Origin: Clostridia bacterium
GTDB taxonomy: Bacteria; Bacillota; Clostridia; TANB77; UBA1234
DNA: 64,000 bases
Assembly: GCA_017539905.1 (NCBI GenBank)
Contig: JAFYBZ010000014.1
Location: 1 to 64,000 of the forward strand
Reading direction: 5' to 3'
Shown: piece after piece, positions 1 to 64,000 of the stretch
Layout: each line of letters starts with the position of its first letter
Numbering within the stretch: position 1 is the stretch's first letter
The notes under the pieces: generated by a model
What the model was told of the DNA's origin: nothing
Databases searched by the model: none
What the model saw: only the letters and a program-made list of their open reading frames with translations
Position numbers and translations under genes: made by a program

Positions 1-57
1 ATGTCTTATGTGCGCCGCCAGCGTTTCTCCTGAGCCAGGATCAAACTCTCAAATTGA
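1..57 (-). rRNA. rrs: 16S ribosomal RNA, 5' end only (continues left of window)
   Basis: Read on the minus strand, positions 49 down to 30 give the universally conserved 16S 5' sequence AGAGTTTGATCCTGGCTCAG, followed by the equally conserved AACGCTGGCGGCG block. The gene runs leftward out of the window, so only about the first 57 nt are present. The exact mature 5' end is estimated by comparison with other bacteria. It is the first gene of an rRNA operon transcribed in the same direction as most host genes here. Confidence 0.97.
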
Positions 58-270
58 TTTTCGATCGGATTTCTCCGATTAAGCTCTTTTTTGAGTATCC
101 ATACTCTTGGTTTTATTTGTACTTTATAGTACGATGTTTTTTCTAATTGCTTAGGTTTTGTTTGGTAACTAATCGTTACTCTTAAACCCTTGCAAACGCT
201 TGGTTTTCTCTTACTCTCATTGTTTACTTTTCAATGTGCTTTTCGCTACTTTCAAGCAAGCAGCTTATGA

Positions 271-299
271 ATTATACTAACGTTAATCCATATTGTCAA
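271..299 (-). promoter_or_regulatory. rRNA promoter, proximal (TTGACA-17-TATAAT)
   Basis: On the minus strand a perfect -35 TTGACA (299-294) and a perfect -10 TATAAT (276-271) are separated by exactly 17 nt. This is the last promoter before the 16S gene and matches the sigma-A consensus in every position, as expected for a very strong stable-RNA promoter. Confidence 0.92.
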
Positions 300-314
300 C
301 ACTTTATTTCTTAT

Positions 315-344
315 TACATAAGAAATAATTATTTTGTCGGTCAA
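315..344 (-). promoter_or_regulatory. possible additional rRNA promoter
   Basis: On the minus strand TTGACC (344-339) is followed by TATGTA (320-315) at 18 nt or TTATGT (321-316) at 17 nt. It sits between two much better promoters, so it may be a weak member of the tandem array or chance in AT-rich DNA. Confidence 0.4.
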
Positions 345-352
345 CGCATATT

Positions 353-381
353 ATATTAACATTTAGCAGATTCAATGTCAA
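353..381 (-). promoter_or_regulatory. rRNA promoter, distal (TTGACA-17-TAATAT)
   Basis: On the minus strand TTGACA (381-376) and TAATAT (358-353) are 17 nt apart, with TG one base before the -10 (extended -10). It lies about 80 bp upstream of the proximal promoter in the same orientation, giving the tandem promoter layout typical of rRNA operons. Confidence 0.82.
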
Positions 382-595
382 CAATAAATTTAACTTTTTT
401 GTAATATTTTTAAGTAAAATTTAATGTCGTATTTTTCTAAAAAAGGGCATAAAAAAATACCTAAAAATCTCTAATGAGAAATTCAAGTAAATACTTTAAA
501 CAATTGGCTTTGCTAGCTTTATTTAAATAACTTCTTTACTACCCTTTATTAAAAATAATGAATTTATGATGTGTTCTTCACACCTCACAACTGTT

Positions 596-624
596 ATTAT
601 AGCAAGGTTTTCAAGGTTTTGCAA
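596..624 (-). promoter_or_regulatory. far-upstream sigma-A promoter (TTGCAA-17-TATAAT)
   Basis: On the minus strand TTGCAA (624-619) and a perfect TATAAT (601-596) are 17 nt apart. Transcription would start near 589, about 530 nt before 16S. No gene or ribosome binding site follows, so it either feeds the rRNA operon or drives an unrecognised short RNA. Confidence 0.7.
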
Positions 625-699
625 CAATTATTTTTTTAATCATTTCCGGGTGTAAAGTGCATAAATACTGAGATTGCCAATTTATAGCCAAATATTCAA

Positions 700-737
700 A
701 AAGCATGTTTTTAAAAAAATTTTTAAAAACATGCTTT
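700..737 (-). terminator. intrinsic terminator of the SseB-like gene
   Basis: A 13-bp inverted repeat, AAAGCATGTTTTT (700-712) with AAAAACATGCTTT (725-737), begins a few bases after the stop codon of the gene at 744. The stem is AT-rich with a GCATG core and is followed on the minus strand by T-rich sequence. It separates the operon from the rRNA promoters. Confidence 0.75.
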
Positions 738-743
738 AAATAG

Positions 744-3974
<3,231 letters not shown>

Positions 3975-3990
3975 AAAAACACTTCCTTTA

Positions 3991-4248
3991 TTACAATATG
4001 ATATCGTCATTTAGAGATGAAATATATGAGTTTAAAGCTTGAATATCATTTTGGTCTTCAACCTTTTTAATAAATCCATCTTGTCCCATAATTCCGCTAA
4101 ATATATTTATCTCGTTATTTGCATTTAAAGAATAATCTGTATAAACTGCAAAGTCATCATCTTTTCCATTCAAATTAACGACACTTAAAAGTGAAAACTC
4201 TTTAACATCTCCATTATCATCTTTAACAAATAGTTTGTCTTCATCCAT
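3991..4248 (-). CDS. DUF1292 family small protein
   Basis: An 85-residue acidic protein whose central part (EFSLLSVVNLNGKDDDFAVYTD) matches the pattern of DUF1292 (YrzB-type) proteins common in Bacillota, which have no established function. The ATG is preceded by AGGTAGGG. The gene is packed 9 nt after the phosphatase gene and 16 nt before pgsA. Its ending ISSLNDDIIL is unremarkable. Confidence 0.75.
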   Translation of the reverse strand: MDEDKLFVKDDNGDVKEFSLLSVVNLNGKDDDFAVYTDYSLNANNEINIFSGIMGQDGFIKKVEDQNDIQALNSYISSLNDDIIL

Positions 4249-4257
4249 TATAAATCC

Positions 4258-5721
4258 CTACCTTTCTAATTTATCTACAACAACCGCTGTTGTATTGTCT
4301 TTGCCAGCCTCTATTCTATCACAAAATCCTATCATTTTCCTAGGATTTATAGATAAAGTTGTGATAGCGCAATCAACTAGTTTTTGTGCTAGTTTTTTTG
4401 GATCGCTTATCTTAACGCAAGTTGAAATACCTTGATTTCCGAGACAGTCGGATACACCATCTGAGCATAACACCAATTGATCAAAATCTCTAGTATCTAG
4501 TTCAAAAAAATCTGGTCTACAAGAATCTATATTTGGTGAACCAATATATCTTGTTATGGTGCTTGAATACATATAAAATCTCATATCATCTTCAGTAATT
4601 CCGGGCTTCAACTCTCTAAACATTTTCATATAATCTATATGTGCGCTTGAGTGATCAACTGTTACTTGCCTTAAAGCACCATCTTTAACTGTATATGTTC
4701 GTGAATCTCCAACATTCATAACAATTGCTTTATTATCTCCAATTATTGCACCAGTGAGCGTAGCTCCAGTATGTCCACCATATTCTTTAAACACACTAGC
4801 AGAAATACCAGTTATTACACTTTGTAACTCGGCATATAATTCAACAGTATTTATAATATTAGAATTAAATACCCTATTTTCGAACCACTCTTTCATAGCA
4901 GATACAACAATGTGACTTGCTTCTTCTCCAGCTTCTAATCCACCCATACCATCTGATACAATTGCAAGTCTTAGATTTTTTACTTTTGGGTGTTCCATAA
5001 TTAAAAGAGCATCTTCTTGGTTCTTTCGAATTTTTCCAACATCTTGGCAATAATACATACCATATGTATTACCAGATGTGTGTTTAATCCCATTTGCATA
5101 TCCACTCTTAATTATCGATTTGGCTTTAAGCAAATTACTATTGAAAAATTTCTTGACAATAATTGGTTTTGATTTATCTATTTCAAATTGACTTGCAAAT
5201 TCAATTGATGCATCATTTACAATTTGACCATATACATCTTTTTTCCAATTTGGCCCTAATACATTATACATTGATTGCACATAAGAATTTATATATTGTC
5301 TTGCAGAAATGTCTTGGCTATCGACATCTCTAGTAAATCTAACATCATTGTTTTCAAAAGCATTTAATATACTATTCTTTGTCATCTCAAGACCAGAAAA
5401 GTTTGTTCTTCCTTGAGCAAACAAAGTATCATATTTCATGTAAGTCATGATAACAGCTCTATCAAAATATGAGAATTCTTGGTTGGTAAATACTGGATGC
5501 ATGCCATTTATAAAAATAGATTGCTTAGGATATGGATTTCCAGTATATGTAGCTTCCTTATATTCTCTAATTATCTTTTTTATATATTTTTCAATTATTT
5601 TGCCCTTAATAGTCTTACTTTCATTGAAAAGAGAATCAAGTTCTTGCATTAAATAAGTAATGCCACCTTTATCGTACTTTTTCTTTAGATGATTCTCAAA
5701 ATCCATATCATTACGTATCAT
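4258..5721 (-). CDS. PP2C-type serine/threonine phosphatase with N-terminal extension
   Basis: A 487-residue protein. The C-terminal half (from about residue 225) is a PP2C/PPM phosphatase: NQEDA with a metal-binding Asp, SDGMGGLEAGE, the GHTGATLTGA segment, GDSRTY, LCSDGVSD and a final DNTTAVVV with the last metal ligand. It should remove phosphate from Ser/Thr residues in a Mn/Mg-dependent way. The first roughly 210 residues have no transmembrane segment and match nothing I recognise, so they may be a regulatory domain. GGGAGGTGAGTT precedes the ATG. No partner Hanks kinase is in the window. It is the first gene of the pgsA-ligA operon. Confidence 0.88.
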   Translation of the reverse strand: MIRNDMDFENHLKKKYDKGGITYLMQELDSLFNESKTIKGKIIEKYIKKIIREYKEATYTGNPYPKQSIFINGMHPVFTNQEFSYFDRAVIMTYMKYDTLFAQGRTNFSGLEMTKNSILNAFENNDVRFTRDVDSQDISARQYINSYVQSMYNVLGPNWKKDVYGQIVNDASIEFASQFEIDKSKPIIVKKFFNSNLLKAKSIIKSGYANGIKHTSGNTYGMYYCQDVGKIRKNQEDALLIMEHPKVKNLRLAIVSDGMGGLEAGEEASHIVVSAMKEWFENRVFNSNIINTVELYAELQSVITGISASVFKEYGGHTGATLTGAIIGDNKAIVMNVGDSRTYTVKDGALRQVTVDHSSAHIDYMKMFRELKPGITEDDMRFYMYSSTITRYIGSPNIDSCRPDFFELDTRDFDQLVLCSDGVSDCLGNQGISTCVKISDPKKLAQKLVDCAITTLSINPRKMIGFCDRIEAGKDNTTAVVVDKLER

Positions 5722-5792
5722 AACTCACCTCCCAAGCACAAAATACCATTATCTCACTTATATTTTATGATAAAAGGTCTTAAATTCATTAA

Positions 5793-5836
5793 AAATAGCT
5801 ATTTCTTAATAAAATCTTAATATTAAGGCTATTTTT
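5793..5836. repeat. inverted repeat in the phosphatase promoter region
   Basis: AAAAATAGC and GCTATTTTT form 9-bp arms flanking an AT-rich centre that itself contains TTAATA/TATTAA. It lies between the divergent phosphatase gene and the plus-strand gene at 5993. It could be an operator or a weak terminator, but the low complexity makes chance plausible. Confidence 0.35.
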
Positions 5837-5838
5837 GC

Positions 5839-5867
5839 TTGATTTCGAGCCTAATCGATGTTATAAT
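5839..5867 (+). promoter_or_regulatory. promoter of the solitary gene at 5993 (TTGATT-17-TATAAT)
   Basis: TTGATT (5839-5844) and a perfect TATAAT (5862-5867) are 17 nt apart, and TG one base before the -10 makes it an extended -10 promoter. It reads rightward, against the neighbouring host operons, and leaves a leader of about 120 nt. Confidence 0.82.
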
Positions 5868-5873
5868 GATTAT

Positions 5874-5992
5874 GTTAACTAAAAGCACGATTTTTGGCTT
5901 TGTAGAGCCATATGAGAGGAGATTGATATATAAAAGACTTATCCATTGGTAATCTCAAAAACACTATATCATTACAGCATGGAGGCAATTAA
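5874..5992 (+). promoter_or_regulatory. folded 5' leader of the gene at 5993
   Basis: The leader has a GGCT/AGCC hairpin (about 5898-5911). After it, GAGATT (5921-5926) can pair with AATCTC. GATATA, directly after the first arm, can pair with TATATC further downstream, so the two helices would interlock as an H-type pseudoknot. The real ribosome binding site GGAGG lies 8 nt before the ATG. The AT-rich helices make the pseudoknot tentative. Confidence 0.4.
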
Positions 5993-6442
5993 ATGAGATT
6001 TTCTAAGATCCAAAAATATCCTGAATGTCCGGCTCGTATCACATTTTTATGTTCTAGAGATAGTATTGCAAAAGAAAAATTCCCCGAGGCCATGAAATCA
6101 GACAAGCTTCGCTTCCAGTTTGATGGCGCAATCCGCACGCTGGTTCAGAAAGGCGAAGAAGCAGAAGTCTATGTTAGAATGGTTCGTAACCCGCTGACTG
6201 ACATCAAAGATGCCCACTTCTTTTTGAGCGAGCATGGAAATTATCATATCGGAGACCATACTGGGGAACGGTTTACCCACAGGGACATTTATAAATACAA
6301 TTTGGGTAACTATTCCTATTACCAGGATGAGTATTACTTCCTCGCCATTAAAAAGCTGTACGAAGAAAATGGCCTGGAAACCTATGAACTCCTTGTTACA
6401 AAGAAAAAGCCGAGCAACGAAAAGCGTGCTCAGCAGGATTAA
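5993..6442 (+). CDS. Unrecognised 149-residue protein, solitary GC-richer gene
   Basis: I do not recognise this protein. It is soluble, with no signal peptide or membrane segment. It is rich in aromatic and charged residues and has two cysteines near the start (KYPECPARITFLCS) and a tyrosine-rich stretch (NLGNYSYYQDEYYF) near residue 105. GGAGG precedes the ATG. The gene stands alone on the plus strand between two minus-strand host operons, with its own promoter and terminator. It uses G/C-ending codons (AAG, CGC, CTG) far more than its neighbours, which suggests a different origin or selection regime. It resembles the five other solitary plus-strand genes in layout, not in sequence. Confidence 0.82.
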   Translation: MRFSKIQKYPECPARITFLCSRDSIAKEKFPEAMKSDKLRFQFDGAIRTLVQKGEEAEVYVRMVRNPLTDIKDAHFFLSEHGNYHIGDHTGERFTHRDIYKYNLGNYSYYQDEYYFLAIKKLYEENGLETYELLVTKKKPSNEKRAQQD

Positions 6443-6450
6443 AAAATAGA

Positions 6451-6481
6451 CGGTTGCATGTTAAATGCGACCGCCTTTTTT
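6451..6481. terminator. bidirectional terminator between the 5993 gene and tsf
   Basis: CGGTTGCAT (6451-6459) pairs with ATGCGACCG (6465-6473) with one G-U pair, followed by T6 on the plus strand. On the minus strand the A-run before the stem supplies the T tract, so it can stop both the solitary gene and the convergent tsf transcript. Confidence 0.9.
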
Positions 6482-6482
6482 A

Positions 6483-7415
6483 TTATCCATTAATTTGTTT
6501 CATAACTTCTTCAGCAAAGTTTTCTTCTTTCTTCTCGATTCCTTCGCCTCTCTCAAGTCTAGCAAACTTAACAAATTTAAGTGATGGAGCATTTAATGAA
6601 GCTCCTGTGTTCTCAACTAATTTACCAACTGTAATGTCTGGATCTTTAACAAATTCTTGCTCTGTGATAACAACATCTTTATAGAATTTGTTGATTCTTC
6701 CTTCAACCATCTTTTCAGCGATAGCTTCTGGCTTACCTTCATTAACAGCTTGAGCTTTAATGATTTCTTTTTCTTTTTCAATAACATCAGCTGGAACTTC
6801 TTCTCTTGAAGAATATTCTGGCTTAGCAGCTGCAACATGCATTGCAACATCTTTTGCCATTGTCTTGAACTCATCGTTAGCTTTAAGATCTGACATGTTA
6901 TCAGCTGTGAATTCAACTAATACACCGATTCTTCCATCGCCATGAATATAGCTCTCAACATATGTATTATCATTTCCTTTGAAATGAGTGAATCTTCTAA
7001 TTGTTGTATTCTCACCAATCTTAGCAACAAGATTTGTAAGAGCTTCAGCTACTGTTGTATCTCCTTCGAATTTTTGTTCTTTAAGAGCTTCAACATCAGC
7101 TGGGCTGTTATCTTCAATGTGTTTAGCAACATCAGCAACGAATTTTCTAAAGTCTGGATTCTTAGCAGCGAAGTCTGTTTCGATGTTAACTTCAACTAAT
7201 ACACCATCTTTATTATCTACTGATTTATAGCTTTCTACTAAACCTTCAGCAGCAATTCTTCCTGCTTTTTTAGTAGCTTTAACAATTCCTCTTTCACGAA
7301 GTAAATCTTGAGATTTTTGCATATCTCCATCTGTCTCAACAAGTACTTTCTTACATTCCATAATTCCAGCACCTGTTAACTCTCTTAACTCTTTAACTTG
7401 TTCTGCAGTAATCAT
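6483..7415 (-). CDS. tsf: Elongation factor Ts
   Basis: A 310-residue nucleotide exchange factor for EF-Tu. The N-terminal UBA-like motif with LRELTGAGIMECKKVL is diagnostic, followed by the EF-Tu-binding core (TDFAAKNPDF near residue 80) and the C-terminal dimerisation region. AAGGAGG precedes the ATG. It is cotranscribed with rpsB, whose stop lies 21 nt upstream, which is the conserved bacterial arrangement. Confidence 0.98.
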   Translation of the reverse strand: MITAEQVKELRELTGAGIMECKKVLVETDGDMQKSQDLLRERGIVKATKKAGRIAAEGLVESYKSVDNKDGVLVEVNIETDFAAKNPDFRKFVADVAKHIEDNSPADVEALKEQKFEGDTTVAEALTNLVAKIGENTTIRRFTHFKGNDNTYVESYIHGDGRIGVLVEFTADNMSDLKANDEFKTMAKDVAMHVAAAKPEYSSREEVPADVIEKEKEIIKAQAVNEGKPEAIAEKMVEGRINKFYKDVVITEQEFVKDPDITVGKLVENTGASLNAPSLKFVKFARLERGEGIEKKEENFAEEVMKQING

Positions 7416-7436
7416 TTATTATTTCCTCCTTGGTTA

Positions 7437-8174
7437 TTATTCTTGTACAACTTCTTCTTCATCTTCATCGTCAGCTTTCTTAACTGCATCTTCACCTTGT
7501 CTAGATTCGATTACAGCGTTAGCCATAGCTTCGATAATAAGTTTGATAGCACGAATTGCATCATCATTTCCAGGAATAACATAATCAACATCTTCTGGAT
7601 TACAGTTTGTATCAACTAGTCCAAATACTGGAATACCAAGTTTTCTAGCTTCTAAAATAGCTATTCTTTCTTTCTTAGGATCTACAACGAACATAGCTCC
7701 TGGAACCTCTTGCATATCTCTAATACCATTAAGGTTCTTTTGTAATTTTTCCATTTCTTGTTTAAGCTTTGTAACTTCTTTCTTAGGAAGACGTTCGAAT
7801 GTACCATCTTGTTCCATTCTCTCTAATTCCTTCATTCTTTCAACTCTTGAACGAATTGTTTTGAAGTTTGTAAGCATTCCACCAAGCCATCTCTCGTTAA
7901 CGTAGTACATTCCGCATCTTTCAGCTTCTTCTTTAACGCATTCTTGAGCTTGTTTCTTTGTTCCAACGAAGATAACTGTCTTACCTTCATCACAGATTTT
8001 CTTTAGCTCTGCATAAGCTTCATCAATCTTCTTTGCTGTTTTTTGAAGATCGATAATATAGATACCATTTCTGGCTGTGAAGATGTATGGAGCCATTCTT
8101 GGATCCCATCTTCTTGTTTGGTGTCCAAAGTGAACACCAGCTTCCAATAATTGTTTCATAGCAACTACTGACAT
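7437..8174 (-). CDS. rpsB: 30S ribosomal protein S2
   Basis: A 245-residue small-subunit protein. The start [19 protein letters not shown] is typical of S2, as are the [12 protein letters not shown] and VVDPKKE segments. The acidic tail ([10 protein letters not shown]) is common in Bacillota. I took this ATG because GGAGG lies 8 nt upstream. A frame opening 10 codons earlier has no site. It is the first gene of the rpsB-tsf operon. Confidence 0.98.
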
Positions 8175-8293
8175 TTTTAAATTCCTCCTTTTTGTTATTT
8201 GCACTCAAATGTGCCCTCTACCGCACTTATAGAGCAACTTTTACTAAAGTCACAATGCACTATAAATGATGCTCGGTATGTGTTTTATGTTTA

Positions 8294-8371
8294 CACACGG
8301 CGATTATTTTACCATTTTCAGTTAGTAAAAGCAAGCTTTTTCTAGCTGAAAATGGTAAAAATTTGCGTGTG
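8294..8371. repeat. 78-bp near-perfect palindrome over the rpsB promoter
   Basis: Positions 8307-8332 pair with 8335-8360 over 26 bp with one mismatch and one G-T pair (core ACCATTTTCAG / CTGAAAATGGT). CACACG/CGTGTG at 8294-8299 and 8366-8371 extends it outward. The rpsB -35 and -10 both lie inside the left arm. It could be a miniature mobile palindrome, an operator-like cruciform, or both. Confidence 0.7.
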
Positions 8372-8427
8372 AGGACGTGCTTTTTTGGGATGCTTTTTTG
8401 GGACACTTACAAAAAAGCACGTCCTCA
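8370..8427. repeat. GTAAGTGTCCC hairpin repeat, copy 1
   Basis: An 18-bp perfect stem, 8370-8387 with 8410-8427 (outer GAGGACGTGC, inner T6), with a loop that reads GTAAGTGTCCC on the minus strand. It directly follows the stop codon of the gene at 8435 and probably acts as its terminator. Similar elements occur at 20901, 44823 and 53608. Confidence 0.8.
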
Positions 8428-8434
8428 TAGATAA

Positions 8435-10582
8435 TTACTTAATTCCAAATAAATTCTTAAAGAAATCTCCTATCTTTTGGAAGACTTGGACTAATTTGTC
8501 CCAAAAACCTACTTTTTCATGCTCAGGCTCTAAATCAGCTGTATCCTTGAAATTGAACTCTTTTATAGCCTCTGTTTGAACATAGATTTGGACTCTTTCC
8601 ACATTTTCATTTTTCTCAGATGCAAATGAAACCGGATCTGCATTAGGGTCCATATTGAATATATTAGTTTCATTTTCAATATCATCTGATTCTTCTTTAA
8701 TCGTATTATAAATCTTATTTTTTGCATTCTTTAATGGGATACTTTGATTAGTTGCTCCCTTTAATGTTGTCATTAATCCTTTTGTACTATCTAACGTAGC
8801 CTTCGTACTAGTATGCATATCATTTGAAATTGTATTCAAATCATTTTGAGCAAGTGTTAGCAAGTCTTGTGTAATAGAATATATTTTTTTCAAATTCTTT
8901 TCTAATACTTGTATGTTGTTTAGCAATATAGATAGGTTATCTAATGCTTCATTTAGCTCCATAGTGTCAGTACTTAATTTATCATCTAATTGTTTTGTTA
9001 CAATATCAATCATAGAATTAATAGTCTTAATTGTATTGTTGGCATTTTTAATTGTATCAGGTAAGTTCTTAGAATAGTCTTCATACTTGTCAGCAACTTC
9101 GTATAAATCTATTAAATCACCTTGTAAATCTTTAAGACTTTTTGAAAGAGATGAAGTATTTTTGTTGGTATCACCCATCAAATCTTCAGCCTTCTTCATT
9201 TCATTTGATACTTTTGTTAAATTGCTTCCAATATCCTTTGCAATTCCACCTACTTCCATAGCAAGCGATGGATCTACAGCAGCTATCTCTCCAGCAACTT
9301 CTCCAAGTTCTTGAGCATCACTAGCTATATCTGTTAAGCCATTTTTTACAGCCTTTAAATCGATATCAGAAACAGAGTCAACATTTCCTAAAAGCTTATT
9401 TAATCCACCAATACTATTCTTTGTAGATGCTATAACATTCTTTAATGTCTTTAAATCCTTGTTTACTCCTTCAGAACGTTTTTGAATTCTATCTAAGTCT
9501 TTTTCATTTTGCTCTAAATTATTTGAAAGACTTTTCAACTCTTTGTTCAAATTGTTTAAAGTTGTTTTAGTTTCATTTACTCTAGTTTTTAAATAAGCAA
9601 TTTCATTAATTATTGTTGTCACATTATTATCTATGTTTGTAAAATCTCCACTTATACTTTCAAGTGTTTCACTTATTCCAGCAATACTTTGGCTTCTAGT
9701 ATCTTTTCCATTGTTTATCAAATCAAGTGAATCTTCAAATCCATTAAGACCAGAAATAACTTCATCTATATTCTTTCCAGAATCTGATAAGCTATTTAAT
9801 ATAACATCAAAGCTACTATTTAATTCTTGAAAAGCATCTTTAATTTTCTTTCTATCGTCAACTAAATCTTGAATCACTTCTTGAATATCTCCAACTAATG
9901 GAACCATACCAATTGTTAGCCCATCCATATAGAAGTCATCAGTCCCAAGTTCAATTGATACTGTTTTTTCTTGTCCAGGCAAAATCATAAACGTCAAAGT
10001 TTTAGTATTACCGACTGTAGACTCAATAGCCTCATCTGATTCAACACTTATGTACTCTGTCATATCAAAATTACTTTGAATTTCCATCATATAATTATTC
10101 TTATAGTATTCAGGTGCACCTTCATTAGGTATCACATGAATTTCAACCTTTACTAATCCCTTTTGATGAATCAAATCTTGTGCGAGTGTTTCTTTTCCAT
10201 TAAGATAATACTTTATTTCAAAACTCCATGGTGCCTTTTTTGCATATTCTATTGAAGAAGACCCAATATATGAAAATGACTTATCGCCTTTATCTACTTT
10301 AAACAAGATACTATCACCTGAAATTATCGGTGTATTGTTTCCAGTAAGGATTTGATATTTATCATAGACACCATAATCTTTTACTTCATCAACATTTGAT
10401 ATATCAAAGTTATTATAAATATTTACCTTTGTTGGATTGCCATAAACATCACTATTTATATATACAGATTCTTTTTTATTAAGTATTACTTTATCATCTG
10501 AAGCAAAAGTGGCAGAAGGTAAATTTGGCAACAATAAAGTAATAGCTAATACACCAGATACAATTCTCTTACTTGTTTTCAT
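8435..10582 (-). CDS. Secreted coiled-coil protein paired with MMPL exporter
   Basis: A 715-residue protein with a signal peptide (SGVLAITLLLPNLPSATFA). It has a beta-rich first third, then a very long helical coiled-coil stretch from about residue 230 to 600 rich in Leu, Asn, Asp and Lys. The end has an amphipathic FFKNLFGIK tail but no membrane anchor. The start chosen lies 9 nt after AAGGAG and overlaps the MMPL stop by 14 bases. The architecture recalls extracytoplasmic coiled-coil proteins accompanying RND/MMPL transporters (YhgE/Pip-like regions), so a periplasm-like scaffold or adaptor role is an inference. Confidence 0.7.
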   Translation of the reverse strand: MKTSKRIVSGVLAITLLLPNLPSATFASDDKVILNKKESVYINSDVYGNPTKVNIYNNFDISNVDEVKDYGVYDKYQILTGNNTPIISGDSILFKVDKGDKSFSYIGSSSIEYAKKAPWSFEIKYYLNGKETLAQDLIHQKGLVKVEIHVIPNEGAPEYYKNNYMMEIQSNFDMTEYISVESDEAIESTVGNTKTLTFMILPGQEKTVSIELGTDDFYMDGLTIGMVPLVGDIQEVIQDLVDDRKKIKDAFQELNSSFDVILNSLSDSGKNIDEVISGLNGFEDSLDLINNGKDTRSQSIAGISETLESISGDFTNIDNNVTTIINEIAYLKTRVNETKTTLNNLNKELKSLSNNLEQNEKDLDRIQKRSEGVNKDLKTLKNVIASTKNSIGGLNKLLGNVDSVSDIDLKAVKNGLTDIASDAQELGEVAGEIAAVDPSLAMEVGGIAKDIGSNLTKVSNEMKKAEDLMGDTNKNTSSLSKSLKDLQGDLIDLYEVADKYEDYSKNLPDTIKNANNTIKTINSMIDIVTKQLDDKLSTDTMELNEALDNLSILLNNIQVLEKNLKKIYSITQDLLTLAQNDLNTISNDMHTSTKATLDSTKGLMTTLKGATNQSIPLKNAKNKIYNTIKEESDDIENETNIFNMDPNADPVSFASEKNENVERVQIYVQTEAIKEFNFKDTADLEPEHEKVGFWDKLVQVFQKIGDFFKNLFGIK

Positions 10583-12866
10583 TATCATCTTCTCCTTTCT
10601 TTTCATCTTCAAACATACTAATTTGTTCATTTTGTCTTTGCTTCTTTCTATCCTCTATTAGTTTAACAATTAATAATTCCTTATTTCTCTTTCTCCATTC
10701 AAAGTAACTTATAATTCTATTCTTTTTATACTTCTTATCCTTAATCCTATCTTTTTTCTTGTTAGATTTATTTTGCTTGCCATCCGAACTATCTCCTAAT
10801 TGTTTCTTTTCAAACGTTTCCACCTTTCTAGTAACAAGGAAATCAAACATAGACAATAATTGCGGAAGAACAGCTACAACTAAAATTACAGAAATCAATG
10901 CTCCTCTACCAATTAATTCACCCATATCTGAAACGGCTTTCAAAGAAGACACAAATTTAAGAATGTAACCTGCAATAATAAGAATTGCACCAGAAGTAAT
11001 AATAGATGAAAGAGATTCTTTGATAGCGGTTGCAGCTGCCATTTTCTTATTATAGTGTTTTCTAAATTTTATATAATTATTAGTCAATAAAATTGCATAA
11101 TCTATTGTTGCACCAAGTTCTATAGAACTTACTATTAAATACCCTATAAAAATAAGCGATTCATCAGCATAAAATGGAATTGCCATATTTATAAAAATTC
11201 CCGCTTCTATAACCAACGTCAAAAGAATTGGTGTGACAAAAGATTTAAAAGTAAATATCAAAATAATAATTATTGCAATTATTGAAATCCAATTTACTAT
11301 GTTATAGTCTTTTTCTATTGATTTTTGCATATCTAAAGTTACAGGAATTGTTCCAGTATAATAATAATCATTTCCATAGTACTTTGATGTAATGTCTGTA
11401 ATTTCTTTTAGTGTACTAGTTGCAAGTTCACTTTCTGATGATGTTTTAACATATACTAATATTCTTGTGTATTTTTCATTTTGAAACTTTGAATATGTTT
11501 CTCTATCAACAAAATCATAAGGAACTCCTTCTGGGACCTCGTTAACAAGTGTAAGTATTTTATCTACCGCTCTTACATCTTCGATTTCCTCTACCAACTG
11601 CTTTTCTGTATAATAATCTTTATTGGGAACTATAAGTAAAATTGGGTTTGATCTCCCAAATTTTTCGATTATCTTTGGCTCATCTTCATAAATCTTTGTA
11701 CCTGGTCCTCCGCTAAAAGATGATGCTCCATATAAGAAATTGTTATTCTTTTGGGCAACATATGACGGAACGATAATTATCAAAGCCGCAATAATCAAAA
11801 ATGGACCTACCTTTAATGTTGCTCTAGAGAACCTATCAAATGATGGTAGAATTCTTTTATGCTTTGTTTTTTCTATTAGTTTATTAAATGTCAAAATTAA
11901 ATATGGCATTAAAAATATAACACAAAGCAAGCTAAAAACAATTCCTTTAGCAAACACAAATCCAATATCTTTTCCAATGCCAAAACTCATAAACGCTAGT
12001 GCTATAAATCCAGCCACCGTTGTAAGTGAGCTAGAAAATACGGAAGATATTGAATGCTTTACTGCCTTTTTCATTGCCGTTTCATTATCATCTGGAAATC
12101 TTTGCTTTTCCGTTTCAAATTGGTGTAACATAAATACTGAGTAGTCCATAGACACTGCAAATTGCAAAGCTGCCGAGATACTAAACGTTATAAATGATAC
12201 ACTTTCAAATATAATATTGGTTCCTAAATTAAGAAGTATAGAAACACTAATTACTGTAATAAAGACTACACTTGAAAAATACGAATCAGTTGTTAAAAGT
12301 AGAACAATTAATGTAAGTGGTATTAAAAATGCCATAATAACAACCATTTCACTTTGAATGTTGTCTCTTGTAGACTTATTGTCCACAGCCGCACCTATAA
12401 AGCAGGCATCTTCTGGGATAAGCTTTTGTATCTTTCCTACAGCTTCATTTGTAACATTTGAATAATCATCTTCCTCAAACATGATATCAAACAAAGCGCA
12501 TCCATCTTTATAATACTTTTCTAATTCTTCCTTATCTATAAACTCTATTGGTTGATAAACATCATACTTGTCATCTAACCACATGACTCTATATACACCG
12601 TCAATGTTTATAATTTTCTCTTTATATTCTTTAGCTTCAACAAGTGTAACGTTATTGAGCATCAACCTTGCCGTGCCTTGCATTCCAAATTCTTTTGTCG
12701 ATAAATCAAGTGCAACTTTCGATGGCATATCATCTGGAACATACTTTGTTAAATCATAATTAATCTTAGAGTTTATCATTCCTATGACAGCAAGAAAGAT
12801 AAGAATAATAAATACTATTCCTATCTTATGTCTGTGTTTTACTATAAATTCACTTAGTTTTTCCAA
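10569..12866 (-). CDS. MMPL/RND family transporter
   Basis: A 765-residue membrane protein with the RND/MMPL pattern: one N-terminal helix, a large extracytoplasmic loop (about residues 35-170) and five or so helices including FAVSMDYSVFMLHQF. A second large loop and a second helix bundle follow with the matching ELGATIDYAILLTNNYI. Charged transmembrane Asp-Tyr pairs of this type carry the proton relay. It probably exports lipids or peptides. The start is TTG with GAGGG 8 nt upstream. It lies between rimO and its likely partner, the coiled-coil protein, in one operon. The cytoplasmic tail is strongly basic then acidic. Confidence 0.88.
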   Translation of the reverse strand: MEKLSEFIVKHRHKIGIVFIILIFLAVIGMINSKINYDLTKYVPDDMPSKVALDLSTKEFGMQGTARLMLNNVTLVEAKEYKEKIINIDGVYRVMWLDDKYDVYQPIEFIDKEELEKYYKDGCALFDIMFEEDDYSNVTNEAVGKIQKLIPEDACFIGAAVDNKSTRDNIQSEMVVIMAFLIPLTLIVLLLTTDSYFSSVVFITVISVSILLNLGTNIIFESVSFITFSISAALQFAVSMDYSVFMLHQFETEKQRFPDDNETAMKKAVKHSISSVFSSSLTTVAGFIALAFMSFGIGKDIGFVFAKGIVFSLLCVIFLMPYLILTFNKLIEKTKHKRILPSFDRFSRATLKVGPFLIIAALIIIVPSYVAQKNNNFLYGASSFSGGPGTKIYEDEPKIIEKFGRSNPILLIVPNKDYYTEKQLVEEIEDVRAVDKILTLVNEVPEGVPYDFVDRETYSKFQNEKYTRILVYVKTSSESELATSTLKEITDITSKYYGNDYYYTGTIPVTLDMQKSIEKDYNIVNWISIIAIIIILIFTFKSFVTPILLTLVIEAGIFINMAIPFYADESLIFIGYLIVSSIELGATIDYAILLTNNYIKFRKHYNKKMAAATAIKESLSSIITSGAILIIAGYILKFVSSLKAVSDMGELIGRGALISVILVVAVLPQLLSMFDFLVTRKVETFEKKQLGDSSDGKQNKSNKKKDRIKDKKYKKNRIISYFEWRKRNKELLIVKLIEDRKKQRQNEQISMFEDEKKGEDDNENK

Positions 12867-12906
12867 CTTTCTTACCCTCTTTTATTTCTTTGACCCATAA
12901 CAATTC

Positions 12907-14217
12907 TTACTCATTTAGAGTTGCTATCAAATCATAATCTAATGCCTCTATTATAGTTACTATGTAAAAGTCTCCAATAGTAATGTCTTTGTTATTCTCT
13001 ATATAAATAACTCCATCTGTATCTTCTGGAACTTCGCGATAGCTTCTAGCAATATAGTATTTTCCATCTTCCGTTATATTTTCTATAAGCACTTTCAATT
13101 GCTTACCAACTAGTTTTTCATTATTCTCTCTTGAAATCTTTTGTTGTAATTTCATTATTTCTTTTGCTCTTTTATTCTTTACAGCTTGTGGTAAATGCCC
13201 ATCTAACTTTACAGCTGGTGTTCCATCTTCTTTTGAATATGCAAAACATCCTAGTCTATCAAATTTTGCTTCTTGAACAAATTCTTTTAGTTCTTTAAAC
13301 TCCTCTTCTGTCTCTCCTGGAAATCCTGCTATCAAAGTTGTTCTTAAAGTAACATCTGGAATCTCTTTTCTAATTTTTGAAATCTTTTCTTTGATTTCCT
13401 TTCCAGTTGTTTTTCTTGCCATTCTTTTTAATACTCTATCCGATATATGTTGTATAGGCATATCAAAGTAGTTACAAATTTTAGGTTCTTCTTTCATTGT
13501 TTTTATTAAATCATCTGTCACACTCTCTGGATATGCATATAAAAATCTTACCCATGTAAAATTCATTTTACAAAGTTCTCTTAGTAATTCTGCAAGTCTA
13601 GGTTTTCCATATAAATCTACGCCATACTTTGTTGTGTCTTGTGCAATAACAATTATTTCTTCGCAGCCTTTATCACTTAATCCTTTGGCTTCTTTGATTA
13701 TTTCATCAAAATCTCGGCTAACATATGGTCCTCTTATTTTAGGAATAGCACAATATGTACAATTATTCGAACAGCCTTCAGCTATTTTTAAATATGCATA
13801 ATAACCATTAGTAGTTATTTCTCTATCAAAATAACTAAGTTCAGTATTTTTAACATTCTTAGCATCTTGTCCTATTAAAGCTTCAACCTTTTCATACAAT
13901 TCATCATATTCATCTAAAGAAACAAATAGATCTACTTCTGGAAGTTCTTTTTGTAATTCTTCTTTATATCTTTGTACCATACATCCTGTTGCCACTAGCA
14001 ACTTGCAATTATACGCTTTGTATTCTGCCATTTCAAGAAGGGTATTTATAGCCTCTTTTTTGGCACTATCTATAAATCCACAAGTGTTGACAATTATGAT
14101 GTCTGCATCCTCTGGACTGGCAACTATATCAAATTTATGCTTCTTAAAAAGCCCAATCATCATCTCAGTATCTACTAAGTTCTTACTACATCCCAAACTC
14201 ACAAATCCAACACGCAT
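12907..14217 (-). CDS. rimO: Ribosomal protein S12 methylthiotransferase RimO
   Basis: A 436-residue radical SAM enzyme that methylthiolates the conserved Asp of S12. Three N-terminal cluster cysteines sit in SLGCSKN, VNTCGFI and ATGCM. The radical-SAM CxxxCxxC is in EGCSNNCTYC near residue 145. A TRAM domain closes the protein. SLGCSKNLVDTE and the length favour RimO over MiaB. The start MRVGFVSLG has AAGGAGG upstream; an earlier Met lacks support. It is the first gene of the operon with the MMPL transporter. Confidence 0.95.
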   Translation of the reverse strand: MRVGFVSLGCSKNLVDTEMMIGLFKKHKFDIVASPEDADIIIVNTCGFIDSAKKEAINTLLEMAEYKAYNCKLLVATGCMVQRYKEELQKELPEVDLFVSLDEYDELYEKVEALIGQDAKNVKNTELSYFDREITTNGYYAYLKIAEGCSNNCTYCAIPKIRGPYVSRDFDEIIKEAKGLSDKGCEEIIVIAQDTTKYGVDLYGKPRLAELLRELCKMNFTWVRFLYAYPESVTDDLIKTMKEEPKICNYFDMPIQHISDRVLKRMARKTTGKEIKEKISKIRKEIPDVTLRTTLIAGFPGETEEEFKELKEFVQEAKFDRLGCFAYSKEDGTPAVKLDGHLPQAVKNKRAKEIMKLQQKISRENNEKLVGKQLKVLIENITEDGKYYIARSYREVPEDTDGVIYIENNKDITIGDFYIVTIIEALDYDLIATLNE

Positions 14218-14243
14218 TTGAGAACCTCCTTTTTCAACAGGGT

Positions 14244-14272
14244 ATTTTATCACTTTTTTATATATTTTTCAA
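14244..14272 (-). promoter_or_regulatory. rimO operon promoter (TTGAAA-17-TAAAAT)
   Basis: On the minus strand TTGAAA (14272-14267) and TAAAAT (14249-14244) are 17 nt apart, about 30 nt before the rimO start codon. It is back-to-back with the promoter of the solitary gene at 14437, whose -35 begins 8 bp away, so the two could interfere. Confidence 0.75.
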
Positions 14273-14279
14273 TATTATG

Positions 14280-14308
14280 TTGACTTTTTCTTGGCATTAT
14301 GTTAATAT
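14280..14308 (+). promoter_or_regulatory. promoter of the solitary gene at 14437 (TTGACT-17-TAATAT)
   Basis: TTGACT (14280-14285) and TAATAT (14303-14308) are 17 nt apart with TG one base before the -10. It leaves a leader of about 120 nt. Confidence 0.82.
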
Positions 14309-14314
14309 GCAGCC

Positions 14315-14436
14315 GTCCATGAATAATTATAAAGGAGGCGACGATTTTTACTTTGATACGTACTCTGTGGACACCGTCACTTCGAGGATTATTATCCTCT
14401 TCCTAACCGACCTATATATATCAGGAGGTCCTTTAA
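14315..14436 (+). promoter_or_regulatory. folded leader with sequestered ribosome binding site
   Basis: Three elements are visible. GTCCAT near the 5' end can pair with GTGGAC (14367-14372). GAGGAT (14384-14389) pairs with ATCCTC (14394-14399) across a TATT loop. GACCT (14409-14413) pairs with AGGTC (14426-14430), which overlaps the AGGAGG ribosome binding site at 14423-14428. The last helix could hide the site, so translation may be controlled. Confidence 0.55.
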
Positions 14437-14853
14437 ATGGCTATTTTTATTAAACATTCCGATTCTATGCGTACCGAAGAAATTCGGGTTGACGTAGGTT
14501 CCACCGACAATGCAATCCGCGTTGTCCAAAAGCTTATTGACGATAAGTTCATTAAGCCTTCCGATTTCACCTGGGCTTATTTGAGCTATGACGTCAAACA
14601 TCTTCCGGATCCCGACCCCTTCAAGAACAGTCATTACCCCCTCAATTTCCATGGATCTGGCATTGAACTCTATGTGAACGGAGTATCTGCTGGATACGGC
14701 GGCGAAGGTCCTGCTGGGACAATCACAATCCTTAAGATGCTAGGTTTCAAGTTTACCGCCCTCCAGGAGCAGACCATTACTGAAACAACCTTCGACTCCG
14801 ATGGTAATCGCATAGAAAAGATTCAGCTTCACTTCGACAAATACGATCGGTAA
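14437..14853 (+). CDS. Unrecognised 138-residue protein, solitary GC-richer gene
   Basis: I do not recognise this protein. It is soluble, without signal peptide or membrane segment. It has a glycine-rich middle (GSGIELYVNGVSAGYGG, about residues 71-87) and a C-terminal strand pattern ending KIQLHFDKYDR. AGGAGG lies 7 nt before the ATG. Like the gene at 5993 it sits alone on the plus strand between minus-strand operons, has its own promoter, folded leader and terminator, and uses many C/G-ending codons (GTC, CCC, ATC) unlike rimO and ftsY on either side. Confidence 0.82.
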   Translation: MAIFIKHSDSMRTEEIRVDVGSTDNAIRVVQKLIDDKFIKPSDFTWAYLSYDVKHLPDPDPFKNSHYPLNFHGSGIELYVNGVSAGYGGEGPAGTITILKMLGFKFTALQEQTITETTFDSDGNRIEKIQLHFDKYDR

Positions 14854-14862
14854 TCCCAAAAC

Positions 14863-14897
14863 AACTCCCGAGGAATTATTTCCTCGGGAGTTCTTTT
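14863..14897. terminator. terminator of the 14437 gene
   Basis: A perfect 13-bp stem, AACTCCCGAGGAA (14863-14875) with TTCCTCGGGAGTT (14880-14892), is followed by CTTTT. It also lies just beyond the convergent ftsY stop and could stop that transcript. Confidence 0.92.
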
Positions 14898-14907
14898 ATG
14901 CCAAAAA

Positions 14908-15816
14908 CTATTCAAATAAAGCTTTAGCAAAGTCTTCAGGAACAAATTCTTGTAAATCTTCTATTCCTTCTCCAACACCAACAAACTTAACTGGTATATT
15001 CATTTCTGAACAAAGAGCTATAACAATTCCGCCTTTAGCAGTACCATCTAACTTCGTTAGTACTAAACCAGTTATTTTTGTAACTTCAGAAAACTCTTTA
15101 GCTTGAATTAAAGCATTTTGTCCAGTAGTGCCATCTAATACAAGAAGTATTTCTTGTGATGCTTCTGGAAGTTCTCTGTCAATTATTCTTTGAATTTTAC
15201 CAAGTTCATCCATTAGATTCTTTTTTGTATGTAATCTTCCTGCTGTATCTATAATTATAACATCATAATTTTCTTCCTTAGCCATTTTTATACCATCAAA
15301 TACAACTGATGCTGGATCTGAACCTTCTGGCTTTCTAAAGAAAGTAACACCCGCTCTTTGAGCCCATACTTCTAATTGTTCAATAGCTGCAGCTCTAAAA
15401 GTATCAGCAGCTACTATCATCACTTTTTTGCCTTGTGCTTTCAATGAAGCAGATATCTTTCCTATTGATGTAGTTTTGCCAGCTCCATTAACACCAACCA
15501 TCATCATTACTGAAGGTTTAGTATCTAAATGAACATGACAATCATTTTTTGATAGTTCTTTTGAAATCTCATCTATTAATGCTTTTTGAACTTCATCTTT
15601 ATCTTCTATTTTTTCTAATTTAACTCTATCACGTAATCTGTCTATTATTTTTGTAGATGCCTCTATTCCAACATCAGAAAGTATAAGTACCTCTTCAAGT
15701 TGTTCCATTAATTCCTCGTCAACTTTTCTAAAGTTGGCCATTACTTCGTTTACTCTGTCATTAAAAGCATCTTTTGTTTTGCTTAGACCACTTTTTAGTT
15801 TGTCAAAAAATCCCAT
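14908..15816 (-). CDS. ftsY: Signal recognition particle receptor FtsY
   Basis: A 302-residue SRP GTPase that docks SRP-ribosome complexes at the membrane. The NG domain is complete: P-loop GVNGAGKTTSIGK, DTFRAAAIEQL, DTAGRLHTKKN, and TKLDGTAKGG. The acidic A domain of larger FtsY proteins is reduced to a short N-terminal helix (MGFFDKLKSGLSKTKDAF), as in many Bacillota. AAAGGAA precedes the chosen ATG. It is the last gene of the five-gene operon begun by the response regulator. Confidence 0.97.
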   Translation of the reverse strand: MGFFDKLKSGLSKTKDAFNDRVNEVMANFRKVDEELMEQLEEVLILSDVGIEASTKIIDRLRDRVKLEKIEDKDEVQKALIDEISKELSKNDCHVHLDTKPSVMMMVGVNGAGKTTSIGKISASLKAQGKKVMIVAADTFRAAAIEQLEVWAQRAGVTFFRKPEGSDPASVVFDGIKMAKEENYDVIIIDTAGRLHTKKNLMDELGKIQRIIDRELPEASQEILLVLDGTTGQNALIQAKEFSEVTKITGLVLTKLDGTAKGGIVIALCSEMNIPVKFVGVGEGIEDLQEFVPEDFAKALFE

Positions 15817-15829
15817 TTGTAATTCCTTT

Positions 15830-16318
15830 CTATATCTTCTCAACTCTTGCAAGAATATTCTTCATTCTCACAATTAATGTATTTTGCTTTTCAATGATTT
15901 GATCATATTGCTCTAGCTTCATTCCTTTCGAAATGATTAAGTCTAGTATTTCATCAATTTCTTTTGATACAGTTGTAGCATCTTCATTTAATGTCTTGGT
16001 TGATTCTTGAATAAACTCTAAAAGATCTTTTAATTCTTGCACTCTATCATCAGAAATATCTGAATAATTAGTTGTAATTTCTAATTTTAAATTGTTAATC
16101 TTATCAGCTGCAGAAATAATCTCATTTGAAAGCGAAGATTTATATTTTTCAATCTCCACATTATTCTTTTTGATAATATCTACTTTTGCCTGCTTTGATT
16201 TTGATAGAACCATAAGCTGTTCAATTGTAAGTGATGGAATATCCGTGTTATTTGCATAGCAAACAGAGATTGTCATTACAAAACTAAGAATAATAATAAA
16301 GCATAAAATCTTTTTCAT
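15830..16318 (-). CDS. Exported helical protein of unknown function
   Basis: A 162-residue protein with a clear signal peptide (ILCFIIILSFVMTISVCYA). The mature part is almost entirely predicted helix, rich in Lys, Glu, Ile and Leu with heptad-like spacing, so it is probably a coiled coil. I do not recognise a family. Its ATG overlaps the stop of the preceding gene in TAATG, so the two are translationally coupled and probably act together at the envelope. Confidence 0.7.
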   Translation of the reverse strand: MKKILCFIIILSFVMTISVCYANNTDIPSLTIEQLMVLSKSKQAKVDIIKKNNVEIEKYKSSLSNEIISAADKINNLKLEITTNYSDISDDRVQELKDLLEFIQESTKTLNEDATTVSKEIDEILDLIISKGMKLEQYDQIIEKQNTLIVRMKNILARVEKI

Positions 16319-16821
16319 TATGGTTCCACCTCACTTTCTAGTGAGGCATCAAGTTTTGATTCATCTACAGTCTTAACTTTACCAACTGCATCTAATAATC
16401 CTTTAAGCGCATCATCTATTTCATTTAATATTTCTTGTTTTTCTTGGTTTGAAGTATCAGTACGAGAAACAATAACTGGTGAATCATTTTCCGCAGGCTT
16501 AGGTGGTTCTTTTCTTTCTGGTTTTCTAGGCGGCTTTTTATCTTCAATTACTTCACCACTTATTTCTTCAACAATTTCATTCTCGCCAGAAACAACAATA
16601 TCTTCTCCGCTTTCAACTTGTTCAATTACTTCTCCACTATTTGTTTCCTCAATATCTCCACTTTTATCATTAAGAATAGGTTCTCCTGAGTCATGCATGT
16701 TAGTGTTATTTTTACTACGAATAGTATCACGGTTGCTATTATACAAAGCAAATATAACTATTAATACAATTGCAAGTACAACTATCATAACAGAAGCAAT
16801 TGTTCTAATATTCTTATTCAT
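16318..16821 (-). CDS. Membrane-anchored acidic/proline-rich protein
   Basis: A 167-residue protein with one N-terminal transmembrane anchor (residues about 8-27). The extracytoplasmic part is disordered-looking, with repeated SGE units (NSGEVIEQVESGEDIVVSGE), then a basic proline-rich stretch (KKPPRKPERKEPPKP) and a short helical end. I recognise no catalytic domain. It lies between the histidine kinase and the exported helical protein in one operon, which suggests an envelope-sensing or wall-associated role, but that is inference. Confidence 0.65.
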   Translation of the reverse strand: MNKNIRTIASVMIVVLAIVLIVIFALYNSNRDTIRSKNNTNMHDSGEPILNDKSGDIEETNSGEVIEQVESGEDIVVSGENEIVEEISGEVIEDKKPPRKPERKEPPKPAENDSPVIVSRTDTSNQEKQEILNEIDDALKGLLDAVGKVKTVDESKLDASLESEVEP

Positions 16822-16839
16822 GCATGTTCATCTCCTTTC

Positions 16840-18256
16840 TTAATTCATTTCTTCAAGACTAGTAGGAATATAAATTGTAGTCTTTGTACCTTTTCCTACT
16901 TCGCTGTCTATTTTTATTTCTCCTTTATGTAGATCGACTATATTCTTCACAATATTTAGACCGTAGTCCGGCACCCGCAGTTGCATCTCCATATTCGTTA
17001 GCAGTGTAAAACTTGTTAAACAAATATGATATTTTGTCTTTTTGAATTCCACTTCCTGTATCTTGAATAATTATAATCGCGTTTTTGTCTTTTTTATTAA
17101 TCGTTAGCTTAATATAACCTTTGTCAGTAAATTTATATGAATTGTTAATTATATTTATAAGCACTTGTTTAATTTTATCCTTATCTGCATATAGCTCGAT
17201 ATTTTTAACTTTTTCTTCTAGGATAAATTCAACTTTCTTTTCTTTTATCATTGGTTCTAATTCTAACTTAACATCTTTAGAAAGATTGTTTAGATTAAAT
17301 CTTTCTTTGTTAAGCTTAGTTGAACCAGATTCTAATTTAGCTACCTCAACAATTTCATGAGTAAGCCCTTTTAATCTGTTTGCTTCATCATAAGCAATTT
17401 GCAAATACTTCTTTTCATCCTCTGGTCTAATAACACCATCTAAGATACCTTTCAAGAATCCTATGATAGAAGTAAGTGGTGTTCTAAGTTCGTGAGAAAC
17501 ATTTGCAACAATATCTTTACGCATTTGTTCTGCTATAGAAATCTCTTTCTTCATTATATTGAAAGATCTTGCAAGTCTTCCAATTTCATCTTTAGATTTA
17601 ATTTCAATGTCTGGAACTTCACGCCCACGACCTAAATCAATTGCATAATTAGAAATTTCAACTATTGGTTCTGAAATTCTAATTGAACTTCTTAAAATTG
17701 CAAAGGCACTTAGCAATGTAGCTATTGCAATAATACCTAGCATAGTATTTAACACTTCTTTAGAAATGCTATTTAATTCTGTCATTGGAGTAAATAAAAG
17801 AATAACTCCTGAAATTTGTCCATTGTATTCAAGTGGCATTCCTACATAAACTACTTCATCTTCTGAAGATAGTTTAATTGGATTCATTCTTTTAACAGTC
17901 TCACCTTTCATGATTTCGGTAATATCTGAAATGATTTGACTATTAAGTTCTACGCCACTTTCTCCATCGCTAGCAGACAATTCACTAGTATCTGGATTTA
18001 ACACATATATTTTAATATTCGAGATATAACTCATAGCATTTATCCATGAGTTAAGCTCTACTCTGGTAATTTCGTTGTTGTAATATCTTTCCATCAAAGC
18101 ATTAGTTCTTGTACCTGCATTTTCAAGATTTTGTTCTGCTTGCAAAGTAAACTCTCTATAAACAATGTTTAACATGAAAAATGAGATAATAAGAATAATT
18201 ATTAAGAATAGTGAAAGATAAGAAACAAACAATTTCATATAAATACTCTTAAACAT
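16840..18256 (-). CDS. Sensor histidine kinase, frameshifted in the ATPase domain
   Basis: A two-helix membrane kinase: transmembrane segments near residues 10-33 and 168-190 flank an extracytoplasmic sensor. Then come a HAMP domain, the phosphoacceptor His at about residue 255 (NVSHELRTPL), the N box (NIINNSYKFTDKG) and the G1 box DTGSGI. Within the G2 box the frame breaks: codons give AGAGLRSKYC, whereas the +1 frame continues with GLNIVKNIVDLHKG to a normal C-terminus ending at 16840. Removing one C (complement of 16963) restores A-G-L-G-L-N-I-V. Either a real pseudogene or a sequence error. It directly follows its response regulator. Confidence 0.88.
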
Positions 18257-18272
18257 TATAATTCCTTACCTT

Positions 18273-18968
18273 TTATTTAACTTCAAATTTGTATCCAACA
18301 TTCCAAATTGTTTTTATTTCCCATTTGTTCTTTGGATTTGAAAGCTTTTCTCTAAGGCTCTTAACATGTACATCAACTGTACGTGTGCCGCCATAGTATT
18401 CATAGCCCCAAACTTTATCTAATAGTTGTTCACGAGTAAAAACTTGATTTTTATTAGTCATAAAGAAGAACAATAATTGAACTTCTTTAGGCTTTAAATC
18501 AGTAACTGGTTTTCCATTTAATGTAATATCATATGTGTCCATATTAATCTTTAAATTATCTATTTCAACTTCTTGGACTACAGTAGCTTCTGGTGTCTTA
18601 ACCTTTGAAGATTCTCTTCTTAAGTGAGCTGCTATTCTGGCAATTACTTCAGTAGGTTCAAAAGGTTTAACAATATAGTCATCAGCTCCGATTGATAGTC
18701 CTTGAATCTTGTTTTCTAAAGCATCTAAAGCTGTAAGCATTATTATTGGTACATCTGTAAATTGTCTAATTAACTTGCATGCTTCCCAGCCATTTATAAT
18801 TGGCATCATAACATCAAGAACTATTAAATCTGGTTTTTCTTTTTTAGCTACAGTAACTGCGCTGCTTCCATCATAAGCAAAGCATGTATCATAGCCTTCG
18901 TTTTTTAAATAAATATTTAGAAGTTCACAAATATTCTTGTCATCATCAACAACTAGAATTTTACTCAA
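18273..18968 (-). CDS. OmpR/PhoB-family response regulator
   Basis: A 231-residue regulator. The receiver domain has the acidic pocket DDD (residues 8-10), phosphoacceptor Asp52 (LIVLDVMMP), Thr in MLTA and Lys in VKPF. The C-terminal winged helix has the OmpR-type ending (GGTRTVDVHVKSLREKL ... WNVGYKFEV). The start is TTG with GGAGGC 8 nt upstream. It leads the operon with the histidine kinase, two envelope proteins and ftsY, which suggests control of envelope functions. Confidence 0.95.
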   Translation of the reverse strand: MSKILVVDDDKNICELLNIYLKNEGYDTCFAYDGSSAVTVAKKEKPDLIVLDVMMPIINGWEACKLIRQFTDVPIIMLTALDALENKIQGLSIGADDYIVKPFEPTEVIARIAAHLRRESSKVKTPEATVVQEVEIDNLKINMDTYDITLNGKPVTDLKPKEVQLLFFFMTNKNQVFTREQLLDKVWGYEYYGGTRTVDVHVKSLREKLSNPKNKWEIKTIWNVGYKFEVK

Positions 18969-19340
18969 TGTTATTCGCCTCCAAAATTTCCAATAAATTA
19001 TAAAAGAGAAGCTAAAGTTTAATGGTAATTTTAAACTTGGCCTCTCTTTTGTTTAAGCGAATGCTTAACTAAACATTCAATATAAATTACATTAAAGATA
19101 TGTGGTAATCCATACCTTCATTTGAGATATTAATAAAAATACTAACTATGATCCATAACACCTGACTGCGAGAGTAGTAACATTCAGTTATTAGTTTTTC
19201 ATATTTACTAAATTTAATAAATACCTCGTAATTTATAATTGCAAGGCTCACGCCTTCGCATACTATAATATACAACATTTTTAAAGAATTGTTAAGTAAT
19301 TTGTTAATAAATTGTAAATTAATTTAGTGTTACAAAAATG
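18969..19340 (-). other. Gene-free stretch with promoter, hairpins and a possible small RNA
   Basis: No convincing protein gene. On the minus strand a promoter-like pair, TTAACA (19295-19290) and TATATT (19272-19267), 17 nt apart, is followed at once by a hairpin AAGGC-GTGA-GCCTT (19256-19243) with a GNRA-type loop. About 175 nt later a TTAAGC/GCTTAA hairpin (19053-19068) and a strong terminator-like hairpin (19002-19050) follow. A 63-codon open frame inside has no ribosome binding site. The layout fits a non-coding RNA of about 260 nt or a long leader for the response regulator. Confidence 0.4.
19002..19050 (-). terminator. terminator-like hairpin upstream of the response regulator
   Basis: AAAAGAGA (19002-19009) pairs with TCTCTTTT (19043-19050), and AAGTTTAA (19015-19022) with TTAAACTT (19031-19038). 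On the minus strand the stem ends in CTCTTTTATAAT, which is T-rich and also contains a TATAAT that may be the -10 of the regulator gene. Confidence 0.6.
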
Positions 19341-20163
19341 TTACTTTTTGGCTACATGCAAGCCTTTTGCCGATATTTTAATATCTATTACATTCATAGC
19401 TGTAAGTCTATCAATTTCCTTCTTTAATTTTGCCTTAAAATCGGCTAAAGCAGGCTTAACTACTACACCATATTCAACAATAACATCAATATAGATCATT
19501 ACTCCATAAGTGGTCGTTTCAACATTTACTCTTTGAACTTTATAAATTGCATCAACATTCTCTGAAACGTGCTCTATTATAGCCTTAAATACATTATCAG
19601 ATATGTAATATTTGCCCAAATAACTAAAAGTAGGTCTTATAATAGACTTTTCCATCATTACTGGAGCCGAGTTTCTATCTTTCCATCTAAATATTTGAAG
19701 TGGATCTAATAAATAACCCGAAAAGTCCTTTTTTAGCTCAAATGTAGGTACTGGAATAACATGCTTTCCACCTGACATTCTTGCACTTCTTGCTGCTGCT
19801 ATCTCTTCTGGTGATGATACATCTTCTATGTAAATTGTCTCTGTAATCTTTGGTAGTTTAAGGTTTTTAACTATTTTTTGCACCATATCATCTGAAGTAC
19901 CAAGTATCAAAATGCTTTCAGGCTTTTCTTCTTCGAAAACCTTTTGCATTGCCTCTACTTGCCCATCAAATGAAAACAAAGCTCTTTTAACCGCTTCAAT
20001 CTTAGTTGCTGCTTTCTTCGCAGATTCGCCACAAATAACCTTATTACCCTTAATAAGAATAGCATCATCGATTATATATTCAGTTTTTTTCATTTTTGCG
20101 ACCATTTGAGCACGCTGACTTTTACCTGTGCCGGCTTGGTCCAACAAATGCATAAACTATCAT
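19341..20163 (-). CDS. P-loop NTPase with Asp23-like C-terminus, frameshifted near start
   Basis: The natural start appears to be the ATG at 20163 (AAAGGG upstream), giving MIVYAFVGPS. One extra C (complement of 20133/20134) then throws the reading frame off. The other frame resumes exactly with GTGKSQRAQMV and runs about 265 residues to the stop at 19341. Together they restore a Walker A motif G-P-S-G-T-G-K-S. The C-terminal 80 residues (TTTYGVMIYIDVIVEYG ... KKEIDRLTAMNV) resemble an Asp23/Gls24-type domain. The only in-frame start after the break, at 20153, would give an N-terminus that lacks the first Walker glycine. Function unknown. Confidence 0.65.
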
Positions 20164-20182
20164 TTAAAAACCCTTTCTTGTG

Positions 20183-20812
20183 CTATTTAAGCATTTTTAT
20201 ATCGTCTTTTATAAATATCTTTCTAAATAGTTTCGGTACCTTTTGGATTTGACCATATAACTCTGCATTATTAGTTTGAAGCTTTGTAACTTCTTCTTTC
20301 AATTTTGAAATCTCTTTTTCTTGTTTTTCAACAAGTCCTTTATAATCTAATACTAAGTCTTTAGCCTTACCTACTTTTGCATTTTCAGCTCTTAGAGTTG
20401 CTATAATACTTTGTAATCTAATGTTTTCTTCTCTTAGTCTTGAATCTGGCATGCTATTATACTTAGAAGGTTTAATATCTGGCTTAACATCTAAATCTAA
20501 GTCAATTTCTTCAACCATTGGTCTGTTCTTAGACTTAGGTTCTTCTTTGACTACAACATCTTCTGGATGATCAATTGCATCTTTACCATATGCGTTTTCA
20601 ATAGCAGTAATAACCTTATCCAAAATATCATATGTTTTATCGTTTAATTTTTGTTTTTCAAGTGGAATACTAGGATCTACAACTATAGAATCATCCTTTT
20701 CCATTTTTGTAGTTATTTCATTAAGCAAATCTTTTGGTATTAAGCTGTATTCAACTTCAGAAAGGCATTGTAAAACTAAATAAGCCTCATAATACGCTTT
20801 TGACTTTGTCAT
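20183..20812 (-). CDS. Coiled-coil protein of unknown function
   Basis: A 209-residue cytosolic protein I do not recognise. The N-terminal 75 residues are helical (YYEAYLVLQCLSEVEYSLIP). A charged linker follows, then a leucine-heptad coiled coil from about residue 125 to 185, and a basic end (LFRKIFIKDDIKMLK). It lies 20 nt upstream of the P-loop/Asp23 gene and is probably cotranscribed with it. Confidence 0.65.
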   Translation of the reverse strand: MTKSKAYYEAYLVLQCLSEVEYSLIPKDLLNEITTKMEKDDSIVVDPSIPLEKQKLNDKTYDILDKVITAIENAYGKDAIDHPEDVVVKEEPKSKNRPMVEEIDLDLDVKPDIKPSKYNSMPDSRLREENIRLQSIIATLRAENAKVGKAKDLVLDYKGLVEKQEKEISKLKEEVTKLQTNNAELYGQIQKVPKLFRKIFIKDDIKMLK

Positions 20813-20900
20813 TTGTATACTCCCCTTAAGATATAATAACTCCTTTTACATTATACCTTATAATAGGCTAAAAATCCTTAAAGTAACATAATCTTAATAT

Positions 20901-20939
20901 TTTGAGGTGCTTTTCTGTAAGTGTCCCAAAAAAGCACCT
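20901..20939. repeat. GTAAGTGTCCC hairpin repeat, copy 2
   Basis: AGGTGCTTTT (20905-20914) pairs with AAAAAGCACCT (20929-20939) around the loop CTGTAAGTGTCCC. The 3' arm overlaps the rpsO terminator stem, so the element has either supplied or replaced part of that terminator. In the loop strand it reads in the same sense as copy 4 read on the minus strand. Confidence 0.8.
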
Positions 20940-20959
20940 AGGAATAAATTCCTAGGTGC
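20934..20959 (-). terminator. rpsO terminator
   Basis: A perfect 12-bp stem, GCACCTAGGAAT (20934-20945) with ATTCCTAGGTGC (20948-20959), is followed on the minus strand by TTTTTTGGG, directly after the rpsO stop. Confidence 0.9.
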
Positions 20960-20966
20960 AAATTAA

Positions 20967-21221
20967 TTATTTTCTTAAGCCTAATCTTTCAACGATTGAA
21001 CGATATCTTTCAATATCGATACTTTCTAAGTACTTAAGTAAGCTTCTTCTTTGTCCAACCATCATAAGAAGTCCTCTTCTTGAGTGATTGTCTTTTTTGT
21101 GAACTTTTAAGTGTTCTGTAAGATGAGCAATTCTCTCTGAAAGCAAAGCAATTTGTACTTCTGGAGAACCTGTGTCACCTTCATGTGTTTGATACTTAGC
21201 AATAATTTCTTGTTTTGTCAT
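20967..21221 (-). CDS. rpsO: 30S ribosomal protein S15
   Basis: An 84-residue S15. The signature [20 protein letters not shown] and the rRNA-binding [19 protein letters not shown] are intact. The ATG has GGAGGTG upstream. A TTG one codon earlier is a less likely start. It is monocistronic with its own terminator; in most bacteria S15 represses its own translation, but I see no distinctive leader fold here. Confidence 0.97.
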
Positions 21222-21346
21222 CAAAATGCACCTCCTTTAAAATATTTAAATATTTGCCATAAGTCCTAGAAAAAGTGGTAAATCTTAATCCACGGCTTAG
21301 GTACAGGGTGTATTTTAGCACCTATGGACAAGAAAATCAAGCTTTT

Positions 21347-22198
21347 TTATTTGTTTTCCTTGAAATAAAAGCTATATTCCACGGTTTTATCGCCATCTTC
21401 CTTCTTAATGCTTACATTATCAGGGATAAAGAAGTCAGATTTTATAGCATATTCAATGCTTAAAGGAAGCTTTTCTCCTTTTTTGATAGTGGATTTAAGC
21501 TCATTATTAACCTCCATTGAGTCTCCCAAGCCTATATTAACCTCATTAATTGTTATATCTGAAAACCACGAAATATTCTCAATATATCCATTTAACTTAA
21601 CATCATTTATAGAAATCACACATTCGTCAATATGTAATAAAATGTCATCTTTTTTGAATTCTTGGTCTCTATAAGAATAAACATAATCATCAGGAGAAAT
21701 AAAGAAGTTCTCCGGTGCATATTTATTTACAAATAGAAGATATCTTGTCCTAATTGGTTCATCCTCTTCAAAAATAACATGCGCTACATAACAATAATCA
21801 TTTTTTGCATTTATATCTTCTACTTCAAGTTTTGACCAGTCAATTGCTTGTGCATAAGCTGTATATTTTTCATAATCACAATACTTTTTATACTCATCAG
21901 TTAGCATATTATATGCAGATTCATAATCATGATTGATCAAATATTTTTTATATTTATCTACAGATAGTTCTTTTATTCTAATAGTTTTTTCTATGGTAAG
22001 GTTGGTTTCTATTCCCGAACCAATCTTTTCTAAAATATTATCGCTAAAATGAGCATATTTATTTTTTGTGTATAGCAAAACTATCGCAATTATATAAGCA
22101 ACTAAAAGAAAAGAAAAAATCTTTTTAAGTCTTTTAGTCGACTTTGAATTAGGGCTTACCTTTTTGAATAAGCCTGATTTGTTTTCGTTTTCAGACAT
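21347..22198 (-). CDS. Membrane-anchored protein of unknown function
   Basis: A 283-residue protein with a basic cytoplasmic N-terminus, one transmembrane segment (about residues 27-44) and a large extracytoplasmic part. A helical region (YKKYLINHDYESAYNMLTDEYKKY) precedes two beta-rich segments resembling small immunoglobulin-like or NTF2-like extracellular modules. I cannot name the family. The start was chosen at MSENENKSG, after TAGGTGAT. It appears monocistronic. Confidence 0.65.
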   Translation of the reverse strand: MSENENKSGLFKKVSPNSKSTKRLKKIFSFLLVAYIIAIVLLYTKNKYAHFSDNILEKIGSGIETNLTIEKTIRIKELSVDKYKKYLINHDYESAYNMLTDEYKKYCDYEKYTAYAQAIDWSKLEVEDINAKNDYCYVAHVIFEEDEPIRTRYLLFVNKYAPENFFISPDDYVYSYRDQEFKKDDILLHIDECVISINDVKLNGYIENISWFSDITINEVNIGLGDSMEVNNELKSTIKKGEKLPLSIEYAIKSDFFIPDNVSIKKEDGDKTVEYSFYFKENK

Positions 22199-22250
22199 AC
22201 ATATCACCTACATTTATTTTAAATTAAGCATAGTTAAATTGCAATAAAAA

Positions 22251-22282
22251 TTCGCATTGCTGAATTCATTTAGCAATGCGAA
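22251..22282 (-). terminator. terminator of the P-type ATPase gene
   Basis: TTCGCATTGCT (22251-22261) pairs perfectly with AGCAATGCGAA (22272-22282), followed on the minus strand by TTTTTATT. Confidence 0.88.
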
Positions 22283-22297
22283 TCTTTCTATTAATAA

Positions 22298-25243
22298 TTA
22301 CTCACTTCTAGTACCGTTTAATTTAAATAATTTCATTACTTCAACAATTAGCACAGGTGCGAACACTAAACCTACACATTCCCAAATCTTGCTTGATGGC
22401 AATACAGGAATTCCAAAAATATTTCTTATTGCTGGAATTAATAATACAGCAAACATTAAACATGCATCAATTGCAATTGCCAAGAACAGTAATTTGTTTC
22501 CACCAATACCAGTTCTAAATAAAGACTTCTTCGAATTTCTTATATTAAATATATGCACTAACTCTGAAAATGCTAAAACAATAAATGCCATTGCCTGACC
22601 AATTTTAATTTTAATCTGTTCTATAGATAATTCTTTCTTTCCACTGTCCAAATACTTTACATATGAATCGTAATAATTTCCAACCTTTACTCCGTTAATT
22701 CCATATAAATCTATTTCACTTTCATAATACTTTGATTCAAAACCGCCAAGTTCAAAATACTTATAATGGTTGGTTTCATCTCCGCGCCTAGCATATATTT
22801 CATGTTCTTCTCCAACACCAAACCACATATCATTTTTCATTACATTATTAATTTCAACTGGATCAGTCGAAATTCCTATTACAAATGCTGTCAGAGCTAA
22901 AAGTCCAATCATAGCACCTTGATATATAATTCTCCAAGTCATTCCTCTTGTGAAAATACCTTTTGTTTTTAAAGGCTTACGATTCATTATGTCTTTTTCA
23001 GGTGGATCAACTGCTAATGCCAAAGCAGGAAGTGAATCTGTAACTAAGTTTATCCACAATAAATGCACGGGTGTTAATACTTCTATTAATCCTAAATCAA
23101 TTCCAAATGCTTTACTAAAAACTGATGCTAATACTGTTGCTAAAAATAATAGCACTACCTCACCAACATTTGATGAAAGTAAAAATTGAATTGCTTTTAA
23201 AATGTTATCGTAAATTCTTCTTCCTTCTTCAACAGCACTTACAATTGTTGCAAAGTTATCATCAGTAAGAATTACATCAGCTGCTTCTTTTGATACGTCA
23301 GTACCAGTAATTCCCATTGCACAGCCAATGTCAGCTTGTTTTAATGCTGGTGCATCATTTACACCATCACCAGTCATAGCAGATATTTCTCCTTGCTTTT
23401 GCCATGCCTTAACAATTCTAACCTTATTCTCTGGAGATACTCTAGCATAAACACTAATACTTCTAATTCTATTCTCAAGTTCTTCTTGAGACATTTTATC
23501 CACATCTGCGCCTAATACTGCTTCATTCTCATTCTCAAGAATTCCAAGGCTTCTTGCAATCGCTACTGCTGTTGCTTTGTGATCACCAGTAATCATTACT
23601 GTTTTGATTCCTGCAGTCTTACATTTATCAACAGCTGCTTTAACTTCTACTCTAGGCGGATCAATCATTCCAACCATGCCAACAAAAGTTAAATCCCATT
23701 CTATTTCTTTCATTTCTTCTTTTGAAGGCATATGATCTAATTCTTTATACGCCATAGCAAGCACACGAAGCGCTTCACTTGCTAATTCATCATTTTTTTC
23801 ATCTAATGTTGTTTTATAATTTGAAATATCATTTTTAACTTCGCCATTAATAATATAGCTATTGCATCTTTCTAATAATTCATCTATGCCACCCTTAGTA
23901 TAGACAAAATATTTTTCGTCATATTTATTAACAGTAGTCATTAATTTTCTTTCACTATCAAAAGGAACTTCTTCTACTCTTTCATGGTCTTCTAATTCGT
24001 CTATGCTATATCCTTGTTTCATTGCAAGTGCGGTAAGAGCTGTCTCGGTTGGATCTCCTTGTAGAGAATTATCTTCTGCAATCTTAGTATCATTACATAA
24101 CACGCAGACATTTATAAGCTTATCAAATTCATCTGATTCTTCAACGTCATTGTTTGCATCATAAACTTTATTATTTACAAATACTTTTTGAACAGTCATT
24201 TTGTTTTGTGTAAGAGTACCCGTTTTATCTGAGCAAATAACTGTAGCACTTCCCAATGTTTCTACTGCAGGAAGCTTCTTTATAATGGCATGTTTCTTTA
24301 CCATTCTTTGCATACCAATTGCCAAAACTATAGTAGATACCGCAGCAAGTCCTTCTGGAATAGCAGCAACTGCAAGTGATACAGCAGTCATTAAAATCTT
24401 TAAATAATTAACTTCTACTCCATTAATTTTTTGAGTTATAACACTAAACACAAATATAAATGCGCAAATAACTAAACATGCCACTCCTAATGTTTTACCA
24501 AGTTTATCTAGCTTTTGTTGTAAAGGTGTTTCATTATCAGTTGCTTGTGTCAAACTCTCAGCTATTCTTCCAACTTCTGTCTTCATTCCAGTTTCAACAA
24601 CAATAGCTCTTCCTCTACCATAAGTAACAAGTGATGAAGAATATAACATGTTACTTCTATCACCTATTCCTACCTCTTTATTTCCTAAAGTACCATTATC
24701 TTTTTCAACTGGAACTGACTCACCAGTTAAAGAAGCTTCTTGAACTTTTAAATTTATAGCCTCAACAATTCTACAATCGGCTGGTATATAATCACCAGTT
24801 TCAAGTATTACAACATCTCCTGGAACTAATTCTCTAGATTGTAATACTGATAATTCACCATTTCTAATAACCTTAGCAGTGTGTTGGCTTAATTTTTTTA
24901 GCGCCTCTAAAGACTTTTCTGCTTTATTTTCTTGAGCCACACCTATAATTGCATTACATATAATAACTACCATAATTATTATTGTATCTGTAAAGCCTTC
25001 TCCATTTTGCACACCAACAATTGCAGATATAATAGCTGCGATTATTAACACAACTACCATAAAGTCTTTAAATTGTTCTAAGAACTTTATAAAAAGGCTT
25101 TTCTTCTTGCCTTCCTTTAATTCATTATATCCATATTTTTCTATCTTAGATGCCACTTGTTCATCAGTAAGACCAGTTTGGCTATTAGTCTCTAGATTCT
25201 TTTCGACATCGTCTATTATTTGGTTGTACCAGTTCTCATTCAT
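22298..25243 (-). CDS. P-type ATPase, Ca2+-transporting (P2A/SERCA-like)
   Basis: A 981-residue cation pump, full length. It shows the actuator TGESVPVEK, the helix-4 ion site PEGL ([10 protein letters not shown]), phosphorylated Asp at about residue 339 ([10 protein letters not shown]), the nucleotide-binding KGG ([11 protein letters not shown]), [10 protein letters not shown] and the hinge [17 protein letters not shown]. The C-terminal six-helix cation ATPase domain is interrupted by an unusually long extracytoplasmic loop of about 80 residues (around 835-915). The PEGL and overall layout favour Ca2+ over Na+/K+ or heavy metals. Monocistronic. Confidence 0.93.
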
Positions 25244-25435
25244 ATAAACGCCTCCGACTACTATGATACCTTTTTATTATCATTTTTTCAATAATTTAAC
25301 AATTATATAAACTTATTGAAATAATAAGTATTACGAATAAATAAAATTTCTGTTACATATTTAAAAATGGCCAAAAATGGTATATAATAAATCCAGGATT
25401 TGTTCAAGGTTCCAAAAGTGAAAGTAGGTGACATA

Positions 25436-25873
25436 ATGGAACAATACATTTTGTATATTTGGGGTGCAGTTGCCTTGATCATGATCGTTCTTGAAGTTGC
25501 TTGTACAGGTATACTTCAAATATGGTTTGCAATTGGAGCTGTTTGCGCAGCCGTAGTTGCATGGTTTCAGCCCGCAAATTATTTATTACAACTATTAGTC
25601 TTCTTTTCAGTATCTGGGATATTATTACTGATTGGAACAAAACTATTAAGCAACAAGGCTAAAAAGCCTAACAAGAATCCAGTATTTTCAATACTAGATA
25701 AAGAAGCTATTGTTACTAAAGAAATCAATAATCAAGATGGTGTTGGTCAAGTCTCAGTCAATGGTGAAATGTGGTCAGCAAAGTCTAAAGAAGACGAGAT
25801 TATTCCAGAAAACACTAAAGTTAAAGTATTAGAAATCGATGGTGTCAAAGCCGTTGTCGAAGTTATCAAATAA
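25436..25873 (+). CDS. NfeD-like membrane protein
   Basis: A 145-residue protein with two or three N-terminal transmembrane helices and a C-terminal OB-fold domain (IVTKEINNQDGVGQVSVNGEMWSA), the NfeD pattern. NfeD proteins partner with stomatin/SPFH proteins in membrane quality control. The chosen ATG follows AGTAGGTGA; an earlier frame start is unsupported. It is followed 18 nt later by the SPFH gene. Confidence 0.9.
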   Translation: MEQYILYIWGAVALIMIVLEVACTGILQIWFAIGAVCAAVVAWFQPANYLLQLLVFFSVSGILLLIGTKLLSNKAKKPNKNPVFSILDKEAIVTKEINNQDGVGQVSVNGEMWSAKSKEDEIIPENTKVKVLEIDGVKAVVEVIK

Positions 25874-25891
25874 ATTTAGGAGGTATTTAAA

Positions 25892-26836
25892 ATGGAAGGA
25901 ATTGGAGTATTATTTATTTTATTTTTAATTGTCATCATTGCCGCTATCATTTGTTTAATAAAAGGTGTTCGTATTATTAAACAAGGTGAAGTTGGTATTG
26001 TTGAAAAATTAGGAAAATACCACAGAACAATTGATGCTGGTTTAAACTTTGTTAATCCAATCTGGGATAAGGTTCGTACCGTAATAATTAAAGAGCTTAC
26101 AATGGACGTTCCACCACAAAACGTTATTACAAAAGATAACGTTACAATTTCAATTGATACTGTTGTATTCTACAGAATTACAGATCCAACAAAAGCTGTA
26201 TATGCTATCAACGATTTAAGACGTTCAATTCAATATATGGCTCAAACAACTGTAAGAAATATTGTTGGTAAAATGGAACTTGAAGAAATCTTAGCTTCTC
26301 GTGATACAATCAATTCACAATTAAGAGAATCACTTGATATAGCTACTGACCCATGGGGATGTAAAGTAAATAACGTTGAGATTAAAGACATTGTTCCTCC
26401 ACGTGATGTTAAGGAAGCAATGGAAAAACTTATCACAGCTGATAGAACAAAGAGATCTTCTATCCTACTTGCTGAAGGTGAGAAAGAATCTGCAATTCGT
26501 ATTGCTGAAGGTCAAAGAGAATCAAAAATTTTACAAGCTGATGCTGAAAAAGAATCAAACATTAAGAGAGCTGAAGGTGTTAGACAATCTCGTATCCTAG
26601 AAGCTACTGGTGAAGCCGAAGCTATTGAAAGAATTGCTCAAGCTAAAGCAAAAGATATAGAACTTCAATATGAAGCTTTAAGAAATGCAAATCTTGATGA
26701 TAAAATGGTTGCAGTTAAATCTCTTGAGACTCTTAAAGAAGCTTCTCAAGGAGCTGCTAACAAAGTATTTATTCCATTTGATACAACTAAAACACTTGGT
26801 TCACTTGGAACAATAAAAGAAGCATTTAAAGATTAA
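25892..26836 (+). CDS. SPFH/band 7 (stomatin-like) protein
   Basis: A 314-residue protein with one N-terminal membrane segment, an SPFH domain (KQGEVGIVEKLGKYHRTIDAGLNF at about 31-54, then the band 7 core to about residue 190) and a long charged helix (KESAIRIAEGQRESKILQADAEKE). This is the paraslipin/QmcA layout. It forms membrane microdomain oligomers together with NfeD. AGGAGG precedes the ATG and an intrinsic terminator follows the stop. Confidence 0.94.
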   Translation: MEGIGVLFILFLIVIIAAIICLIKGVRIIKQGEVGIVEKLGKYHRTIDAGLNFVNPIWDKVRTVIIKELTMDVPPQNVITKDNVTISIDTVVFYRITDPTKAVYAINDLRRSIQYMAQTTVRNIVGKMELEEILASRDTINSQLRESLDIATDPWGCKVNNVEIKDIVPPRDVKEAMEKLITADRTKRSSILLAEGEKESAIRIAEGQRESKILQADAEKESNIKRAEGVRQSRILEATGEAEAIERIAQAKAKDIELQYEALRNANLDDKMVAVKSLETLKEASQGAANKVFIPFDTTKTLGSLGTIKEAFKD

Positions 26837-26842
26837 TTAATA

Positions 26843-26871
26843 AAAAAGAGTCGCCGAAAGGCGACTTTTTT
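26843..26871. terminator. bidirectional terminator between SPFH gene and rseP
   Basis: GTCGCC-GAAA-GGCGAC (26850-26865) flanked by A6 and T6 lies between the convergent genes and can stop both. Confidence 0.95.
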
Positions 26872-26872
26872 A

Positions 26873-28129
26873 TTATCCAAATAATTTGCTTATATCTCCA
26901 ATTGTTACATATATCATTAGTATCATTAGTGCTGAGAAACTTATTAATGTTAGTACTCCTTCTACTGATTTGCTCATTGGCTTTCCTCTAACTGCTTCAA
27001 TCAAGCAAATAAGTATCTTTCCTCCATCAAGTCCTGGTATTGGAACTAAATTCATTATTCCTAAACTTAAGGAAATTGCAGACATTAAGTATAAAAACTC
27101 TAATGCACTTTCTGTCTTTGTTATTTCACTACTTATACCAACGATACCAGTTAATTCAACATTCTCTGTATTACCTCGTATTAAGTTTACGATGCCTTCT
27201 ACATTTGCTCTTAAATAACTTTTGGTTTCATTCCAAGCAAGTGACATATTCTCAAAGAATTCAGCATCTTTTATGCTTTCTAGTTCTATATCAAATGTTT
27301 TTCTTTTAACAATCTTAGGCTTAATTGTTTTCTCTGCTTCTACTCCATCGCTTAATACAATAAGCTTTAGTTCTTTTCCTCCACTTGATTTAATTGCAGT
27401 AATTAAATCGTCAATTTCTTCATATTGTATTCCATTAATACTAATTATCTTGTCATTTGGTTTTATCTTAGCAGTATCTGCAACAGAGTTCTTAACTGTA
27501 TATGCTACCGTTCCATCAGTGTTAAAAGCAATTCCCGCATACCCTACTTCTTGATTTTCAATCGTAACATTCTTAAACTGTTTACTTCCATCAGCTTTAA
27601 TCAAAGTAAATAAAAATGTCTCTTTATCTGTTTCTGATATAACAGCATTTAAATCATAGTCATTATATATTCTTTTTCCATCAACTTTATAAATCGTGTC
27701 TCCTACTTCTAATCCATACTTTGTTAATGAACTTTGATTAGAATTGCTTGCAATCTTTGGAATAATATAATAATTAACATTCATATAAATCGAAAGATAA
27801 ATAATAATTGCAAAAGAAATATTAACGGTTACACCAGCAAGTAAAACTAGAATTCTTTGCCAAATCGGTTTGTTAGAAAAAGATCCTTCATCATTTGATT
27901 CTACATCCTCTCCTTCTAATTGAACAAAGCCTCCAAGCGGTATCGCTCTTAACGAGTATTCTGTCTCTTTACCTTTTTTATATAAAATCTTAGGACCAAA
28001 ACCAATAGAAAACTTATGAACTTTGATCTTGAAAAACTTAGCTACAATAAAGTGCCCAAATTCATGAATAAAGATCAATGTTCCAAGCAATACTATTACC
28101 TTCAAGACGCCCAGTAAAAAATTAAGCAT
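26873..28129 (-). CDS. rseP: Site-2 protease RseP/RasP
   Basis: A 418-residue intramembrane zinc metalloprotease. HEFGH near residue 23 carries the two His ligands and catalytic Glu; the third ligand is the Asp in NLVPIPGLDGG near residue 360. A PDZ-like domain pair occupies about residues 115-280. It cleaves membrane proteins such as anti-sigma factors within the membrane. AGGAGG precedes the ATG. It is the last gene of the pyrH-frr-uppS-cdsA group, where dxr usually separates it from cdsA. Confidence 0.96.
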   Translation of the reverse strand: MLNFLLGVLKVIVLLGTLIFIHEFGHFIVAKFFKIKVHKFSIGFGPKILYKKGKETEYSLRAIPLGGFVQLEGEDVESNDEGSFSNKPIWQRILVLLAGVTVNISFAIIIYLSIYMNVNYYIIPKIASNSNQSSLTKYGLEVGDTIYKVDGKRIYNDYDLNAVISETDKETFLFTLIKADGSKQFKNVTIENQEVGYAGIAFNTDGTVAYTVKNSVADTAKIKPNDKIISINGIQYEEIDDLITAIKSSGGKELKLIVLSDGVEAEKTIKPKIVKRKTFDIELESIKDAEFFENMSLAWNETKSYLRANVEGIVNLIRGNTENVELTGIVGISSEITKTESALEFLYLMSAISLSLGIMNLVPIPGLDGGKILICLIEAVRGKPMSKSVEGVLTLISFSALMILMIYVTIGDISKLFG

Positions 28130-28148
28130 TCTTCCTCCTATAAAGATA

Positions 28149-28168
28149 TGGCGCCCTCTTAGGCGCCA
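28149..28168 (-). promoter_or_regulatory. intercistronic GC hairpin between cdsA and rseP
   Basis: TGGCGCC (28149-28155) pairs with GGCGCCA (28162-28168) around a 6-nt loop. There is no T run, so it is more likely an mRNA processing or stability hairpin, or a weak attenuator, than a terminator. Confidence 0.6.
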
Positions 28169-28174
28169 CTGGTA

Positions 28175-29183
28175 CTAAATAAATTTTAAGATTATATAGA
28201 AAATAAAATAAACAAATGGAGCAACAAATAGCACACTATCAAATCTATCAAGCATACCACCATGTCCTGGCATTAAATTGCTAAAATCTTTAATATCACA
28301 ATATCTCTTAATTCCACTTGCTGCGAAGTCTCCGATTTGAGAAATAATACTAACTATAATACCAAGAATAATTAATAGTGGAATGTTAGTATAAAAACAT
28401 TTCTTTAGTTTTTCTTGCATCTCATAATCTGCTTGTGGATCATTGCTTGTAAATATGCTTGCAATTAATGATTTATTACTCTTTGCTTCTTTTATTTCTT
28501 GCTCTATTTCTTTAACTTCTTCTATTTGAACAATTGATGACATTCCTGTTGTTGTTTGTTCAAATTCCTTTATATTCATATTATTTAAACACAATGAATA
28601 TACCACGAAGAATATAACTGTTCCAACTACACCTGCAATGCATCCTTCAATTGATTTCTTTGGACTAATCTTTGAAAACTTGTGCTTTCCAAGCGATTTA
28701 CCAAAAAGATAAGCAAAAACATCTGAAAACCATGCACCACATAGGATATAAAAAATAAGAAATACTCCCATTGGCATCGCACGAGTTGAAGACAAAAATG
28801 CCACCATAAATACTGTGTAAATGTTGCCTAGTAACGTAATAGCAACATCAACAACATTAAACTTTAACTTACTCATTATTGATACACACATTCCAACAAA
28901 AATAACAAGTGGCATAATACTTGCACAGATTAATGCAAGAGTTGTAGTTTTAACTACTCCTACTGGTATCAAAAATAACGTACATAAATAGCCAAGTATT
29001 TTTATAGGCTTAAAGCCTTTCTCTTCCATTGCATGATAATACTCGTGACACATCAAAAAAGAAACAATCGCCATGCCTACATTAAAAAACAATGGTCCAT
29101 TAAATAGTTGTAAGCTATCTAAAAAGAATACGCACAAAAATATTAATATTCCCACAATCGTTGTTGCTACTCTTTTTCCGCAT
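28175..29183 (-). CDS. cdsA: Phosphatidate cytidylyltransferase CdsA, frame broken near start
   Basis: An integral membrane enzyme making CDP-diacylglycerol. The family signature S-x-[LIVMF]-K-R-x4-K-D ... H-G-G-x-x-D-R is complete at SGIKRYCDIKDFSNLMPGHG. The SD-linked ATG (AGGAG 8 nt upstream of 29183) opens a frame that goes wrong within about four codons. The main frame contains the expected N-terminus KRVATTIVGILIFL but reaches no normal start before a stop. Removing one base in 29173-29180 (the A5 run or the C) joins them. The alternative start is GTG at 29155. An unusual insertion of about 70 residues, rich in Glu and Lys, interrupts the helices near residue 180. Confidence 0.9.
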
Positions 29184-29198
29184 ATAACAATCTCCTAA

Positions 29199-29912
29199 TT
29201 ATTTTCCAAAATTACGTTTTCTGTTGTTAAAATCTTCAATTGCTTTGTCTAATTGTTCTTCATCAAAGTCTGGCCATAAGCAATCTGTGAAATAGAATTC
29301 TGAATATACTCCTTGCCATGTTAAGAAGTTACTCATTCTAATATCGCCACCTGTACGAATAATCAAGTCTGGATCAGGCTCGCCTTTTGTATAAATATAA
29401 TTTGAAATCATTTCTTCATTTATATCATCTAAAGAAGAAATCTTTCTATTCTTATAATCCTCTGCAATTTGTTTTGTAGCATAAACAAGCTCAGGACGTC
29501 CGCCATAATTTATAGCTATATTAACAGTAGTTCCATCAGTAAAATCTTTTGTTGTCTCTTCTACATGTCTAATACCATCTTGAAGTCTTTGAGGAAGTCC
29601 ATTGATATCACCTATCAATTTGATTCGTCCTTTTTGCCCTTTAAATCTTTTATCAAAATCTGAGATAGAATCAGCAAGTAAATCCATTAAATAATTTACT
29701 TCTTCTTCACTACGTCTCCAATTCTCTGTAGAAAACGCATAAACAGTAAGATATTTTACTCCTATTTTTTTGCAATAATTTGCTATATCTTCTAGTCTTT
29801 CTGCGCCCTTTTTATGTCCCATATTGGTAGGAAGAAGTCTTTTCTTAGCCCATCTTCTATTACCATCCATAATGATGGCTATGTGCTGTGGAATAATTAA
29901 ATCTTCTTTCAT
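29199..29912 (-). CDS. uppS: Isoprenyl (undecaprenyl diphosphate) synthase
   Basis: A 237-residue cis-prenyltransferase making the lipid carrier for cell-wall synthesis. The family start HIAIIMDGNRRWAKKR holds the catalytic Asp, and TVYAFSTENWRR and the late FYFTDCLWPDF are intact. The usual RTSGE-x-R-L is RTGGDIRM here, a modest variation. GGAGG precedes the ATG. Located between frr and cdsA as in many Bacillota. Confidence 0.97.
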   Translation of the reverse strand: MKEDLIIPQHIAIIMDGNRRWAKKRLLPTNMGHKKGAERLEDIANYCKKIGVKYLTVYAFSTENWRRSEEEVNYLMDLLADSISDFDKRFKGQKGRIKLIGDINGLPQRLQDGIRHVEETTKDFTDGTTVNIAINYGGRPELVYATKQIAEDYKNRKISSLDDINEEMISNYIYTKGEPDPDLIIRTGGDIRMSNFLTWQGVYSEFYFTDCLWPDFDEEQLDKAIEDFNNRKRNFGK

Positions 29913-29924
29913 AATACCTCCAAA

Positions 29925-30470
29925 TTAAATTGACATTATTTCCTTCTCTTTAGCATCTACCAAAGATTCAATTTGACCTACATACTTGTCTGTAAGTTTT
30001 TGAATATCTTCTTCAGCTGCTCTTAAATCATCTTCTGTGATTTCAGATGCTTTTTCTTTTGCTTTATAATCATCTATTCCATCACGTCTAATATTACGAA
30101 GCGCAATCTTAGAATCTTCTGACATCTTCTTAATGTCTTTAACTAATTCTTTTCTTCTTTCCTCTGTTAGTTCTGGGAAAATAAGTCTTATTACTTTTCC
30201 ATCATTATTAGGATTAATACCAATATTAGCTTCAAGTATAGCTTTCTCAACATCTTTTAATATTGATGCATCCCATGGTTGAATAGCAATCATTCTTGCT
30301 TCAGGAACCATGATATTTGCAACTTGGTTAATTGGAGTTGGAACGCCATAATATTCAACTAAAACTTTGTCTAGTATTTTTGGATTTGCTCTTCCAGCTC
30401 TAACGCCAGCAAGTTGCTCTTCAAAAACACTAACTGCTTTTTTCATTCTCTCTTCAATTTCTTCGTACAT
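29925..30470 (-). CDS. frr: Ribosome recycling factor
   Basis: A 181-residue factor that splits post-termination ribosomes with EF-G. GVRAGRANPKILDKV, the YYGVPTPINQVANI hinge and the RRDGIDDYK motif are typical. The chosen ATG lies 8 nt after GGAG; a GTG three codons earlier is inside the spacing. It follows pyrH in the conserved pair. Confidence 0.97.
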   Translation of the reverse strand: MYEEIEERMKKAVSVFEEQLAGVRAGRANPKILDKVLVEYYGVPTPINQVANIMVPEARMIAIQPWDASILKDVEKAILEANIGINPNNDGKVIRLIFPELTEERRKELVKDIKKMSEDSKIALRNIRRDGIDDYKAKEKASEITEDDLRAAEEDIQKLTDKYVGQIESLVDAKEKEIMSI

Positions 30471-30482
30471 AAATTTCACTCC

Positions 30483-31190
30483 TTACTCATTTACAAGCGT
30501 TCCTGGGTTTTCACCACATAGAACTTTTATTATATTTTCTTCTTTTGCAAGTTCAAATACTGCCATTGGCATTTTATTATCCCTCGCAAGAGAAGCTGCT
30601 GTTGAATCTATTACTTTTAGATTTTTATTTAATATTTCCGAATATGTGATTGTATCAAACTTAACTGCATTTGGATTATTATCTGGATCAGAATCATAAA
30701 CTCCATCAACAGTCTTACCAAATAATACTATTTGAGCATCTATCTCAGTAGCTCTAAGTACGGCCGCTGTATCTGTTGTAAAATATGGATTTCCTGTTCC
30801 GCCACCAAATATTACAACTCTTCCTTTTTCTAAATGTCTAATAGCTCTTCTCAATATGAAAGGTTCACCAACTTGTTTAATCTCAATCGCAAGCTGTACT
30901 CTAGTTGGAACACCTTTAGCTTCTAGTGCATCTTGAAGTGCCATACTATTCATTGTAGTAGCAAGCATTCCCATATAGTCAGCTGTTGCTCTTTCCATAT
31001 CTAATGCTTTTCTTCCTCTCCAGAAGTTTCCACCACCAACTACGATTGCAACTTCTACTCCCATATCAACTACTTTCTTGATTTGGTCACAAACTTTATC
31101 AACCATAGCTCTGTCGATTCCAAAGCCAGATTCACCTGACATAACTTCTCCACTTAGCTTTAAAAGTACTCTTTTGTATTTAGGTTCCAT
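30483..31190 (-). CDS. pyrH: UMP kinase
   Basis: A 235-residue amino-acid-kinase-fold enzyme phosphorylating UMP to [25 protein letters not shown], the [14 protein letters not shown] segment and [16 protein letters not shown] are diagnostic. GGAGGG lies 4 nt before the chosen ATG. It heads the pyrH-frr-uppS-cdsA-rseP operon. Confidence 0.97.
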
Positions 31191-31252
31191 ACGTCCCTCC
31201 ATAAAATAATCTACTTATATTTATAGCACATTTTACTTTTTTATTCAAGAAA

Positions 31253-31279
31253 AAAGGCGACATGAATTATGTCGCCTTT
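31253..31279. terminator. greA terminator
   Basis: AAAGGCGACAT (31253-31263) pairs with ATGTCGCCTTT (31269-31279), with flanking A and T runs, directly after the greA stop on the minus strand. Confidence 0.92.
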
Positions 31280-31285
31280 AAAAAA

Positions 31286-31774
31286 TTATAGTCCAAAACT
31301 AATCTTTAAGATTTTAAGCTTTATTGTGTCTCCATTATCTAAAACTGCTTCTGCAATTTCATTTCTCTTTTTGCCAAGTAAAGCTTTACCTATTGGAGAT
31401 TCATTAGAAATTTTACCTTCTGCAAGATTTACTTCAGTAGGTCCAACGATAATATACTCTGCATCTTCATCAAATTCCATATCGTGAACTTTAACCTTAT
31501 TACCTACTTGAACAATCTTGTTATCAACCTCTTCTTCATCAATAACTTTTGCATTTCTTAATGTATTCTCTAATTCTAAAATCTTTAATTCAACTTGAGC
31601 TTGTTCTGTTTTTGCTTCATCATATTCTGAATTTTCAGATAAGTCTCCATATCCTAAAGCAATCTTTATTCTTTCAGAGATTTCTTTTCTTTTCTCTGTT
31701 TTAAGATATTCTAATTCTTCCTCTAATTTTTTAAGACCTTCATAAGTCATCATTACTTCATTGTTTTGTGGCAT
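31286..31774 (-). CDS. greA: Transcription elongation factor GreA
   Basis: A 162-residue factor that rescues backtracked RNA polymerase. The N-terminal coiled coil has MTYEGLKKLEEELEYLK and the acidic tip YGDLSENSEYDEAK. The C-terminal FKBP-like domain includes PTEVNLAEGKISNESPIGKALLGK. GGAGTG lies 10 nt upstream. Monocistronic, with its own promoter and terminator. Confidence 0.97.
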   Translation of the reverse strand: MPQNNEVMMTYEGLKKLEEELEYLKTEKRKEISERIKIALGYGDLSENSEYDEAKTEQAQVELKILELENTLRNAKVIDEEEVDNKIVQVGNKVKVHDMEFDEDAEYIIVGPTEVNLAEGKISNESPIGKALLGKKRNEIAEAVLDNGDTIKLKILKISFGL

Positions 31775-31819
31775 AATACATCAGCACTCCTTCGTAAAAA
31801 TATGATTTGTAATAAAGAA

Positions 31820-31885
31820 AATATTAAAGACAAGCAGTCTTTAATATTCCTCTAAGTATATTACTACTTTTTGGCCATTTGTCAA
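31820..31885 (-). promoter_or_regulatory. greA promoter and 5'-proximal hairpin
   Basis: On the minus strand TTGACA (31885-31880) and TAATAT (31863-31858) are 16 nt apart. Transcription would start near 31851 and run at once through a perfect 12-bp hairpin, GTCTTTAATATT/AATATTAAAGAC (31848-31837 with 31831-31820), followed by TTTTCTTTATT. The hairpin may instead or also terminate the upstream GH18 gene. If the promoter is right it is an attenuator at the very 5' end of greA mRNA. Confidence 0.6.
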
Positions 31886-31939
31886 TTAAATTCATGAAAA
31901 AGTAACATTTGCCGGTAGATAACATAATCCGTTCTAGTC

Positions 31940-33634
31940 CTAATCTAAAGCTTCCCAAACATCGCTTGTCTCTTGGCCTAAACACCAAAATGCGCTTCCG
32001 CCTAGATCATAATCATCAATTAGAGTCAATTTTTCCTTGATAGAAGACTTTTCTTCAATCCAAATATACTCATTTTTATTAGTACTTTCATAGTAATATT
32101 GCTTTGCTGCTTCATCCCAATCAGCACCATTTAAATACTTCTTTGCGCCAGTCATAAATAGAACTGTACGTGTTTTGCTATCACCTTTTACTGTCCATAA
32201 AGCAGATCCAAAGTCTATTCCAAGTAATATCTTATTTGCTTCAACTTTATCTCTATTTACTAATTTTTCTACATTGTCTGCAACCCAATTATATGGTGCA
32301 AATGAGCTTACAGTATTTGAAGACATATCATAAGCCATTAAACAAATATAATCAGCAGATTCTGCTAGATTTCTATGTTCATAGCACAACGACCAATCTT
32401 CACTTCCATCAGGAACATTAACACAAACAGATGCAATCAAATTATTTTTATGTGCTTCTATTGAAAGTTCTCTAACAAATTGTGAAAATGCAAATCTATC
32501 TTTGTAATATATATGTTCAAAATCTACATTGATTCCTTGTGCACCATAATTAACACAAGTATTTACAAGCTTTTTGATTGCATTATTTCTAGAGTTCATA
32601 TCATTTAAAAACTCAGATAATATATCTATTGTCATGATATTATTTCCAATGCTCTCATTCTTAAATGTTAGCCAAACATCATAATTGCATGATTTAGCCC
32701 ATGACATATACTCTCTTACAGCATTATCATAATAATGAATATCTCCATCAGCATTTTTTAAGTAAATCAAGGTTGGGCAAACTGCATCTAACTTTGAAAT
32801 CTTATTCCTATCTGCTTTTGCACCTATAGAATAAGCTTCTGGGTTAATTGAATCCCATGCAATATTAATTCTTTCTGTATTATTCTTCTCTTTTTCTTTG
32901 CCAAATTCTTCCAAGTTGTAACCCTTTATTACATTTGTATCAATATATCCAATTTCACCATTACTACTTCTTGCTTTGTTAAATGCTTTTTCTTCATCGT
33001 AATTGAAAACATATATTAAACTACCAGGATTAATTGTTTCAATCGTTTTTGAAGCACCATCTTCAAGATACTTTAGCTCAACGCTTTCATTTATATCTGT
33101 ATTAAATGTTTTTATATCTTTATCATGAGTAGTAATAATTAATTTGTCATTAAACTCAACATTAATATCATATACATCTTTTAAATCTTCAATTGGTAGA
33201 TAATATATCTCTTTCTTGTTAGTCTTTTCCGCGTATCTATCATCAGTTGAATAATCATACTCTGTTTTAATTGCTGGTGTCTTTATTGGCACTTCTACAC
33301 CATCCATAGTTATTGAGTCAGCACCAATTTTAATATCAGCTCTATGATCATTTGATGTAGTAATAAAAGTGTTGTATTTTTCTTCAAAATAAAGATCTTT
33401 ATCAAATAAAATATCAATAGTATTGTGAGAAAGCATAACTTCACCATTATGCATAATTGCCATCTCTGGAAGTCTATTTGTCTCTCTAGTAATCTCTCTA
33501 TCGTTTACTATTACTCTCAAATCTCCATTGTTATATTTATATTCAATATCGTAGTCAGGAGCCTGGTTAATAAGCCAAATAAACACTCCTAAAAATAAAA
33601 CTACGACTAAAACTCTTATAATAAAACTTTTCAA
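31940..33634 (-). CDS. Membrane-anchored glycoside hydrolase family 18 protein
   Basis: A 564-residue protein with an N-terminal membrane anchor (residues about 5-24), a beta-rich copper-amine-oxidase-like or SH3-like middle, and a C-terminal GH18 TIM barrel (about 250-564). The catalytic strand is QGINVDFEHI, carrying the D-x-E pair in which Glu is the acid. Later barrel strands YICLMAYDM and LLGIDFGSALW also fit. The nearest functional parallels are YaaH/YdhD-type peptidoglycan or spore hydrolases. The start is TTG with GGAGG upstream. Monocistronic. Confidence 0.85.
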   Translation of the reverse strand: MKSFIIRVLVVVLFLGVFIWLINQAPDYDIEYKYNNGDLRVIVNDREITRETNRLPEMAIMHNGEVMLSHNTIDILFDKDLYFEEKYNTFITTSNDHRADIKIGADSITMDGVEVPIKTPAIKTEYDYSTDDRYAEKTNKKEIYYLPIEDLKDVYDINVEFNDKLIITTHDKDIKTFNTDINESVELKYLEDGASKTIETINPGSLIYVFNYDEEKAFNKARSSNGEIGYIDTNVIKGYNLEEFGKEKEKNNTERINIAWDSINPEAYSIGAKADRNKISKLDAVCPTLIYLKNADGDIHYYDNAVREYMSWAKSCNYDVWLTFKNESIGNNIMTIDILSEFLNDMNSRNNAIKKLVNTCVNYGAQGINVDFEHIYYKDRFAFSQFVRELSIEAHKNNLIASVCVNVPDGSEDWSLCYEHRNLAESADYICLMAYDMSSNTVSSFAPYNWVADNVEKLVNRDKVEANKILLGIDFGSALWTVKGDSKTRTVLFMTGAKKYLNGADWDEAAKQYYYESTNKNEYIWIEEKSSIKEKLTLIDDYDLGGSAFWCLGQETSDVWEALD

Positions 33635-33729
33635 TTTTTTCCTCCATCTTTTATAATATCCTCATAATTATACCTGAAAAACAGCTAAAAATAAAGGATT
33701 GTAATCATATCTTAATTTTAAAAAAATCC

Positions 33730-33758
33730 TTGTTTTATGACCATTTTTGTGCTATACT
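33730..33758 (+). promoter_or_regulatory. tRNA-Glu promoter
   Basis: TTGTTT (33730-33735) and TATACT (33753-33758) are 17 nt apart and 19 nt before the tRNA. Confidence 0.75.
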
Positions 33759-33777
33759 TACTTTTGCGTGTGATTGT

Positions 33778-33852
33778 GGCCCCTTGGTCAAGCGGTTAAG
33801 ACGCGACCCTCTCAAGGTCGAATCATGGGTTCGATTCCCGTAGGGGTCACCA
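33778..33852 (+). tRNA. tRNA-Glu (anticodon CUC)
   Basis: A complete cloverleaf: acceptor stem GGCCCCT (33778-33784) with AGGGGTC (33842-33848), anticodon stem CGACC/GGTCG around the loop CTCTCAA (anticodon CUC, reading GAG), and T arm with GGTTCGATTCC. The 3' CCA is encoded (33850-33852). The D-arm region TTGGTCAAGCGGTTAAGAC is as in B. subtilis tRNA-Glu. It is transcribed alone from its own promoter and ends in the adjacent terminator. Confidence 0.97.
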
Positions 33853-33856
33853 CAAA

Positions 33857-33898
33857 AAAATCCTAAATTTCATTTCTGAAATTTAGGATTTTATTTTT
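33857..33898. terminator. bidirectional terminator of tRNA-Glu and the Ig-like protein gene
   Basis: A perfect 16-bp stem, 33857-33872 with 33877-33892 (core CCTAAATTTCA), with flanking A and T runs, lies between the tRNA and the convergent gene at 33898. Confidence 0.93.
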
Positions 33899-36800
33899 TA
33901 TAACGTGTTTACAACAGATTTTGTTAAGACTTTTGAATTACCTACTTTATCAAACAATTTAACTTCAACTAAGTAACTTCCTTTGTCTAATGTGATAGAC
34001 ATTGTGTATTCTTTGTATAAATCAGTAATTGTATCTTCTCTAATCTTATATGCATCATCAGCAGTTAAGCCTTGGTAAACTTTAATAACTGCTCTATCAA
34101 GTCCAGAACCTATATCGTCTAAGTTCTTTAATCTAATAACATTGTTTGTACGTTTTCTAATATGAAGTTTAATTGTGTCATCGCCTTTGATTTCAGTATA
34201 GTTTCCAGCTTTATCATAAGTAATATTTGTAATCTCATAATATCCATCTTCGGTTAGCTCAACTGGCTCAACTTGTTCTAGATCCATACCAACTTTCTTT
34301 GTTCCATTGGTACCAAATGATGTATCTAATACCTTTTCATCAATGTTATTATATTTTGTAATTATATAGTATGAAATATAATCTGATAAAAAGTTCTTGT
34401 CTACTTTAACTCCAGATTGAAGTTCTGTTTGACCAAGATCTTTAGCAACATCTGGTATTGTATATAAAGTCTTATTAATTGGTTTATCTTTATTAAATAC
34501 ATATAGAGCTCCCGTTGGTCTTTCTTCATGTATTAGTATCTTGGTAGGAGCAGGATTTGTTTTATCAATTTTAACTAAGCAAAATGTCTCCGACATGTTC
34601 TCAGCTTTATCATATACTCTATAGTAAACATTTTGATTGTAATCATTATCTATATGCTCTTTATTAGCTGGTAATCTATAGAAGTTAACCTTGTTATCTT
34701 TAGAACAAGTATAATAATCTATCATACCATTATCATCTTTTGCATTTACTGTCATATATACAGACTTATTTGTCCAACCTTCATTCCATTCTTCTAATGA
34801 GTCTGGATAAGCTGCTCCTGTGTCGCTTTCAAGTTTCATGGTAACAGAAGGGTTTAGGAATGTAGGTGGTGTATTATCAATTATAATACCTACAATCTTA
34901 ATATTCTGTGCTGTCTTATCAGCTGATGTATCTTGTACACCATTGCCATTTGTTGCCCAGTCCTTAATACTATTAGTTGGTACATATACATATAGCTGGC
35001 CATCACCAGGAATATGAGATAATGTTAATCTATAATAGTAATTTGATCCTTCTTTACGTACATATTGTAGTGTTTTTGAGAATGAGTCTGCAACTGGACT
35101 AGCATTTGCTGGTGAACCACTTGTAATTGCTTTTAATTTAATATCTGATGCAGTAAACTCATTTGTATCAATACCAATTTTTTCATTGATATATAATTCA
35201 ATAACTAAATCAGAATGTCTTTGAGCTATATAGCCTTCTCTTTGGCCACTAATTACTTTTGAAAAATAAATTACTGGGTCAATATTATCTACTTCTACAT
35301 TAGTAGCATAGCTATATGCTATATTTCCATTTCCATAGTCATCTGTAAAACTGTTAGCTGGAATTTCAAATGATAATTTTCCATTTCCAGTTAGTCCTAA
35401 TAATTTTAATTCATAATAATAATTTGTTCCAGATTTTGATTTGTATGTAAGTGTCTTAGTAGGTGATACTGTAGTACCATTTACCTTAACTACTACTTGG
35501 CTTCCTTTAAAACTACTTGTTGTATATCCATGTCCTGTATCAGAAACAACAAGAGGAATTGTAACTTCAACATTTCTATTTACATATATGTTTTCATTAA
35601 ATGGTGTTCCTTTTGTAATAGTTGGTTCTGTGACATCGGCTTTGATTAATACACTATTTGTATATGTATCATATTGTGTATTATTTATCTTACAATAAAA
35701 ATATGTTGTTTGATTTTCTGTAGGATAAAAATCATATGTAGCACTTGTTGCTCCTACGATTGGTGTACCACCTAGAGATGATACAGATGATTTATACCAT
35801 TGATATGTATATGTATTTGGATTACCTGCGGTAGTAACAGAAGCCTTTAGTGTTGCTTTTCCCGATTTCTTGACATGTCCTTCTGTATCACTTACAACCT
35901 GCGTTGCAGCTGTACATTTTGCATTTACTACCGGTTGATAATAAACTGTTATTGTTCCAGTAATATCAGTTGTAGCATAACCATTACCAACTTTACAAAC
36001 TACTGATTTACCATTATGTGCTTTATTACCTGTATATGTATATGTAGTTCCTGTAGCTCCTGATATGATTCCACCATTTACATACCACTGATATGAAGTA
36101 TATGGAGCGGTACCAGAATTAACTACACAAGTAAATGTGACTGATTCTCCTACTTTTACAGCCGGTGCGGTAATATATCCACCTGGGGCAGTACCTACGG
36201 TATAAGAAGCTGAACTACTAATATTTCCTGTTTCATCAATTACCCATGCATAAAATGTTCCTGTTGTATTGCAAGTAACTGTAGCTGTTTTTCTAGTATT
36301 AGTACCACCAGAGAAATTTGTAAATCCACTAGTTGGTTTTACTGAGCTAGTAGTAATTTTATATCCAACTACTTTTTCATTATCAGTACCTGTAATTGTT
36401 ACTGATGTTCCTTTTAAAACTTTTGTCTTATTAACTGAAACTTGGGGTGGAGTTTCATCTGCTGTTGAATAAATTAAAACAGAAACCCAACTTTGCTTAG
36501 GATTTCTAGCATCTGTACTACTATAAATCTTTGTAACTTTAGAAGTAATTGTAACTGACCAATATAAGTCTTCTGGATGAGGACTTGGACATGTATAGTG
36601 TTCATCTACTGAAAGTGATGAAACTGAAGAACCTTTATAAACGTAATACTCACCATATGGATAACATGTAAAAGCGTGACAAGATAAAGTGTCTCCTGCT
36701 TTAAAATCTCCATTTTCAACTACTAGATTACTTTCAAAGTTTCTATGGTAAACACCATCATAATGTAATCCAGTTCTATCATTGCAAACATCTAGAAAAA

Positions 36801-36981
36801 CACCTGAACCATGATTTCCTCCATTAAATGCTGAAGGTCTTCCATTCCACTCCGAAACAGCTAATGAAATATTAGAAAACAAAACCATCAAAATAAAGCT
36901 AAGAATGAGTATTAAAGAAATCCTTCTTAAATTACTATTTTTAGCTCTAGTTATATTTAGAATATCGTTGATTTTAATCAT
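33898..36981 (-). CDS. Large secreted Ig-like domain protein
   Basis: About 1,027 residues with a membrane/signal segment near residues 22-41 (ISLILILSFILMVLFSN). The rest is beta-sandwich repeats: Ig-like units with the YQWYVNGG and YQWYKSS tryptophan motifs, then bacterial adhesin-like units with repeated DxGxGY and KIDKTNPAPTK-type calcium-binding loops. No SLH, LPXTG or C-terminal membrane anchor is visible, so it may be released or bound by another factor. AAAGGGG lies 9 nt before the chosen ATG. Monocistronic. Confidence 0.8.
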   Translation of the reverse strand: MIKINDILNITRAKNSNLRRISLILILSFILMVLFSNISLAVSEWNGRPSAFNGGNHGSGVFLDVCNDRTGLHYDGVYHRNFESNLVVENGDFKAGDTLSCHAFTCYPYGEYYVYKGSSVSSLSVDEHYTCPSPHPEDLYWSVTITSKVTKIYSSTDARNPKQSWVSVLIYSTADETPPQVSVNKTKVLKGTSVTITGTDNEKVVGYKITTSSVKPTSGFTNFSGGTNTRKTATVTCNTTGTFYAWVIDETGNISSSASYTVGTAPGGYITAPAVKVGESVTFTCVVNSGTAPYTSYQWYVNGGIISGATGTTYTYTGNKAHNGKSVVCKVGNGYATTDITGTITVYYQPVVNAKCTAATQVVSDTEGHVKKSGKATLKASVTTAGNPNTYTYQWYKSSVSSLGGTPIVGATSATYDFYPTENQTTYFYCKINNTQYDTYTNSVLIKADVTEPTITKGTPFNENIYVNRNVEVTIPLVVSDTGHGYTTSSFKGSQVVVKVNGTTVSPTKTLTYKSKSGTNYYYELKLLGLTGNGKLSFEIPANSFTDDYGNGNIAYSYATNVEVDNIDPVIYFSKVISGQREGYIAQRHSDLVIELYINEKIGIDTNEFTASDIKLKAITSGSPANASPVADSFSKTLQYVRKEGSNYYYRLTLSHIPGDGQLYVYVPTNSIKDWATNGNGVQDTSADKTAQNIKIVGIIIDNTPPTFLNPSVTMKLESDTGAAYPDSLEEWNEGWTNKSVYMTVNAKDDNGMIDYYTCSKDNKVNFYRLPANKEHIDNDYNQNVYYRVYDKAENMSETFCLVKIDKTNPAPTKILIHEERPTGALYVFNKDKPINKTLYTIPDVAKDLGQTELQSGVKVDKNFLSDYISYYIITKYNNIDEKVLDTSFGTNGTKKVGMDLEQVEPVELTEDGYYEITNITYDKAGNYTEIKGDDTIKLHIRKRTNNVIRLKNLDDIGSGLDRAVIKVYQGLTADDAYKIREDTITDLYKEYTMSITLDKGSYLVEVKLFDKVGNSKVLTKSVVNTL

Positions 36982-37194
36982 AACAACCAACCCCTTTAGA
37001 AATTTGAATATTAATACAAATTACAACTTAAAAAACCACATATTTATCTATTTTAACAATATATTATGTTAACTATATTATACCACATTTTCCCTAATTT
37101 ACCAATATTTTATCAATATAAAGGTATTAAGTAAAGTTAAGTATTTGTTACAATAAAACGACAAAAAAAGCAGCCTTTCGGCTGCTTTTTTTAA
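36982..37194 (-). promoter_or_regulatory. promoter of the Ig-like protein gene, and rpoC terminator
   Basis: On the minus strand TTGGTA is followed 17 nt later by TATAAT (37083-37078, extended -10 TGG), giving a leader of about 90 nt rich in A and T with no clear fold. At 37163-37192 a GCAGCC-TTTC-GGCTGC stem flanked by A7 and T7 ends the rpoBC transcript. Confidence 0.75.
37163..37192 (-). terminator. rpoBC terminator
   Basis: GCAGCC (37070 series: 37170-37175) pairs with GGCTGC (37180-37185) around a TTTC loop, with seven A/T pairs continuing the stem. It directly follows the rpoC stop. Confidence 0.95.
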
Positions 37195-40100
37195 TTATTT
37201 AGTTACAACTCCTGGGATTTCATAATCATCAGGGAATTCCACATGCTCTGGAATTGTTGTGCTTGTAGCTATATCTGTATCTGCAAGATATGGTTGCATT
37301 TGTCTATACTTAAGTAGTCCTGTACCAGCTGGTATTAACTTACCAATGATAACATTCTCTTTAAGACCAAGAAGTGGATCAACCTTGCCCTTAATAGCTG
37401 CTTCTGTAAGAACTCTTGTTGTTTCTTGGAATGATGCAGCAGATAAGAATGAATCTGTAGCAAGTGATGCTTTAGTGATACCTAATAGTAATCTCTTGCC
37501 TTCTGCTGGTCTTAATCCTTGAGCAACTAGGTCTTCGTTTTCTCTATTGAATCTGTTGTAGTCTACTAATGTACCTGGAAGCATGCTTGAATCTCCAGCA
37601 TTTTCAACTCTAACTTTTCTAAGCATTTGACGTACAATTGCTTCGATATGACGGTCGTTGATATCAACACCTTGGCTTCTATATACTTTTTGTACTTCAG
37701 AAACGATGTATCTTTCAACTCCATCAGCGCCTTTAATACGCATAATATCTTGTGGATAAATAGAACCTTCTGTGATAACGTCTCCAGCTTCTAGTTTATC
37801 GCCTTCATGAACTGTAAGTCTTGATCCAAATGGAATTAAGTAAGTCTTTGATTCGCCTTCATCATTTGAAACAATAACTTCTCTCTTTCTCTTTGTATCT
37901 TCAATCTTAACAGTACCATTGATATCAGAGATAATAGCAAGTCCCTTTGGTTTACGAGCTTCGAATAGCTCCTCAACTCTAGGAAGACCTTGTGTGATAT
38001 CTCCACCAGCAATACCACCTTGGTGGAATGTCTGCATGGTTAGCTGTGTACCAGGCTCACCAATTGATTGAGCTGCAATGATACCAACTGCTTCACCAAT
38101 GTTAACATCTTTACCACGAGCTGCTAAGTCATTACCATAGCACTTACAGCAAACACCTTTTTCAGCTTTACATGTAAGTAGTGTTCTAATTTTAACTTGT
38201 TTAATTCCTGCATCATTAATCTGTTTGATGTAATCTTCATTAATGAATGTATTAACTGGAACTACGATTTCACCTGTAAGTGGGTTCTTAACATCTTCTG
38301 CTGTATATCTTCCATATAGTCTGTCTTTTAGACTTTCAACTACTGAATTACCATCAGAAATTTCACTTACATAAATACCTTCAGTTGTTCCACAATCTTC
38401 TTCTCTTACGATAATATCTTGTGAAATATCAACTAATCTTCTTGTTAAGTAACCAGAGTCAGCTGTACGAAGCGCTGTATCAACTAGACCCTTTCTAGCA
38501 CCATGGGCAGAAATGAAATATTCCAAAACGTCTAGACCTTCTCTAAATGAAGAACGAATAGGAATTTCAACTGTCTTACCAGATGTATCTGCAAGAAGTC
38601 CTCTCATACCTGCAACCTGACGTAATTGCTTAATGTTACCACGGGCACCAGATGTAGCCATGATATAAATTGGGTTTTCTTCAGTAAAGCACTTAATCAT
38701 ATCATTACCTACTTGCTCTGTTGTAGATAACCAAACTTTTTCAACTGCGTCATGTCTTTCTTTGTCAGATAATAGACCTCTTCTATATTGTTTTGTAATA
38801 ACATCAACTTTTTCATCAGCTTCTTTTAGAAGTTGTGGTTTAGTATTAGGAACAACAACATCGGCAACTGAGAATGTAATTGCAGCAAGTGTTGAATATT
38901 TGTAACCTAATGTCTTGATATCATCAAGAAGTTGAGCCGTACGAGATAAGTCATGCTTTTCAATTGTTCTTGAAATAATATCACCAACATTTTTACTTCC
39001 AACTACGAAGTTAACTTCTAAGTCGAACATTGTTTGTGGATCTGTTCTATCAACATATCCTAAATCTTGTGGAATAATTTCGTTGAAAATTATTCTACCA
39101 ATTGTTGTATCAATAAGCTTGTGCTTCTTAACTCCATCAACTTCTTTTTCAACTCTAACTTTAATCTTTGAATGCATTTCAATATCATGATTTGCATAGG
39201 CCATGTGAGCTTCTTCGAAGTCTTTGAATACCATGCCCTCGCCCTTCTTACCATCGTAAGCAACTGTTAAATAGTAAGAACCAAGAATCATATCTTGTGA
39301 TGGTTGAGTAACTGGTTTACCATCAGCTGGTTTTAAGATGTTGTTTGCAGCAAGCATTAAGAATCTTGCTTCTGCTTGAGCTTCTGGTGAAAGTGGAAGG
39401 TGAACAGCCATCTGGTCACCATCGAAGTCAGCGTTGAATGCTTTACATACAAGTGGATGTAATTTGATTGCTCTACCTTCAACTAATACTGGCTCGAATG
39501 CTTGAATACCAAGTCTGTGAAGTGTTGGTGCACGGTTTAGAAGTACTGGATGATCCTTAATTACATACTCTAAACAATCCCAAACTTCTGGACGAAGTCT
39601 TTCTACCATTCTCTTAGCATTTTTAATATTGTGAGCTAGTCCTCTTTCAACTAATTCCTTCATAACAAATGGTTTGAATAATTCAATTGCCATTTCTTTT
39701 GGAAGACCGCATTGATACATCTTAAGTTCTGGACCAACTACGATAACTGAACGTCCTGAATAGTCAACACGTTTACCTAGTAAGTTTTGTCTAAATCTAC
39801 CTTGTTTACCTTTTAAAATATCAGATAGAGACTTAAGTGATCTGTTTGAAGGTCCTGTAACTGGACGGCCACGTCTTCCATTATCTATTAAGCTATCTAC
39901 AGCTTCTTGAAGCATTCTCTTTTCATTTCTAACAATGATTTCTGGAGCTCCAAGTTCTAGTAATCTTTTTAATCTGTTATTTCTGTTGATGATTCTTCTA
40001 TATAAATCATTAACATCAGATGTAGCAAATCTACCACCATCTAATTGAACCATAGGTCTTAAATCTGGTGGAATAACTGGAAGAACATCCATTATCATCC

Positions 40101-40776
40101 ATTCTGGTTTGTTGCCTGAAAGTCTAAAGCTATCAACTGTTTCAAGTCTCTTAATAATTTTAGCTTTCTTTTGGCCAGTAGCTTTTTCTAATTCTTTTCT
40201 TAAATCAGCTGCTAATTTTTCAACATCGATTTCAGAAAGTAATTCTTTAATAGCTTCTGCACCCATTCCAACTCTGAATGCATCTTCTCCATATTTCTCG
40301 ATTGCTTCTTTATATTCTTTTTCAGAGATAACTTGATATTTTAATAAATCAGTATCTCCTCCATCCATTACGATGTAACCTGCAAAGTATAAAACTTTTT
40401 CAAGAGCCTTAGGGCTAATATCTAACATTAATCCCATTCTAGATGGAATACCTTTGAAGTACCAAATGTGTGAAACTGGACAAGCAAGTTCGATGTGTCC
40501 CATTCTTTCACGTCTTACTTTTGCTTTAGTAACTTCAACACCGCATCTATCACAAATGATGCCCTTAAATCTTGCTCTCTTATATTTACCACAGTGACAT
40601 TCCCAGTCTTTTGTTGGCCCAAAAATTCTTTCGCAGAAAAGACCGTCTCTTTCTGGTTTTAATGTTCTATAGTTAATTGTTTCTGGCTTTTTAACTTCAC
40701 CTTTTGACCACTCTCTAATTTTTTCAGGTGAAGCAAGGCCTATTTTAATTCTATCAAAATATTCTAAATCAACCAT
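37195..40776 (-). CDS. rpoC: DNA-directed RNA polymerase subunit beta'
   Basis: A 1,193-residue beta' subunit. It has the N-terminal zinc finger ([20 protein letters not shown]), the catalytic [12 protein letters not shown] with three Mg-binding Asp, the trigger-loop region [16 protein letters not shown] and a second four-cysteine zinc site ([13 protein letters not shown]). There is no large lineage-specific insertion. GGGAGGATATTGAA precedes the ATG. It is the second gene of the rpoBC operon. Confidence 0.99.
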
Positions 40777-40797
40777 TTCAATATCCTCCCTTTCACC

Positions 40798-43700
40798 TTA
40801 ATCATTATAGTCGTCTTCTAGTAGATCTTCTTCTGAAGGATCTACATCTGCGAAGCTATCATCTAAGTAATCATCTTCAGATAATTCTTCATCATCTTCA
40901 TAATCATCATCTGATGTATCACCTACTATATCGCCACTGCCATCTTCAATAAGCATATCATCTAGTATTGCTCTAGATTTTCTTTCATTGCCTTTGAACA
41001 ATCCATCTGATGAAGTTTCTTCTTCATCTTCTAGATCTTCTTTAATTTCAATTTCTTTAGTTTCATCATTGTTGTACAACTTGATGTCTAATCCTAAAGA
41101 TTGTAATTCTTTTACTAATACTTTGAACGCTTCTGGAATACCAGGTTCTGGAATGTTCTCACCTTTAACGATTGCTTCGTAAGTCTTAACTCTTCCTACA
41201 ACATCATCTGATTTAACAGTAAGTATTTCTTGTAATGTGTATGCAGCACCATAAGCTTCCAAAGCCCAAACTTCCATTTCACCAAATCTCTGACCACCAA
41301 ACTGTGCTTTACCACCTAATGGTTGTTGAGTAACTAATGCATATGGTCCAGTAGAACGAGCGTGAATCTTATCATCAACTAAGTGGTGAAGTTTAAGCAT
41401 GTACATTACACCAACTGTAACTTCATTGTCGAATGGTTCACCTGTACGACCATCATATAAAATTGTTTTTCCGTTTTCTGGAATTCCTGCTTTCTTAAAT
41501 AACTCTTTGATGTCATCATCTTTAGCACCATCAAATACTGGTGTTGCAACATGAAGACCAAGAAGTTTTGCAGCATATCCTAAGTGAACTTCAAGCACCT
41601 GTCCAATGTTCATACGAGAAGGAACGCCTAGTGGGTTTAATACAATTTCAAGTGGTGTACCATCTGGTAAGAATGGCATATCTTCTTCTGGAAGAATTCT
41701 TGAAATAACACCCTTGTTACCATGACGTCCAGACATCTTATCACCAACAGATATCTTTCTCTTTTGAGCAATGTATACACGAATTACTTCGTTAACGCCT
41801 GTTCCTAATTCATCTGAATTTTCTTTAGTGAATATCTTAACATCAACGATAGTACCATATTCACCATGTGGACATCTTAAAGAAGTATCTCTAACTTCTC
41901 TTGCTTTTTCACCAAAGATTGCACGAAGTAATCTTTCTTCTGCTGTAAGTTCTGTTTCTCCTTTTGGAGTAACTTTACCTACTAAGATATCTCCGCTTCT
42001 TACTTCAGCACCAATTCTGATAATACCTCTATCATCCAAATCTTTAAGTGCATCTTCACCAACGTTTGGAATATCACGAGTAATATCTTCTGGTCCTAAT
42101 TTTGTATCTCTACATTCACAATCATATTCTGAAATGTGAATAGATGTTAATACGTCTTCTTTAACTAATCTTTCGTTGATAAGAATAGCATCCTCGTAGT
42201 TGTATCCTTCCCAGTTCATGAAACCGATAAGAATGTTTTTACCAAGTGCTAATTCACCTTGGTCTGTTGAAGGACCATCAGCGATTGTTTGATTAGCTTT
42301 AATTTTTTCACCTACTCTAACGATAGGTTTTTGATTTATACATGTACCAGAGTTAGAACGTTTAAACTTGATTAAGTTGTATTTATCTACTCCAGTCTTT
42401 GTTTGAATTTCAATTACGTCTGCATTTACTTTAGTAACAACACCTGCATTTTCTGCAACAACGCAAACGCCTGAATCTTTAGCAGCTCTAAATTCCATAC
42501 CAGTACCAACTAATGGACGGTCTGTTCTAATTAGAGGAACAGCTTGACGTTGCATGTTTGATCCCATTAGCGCACGTCTAGCATCATCTGACTCTAAGAA
42601 TGGAATTAATCCTGCAGCAACTGAAACTAATTGACGTGGAGATACATCCATAAGGTCAACCATCTCAGGATCAACTTCCATAAGGTCTGCTTTATATCTT
42701 ACTTTAACTTTTGCATTTTGGAATTTACCACTTGCAGTTAAAGGTTCATTTGCTTGGGCAATAATGAAATCATCTTCTTCTGCAGCAGTGAAATATTTAA
42801 TCTCACCTGTAACTTTGTGAGTTTTCTTATCTACTATTCTGTATGGTGTTTCAACAAAACCATATTTGTTGATAATAGCATAAGCAGAAAGTGAACAGAT
42901 AAGACCGATGTTAGGACCTTCTGGGCTTTCAATAGGACATAGTCTTCCATAGTGAGAATAGTGAATATCTCTAACTTCGAAAGATGCTCTTTCTCTTGAT
43001 AAACCACCAGGACCTAATGCAGAAATTCTTCTCTTATGAGTAAGCTCTGTTAATGGGTTGTTTTGATCCATGAATTGTGATAATTGAGAGCTTCCAAAGA
43101 ATTCTCTGATTGCAGATACAATTGGTTTAATGTTAATTAAACTTTGTGGTGTAACCGAATCAAGATCTTGTACAGCCATTCTTTCACGTACAACTTTTTC
43201 AAGACGAGTGATACCAATTCTAACTTGGTTTTGTAATAATTCACCAACGCATCTAACACGTCTGTTTGATAAGTGGTCGATATCATCTGTATGCCCAATA
43301 CCAAAGTCTAAGTTGTTAAGATAGTTTAATGCACCAATAATATCTTCGTTAGTAATATGATTTGGTAATAGTTTGTCATAGTTTTCTTCAAGAGCTTTAT
43401 ATAAGTCTTTGTCATCTGTGTTATCTAAGATTTCTTTTAAAACTCTATAGTTAACTCTTTCTTCTATTCCAAGTGAAGCAGCATCTACATCAACAAATGA
43501 ATTAATCCATACTGTTCCATTACCTACTACTTTAACAAGCTTATCTTCAATTTTTAACGTAACTGAATTAATACCAGCTTCTTGAATTTCATAAGCTTTT
43601 TCTTTAGAAATCTTTTCGTCTTTATTAACTAAGATTTCTCCTGTTTCTGGATTAACAATTTTTTCTGCAGAAACTCTCTCTGCGATTCTCTTCTCTAAAG

Positions 43701-44532
43701 CTAATTTATCGTTGTACTTATAACGACCAACTTTAGTTAAATCGTAACGACGTGGATCATAGAATAGTCCACTAAATAAATTTGTAGCTGCCTCGATTGA
43801 AGGCATTTCACCTGGACGAAGTCTTCTATAAATTTCGATTAATGCTTCATCTTGTGATTTGATTGTGTCTTTTGCTAATGTTGCGTTGATTCTATCATCA
43901 TCACCAAATACATTTAAAATATCTGAGTCTGATGAAAGACCAATTGCTCTTAGCATAAGTGTAACTGGAACTTTACGAGCTTTATCAATACGAATGTAGT
44001 AAATATCGTTTGAATCTGTTTCAAGCTCTAACCACGCACCACGGTTTGGCATAATAGTACCAGCGTATAACTTCTTACCTAGCTTGTCATAGCTACGCTC
44101 GTAATAACATCCTGGAGAACGAACTAATTGTGATACAACAACTCTTTCTGCTCCATTGATTACGAAAGTACCATAGTCTGTCATAACTGGAAAATCACCC
44201 ATAAAGATTTCTTGCTCTTTAACTTCTCCAGTTTCACGATTGATAAGTCTTACCTTAACCATCAAACGAGTAGCGTATGTAGTATTTCTAGCTTTTGCTT
44301 CTTCAATAGAATACTTAGTCTCCTCATTAAAATGATAGTCAACAAAATCAAGTACAAGCTTTCCAGAATAATCAGTTATTGGAAAGCACTCGTTAAATAC
44401 TTCCTTAAGGCCTTCCTTAACGAACCAATTATACGAGTCTTTTTGTACTTGAATAAGGTTTGGCATGTCGACAACTTCTTCAAGTTTGCCGAATGTCATT
44501 CTACTTGTCTTTTCGTTCTTTACTTCTTGCAT
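40798..44532 (-). CDS. rpoB: DNA-directed RNA polymerase subunit beta
   Basis: A 1,244-residue beta subunit. The rifampicin region reads [20 protein letters not shown], all drug-contact positions being wild type in appearance. The [10 protein letters not shown] and [18 protein letters not shown] motifs are intact. The end is an unusually long acidic tail of about 60 residues ([18 protein letters not shown]). The chosen ATG has GAGGTGAT upstream; a TTG one codon earlier is possible. It is not preceded by rplL and has its own promoter. Confidence 0.99.
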
Positions 44533-44535
44533 CAA

Positions 44536-44822
44536 ATTTAATCACCTCAAGTATAAATTTTTGAAAAATTGTAATACACTTAAGCTTTTACTCGTAAGAT
44601 TTTATACCCCGCTCACATCAGGACGTTCAAGATGCTCTTAAATTACGAATTACAAGACTTTCGCTATATTAAATTGTCTTATGTATTGGGATAAAAGGCG
44701 CAAAATACCCCTACCCCAAAATATCTCTACAATTCTACCAAAAAGAGGTTTCTAGGTCAAGAATTTTATTACATTTTTGTAACATTTATTGACAAATTTT
44801 TTGGCTTTGTTTTTTGAATGAT
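44536..44822 (-). promoter_or_regulatory. rpoB promoter and folded leader of about 190 nt
   Basis: On the minus strand TTGACC (44760-44755) and TAGAAT (44737-44732) are 17 nt apart. The leader can form a long stem: ATTACAA/TTGTAAT (44649-44655 with 44569-44575) and GCT-TTAA/TTAAGC (44634-44641 with 44580-44585). This encloses an arm with the only G+C-rich segment (near 44610-44625). The stem ends close to the ribosome binding site, so it could affect translation. No protein gene is present. Confidence 0.65.
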
Positions 44823-44906
44823 TTTTTGAGATGGATTTTGGGGACACTTACTTTTTTCCAAGAAAAGTTGGAAAAAAGTAAGTGTCCCCAAAATCCATCT
44901 CAAAAA
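44823..44906. repeat. 39-bp perfect palindrome, GTAAGTGTCCC family, copy 3
   Basis: Positions 44823-44861 pair without a mismatch with 44868-44906 around a 6-nt GAAAAG loop. Each arm contains GGGGACACTTAC (or its complement) and an outer GAGATGG/CCATCTC. It lies between the divergent rpoB and 44986 promoters. Perfection over 39 bp indicates recent arrival or active maintenance. Confidence 0.92.
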
Positions 44907-44920
44907 CATCTCAAATTCGC

Positions 44921-44949
44921 TTGACATAAGGCCTTGGCGGTTATATAAT
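44921..44949 (+). promoter_or_regulatory. promoter of the FtsH-like gene (TTGACA-17-TATAAT)
   Basis: Perfect TTGACA (44921-44926) and perfect TATAAT (44944-44949), 17 nt apart. GGCG and CGCC flank the -10 (44937-44954), giving an imperfect palindrome that could be an operator. The leader is short (about 30 nt) and unstructured, unlike those of the other solitary genes. Confidence 0.92.
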
Positions 44950-44985
44950 CACGCCGTAAAAAACTTTTGAAGTGGAGGTGCTAAA

Positions 44986-46410
44986 ATGGCTAATTCGCGG
45001 AATTCTAGTACTAGTAAAAAGAAAGAATATACAATTGACCAAGTAAAGAAAAAACTCCGGCCCAAAATTCTTATGCCTGAAGATAACGACAACTTTTTTA
45101 AAAACATTATTGGTAATAAGGATATTGTTGAGCAGTTAACAGAGATTGTTGCCCTGCTCAATTCTGGAAGTGAGATTGAAATCTTGGGAGTGCCCTATCA
45201 CCCCTCTTTCGTAATGTTGGGAATGCAAGGTGTCGGTAAAACCCTCACTACTTTTGCTTTTGCAAAAGAAATGAATTTGCCTATCATTGCTATCAACTGC
45301 GAAAGAATCGTTCAGGACTACTCCGAAGAAATGTTTGAAGGCATCATCAAGCTCGTTCGTTCTGTTGGAAAATGCGTTGTAATGTTCAAAGAAATTCAGT
45401 TTTTTGCAAATATGAAAACTGAAGACAGCATTTCAATTTACAATATGATTCTTGATGTTAAAGAAGCCTTCCCTGAATCTTTCTTCTTTGTTTCTGCATC
45501 AGTTACTACTACTTATCCTGCCTACTTCATGGGAGAAGAAGGATTTGATACGATGATTTCTTTCAATCCTCCTGGCCCTGAAGATCGTGAAGCTTTAATT
45601 CGGAAGTTTTTGGAAGAACTCCCCTATGTCGAAAACCTTGATATTCCAAAGCTTGCCCGTGATTTCTTTGGCTTCTCTGGTGGAGATATCAAATGCCTCT
45701 TGAAAAAAGCTTTTATTCAGGCAATGGTTGAAGAACAAGAGGAGCTTACATACGAAATTATTAACCAAACAATGTATTCAGATATGTTCGGTAAAAAAAT
45801 AAGCAAGATGTCCGAGAAAGAACTTCACTTCACTGCTTATCATGAAGCTGGACATGTAATTGCAGGTTACTATGCTCTTCCTGATTACAAGGTTAGTAAA
45901 GTCGAGGTTGCATATCGCTCCTACTCTTTAGGCATTACTGATCCTGAAGTTGATGAAAAGAAACTTTCTACTACTAAGGAAGATTTGAAAGGTGAGATCA
46001 TCCATAGCTTAGGTGGTAAATGTGCTGAACAGATTATTTTTGGCACAAGTACATCCGGAGTCATGCAGGATCTCCAGCAGGCCACTGCACTGGCTGATGG
46101 ATATGTTTGCAAATTCGGTATGGATGAAACCTTCGGTCCGGTATATGTTGATGATGATGAGTACTTCTCTGATGCTTTAAAATCTATTGCAGATATTAAA
46201 GTACAAGAGCTTATGATTTCTCTTGAACGTAAAACAACTGATATTCTTCGTGAGCACAAAGATACTCTCATCAATTTGGCTGAAACCCTTGCAAAGAAAG
46301 AAACTCTTTACAAAGATGAAATTATCCAAATTCTAGAAGGTTCCAAAAAAGAATCTAAAAAGACAGCAAAACCTAAGAATCCGCCCAAAAAAGCTAAGAA
46401 TCCCTCCTAA
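44986..46410 (+). CDS. Soluble FtsH-like AAA/M41 metalloprotease with degenerate ATPase
   Basis: A 474-residue protein, shorter than FtsH because both N-terminal transmembrane helices are missing. The AAA domain (about 35-240) has Walker A GMQGVGKT (79-86). The Walker B region is VVMFKEIQFF, where FtsH has Asp-Glu, so the Mg-binding Asp is Lys135. The FtsH second-region arginines are also absent (EEGFDTMISF). The M41 domain looks active: HEAGH at 286-290 and the third zinc ligand Asp362 (TSGVMQDLQQAT). The C-terminus is basic (KKTAKPKNPPKKAKNPS). GGAGGTG precedes the ATG. Solitary plus-strand gene with codon use richer in G+C than rpoB beside it. Confidence 0.88.
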   Translation: MANSRNSSTSKKKEYTIDQVKKKLRPKILMPEDNDNFFKNIIGNKDIVEQLTEIVALLNSGSEIEILGVPYHPSFVMLGMQGVGKTLTTFAFAKEMNLPIIAINCERIVQDYSEEMFEGIIKLVRSVGKCVVMFKEIQFFANMKTEDSISIYNMILDVKEAFPESFFFVSASVTTTYPAYFMGEEGFDTMISFNPPGPEDREALIRKFLEELPYVENLDIPKLARDFFGFSGGDIKCLLKKAFIQAMVEEQEELTYEIINQTMYSDMFGKKISKMSEKELHFTAYHEAGHVIAGYYALPDYKVSKVEVAYRSYSLGITDPEVDEKKLSTTKEDLKGEIIHSLGGKCAEQIIFGTSTSGVMQDLQQATALADGYVCKFGMDETFGPVYVDDDEYFSDALKSIADIKVQELMISLERKTTDILREHKDTLINLAETLAKKETLYKDEIIQILEGSKKESKKTAKPKNPPKKAKNPS

Positions 46411-46436
46411 AAAAGAAATGACTTTAAAAAACGACC

Positions 46437-46464
46437 ATCGCTCGATAATTCGGGCGATTTTTTT
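46437..46464 (+). terminator. terminator of the FtsH-like gene
   Basis: ATCGCTCG (46437-46444) pairs with CGGGCGAT (46451-46458) including one G-U, followed by T7. Confidence 0.9.
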
Positions 46465-46515
46465 ATTTTCTTTCTTACGGAAGTACTTGATACATGACTT
46501 TATGTAATATAATTA

Positions 46516-46544
46516 TGTAAAATTATGCTCTTTTATGCTATAAT
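46516..46544 (+). promoter_or_regulatory. promoter of the gene at 46653 (extended -10)
   Basis: A perfect TATAAT (46539-46544) with TG one base upstream; the -35 at 17 nt is a poor TGTAAA. The spacer begins ATTATG, as do the spacers of the promoters before 50954 and 52480. Confidence 0.7.
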
Positions 46545-46550
46545 AATGGT

Positions 46551-46652
46551 ATATCATACCCTTATTGTGGGATTCATTTTTTTGCATCCCACGCTAGTGG
46601 GAACGCATAAATTCTCACAATGAGGAACAAAAAAATACTATTATGAACAAAA
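46551..46652 (+). promoter_or_regulatory. structured 5' leader of the gene at 46653
   Basis: A 13-bp helix (46560-46572 with 46613-46625, two G-U pairs) encloses a hairpin TCCCAC-GCTA-GTGGGA (46587-46602). That hairpin is extended by TGC/GCA after a small internal loop. The C-A-C-G-Y-T-A-G-T-G apical hairpin recurs in the leader of the gene at 50954. A 27-nt single-stranded stretch then leads to the GGAAGG ribosome binding site. Confidence 0.65.
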
Positions 46653-47339
46653 GTGAAAGGAAGGTATCTAAAAATGAAGAGGTTTGTATTCATCATCACT
46701 GCTATCGTTCTCGTTGTTATGTCCGCCATCGCTTTTGCTGACGAGGAATTCCTCGTACCGAAATACAATGGCAAGTTCGTTGGAATTACCATCAACCAGT
46801 ATGGAAACCCAACCAATGGTAAAGGCATCGTATACAAGAAAGACATTAACCGGAAGGTAAAAAAGGCCATCAATAACGCTGTGATTAGTCAGTCAAAGTC
46901 CTCTGAGGACAATGTTGAGTTCGCAGCCGAATTAATGACAAAGCAGAAGTTCACAAACATCCAGTTTTTAACCAGCACTTTTTCTACCTTGGAGGAAGCC
47001 TTCTATGCTTCTATGCTCTCTTCTCAGCCCGGCTACTATGGTCTTATGATTTTTGACCAGAAAGCCAGAAAAGAAGTCTCGCTTGATGTTGTTTTCGTCC
47101 TGCCTAACGGCAAGCATTCTCTCTACATGGCAATTGGCCATTGTGGAGATACATACGGGCTTGTCCGTACTTTGGATGAAAATCAGCTGAAATCAGCTTT
47201 TGCAAGTGGCAAAAAGTCAGCGCAAGCGCGTGCTGAACGTGAAGCCGCTGAAGAAGCTGCAGCTACACAGCCGCCTTATGAGCCGACAGTTGAGGAAGTC
47301 ACTGCGGCCGGTGGCATTATTGTTACATCAGCGTGGTAA
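46653..47339 (+). CDS. Secreted protein of unknown function, solitary GC-richer gene
   Basis: A 228-residue protein with a classical signal peptide (MKRFVFIITAIVLVVMSAIAFA, cleavage before DEE). The mature part has a mixed alpha/beta domain (about 23-180) with the segment STFSTLEEAFYASMLSS and a single Cys in IGHCGDTYG. An Ala/Glu-rich helix and a Pro/Thr end follow. I recognise no family. GGAAGG precedes the ATG. It lies on the plus strand between the FtsH-like gene and a convergent SLH protein gene, with its own promoter and terminator. Its signal peptide start MKRF is shared with the gene at 50954. Confidence 0.82.
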   Translation: MKGRYLKMKRFVFIITAIVLVVMSAIAFADEEFLVPKYNGKFVGITINQYGNPTNGKGIVYKKDINRKVKKAINNAVISQSKSSEDNVEFAAELMTKQKFTNIQFLTSTFSTLEEAFYASMLSSQPGYYGLMIFDQKARKEVSLDVVFVLPNGKHSLYMAIGHCGDTYGLVRTLDENQLKSAFASGKKSAQARAEREAAEEAAATQPPYEPTVEEVTAAGGIIVTSAW

Positions 47340-47357
47340 GAGTATTGTTTCCTCACT

Positions 47358-47383
47358 CCCGCGAGCGTGCTCGCGGGTTTTTT
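47358..47383 (+). terminator. terminator of the gene at 46653
   Basis: CCCGCGAGC (47358-47366) pairs perfectly with GCTCGCGGG (47369-47377), followed by T6. Confidence 0.93.
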
Positions 47384-47390
47384 ATATAAA

Positions 47391-47420
47391 AAAAGATGTA
47401 AGCGAATGCTTACATCTTTT
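47391..47420 (-). terminator. terminator of the SLH protein gene at 47431
   Basis: AAAAGATGTAAGC (47391-47403) pairs with GCTTACATCTTTT (47408-47420), with A/T runs on both sides. Confidence 0.92.
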
Positions 47421-47430
47421 TATTTAAAGT

Positions 47431-50409
47431 TTATTTTTCTTCTTTCTCTTTTCCATCTTCAGTTATGCTGTATGTATGTGAAGGTCTTGTAGCTTCAACG
47501 ATATCAGCGAATAACTTGTGGTTTCTAGATAGATCTGGGAATTTAGTTGTAGTAGATTTTGTTACTTTTGCAGGAGCTCTTAATAAGTATAGGTTGCAAA
47601 GTTGTGCAACTTCAGCTCTTGTGATTTCTTCTGAAAGTCTTAAGTTTGTCTTCTTTTCAGATACTGGAGCCATATTTAATCTGCAAAGTAATGTCGCATA
47701 TTCAGCTGTCCATGCAGCATCATAAACTTCTTTATCTTCTAAATAATAAATTCTTGATTTATCTTTATAGATCTTAATTAAAGAATCTTCATCTTTAACT
47801 TCAAATCCGTCACCATATTCTTCTTCAACTTGACGAGCAATGATTGAAACGAATTCTCCTCTTGTCATCTTCTTGTTTGGTCTATATGTACCATCTGGAT
47901 AACCAGAGATAATTCCAGCTGCTGTAGCAGCTTTGATAGCACGTCTAGCTGATAAATATGTTTCATCTAGGTCTGGATAATTATATAAGTTTGTATCATA
48001 TGATGTGTTGATTCCAAATATTCTTGTAAGAACTAAAGCACCTTCTGCTCTTGAGATTGAATCATCAGGACGGAAGTTACCTGTATCTCTATCACCGAAC
48101 ATATATGGATCGTGTTCATCACCGATTTCTACGTCAAAATCTTTAACAATTATATTTACAACACCTGATTTATCTTTTACAGAACCATCAAGTGCAATCT
48201 TAGCCATTGGTGTAATTTGTTTATACTTTGTGCTCTTGTTTCCAAGTGAAGTATAAGTAACTACAACAACTTTTGTACCTGCTTCGTCTTTCTTTAATCC
48301 ATTAGCAAATGTCCATGTAAATGTTCCTTTGCTTGAATTATATGATGCACCATCTCTTTGATTAACTTTATATGATAAAGGTAATTCAAGAGTTAATGTA
48401 ACTTTCTTATTAGTATCTTTGCTTCCATTCTTGTAATCTACATAGTAAACTACTTTTTCATTTAAAGCATAGATATTCTTATTTCCTCTATCTTCTGGAT
48501 TATCATATGGTTCACTACGAAGTGATACTGCTAATTTATTTAATTCATCATTTTCTTTCATCCAAGGTTCAACGATTAATTCACCAGTTGTTTCTTCTTC
48601 TTCTCCATCGTCTACTCTTGTGATTTTATATGTGTTTGTATTTGTCTTTGTACCATCTTTTAAGATACCATAAACTCTAATTGTAACAACATCGTCTACA
48701 GCAAGTTTTAGATATACATTGTGACCTGTTGGGTCAGCAGATTTTTCTGCTCCACCATCAACAGTATACATTAATTCGATAAAGCTTGATGCTGGAGAAC
48801 CTGCTAATGTAACAGTAACTTCTGCATCTGTTATCTTTGTTGTAGAACCATTTGATAATGTCTTGCTTCCAATTTTAGCAACGATAGATCCTTCTACAAT
48901 TGGAGCTCCTTTGTGGTATCCACAAACTCTACAAACATCATCTTCATCAAAATCGTGTGGCTCTTTGCCATAAATGTGACCACAGTTGTCACACTCATAC
49001 CAGTGATCATCTTCATCAAATACGATGCTATATTTATGTCCTAAAGCTGGAATACTCTCTTCTTGAGTAGCACCACATCTTGAACATTTTCTAACAATCT
49101 TACCTGGTTTTTCACAAGTTGGTTCAACTCTTGAATACTCTTGGTAATCATGTCCTAAAGGTTCACCAGTAATAACAACTTCTTTACCACATCTTGTACA
49201 TTTCTTAACAGTTCTACCTGGTTCTGTACATGTAGCTGTTGTTTCAGTTGTCTTGTAGTCATGTCCTAATGCAGGGATAGTAGTTGTCTTTGTATCTCCG
49301 CATCTTGTACATTTTTCAACTTTTGATCCTGACTTTTCACAAGTAGCAGGTGTCTCTGATGAAACTTTATAGTTGTGTCCTAATGCTGGGATAGAAGTTG
49401 TCTTTGTATCGCCACATCTTGAACACTTCTCAACTTTTGATCCTGCTTTTGTACATGTAGCAGATGTTGTTGTTGTCTTGTAATCATGTCCTAATGCTGG
49501 AATTGATGTTGTCTTTGTATCTCCGCATCTTGAACATTTTTCAACTTTTAATCCTGCTTTTGTACATGTAGCAGATGTTGTAGTTGTTTTGTAATCATGT
49601 CCTAATGCTGGGATTGATTCTGTCTTTTTGTCTCCGCATCTAGAACATGTGCTTGTTTTAACACCTTTTGAAGTACATGTTGCAGCTGTTGTAACAACAT
49701 AGCTACCATAGTTGTGACCTAATGCTGGTGTTGTAGATGATTGTTGTAATCCACATCTTGAACATGTAGTAACTGTCTTACCGCCAGCTGTACATGTTGC
49801 ATCAACTTTAGATGTAACAACAAAGTTATGTCCTAATGCACTACCTGTAGTAGTGGTTTGAGTATCTCCACATCTTGAGCATCTCTTTGTAACTTTTGCA
49901 GGACTTGTACATGTAGCAGCAGTAGTTGTGCTAACATAATCGTGTCCTAATGCAGGTGTTGTAGAAGATTGTGTTTGACCACATCTTGTACAAGTACTTG
50001 TTGTCTTACCACCAGCTGTACATGTTGCAGCTTGTGTAGATGTAACTTGGAAATTGTGTCCTAATGCACTTCCTAATGTAGCACCACATGATGTACAAGT
50101 CTTTGGTTTTGTACATGTAGCTGCTGTGTAAGTGTGAGTATGAACTGGTGTAGGTGTTGGCTCTGGTGTAGGTGTTGTTCCACCACCACCTGGTTGAGTC
50201 TTTCCACATCTTGTACATTTACCACCAGAATAATTGTGGCCTAATGCACTACCTAATGTTGCACCACACTTTGTACATGTCTTTGGTGTAGTACATGTAG
50301 CTGCTTTGTAAGTGTGAGTAATACAACCAGCATATGTAACTGCGCTAATTGCAAAAACAGCAACTAAACAAAGTGCTAAAACTAGAAGTAATTTGTTAAA
50401 GTTTTTCAT
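47431..50409 (-). CDS. SLH-domain surface protein with tandem cysteine-pair repeats
   Basis: A 992-residue exported protein (signal peptide LLLVLALCLVAVFAISAVTYA). Residues about 28-505 are tandem units of roughly 30-37 residues with consensus ALGHDYKTTTTSATCTKAG then KVEKCSRCGDTKTT. Each has one Cys after Thr and a C-x-x-C-G pair; eleven LGH motifs are visible. Next come beta domains (LELPLSYKVNQRDG) shared with the proteins at 53711 and 55901. Three SLH domains (from about residue 795: FRPDDSISRAEGALVLTRI) bind secondary cell-wall polymer. The repeats may bind metal or form disulfides. Confidence 0.88.
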   Translation of the reverse strand: MKNFNKLLLVLALCLVAVFAISAVTYAGCITHTYKAATCTTPKTCTKCGATLGSALGHNYSGGKCTRCGKTQPGGGGTTPTPEPTPTPVHTHTYTAATCTKPKTCTSCGATLGSALGHNFQVTSTQAATCTAGGKTTSTCTRCGQTQSSTTPALGHDYVSTTTAATCTSPAKVTKRCSRCGDTQTTTTGSALGHNFVVTSKVDATCTAGGKTVTTCSRCGLQQSSTTPALGHNYGSYVVTTAATCTSKGVKTSTCSRCGDKKTESIPALGHDYKTTTTSATCTKAGLKVEKCSRCGDTKTTSIPALGHDYKTTTTSATCTKAGSKVEKCSRCGDTKTTSIPALGHNYKVSSETPATCEKSGSKVEKCTRCGDTKTTTIPALGHDYKTTETTATCTEPGRTVKKCTRCGKEVVITGEPLGHDYQEYSRVEPTCEKPGKIVRKCSRCGATQEESIPALGHKYSIVFDEDDHWYECDNCGHIYGKEPHDFDEDDVCRVCGYHKGAPIVEGSIVAKIGSKTLSNGSTTKITDAEVTVTLAGSPASSFIELMYTVDGGAEKSADPTGHNVYLKLAVDDVVTIRVYGILKDGTKTNTNTYKITRVDDGEEEETTGELIVEPWMKENDELNKLAVSLRSEPYDNPEDRGNKNIYALNEKVVYYVDYKNGSKDTNKKVTLTLELPLSYKVNQRDGASYNSSKGTFTWTFANGLKKDEAGTKVVVVTYTSLGNKSTKYKQITPMAKIALDGSVKDKSGVVNIIVKDFDVEIGDEHDPYMFGDRDTGNFRPDDSISRAEGALVLTRIFGINTSYDTNLYNYPDLDETYLSARRAIKAATAAGIISGYPDGTYRPNKKMTRGEFVSIIARQVEEEYGDGFEVKDEDSLIKIYKDKSRIYYLEDKEVYDAAWTAEYATLLCRLNMAPVSEKKTNLRLSEEITRAEVAQLCNLYLLRAPAKVTKSTTTKFPDLSRNHKLFADIVEATRPSHTYSITEDGKEKEEK

Positions 50410-50700
50410 TTTTATCCTCCCTTAATTTTGTCCTACAAATTAAATTGAAAAATCCAATTAATAGAACAATAAAAATAAACTAGATTATATTTATTGCCTA
50501 AGATGCAAAAAAGCTACGGAAGGTACATCTTTGGATGCCTTCAATAGCTTATCTTAAGTAAAAATTATTAATCTTTTCTTAACGCCAGGTTATTATATCA
50601 CGCATTATGTAAAAAATAAAGATATTTAGTGAAAAAAGTGTGATTTTTTTTAAGATTTTTTTCTATAATTTTTAAAAATTTTCTTTGCTACGGAAAGCCT
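50410..50700 (-). promoter_or_regulatory. promoter and attenuator-like leader of the SLH gene at 47431
   Basis: On the minus strand TATAAT (50597-50592) gives a start near 50585 and a leader of about 175 nt. Starting about 35 nt in is a strong hairpin: AAGCTA/TAGCTT, GAAGG/CCTTC and CATC/GATG stacked over 50511-50550, followed at once by T6. This has the form of an intrinsic terminator inside the leader. The sequence CCGTAGC of its 3' side recurs after another hairpin at 50688-50713. Confidence 0.6.
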
Positions 50701-50729
50701 TATTTCGGGCTTTGTTATGTCTACTAATA

Positions 50730-50758
50730 TTGAGAATTATGTTAAATTATGGTATAAT
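50730..50758 (+). promoter_or_regulatory. promoter of the gene at 50954 (TTGAGA-17-TATAAT)
   Basis: TTGAGA (50730-50735) and TATAAT (50753-50758) are 17 nt apart, with TGG before the -10 (extended -10). The leader is about 190 nt. Confidence 0.82.
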
Positions 50759-50780
50759 AATATTACTCTATAATCTATCT

Positions 50781-50874
50781 AAATGGGTCTACAATTGTGA
50801 ATCCACGTATAGTGGCGATATAGCTTTCGAGCTTATCAAACCACGTTAGTGGGTTAACAATTGTAGGCCCATTT
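50781..50874 (+). ncRNA. cloverleaf (four-way junction) RNA in the leader of 50954
   Basis: An 18-bp closing helix (50781-50798 with 50857-50874, one G-U) encloses three hairpins. They are CCAC-GTATA-GTGG (50803-50815), GATA/TATC plus AGCT-TTCG-AGCT with a UUCG tetraloop (50817-50837), and CCAC-GTTA-GTGG (50841-50852). Only a few unpaired bases remain at the junction. I match it to no known riboswitch or leader class. Calling it a cis-regulatory RNA is inference from its position. Confidence 0.75.
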
Positions 50875-50889
50875 GGGTGTTATTGAGTA

Positions 50890-50953
50890 CCGATGATTAG
50901 GTTTCCAAAAATAGGTCTGACCGCCAAAAAAGGTCATCATCGGAAAGCGTCTT
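50890..50953 (+). promoter_or_regulatory. second folded segment of the 50954 leader
   Basis: CCGATGAT (50890-50897) pairs perfectly with ATCATCGG (about 50935-50942), enclosing a GACC/GGTC hairpin. Then GCGTC-TTTT-GACGC (50947-50960) lies immediately before the AGGAGG ribosome binding site. The last hairpin is placed to affect ribosome access. Confidence 0.6.
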
Positions 50954-50970
50954 TTGACGCAGGAGGTTAT

Positions 50971-52126
50971 TATGAAACGGTTTACTTGTGGTATCATCAT
51001 GATGGTTCTGGTCCTTTCTGTTGTCTTCTCCGCCTTTGCTGCTGCCGACGAGACGGTTGAGCTTATCGAGGCCAATGGCCACGAGATTTGCATTTTTTTA
51101 AACAGAGCAGATCGGAAGTCTGCCTGTGAAAGCAAGAAAACCACCTACGTGTCAAAAGACATGGGAAAAGGTATTCTGCGGAATGTCGAACGTTACAAGG
51201 GTGATCCCTATGCCGTCATTTCCAGCTACACCACCACTACTCGCCCCGTTTACATTGAGTATCGCGCTGATGATACTCTTCTTGAGAATGTGGCTGAAGG
51301 TTTTGTGATGGTACGTCGCGGGCTTGACTACAAGGGCAAGCGCATCGATAATATCGATGAGGCCTACTATGTGTTCCAGGCCAAACTGGACAAAGAAGGC
51401 CGTAAATATGATATCGTCGATTTCGTGTTCGTGATTGATGGGGAAACCCAGTCTATCACCCACATCGAAAAAGACGGCCAGGTAAATTATTACCTGGTTG
51501 ATGGCGACGCTCGTGTAACGACGACTCGGAAAGCTTCTAAGAAGCCCGTTGTCGAAACTGAAGAAGATGAACCTGAAAAGCAGCCCGAAGAGGAAACTCC
51601 TGAGCAGGAGCCCGAGCAGGAGCCCGAACAGGAACCCGAGCAGGAGCCCGAACAGGAGCCCGAACAGGAACCTGAACAGGAACCCGAGCAGGAGCCTGAA
51701 CAGGAGCCTGAACAGGAACCCGAGCAGGAGCCCGAACAGGAACCCGAACAGGAACCCGAGCAGGAGCCCGAACAGGAGCCCGAACAGGAACCCGAACAGG
51801 AGCCCGAACAGGAACCCGAGCAGGAGCCCGAACAGGAGCCTGAACAGGAACCCGAACAGGAACCCGAGCAGGAGCCCGAACAGGAGCCCGAACAGGAGCC
51901 TGAACAGGAACCCGAGCAGGAGCCTGAACAGGAACCCGAACAGGAGCCCGAACAGGAGCCCGAACAGGAGCCTGAACAGGAACCCGAGCAGGAACCCGAG
52001 CAGGAACCCGAAGAGAAGCCCGCCCCCGAAGAAGATGAGATTGTTCTTGTCCCCCGCGTTGAGGTCGACGAAAACGAAGATCAGGCTTCTGGTGGAAAGC
52101 TTCCCGCTGGTTTTCCCTTCAACTAA
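50971..52126 (+). CDS. Secreted protein with about 34 EQEP tetrapeptide repeats
   Basis: A secreted protein of about 384-390 residues; the ATG 8 nt or less after AGGAGG at 50961-50966 opens MKRFTCGIIMMVLVLSVVFS (cleavage after FAA). A globular domain of about 170 residues follows (FVMVRRGLDYKGKRIDNIDEAYYVF), with two Cys. Then come about 34 near-perfect Glu-Gln-Glu-Pro repeats and a tail with EEDEIVLVPRVEVDENED. The tail motif recurs three times in the gene at 52480. The repeat probably forms a stiff, highly acidic stalk. I recognise no family. Solitary plus-strand gene between two minus-strand SLH genes. Confidence 0.8.
51603..52010 (+). repeat. 12-bp coding tandem repeat (EQEP)
   Basis: Units of the form GA[GA]CC[CT]GA[GA]CA[GA] repeat without interruption about 34 times. 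Differences between units are almost all synonymous third-position changes, so the peptide is conserved more strictly than the DNA. It is a coding repeat, not CRISPR: no spacers. Confidence 0.93.
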
Positions 52127-52145
52127 TCAGTACTAAGTAATATCC

Positions 52146-52180
52146 GTCCTCTGTGTGTGTACACGCAGAGGACATTTTTT
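52146..52180 (+). terminator. terminator of the EQEP gene
   Basis: GTCCTCTGTGTGT (52146-52158) pairs with ACACGCAGAGGAC (52161-52173) with one G-U, followed by T7. Confidence 0.93.
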
Positions 52181-52281
52181 TGTTTTTTATCAATAAAAAT
52201 CAATTTAAATTTAACTTGTTTTTTCATCATAAAAAAACTTGAAAATCATTGAAAATTATGTAATTTTTTTATGTAAAACTA

Positions 52282-52310
52282 TTGAAAATTATGTCAATAT
52301 GCATTATAAT
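52282..52310 (+). promoter_or_regulatory. promoter of the gene at 52480 (TTGAAA-17-TATAAT)
   Basis: TTGAAA (52282-52287) and TATAAT (52305-52310) are 17 nt apart. A near-copy of the -35 and following bases, ATTGAAAATTATGT, lies about 30 bp upstream. The rest of the gap back to the terminator at 52146-52180 is AT-rich with no gene. Confidence 0.82.
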
Positions 52311-52317
52311 ATTTATT

Positions 52318-52479
52318 GTATCATAGGTCTTGTGGGGGGCCAAGATGCATGCTTTGACAATTTCGTCATTGCATACTGTTTGACGGCTCCCGCTGAGGGG
52401 GCATTTTTCATGCCCCTAGGGGCAAAAAATTTTAAACCCCTGAAACAAGGGGAATACTAAAAAAGGAAGGAATTTTAAA
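52318..52479 (+). promoter_or_regulatory. leader with competing G/C hairpins upstream of 52480
   Basis: Hairpins in order: TCTTG/CAAGA (52328-52345); ATGC-TT-TGAC/GTCA-TT-GCAT (52349-52374); GCTCCC-GCTGA-GGGGGC (52386-52402); GGGGCAT/ATGCCCC (52398-52416); CCCCT/AGGGG (52437-52452). The third and fourth share 52398-52402 and cannot both form, and GGGGCA at 52419-52424 offers a further partner. Mutually exclusive folds just before the ribosome binding site (GGAAGG) suggest a switch. Confidence 0.6.
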
Positions 52480-53547
52480 ATGTCTATCAAAAAGCGGTTA
52501 TTCATCATCGCGTTGGCTGCTATTCTTCTGGTAAGTTCTTCTGCTATGGCTGATGCTCTCATTGCTGCCCGCAAGTGGCGGTTAACAATGGTGAAAGTTG
52601 ACTTTGTCAACAACCAGTTCTCATCTGAGAATGGTGCCATTGTGAAAGAGAACACCATAAAGACGCCCTACAAACTGGACAATCCGCACCCCGCCTATGA
52701 CAAGGCAGTGATGCTCCCACTTGATCCAACGATGCTGAATTCTGTCAGCATCGTTGAGCGCCAGGCTGGTGATTATCCGAGTGAATTCCAGACTGCCGAA
52801 GAGGCGCTGGAATCAACATTTGGTTACGCTGATGCAGCTGGACGGCTGCTGCCTGAACTGGATGGTCTCACCCCGTCCGAGGCGTATGCCCAGGGTGCGA
52901 GATTTACATTCCACAAGCTGTGGTATAAAAACGCCGCTAAGGTATGCAAGGTGACCGACAAGGTCAAGGCATATGGCGGTGCTAAGTACCGCGTAGCGTA
53001 TGTGGAAGAGGTTATCCAGGTTACGTCCGAGGATGACCAAACCGATTTCATCACTATTCGCCATTATGGCCTACTCGAAGGCTGGGGCGAAAAGAAGGAA
53101 TCAAAGGTCACTCCGAAGCCGAGTGGAGATCCTACACCGACGCCCAAGCCTGAAGATCCCACCCCGACGCCGGAAGATCCTACTCCGACGCCCAAGCCTG
53201 AGGATCCCACCCCGACGCCGGAAGATCCTACTCCGACGCCCAAGCCTGAAGATCCCACCCCGACGCCCAAGCCTCATCCTGAGGAGGACGACATAATCCT
53301 CCCGCCTAAGGTAACGGAGACTCCCACCAAGGCGCCGGATGAGACAAAGCCTGATCCGCACGAAGATGATATAGTGCTTCCTCCAAAAGCGAATGGATCT
53401 GTCCCCACAACAGATGCCAGCGCTTCTACTACGACCACCACGGTCACCGAGACCAAGGTCGAAGTAACGGCTGGAGGAAATGATTCGGATTCTGGTAAGC
53501 CCAACAACCAGGAAGATGAAATAACTCTTCCGGTTCGTAACCAGTAA
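52480..53547 (+). CDS. Secreted protein with PTP/EDP stalk and three EDDI-LP motifs
   Basis: A 355-residue protein with a signal peptide (LFIIALAAILLVSSSAMA). A globular domain follows (about 25-205; SEFQTAEEALESTFGYADAA and FITIRHYGLLEGWG). Next is a proline-rich stalk of DPTPTPKPE and DPTPTPE units (about 217-265), and then a tail containing EEDDIILPPKV, HEDDIVLPPKA and, at the very end, QEDEITLPVRNQ. The same motif ends the EQEP protein. GGAAGG precedes the ATG. I recognise no family. It is plus-strand, G+C-rich in codon use, and flanked by its own promoter and terminator. Confidence 0.82.
   Translation: MSIKKRLFIIALAAILLVSSSAMADALIAARKWRLTMVKVDFVNNQFSSENGAIVKENTIKTPYKLDNPHPAYDKAVMLPLDPTMLNSVSIVERQAGDYPSEFQTAEEALESTFGYADAAGRLLPELDGLTPSEAYAQGARFTFHKLWYKNAAKVCKVTDKVKAYGGAKYRVAYVEEVIQVTSEDDQTDFITIRHYGLLEGWGEKKESKVTPKPSGDPTPTPKPEDPTPTPEDPTPTPKPEDPTPTPEDPTPTPKPEDPTPTPKPHPEEDDIILPPKVTETPTKAPDETKPDPHEDDIVLPPKANGSVPTTDASASTTTTTVTETKVEVTAGGNDSDSGKPNNQEDEITLPVRNQ
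53133..53276 (+). repeat. coding proline-rich tandem repeat (DPTPTPKPE)
   Basis: A unit of about 48 bp encoding alternating DPTPTPKPE and DPTPTPE is repeated about three times with very few base changes, which suggests recent duplication or slippage. Confidence 0.88.
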
Positions 53548-53565
53548 TCCACCCCTTATTCCCCG

Positions 53566-53605
53566 CACCCCCGTCCATGTTCTATGGATGGGGGTGTATT
53601 TTTTT
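53566..53605 (+). terminator. terminator of the gene at 52480
   Basis: CACCCCCGTCCAT (53566-53578) pairs with ATGGATGGGGGTG (53584-53596) with one G-U, followed by TATTTTTTT. Confidence 0.93.
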
Positions 53606-53607
53606 AT

Positions 53608-53654
53608 GTTTTGAGATGCTTTTTTGGGACACTTACAAAAAAGCACCTCAAAAC
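53608..53654. repeat. GTAAGTGTCCC hairpin repeat, copy 4
   Basis: GTTTTGAG-x-TGCTTTTTTG (53608-53626) pairs with CAAAAAAGCA-x-CTCAAAAC (53636-53654). The single non-pair is A-C on the plus strand but G-U on the minus strand, so the minus-strand transcript folds completely. The minus-strand loop reads TAAGTGTCC. It lies between two convergent terminators. Confidence 0.85.
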
Positions 53655-53666
53655 AAGCAACAAAAA

Positions 53667-53700
53667 AAGACCTAGCAGGCTAGCCTGTTAGGTCTTCTTT
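53667..53700 (-). terminator. terminator of the SLH gene at 53711
   Basis: AAGACCTAGCAGG (53667-53679) pairs with CCTGTTAGGTCTT (53684-53696) with one G-U, preceded on the plus strand by an A run that becomes the T tract on the minus strand. Confidence 0.9.
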
Positions 53701-53710
53701 TATTTAGAAA

Positions 53711-55645
53711 TTAGTCATCATACTCAGCAACTTCAGTTCCTTCTGATGTTAGGTAGTATGTGTGAGCTGGTCTTGTAGCTTCAAGAATATCAGCAAATAA
53801 TTTGTGGTTCTTAGCTACATCGCTGAATTGTGTTTTACCGCTTTCAGCTGGAGCTCTTAGTAAGTAGAAGTTAACTAGTTGTGCAACTTCTGCTCTTGTG
53901 ATTTCATCATCAAGTCTTAGGTTCTTGTTAGAATCTGAAACTGATGTCATGTTTAATCTGCAAAGTAATGTTACATAGTTGATAGCCCAATGTGTAGAAG
54001 TTGTTGTAGAACCTGTCATATATACGTTTGTTGGGTTCTTGTAAACTTTGATTAAGTTATCTGTCTTAACTTCTAATCCATCAATGTCATCATCTTCTGC
54101 ATTTACTTCAACATAAGAAGCAATAATCTTCATGAATTCTGCTCTTGTCATTTTGTTGTTTGGTCTGTATGTACCATCTGTGTAACCATTGATGATACCG
54201 ATCTTTGAACAAGCAACGATAGCTCTTTGAGCTTCGATGTATGTATCAGCTAAATCAGCATATTCATCTCCTACTACAGTTGTACCTGTGTAGTTGATAC
54301 CGAAAATTCTAGCTAAAACTAAAGCACCTTCTGCTCTAGAAATACCATCATCTGGTCTAAATGTTGTCTTGTTCTTGTCACCATACATGTATGGATAGTG
54401 TTCATCACCAATTTCTGTATCTTCATTCTTGAAGATATAGTTGATAACTGCTGATGCATCTTTTTCTTTGTTTTGGTTGTAAATTTTTGCTACTGGATAT
54501 ACAACCTCTGCTTTTTTGCTTGATCTAGAAAGAGCTGTATATTTAACTTTAACAACTTTTGTACCAGCTGCGTCTTTTTCAAGACCATTTTCAAATGTCC
54601 AAGTAATAGTCTTCTTGTCAGAATCTACTTTTCCGCCATATGTGCTAACTGCTTTGAATTCAAGTGGAAGTTGAAGAACGATTTTAACTTCTTTCTTAAT
54701 GTCATTTCCACCATTCTTGTAATCTACATAGTAAACTACTTCTTCGCCTAAAGCATAGATATTTTTGTTTTCTTTTTCATATTCATCAGAATCATTTCTT
54801 AAAGAAACTGCTAATGAATCTAAATCTTTGTTTTCTTTCATGTAGTCTTCAACGATTAGATCATCATTTTCTGGAACTTCTTCTTTGATTTCATAAATCC
54901 AAGATTTTGTAGAAGTTACATTGTTGTTTGTATAACCTGTAACTGTAAGTGTATGTTTACCTACTTCAGCTGGGATGGCTGTAACTAATGGATTTGTTGT
55001 TACATCTTTTTCTTTGTCATTATCCCATTTGTATGTGAATTTCTTGAATGTTCCATTTTCAACTTTAGCTGTAACAGTAGCATTGTTTCCACTCTTACCA
55101 TTTGTAAGTGTGATTGTTTCTGTTACTGGAGGAACTGGTGTAGTACCATCATCCATTGTGAAATAGTATGCTAATGTTCCAGATGTAGCTTGGATTTCTT
55201 TACCATTATCTACTAATCCATCACAAGCTGCAACAGCATTAATTACTACATAGTGCTCTGTTCCTGCTTTGAAGTTTGGAATAGTAATTGTGATTGATGA
55301 AGGAGTCTTAGTATTTCTGATGTATTGTGTTTTGTCTGTAGAGTCAAATAAATAGCTAATGAATGCCATACCTTCTCTATTGTATGTGTATCCTTCCTCT
55401 GCTAAATAGTTTGTGTTTGTTGACCATGCGATTGCTCTTGAATCTGAGCATGATGCTGTAACTGTGATTTTGTCACCAGCTTTAACTCCTGTTAAAACAT
55501 CTCCATTTACTAATGTTTTACCATTATATGTAACTGTTGTTTTAACATTAACGTTCTCTTTAGTAGCAGCGAATGCTGTAGATACTGTAAGAACAGCTAG
55601 TAACATAACTAAAACGATTAATAGTTTTGATTTAAAGTTACTCAT
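53711..55645 (-). CDS. SLH-domain surface protein
   Basis: A 644-residue exported protein (signal peptide LIVLVMLLAVLTVSTAFA). The N-terminal domain (about 20-165; CSDSRAIAWSTNTNYLAEEG) is nearly the same as that of the gene at 55901. A beta domain (TFKKFTYKWDND) and a second shared domain (IVLQLPLEFKAVSTYGG) follow. Three C-terminal SLH domains (FRPDDGISRAEGALVLARI, YRPNNKMTRAEFMKII, LDDEITRAEVAQLVNF) bind secondary cell-wall polymer. It is a paralogue of both neighbouring SLH genes. Monocistronic. Confidence 0.93.
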   Translation of the reverse strand: MSNFKSKLLIVLVMLLAVLTVSTAFAATKENVNVKTTVTYNGKTLVNGDVLTGVKAGDKITVTASCSDSRAIAWSTNTNYLAEEGYTYNREGMAFISYLFDSTDKTQYIRNTKTPSSITITIPNFKAGTEHYVVINAVAACDGLVDNGKEIQATSGTLAYYFTMDDGTTPVPPVTETITLTNGKSGNNATVTAKVENGTFKKFTYKWDNDKEKDVTTNPLVTAIPAEVGKHTLTVTGYTNNNVTSTKSWIYEIKEEVPENDDLIVEDYMKENKDLDSLAVSLRNDSDEYEKENKNIYALGEEVVYYVDYKNGGNDIKKEVKIVLQLPLEFKAVSTYGGKVDSDKKTITWTFENGLEKDAAGTKVVKVKYTALSRSSKKAEVVYPVAKIYNQNKEKDASAVINYIFKNEDTEIGDEHYPYMYGDKNKTTFRPDDGISRAEGALVLARIFGINYTGTTVVGDEYADLADTYIEAQRAIVACSKIGIINGYTDGTYRPNNKMTRAEFMKIIASYVEVNAEDDDIDGLEVKTDNLIKVYKNPTNVYMTGSTTTSTHWAINYVTLLCRLNMTSVSDSNKNLRLDDEITRAEVAQLVNFYLLRAPAESGKTQFSDVAKNHKLFADILEATRPAHTYYLTSEGTEVAEYDD

Positions 55646-55712
55646 AATTAATAATACCTCCTAATAGTATTTATATATATATTTTTGTGTTTTCACACAC
55701 CATCTGTACGAT

Positions 55713-55741
55713 ATAATAACACAATTTAGTTAAAAAATCAA
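55713..55741 (-). promoter_or_regulatory. promoter of the SLH gene at 53711
   Basis: On the minus strand TTGATT (55741-55736) and TATTAT (55718-55713) are 17 nt apart, with TG one base before the -10. Confidence 0.78.
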
Positions 55742-55823
55742 GTGTTTATGTAAACTTTTTGTAATATTTTTGTAATATTTGCTTTTATAGCCAAAACATT
55801 CCCTAAAATGCTCTAATTTGCAA

Positions 55824-55852
55824 CAAAATGGCACCTCTAAGGTGCCATTTTG
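55824..55852 (-). terminator. terminator of the SLH gene at 55901
   Basis: CAAAATGGCACC (55824-55835) pairs perfectly with GGTGCCATTTTG (55841-55852), just after the stop codon on the minus strand. Confidence 0.88.
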
Positions 55853-55900
55853 AATAATTAGTGTCTTTTTATCTTAGTGGCTAATACTAGCCTTTATAGA

Positions 55901-58612
55901 CTATTTTCCAGTCTCTCTACCTTCCTCATCTACTAATACATCGTGAGTATCTCTTGTAGCTTCAACGATATCAGCAAATAGTTTGTGAGATCTTGTTACA
56001 TCTGAGAAATCAGTCTTTGTATTAGATGTTACTTTAACTGGAGCTCTGAATAGGTAGAAGTTGCAAAGTTGAGCTACTTCTGCTCTAGTAATAGTGTCAT
56101 CTAATCTTAAATTCTTGTCTTTTCTAACTGAAGTCATATTTAATCTAGATAGTAATGTTACATAAGGTACAGCCCAATGGTTCTTGTTAGAAGAATTCTT
56201 GTATAACCAAATAGCTTCTTCATCTTTAACTTCTAGACCATTTACATCTTCGTCTTCGCCAAGAACTTCAACATATGAAGCAATAATCTTCATGAATTCT
56301 GCTCTAGTCATCTTTTCATTTGGTCTATATGTACCATCTGTATATCCTTTAATTACACCTAGTTCTGTAGCTTTACTAATAGCTCTTTGTGCAATATCAT
56401 AAGTTTGATCAATGTCTGAATACTTATTTGTTATCTTAGCATTTTGATAGTTTACATTGAAGATTCTCATAAGTACTAATGCACCCTCTGCTCTAGAGAT
56501 ACCATCATCAGGTCTGAATGTTGGTTTTTCTCTGTCACCAAACATATATGGGCTATGTTCATCATCAATTTCTGTATCATCATCTTTATAGATTAGATTG
56601 ATAACTGCTGAATAATCTTTTGCTTTTGATTTTTGGTAAATAGCTGCTTCTGGGTAAATAACTTCACTTGAAAGTGATTTCTTAGAAAGTGCTGTATATT
56701 TAAGTGTTACAACTTTAGTACCAGCTTGTCCTTCATCTAGTCCATCTTTAAATGTCCAAGTAAATGTCTTTTTATCTGGATCACAAATTGAACCAGCAGC
56801 ATTTAATGCTGTGAATTTTAATGGAATATTTAATACAAGCTTAACTTCATCTTTAATAGCTTTTCCTGCATTCTTGTAATCTACGTAGTAGATAACTTCT
56901 TCATCTAGCATATAGAAGTTCATATTAGCTTTATCTGTCTCAGAAGAGTTTCTTAATGATACTATTAAACCTTCTGCATCATCGTTTTCAATCATCCAAG
57001 GCTCTAAATCTAAATCATCATCATCTTCAACATAATTATAGATAAAGTTATAAGATGTTCTTGTTGTTTCTGTTCCATCTGTTAAAACACCATTAACTTG
57101 TAAAGTCTTTGTAACTCCTGACTCTAAGTCAATCTTTACACTTCCGCCTTTTGCACCAAGTTCTTCAGTGCTTCTACCATTGTTTAATGTATAAACAATC
57201 TTTTTGAAGTTTTCTACTGGGCTACCACTGATTTCAACTTCTAATCCAGCTACGTCTAGTTTTGTAGTAGATCCAGCTTTTAATGTTTTACCATCATATT
57301 TAACTGTTACAGTTCCAGTCAAAGGAATTGGTTCTTCTCCCTTTGGAATGTAAACATAGTAAACATTTGTTATAACGTTTCCGTCTTTTAAAGTACCTTT
57401 TACTGTAAGTTTATGAGTTGTACCTGGATCAAATGTTGGTCTTGTTACTGGAAGTGATTTCCAAGCACCATCATCCCAATTGTATTCAATCTTTGAGAAG
57501 TTCTCTACTGGTGAATATACAACTGTAATTGCATCACCATCATTTAATGTTGTAGGTTTGCTCTTATCTGTGCTAAGTTCTTTATCATTTACTTTAGCAA
57601 CAATATCGCCATCTAATGTAGGATCCTTAACTTCGTAATCTAATGTCTTAGTTTCAGATTTAACATTATTCTTTGTTACTGCATAAACTGTTAATTTGTG
57701 TTTTCCAACTGCTGTTGGATAAGAAATATCTGCTGGGTTTGTTGTTAATTCTTTGTTTGCTGCTCCATCCCAGTTATATACGAATTTTGAGAAAGTTCCG
57801 CTAACAACAGTAGCTTTTGCTGTAGCATTTGAACTTCCTTTTGTTAGTGTTAAAGAAATTGATTCTGGTTCTTTAACTTCATAGTCTAATGTACATACAT
57901 TTGATTTAACATTGTTCTTTGTTAATGCATATACTGTTAATTTGTGTTTTCCAACTGCTGTTGGGAAAGAAATATCAGCTGGGTTTGATGTTAATTCTTT
58001 GTTAGAAGCTCCATCCCAGTTATATACGAATTTTGAAAATGTTCCGCCTGTAACAGTAGCTTTAGCTGTAGCTTTACCACTGCCTTTTGTAAGTGTCATA
58101 GATATTGACTCTGTTTCTTTTGCTTTCATGTCAATATAAAAGACCATAGATCCTGATGTTGCTTGAATTTCTTTTCCATTGTCAACAAGTCCATCACAAG
58201 CTGCAACTGCACATACAGCAACATAGTGTTCTGATCCTGGGTCAAAATTTGGTATAGTGATTGTAATCTCTGTTGGAGTCTTTGTATTTCTAATGTATTT
58301 AGTCTTATCTGTTGAATCAAATAAGTAACTAATAAAAGCCATACCTTCTCTATTGTATGTATAGCCTTCCTCTTGTAAATAGTTCATGTTTGTAGACCAA
58401 GCAATAGCTCTTGAGTCAGAACAAGAAGCCTTTACTACGATCTTATCTCCTGGTTGAGCATTTGATATTACATCACCATTTGTCAATGTCTTACCATTAC
58501 AAGTAACTGTGGTATTAACATTGACATATTCTTTACTGGCAGCAAAAACAGTGCCCATACAAAGCAATGTTGTAAGCACCAATAAACTAATTAAAAATTT
58601 TCTCATTGTCAT
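55901..58612 (-). CDS. SLH-domain surface protein with duplicated middle domain
   Basis: A 903-residue exported protein (signal peptide LISLLVLTTLLCMGTVFA). The N-terminal domain matches that of the gene at 53711. Two near-identical units of about 83 residues follow (TLTKGS ... FSKFVYNWDGA ... HKLTVYA ... YEVK), then related single units and the shared LVLNIPLKFTALNAAG domain. Three C-terminal SLH domains (FRPDDGISRAEGALVLMRI, YRPNEKMTRAEFMKII, LDDTITRAEVAQLCNF) anchor it to the wall. AGGAGG lies 9 nt before the ATG; a second ATG two codons later is possible. Confidence 0.93.
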   Translation of the reverse strand: MTMRKFLISLLVLTTLLCMGTVFAASKEYVNVNTTVTCNGKTLTNGDVISNAQPGDKIVVKASCSDSRAIAWSTNMNYLQEEGYTYNREGMAFISYLFDSTDKTKYIRNTKTPTEITITIPNFDPGSEHYVAVCAVAACDGLVDNGKEIQATSGSMVFYIDMKAKETESISMTLTKGSGKATAKATVTGGTFSKFVYNWDGASNKELTSNPADISFPTAVGKHKLTVYALTKNNVKSNVCTLDYEVKEPESISLTLTKGSSNATAKATVVSGTFSKFVYNWDGAANKELTTNPADISYPTAVGKHKLTVYAVTKNNVKSETKTLDYEVKDPTLDGDIVAKVNDKELSTDKSKPTTLNDGDAITVVYSPVENFSKIEYNWDDGAWKSLPVTRPTFDPGTTHKLTVKGTLKDGNVITNVYYVYIPKGEEPIPLTGTVTVKYDGKTLKAGSTTKLDVAGLEVEISGSPVENFKKIVYTLNNGRSTEELGAKGGSVKIDLESGVTKTLQVNGVLTDGTETTRTSYNFIYNYVEDDDDLDLEPWMIENDDAEGLIVSLRNSSETDKANMNFYMLDEEVIYYVDYKNAGKAIKDEVKLVLNIPLKFTALNAAGSICDPDKKTFTWTFKDGLDEGQAGTKVVTLKYTALSKKSLSSEVIYPEAAIYQKSKAKDYSAVINLIYKDDDTEIDDEHSPYMFGDREKPTFRPDDGISRAEGALVLMRIFNVNYQNAKITNKYSDIDQTYDIAQRAISKATELGVIKGYTDGTYRPNEKMTRAEFMKIIASYVEVLGEDEDVNGLEVKDEEAIWLYKNSSNKNHWAVPYVTLLSRLNMTSVRKDKNLRLDDTITRAEVAQLCNFYLFRAPVKVTSNTKTDFSDVTRSHKLFADIVEATRDTHDVLVDEEGRETGK
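57613..58108 (-). repeat. tandem duplication inside the SLH gene at 55901
   Basis: Two adjacent units of about 249 bp encode almost the same 83-residue beta domain, including identical stretches FSKFVYNWDGA and TAVGKHKLTVYA. The close DNA similarity indicates a recent in-gene duplication. Exact ends are approximate. Confidence 0.85.
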
Positions 58613-58695
58613 AATTTCATTCCTCCTCTTAGGTTTTTATTTAAAATTCTTTTGTTAAAACGCGCTGTTCACATAATTTTCATAATACATTACTT

Positions 58696-58724
58696 ATGTT
58701 AACATATTTTGAGCTAAAAATCAA
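58696..58724 (-). promoter_or_regulatory. promoter of the SLH gene at 55901
   Basis: On the minus strand TTGATT (58724-58719) and TAACAT (58701-58696) are 17 nt apart, with TG one base before the -10. Confidence 0.7.
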
Positions 58725-58770
58725 CAATTATGTAAACATTTACACATTTTTTACATATTTAGCATATTTA

Positions 58771-58799
58771 TTGTTTATTTTCCGCTTATTTGATATAAT
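58771..58799 (+). promoter_or_regulatory. promoter of the DUF1294-hpf operon
   Basis: TTGTTT (58771-58776) and TATAAT (58794-58799) are 17 nt apart and about 28 bp before the start codon. Confidence 0.82.
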
Positions 58800-58826
58800 T
58801 TGAGTGTACAAAGGAGGAAACTAGTT

Positions 58827-59264
58827 ATGGATAGCTTTTTAGACCCTGTCTTTTCAAAAATAGTTGAATTTATCACTGTATTTTTTCAAGCCATTATAGG
58901 CGTTATATTCTACAGCAAGGCTACAACAGTCATTTTTGCACTGATTTTGTTTAATTCCCTAGGCTTTTACCTTATGAAATTAGATAAAAAAATAGCCAAA
59001 AGTAACGCTGAAATCAAGGAAAAGAATCAAGATAAGGATGAAAAAGAGGTCAAAAAGCTACTTAGAAAGCGTATTTCAGAGAATACTCTTCTACTAAATG
59101 CACTTGTAGGTGGCTCATTAGGTGTATTAGCCGGAATGTATGTATTTAGACATAAAACTCAAAAACCTAAATTTAAGATAGGCGTCCCTGTAATTATTGC
59201 CCTACAAGTAATTCTAATAATCTATAACATAGTAGTTTCTCTAATTAGCTCTAACGCTACTTAA
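58827..59264 (+). CDS. DUF1294 family membrane protein
   Basis: A 145-residue membrane protein with three or four hydrophobic helices. The diagnostic segment is LVGGSLGVLAGMYVFRHKTQKPKF, typical of DUF1294 proteins, whose function is unknown. A charged linker (KKIAKSNAEIKEKNQDKDEKE) separates the helices. AAAGGAGG precedes the chosen ATG. It is cotranscribed with hpf, 20 nt downstream. Confidence 0.85.
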   Translation: MDSFLDPVFSKIVEFITVFFQAIIGVIFYSKATTVIFALILFNSLGFYLMKLDKKIAKSNAEIKEKNQDKDEKEVKKLLRKRISENTLLLNALVGGSLGVLAGMYVFRHKTQKPKFKIGVPVIIALQVILIIYNIVVSLISSNAT

Positions 59265-59284
59265 ATTTTAAGGAGGTATTTTTT

Positions 59285-59812
59285 ATGAACATTAAAGTTA
59301 CAGGAAAAAACATCGAAATTACAGATGCCATTCGTGGCTACATTACTGACAAGGCAGATAGATTAGAAAAGTTTGAGGGTGCAAATACAGAACTTACAGT
59401 AGTTTGCAAGGTTGAGCGTGAAGATCAAATTGCTGAAATGCAATTATCTCACAATGGTGAATTCATTAAGATTGAAGAAAAAAATGATGACTTGTATGCA
59501 GCTATTGATTTAGCATTTGATAGACTAGAAAGACAAATGAGAAAATCTAAAGAAAGAGTTGCAGATAGAATTAAAGCTCAAGGATTTGATGAAAAAGCAG
59601 CTCGTAGACTTAACTTACCTCAAGTTCCTAAAAACGGCGAAGTTACAATTACTCGTGGCTATAGCATGAAACCTCTTACATTAGAAGATGCAAAATTAGA
59701 GCTTGCTGGTTCATCAGCAATGTTTTTAACATATGTAGATTTTGATACAAAAGAAATCCACGTATTATATAAGAGAGTTGATGGAGACTTCGGAATCGTA
59801 GTTCCTGAATAA
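59285..59812 (+). CDS. hpf: Long-form ribosome hibernation promoting factor
   Basis: A 175-residue HPF. The N-terminal ribosome-binding domain (MNIKVTGKNIEITDAIRGYI to about residue 100) is followed by a linker and the C-terminal dimerisation domain (TRGYSMKPLTLEDAKLELA). This long form dimerises 70S ribosomes into 100S particles in stationary phase. AGGAGG precedes the ATG. Confidence 0.97.
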   Translation: MNIKVTGKNIEITDAIRGYITDKADRLEKFEGANTELTVVCKVEREDQIAEMQLSHNGEFIKIEEKNDDLYAAIDLAFDRLERQMRKSKERVADRIKAQGFDEKAARRLNLPQVPKNGEVTITRGYSMKPLTLEDAKLELAGSSAMFLTYVDFDTKEIHVLYKRVDGDFGIVVPE

Positions 59813-59821
59813 AATATATTT

Positions 59822-59852
59822 AAAAAGAACGGCTTAAAGCCGTTCTTTTTTT
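59822..59852. terminator. bidirectional terminator between hpf and polC
   Basis: GAACGGC (59827-59833) pairs with GCCGTTC (59839-59845), flanked by A and T runs, between convergent genes. Confidence 0.93.
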
Positions 59853-62800
59853 ATAGAGCAAATAAACTCATTTGATTACTCCAAGTCATTCCTTTTAAAC
59901 AACCTGCATTCTTTAAAATCTCTGCAGTAGATTTACCAATACCTGCACGAAGCATTAATTCTTCTACTGACATAAATTCTCCATCCTTCTCCCTACTTGC
60001 TTGAATACTTTGTGCTGCCACAGTACCAAGTCCCGGAATAGAATTAAGCGGTGGTCTAATTCCTTCATCTTCCATCGTAAACTTAATTGCATCTGATTTA
60101 TATAAATCAATATCTAAGAAATTATATCCTCTTTCATAAAATTCCAAAACGATTTCTAAAACAGGATACATATCTTGATCTTTTGGTAGTGCAAGTTTTC
60201 CAAGAGAATCAATCTCCCTCATTTTTTCTATAACTCTTTCTTTTCCGTGAGCCATAATATCGCTATCAAATCCATCTGCTCTAATTGAAAAATATGCAGT
60301 GTAATATGCTCTTGGAACATGAACTTTAAACCATGCTATTCTGAATGCATTCGTAACATATGCCGCAGCATGAGCTTTTGGGAACATGTACTTAATCTTT
60401 TTACAAGATGAAATATACCAATCAGGTACATCATGTTCTTTCATAAGTGCTTCTTGCTCTTCTGTTAATCCTTTACCTTTACGAACACTTTCCATTATTT
60501 TAAATGCAGGTTTAGGTGGTAATCCCATACCAATCAAATAAATCATAATATCATCACGAGTACATATTGCATCTTCCAATTTTATAGTGCCTTCTTGAAT
60601 TAATGTTTGTGCATTATTAAGCCACACATCAGTACCATGTGATAAACCAGAAATTCTAAGTAACTCTTCAAACTTTGTTGGCTTAGTATCTACTAACATT
60701 CCACGTACAAATTTTGTACCAAATTCTGGAACACCATAAGTTCCTACTTCACTCTTAATTTGATTTGGTTCAACGCCTAATGCTTTTGTAGATTCAAAAA
60801 TAGACATCGTCTCTTTATCATCTAATGGAACTGTCCTTGGATCAATTCCAGTCAAATCTTGAAGCATACGAATAACAGTAGGATCATCATGACCAAGAAT
60901 ATCTAACTTAAGTAAGTTTTGATCGATTGAGTGATAATCAAAGTGTGTAGTAATAATATCTGAATCAGGATCATCAGCTGGATGTTGTGCAGGACAAAAT
61001 TCATAAATCTCATGTCCAACAGGAACAACTATAATTCCTCCTGGATGTTGTCCTGTTGTACGTTTAACACCAGTACATCCCGCCGCTTCTCTAACAATCT
61101 CTGCACTATTAACTACTTTGTGTCTTTCTTCATAATATTTTTTTACATATCCAAAAGCAGTCTTGTCTGCTATCGTACCAACAGTACCTGCTTTAAACGT
61201 TGTACCTTTACCAAAAATAACTTCAGTATATTTATGTGCTTTTGCTTGATATTCTCCTGAAAAGTTTAAGTCTATATCTGGTTCTTTGTCTCCATCAAAT
61301 CCTAAGAATGTTTCAAATGGAATATCCATACCATCTTTTGCAAGAGGTCTTCCACAATTAGGACAAATCTTATCTGGTAAGTCAAATCCATTTTTAACTC
61401 CATAGTCTGTAAAATCTGAATACTTACAATTAGGACATCTATAATGTGCTCTTAATGAATTAACTTCAGTTATGCCTGTTAAGTAAGCAACTAAAGAGCT
61501 TCCAACAGATCCTCTTGATCCAACGATGTATCCATCTTCATTAGATTTCTTAACTAGTTTTTGAGCAATGATATACATTACGGAGAATCCATTTTTAATA
61601 ATAGAATCTAATTCTTTATCTATTCTTTGTTCAACAATTTCTGGTAAAACTTCTCCATATAATTCATGCGCTCTATTCATAGTAATATTTCTAATAGTTT
61701 CTTCACAGCCTTCAATATGAGGAGCCGCTTTATAATCTGCAATAGGTGAAATTTTTTCACACATGTCTGCAATTTTATTAGTATTAGTAACTACTACTTC
61801 ATAAGCTTTTTCTTTACCTAAGTATCCAAACTCTCTTAGCATCTCTTCTGTAGTTCTTAAATATAATGGTGCTTGATTATCTGCATCATCATAACCTTGA
61901 CCAGCCATTAGAATTCTTCTATATAATTCATCTTCCGGATCCATAAAATGAACATCACAAGTAGCTACTACTGGTTTGTTTAATTTTTCTCCAAGTGCAA
62001 CAATTTTCTTGTTGTAGTTTTGAAGTGTTTCAATAGTAATGTTTTTATTTTCACGAGCTTTAAATAAATTGTTTCCAAGTGGTTGAATTTCTAGATAATC
62101 ATAGAAGTCTGCAATCTCTTCTAATTCTTCATCAGACTTTCCCTCTTCTATTGCTCTATATAATTCACCTTGCTCGCATGCACTACCTATTAATAATCCT
62201 TCAGAATACTTTTTAAGTAAGCTTTTTAATGTCCTTGGCTTTTTATAAAAATAATTTAAATGTGCAAAAGAAACTAATTTGTATAAATTCTTTAAACCTA
62301 TTTTATTCGTTACCAAAACTATTGCATGATAAACAGGTAATGTTTTAAAACTAACATCTTTTGCAAGAGACTTATCTACATCTTTAAAATATACTATTTC
62401 TTTTTCATCTAGTTTTTGAAGCATTACATCAAATACTTTTTTAAGAGTATCAACATCAGCCAAAGCTCTATGTGCAACATCAACTTCTATTCCTAAATCT
62501 TCAGCAATTAATCCAAGCTTAAATTTTTTACGTTCAGGAAATAATTCTTTTGCTAAAGCTAAAGTATCTATCCATGGATAATTAAATTCAAGTCCAAGTC
62601 TTCTTGCATTTTCACGAATAAAACCGATATCAAAATTTGCATTATGAGCAACTATTGTTGTATCCTTACAAAACTCAATTACTTTAGGTAAAACAACATC
62701 AATAGTCTCTGCATCTTTTACCATCTCATCAGTAATACCTGTAATTTCAACAACTCTTTCAGGTATGCTCATCTCTGGATTTACAAAGCATTCAAAAGTA

Positions 62801-64000
62801 TCTATTACTTCTCCATCTTTAACTTTCATAATACCAAACTCGGTAATTCGTTCAGTAAGTTTTGATATACCTGTTGTTTCTATATCTAGAATACAATATG
62901 TTTCGTCTTTTAAAGTTTGATCATCTCTATAATCATAAATTGAAGTAACACCATCAGGAACTAAATAGGCTTCTACTCCATAAATAACTTTTATATCAGA
63001 ACCCTTAGCTGCTTTATTAGCTTCTGGAAAAGCTTGAACTACTCCATGGTCTGTAATTGCTATAGCTTTATGGCCCCATGATATTGCTCTTTTAATTAAA
63101 TCAGTAGCAGATGTTACTCCATCCATTTGTGACATTTGAGTATGCATATGAAGCTCTACTCTTTTTTCTTCGGCTTCATCCATTCTTACTACTTTGTCAT
63201 ATTCCGCTTCTTCAATAACATCAGCATTAATACCAAACTCTTTAGAAAAACTGTTATATTCATACGTACCAACAACTCTTAATGCTTTGGCTGATTTGAA
63301 TCTAGGCTTTGCCTCTGCAAATTCTTCAGGCTTTAAAAATGCTTTACAATTTATTGAGCTAGTACCATCATAAATATCAAATGATACCATCATGCTTCCA
63401 TTTTTAGTTTCACGACTATCAAAGTTTGAAACTTCACCACTAATAATTACACATGGTGTATCTTGAGCCAAATCTATAATCTTAACTCCCTTTGGATTAG
63501 GTGTATCTTTCCATCCCTTAAAAATTAATTTTTCTGGATCTTTAATATTTGCATCAGTTTTACGTCTAACAGGATGTCCTGAAAACTGTTTTGGCTTATC
63601 ATTGTTTTGACGATAACTAAGAGCAACTTGACCACTTACAATATTTGTTACAGATGTACCATCTCCAACTTGTGGTGTCACTTCTACTACGCCAGAAGAA
63701 TTAACTTCCCATACTCGTGCATTATCTACACTTGCTAAAAGTGAATTTAGTTCCTCATCAGAAGGAGTAGGAAAAGAAACATTTGCTGGTATATCTACTA
63801 TCTTATCTATGCTTCCGTCTTCAATTTGCTTTTCAATTTTATTTCTTGCCTTTTTCTCTTTTTTCTTAAGCTCTTCCTGATTCTTTTGTAACTGTATTTC
63901 TTGTGCCCTTTTTGCATTTTCATCAATCATGTTTTTGATTAGATTATCTTGCATTTGCTCTCTGCTCATTGCAAAATCAATATTGTCAGGCTCAAAAAAT
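59851..64000 (-). CDS. polC: DNA polymerase III alpha subunit, PolC type (N-terminus beyond window)
   Basis: The C-terminal roughly 1,380 residues of the Gram-positive replicative polymerase. An OB domain (KPKFSG-like region near RVVGTYEYNSF) precedes a PHP domain (HMHTQMSQMDGV). The PHP domain is split by a 3'-5' exonuclease (YCILDIETTGI, VAHNANFDIGFI), which is the defining PolC layout. Then come a zinc-binding motif (CPNCKYSDF ... CPNCG) and the polymerase core with catalytic DKEPDIDLNF. The frame is still open at 64000, upstream of the first visible Met at 63969, and roughly 190 N-terminal residues seem to be missing. Confidence 0.97.
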   Translation of the reverse strand, partial: FFEPDNIDFAMSREQMQDNLIKNMIDENAKRAQEIQLQKNQEELKKKEKKARNKIEKQIEDGSIDKIVDIPANVSFPTPSDEELNSLLASVDNARVWEVNSSGVVEVTPQVGDGTSVTNIVSGQVALSYRQNNDKPKQFSGHPVRRKTDANIKDPEKLIFKGWKDTPNPKGVKIIDLAQDTPCVIISGEVSNFDSRETKNGSMMVSFDIYDGTSSINCKAFLKPEEFAEAKPRFKSAKALRVVGTYEYNSFSKEFGINADVIEEAEYDKVVRMDEAEEKRVELHMHTQMSQMDGVTSATDLIKRAISWGHKAIAITDHGVVQAFPEANKAAKGSDIKVIYGVEAYLVPDGVTSIYDYRDDQTLKDETYCILDIETTGISKLTERITEFGIMKVKDGEVIDTFECFVNPEMSIPERVVEITGITDEMVKDAETIDVVLPKVIEFCKDTTIVAHNANFDIGFIRENARRLGLEFNYPWIDTLALAKELFPERKKFKLGLIAEDLGIEVDVAHRALADVDTLKKVFDVMLQKLDEKEIVYFKDVDKSLAKDVSFKTLPVYHAIVLVTNKIGLKNLYKLVSFAHLNYFYKKPRTLKSLLKKYSEGLLIGSACEQGELYRAIEEGKSDEELEEIADFYDYLEIQPLGNNLFKARENKNITIETLQNYNKKIVALGEKLNKPVVATCDVHFMDPEDELYRRILMAGQGYDDADNQAPLYLRTTEEMLREFGYLGKEKAYEVVVTNTNKIADMCEKISPIADYKAAPHIEGCEETIRNITMNRAHELYGEVLPEIVEQRIDKELDSIIKNGFSVMYIIAQKLVKKSNEDGYIVGSRGSVGSSLVAYLTGITEVNSLRAHYRCPNCKYSDFTDYGVKNGFDLPDKICPNCGRPLAKDGMDIPFETFLGFDGDKEPDIDLNFSGEYQAKAHKYTEVIFGKGTTFKAGTVGTIADKTAFGYVKKYYEERHKVVNSAEIVREAAGCTGVKRTTGQHPGGIIVVPVGHEIYEFCPAQHPADDPDSDIITTHFDYHSIDQNLLKLDILGHDDPTVIRMLQDLTGIDPRTVPLDDKETMSIFESTKALGVEPNQIKSEVGTYGVPEFGTKFVRGMLVDTKPTKFEELLRISGLSHGTDVWLNNAQTLIQEGTIKLEDAICTRDDIMIYLIGMGLPPKPAFKIMESVRKGKGLTEEQEALMKEHDVPDWYISSCKKIKYMFPKAHAAAYVTNAFRIAWFKVHVPRAYYTAYFSIRADGFDSDIMAHGKERVIEKMREIDSLGKLALPKDQDMYPVLEIVLEFYERGYNFLDIDLYKSDAIKFTMEDEGIRPPLNSIPGLGTVAAQSIQASREKDGEFMSVEELMLRAGIGKSTAEILKNAGCLKGMTWSNQMSLFAL

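Follow-up and report, generated by a model that had tools for sequence, protein, structure and literature searches.

What kind of element is the almost fully paired stretch in front of the EQEP gene, and does it act as RNA or as DNA? To answer this, we analysed the window (the whole 64,000-nucleotide stretch of DNA studied here, with a G+C content of 33%), which is part of a 296,582-base contig in a 1.7 Mb genome of 42 contigs. An earlier note had placed at 50781-50874 a cloverleaf RNA closed by an 18-bp helix. The element lies between an S-layer-homology gene (47431-50409, minus strand) and the orphan EQEP gene (plus strand, ATG at 50972). For the ~190-residue domain of EQEP, no Pfam family scored above the cut-off; a search of 385 genomes of the order gave two weak fragments only and no convincing relative of the protein, and none was found in genome contigs or viral contigs. 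The computed promoter of EQEP has 11 of 12 matches and an extended −10 (Table 1). From this promoter alone, transcription of the gene is predicted to start at ~50764-50766, so that the element would indeed be, as the note had it, a highly structured part of the 5′ leader of the EQEP gene.

Table 1. Coordinates of the features of the EQEP locus and of two further leaders in the window
Feature	Position	Strand	Remarks
Promoter	50730-50758	+	TTGAGA, 17 nt spacer, TG before TATAAT; −10 at 50753-50758
Lower stem, 5′ strand	50764-50780	+	Begins at predicted transcription start
18-bp helix, 5′ strand	50781-50798	+	With 50777-50780, 22 uninterrupted pairs
Inner imperfect stem, 5′ strand	50800-50825	+	Predicted fold
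UUCG terminal loop	50826-50829	+	Predicted fold
Inner stem, 3′ strand	50830-50855	+	Contains CCACGTTAGTGG at 50841-50852
18-bp helix, 3′ strand	50857-50874	+	Predicted fold
Lower stem, 3′ strand, GGGTGTTATTGAGTA	50875-50889	+	Predicted fold
Second, weaker leader domain, closed by CCGATGAT/ATCATCGG	50890-50943	+	Directly abuts hairpin
Small hairpin GCGTC-TTTT-GACGC	50947-50960	+	Just 5′ of Shine-Dalgarno site
Shine-Dalgarno sequence AGGAGG	50961-50966	+	Sequence; accessibility computed
EQEP gene	50972-52126	+	Signal-peptide-like start, ~190-aa orphan domain, EPEQ-repeat tail
Structured leader with −10 box, orphan secreted-protein gene at 46671	46539-46640	+	Contains CCCACGCTAGTGGG
Structured leader with −10 box, orphan secreted-protein gene at 52480	52305-52479	+	z about −2.6 to −2.9

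Folding calculations confirmed the inverted repeat, whose stability lies far outside what chance would give. Positions 50781-50798 pair with 50857-50874 in the 18-bp helix with one G-U that had been described, and the folding energy of 50781-50874 was −48.5 kcal/mol compared with −18.2±2.9 kcal/mol for shuffled sequences (z about −10), a value reached by none of 200 shuffles, as expected from the note's judgement that such pairing is unlikely to arise by chance. The enclosed 58 nt consist of CCAC-GTATA-GTGG, AGCT-TTCG-AGCT and CCAC-GTTA-GTGG and are non-random by themselves (matched by 2 of 1000 shuffles), showing that the element is more than one helix. These self-complementary blocks, read previously as three hairpins, are present in the sequence; in the predicted fold, however, one half of the inner region pairs with the other, and the result is one long imperfect hairpin with a UUCG loop. 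A forced cloverleaf reached only −41.1 kcal/mol, 7.4 kcal/mol less stable than the long hairpin, and the two CCAC/GTGG hairpins had a predicted pair probability of ~7e-6, which argues against the cloverleaf and equally against the tRNA-like or four-way junction that had been proposed. Some caution is called for here, as palindromes resemble cloverleaves by eye because any block that is self-complementary may pair either within itself or with the opposite arm.

The span 50781-50874 holds for the core but is too narrow, since the predicted helix runs over 50764-50889. In this lower stem, TACTC-ATAAT-ATCT (in 50764-50780) is matched by GGGT-GTTAT-GAGTA (in 50875-50889), so that the whole hairpin of 126 nt comprises 53 pairs and includes an uninterrupted helix of 22 contiguous pairs (50777-50798 with 50857-50878). 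The core was extended equally well by only 8 of 500 shuffled flanks and by 1 of 500 flanks taken from neighbouring intergenic DNA. The first five bases from the predicted start were paired with a probability of 0.82-1.0. As the promoter ends at 50758, the start is predicted at 50764-50766, and the base of the helix thus coincides with the predicted start of transcription; it is mainly this coincidence that argues for an RNA role. The fold is also strand-biased (−62.7 kcal/mol for the transcribed strand compared with −44.3 kcal/mol for the other), and the hairpin contains five G-U pairs and no clear A-C mismatch, with a one-sided probability of only ~0.03. The strand bias lends weak support to an RNA role, the argument being weakened by a giant palindrome elsewhere on the contig (C38:270320-270571) that shows a similar bias without an obvious leader position.

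Among 87 promoter-anchored leaders on the contig, the EQEP leader ranked second (z = −9.9); a REP-like palindrome came first, and a SAM-riboswitch leader confirmed by Rfam came fifth (z = −4.3). The part of the EQEP leader beyond the hairpin (50891-50971) had only modestly more structure than expected by chance (equalled by 40 of 1000 shuffles). No terminator was found on the plus strand from 50764 to 50972 and no CCTCC-type anti-Shine-Dalgarno sequence in the leader, and the predicted accessibility of the Shine-Dalgarno site was equal with and without the hairpin. Computed in this way, the leader shows neither attenuator nor Shine-Dalgarno-sequestering parts and thus no visible expression platform of a classical riboswitch, which speaks against the ligand-binding RNA suggested earlier.

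We suggest, with a confidence that is about even, that the element is a 5′-terminal mRNA-stabilising hairpin governing decay or processing of the EQEP mRNA, possibly after trimming by RNase III. The mRNA would begin at ~50764, and its first 126 nt would form one imperfect hairpin, leaving no 5′ tail unpaired. The sealed 5′ end may block 5′-end-dependent decay (pyrophosphohydrolase, RNase J), and/or RNase III may cut within the uninterrupted 22 bp, leaving a trimmed leader that is stable. RNase III calls for roughly two or more helical turns without interruption, a length that the 22 pairs attain, and by inference they would suit cleavage. As in stabilising hairpins, the predicted pairing extends to the very first bases of the mRNA, with the start as predicted from the promoter, and the computed accessibility of the ribosome-binding site is left unaffected. 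The structured leaders of the neighbouring orphan genes (46671 and 52480) also favour this reading.

Hairpins at the 5′ end, including the aprE leader stem-loop, stabilise Bacillus mRNAs (review, PMC3997798), and in Staphylococcus aureus cspA a long 5′-terminal hairpin is trimmed by RNase III, resulting in a longer mRNA half-life (PMC3386247). The cspA 5′-UTR, like the EQEP leader, carries its long hairpin at the extreme 5′ end of the transcript and upstream of the Shine-Dalgarno sequence. Whereas the cspA leader measures 113 nt and is conserved within Staphylococcus (PMC3386247), that of EQEP is 208 nt, occurs in one genome only and has no visible sequence relation to it, its cleavage being hypothetical. 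The Bacillus subtilis aprE leader and Escherichia coli ompA-type stabilisers resemble it in having 5′-terminal pairing followed by a strong Shine-Dalgarno sequence in front of an exported-protein gene (PMC3997798), although the EQEP helix is much longer and its effect on stability hypothetical. The EQEP hairpin thus probably belongs to a class already described, in which its size is unusual, and is not a novel cloverleaf that senses a ligand. If this is true, it would be among the larger 5′-terminal hairpins in bacterial leaders, and an orphan, lineage-specific surface-protein gene would bring its own mRNA-level control.

Relatives of the hairpin were sought widely. An Rfam scan at gathering and permissive thresholds gave only chance matches to plant microRNA models, which are long hairpins themselves, and no family at the gathering score, in agreement with the earlier note, which could assign the RNA to no known riboswitch class. 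At the DNA level, 95 relatives matched only in the AT-rich promoter stretch and in short words attributable to chance, plasmid and phage collections contained no match, and no second copy was found in the own genome, including in a search with 3 mismatches. A covariance model built from the single sequence recovered only itself and its own reverse strand in the 385 genomes of the order. No relative of the hairpin turned up in these searches, and the EQEP gene is an orphan; the compensatory substitutions to which the earlier note had tied its fold are thus missing only insofar as the searches gave no homologous leader that could show them.

Several candidates were rejected. The two-arm pattern gave nine matches in the genomes of 84,980 species, mostly in repeated or coding-like DNA, none being a homologous leader; the match in Acetobacterium tundrae (L078) seems to be an intergenic repeat unrelated to the hairpin. 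In viral contigs, the arm pattern had three matches, all of one same sequence and with no hairpin. The RYYYAAC/GTTRRRY core sites of an integron attC site are absent, the hairpin ends being TACTC/GAGTA as read by eye. A link with diversity-generating retroelements was dropped because the CCACGTTAGTGG pairs near a target-gene-like 3′ end in two genomes (G032 and G046) are terminator-like there and unrelated. At two loci (L049 and L050), tandem CCACGTTAGTGG hairpins adjoin the apparent 3′ end of a diversity-generating-retroelement target gene, alongside a small gene resembling the MutS N-domain.

The gene at 46671 also has a structured leader (z = −4.5 for 46550-46670). CCACGYTAGTGG occurs at exactly two sites in the genome, in this leader and in that of EQEP, both on the transcribed strand; it forms an apical local hairpin in the former and part of the 3′ arm in the latter. 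Since the covariance model of the EQEP hairpin does not find the 46671 leader, we take the shared sequence as no more than a hint. Elsewhere on the contig, GC-rich secreted-protein genes have leaders that are short and plain, so structured leaders are no general rule for such genes. It is unlikely, in our estimate, that the leaders of 46671, 50972 and 52480 make up a lineage-specific, fast-evolving family of long 5′-terminal RNA structures, linked to their genes and setting surface-protein output post-transcriptionally. The three orphan GC-rich secreted-protein genes (46671-47339, 50972-52126 and 52480-53547) flank or split the S-layer gene cluster, and the products of the first two have a weakly similar N-terminus (E = 0.004).

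The third-position G+C of the orphan genes is 0.48-0.55, compared with 0.15-0.22 in rpoB, rpoC and the S-layer genes. In a congener (G001), the neighbourhood is kept (rpoC, rpoB, an FtsH-like gene, an S-layer gene and then another S-layer gene), but the syntenic place is without all three orphan genes, and the gap matching the EQEP block is 243 bp with no such palindrome. The hairpin is accordingly part of a block specific to this lineage. On the minus strand, the leader of the S-layer gene 47431-50409 carries a terminator-like hairpin, AGCTATTGAAGGCATCC...GTAGCTTTTTTG, at window positions 50490-50560, ~110 nt before the ATG. A matching AGCTATGGAG...CTGTAGCTTTTTTG lies at the corresponding position in the congener (L111, about 8905-8975), and the hairpin is possibly a conserved attenuator of the S-layer gene.

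Could the leader nevertheless sense a ligand or bind a protein, the cloverleaf being its bound state? The two CCAC/GTGG hairpins are possible as alternatives, CCACGYTAGTGG is common to the EQEP and 46671 leaders only and a local hairpin in the latter, and the second leader domain could act downstream. Multi-branch-aptamer riboswitches are likewise structured 5′ leaders, but the fold predicted here has no junction, the cloverleaf pays the energetic cost given above, and there is no Rfam match, no terminator or anti-Shine-Dalgarno sequence to serve as expression platform and no relative in 385 genomes. Riboswitch aptamers are usually widespread. We therefore regard such a leader as very unlikely. 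About as unlikely is a DNA cruciform or repeat operator, in which nested palindromes (ACAATTGT twice, CCACGTATAGTGG and CCACGTTAGTGG) would bind a regulator just downstream of the promoter. ACAATTGT is indeed a perfect palindrome present in both arms, and the nested palindromes sit directly after the promoter; an operator, however, could do without complementarity over 126 nt, pairing in the inner stem is imperfect, and other promoters were found to carry no matching site.

The main alternative, possible though doubtful, is that the element is a DNA palindrome rather than a selected RNA, that is a decayed MITE/REPIN-like insertion or a template-switching inverted duplication that lies by chance between promoter and gene. 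The contig is rich in REP-like perfect palindromes of the GGGACACTTAC and GGGGACGGTTCT types, the genome has two Y1_Tnp transposase genes (C4:89782 and C38:226188) and, at C38:270320-270571 on the same contig, a second giant imperfect palindrome (250 bp, arms 74% alike), and the EQEP palindrome is itself a 73% whole-length self-match and absent from the congener. REP/REPIN elements with their Y1/RAYT transposases (PMC2817692, PMC3116915) are intergenic palindromes too. They are multi-copy and, in the REP families, strand-symmetric, whereas the EQEP palindrome is strand-asymmetric and single-copy in its own genome, with no copy in 385 relatives, plasmids or phages. Its arms and ends are unlike the REP families of the contig, and no clear target-site duplication was seen. 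Moreover, one end falls on the predicted transcription start, and the congener misses the whole orphan-gene block and not the palindrome alone.

Several other palindromes were observed in this genome. Within the window, 44823-44906 is a perfect palindrome with 39-bp arms and GGGGACACTTACTTTTTTCCAA, among several REP-like elements of which a second type has GGGGACGGTTCT. The palindrome at C38:270320-270571 (L069 6320-6571) is, over ~250 nt, almost wholly one imperfect hairpin and overlaps the 3′ end of a yqeY-like gene. A 105-nt imperfect hairpin with no Rfam match (L069 18788-18893) lies between the end of a tRNA-synthetase-like gene and a dapA-like gene, and has an 82% identical copy elsewhere on the contig, at C38:76214-76296.
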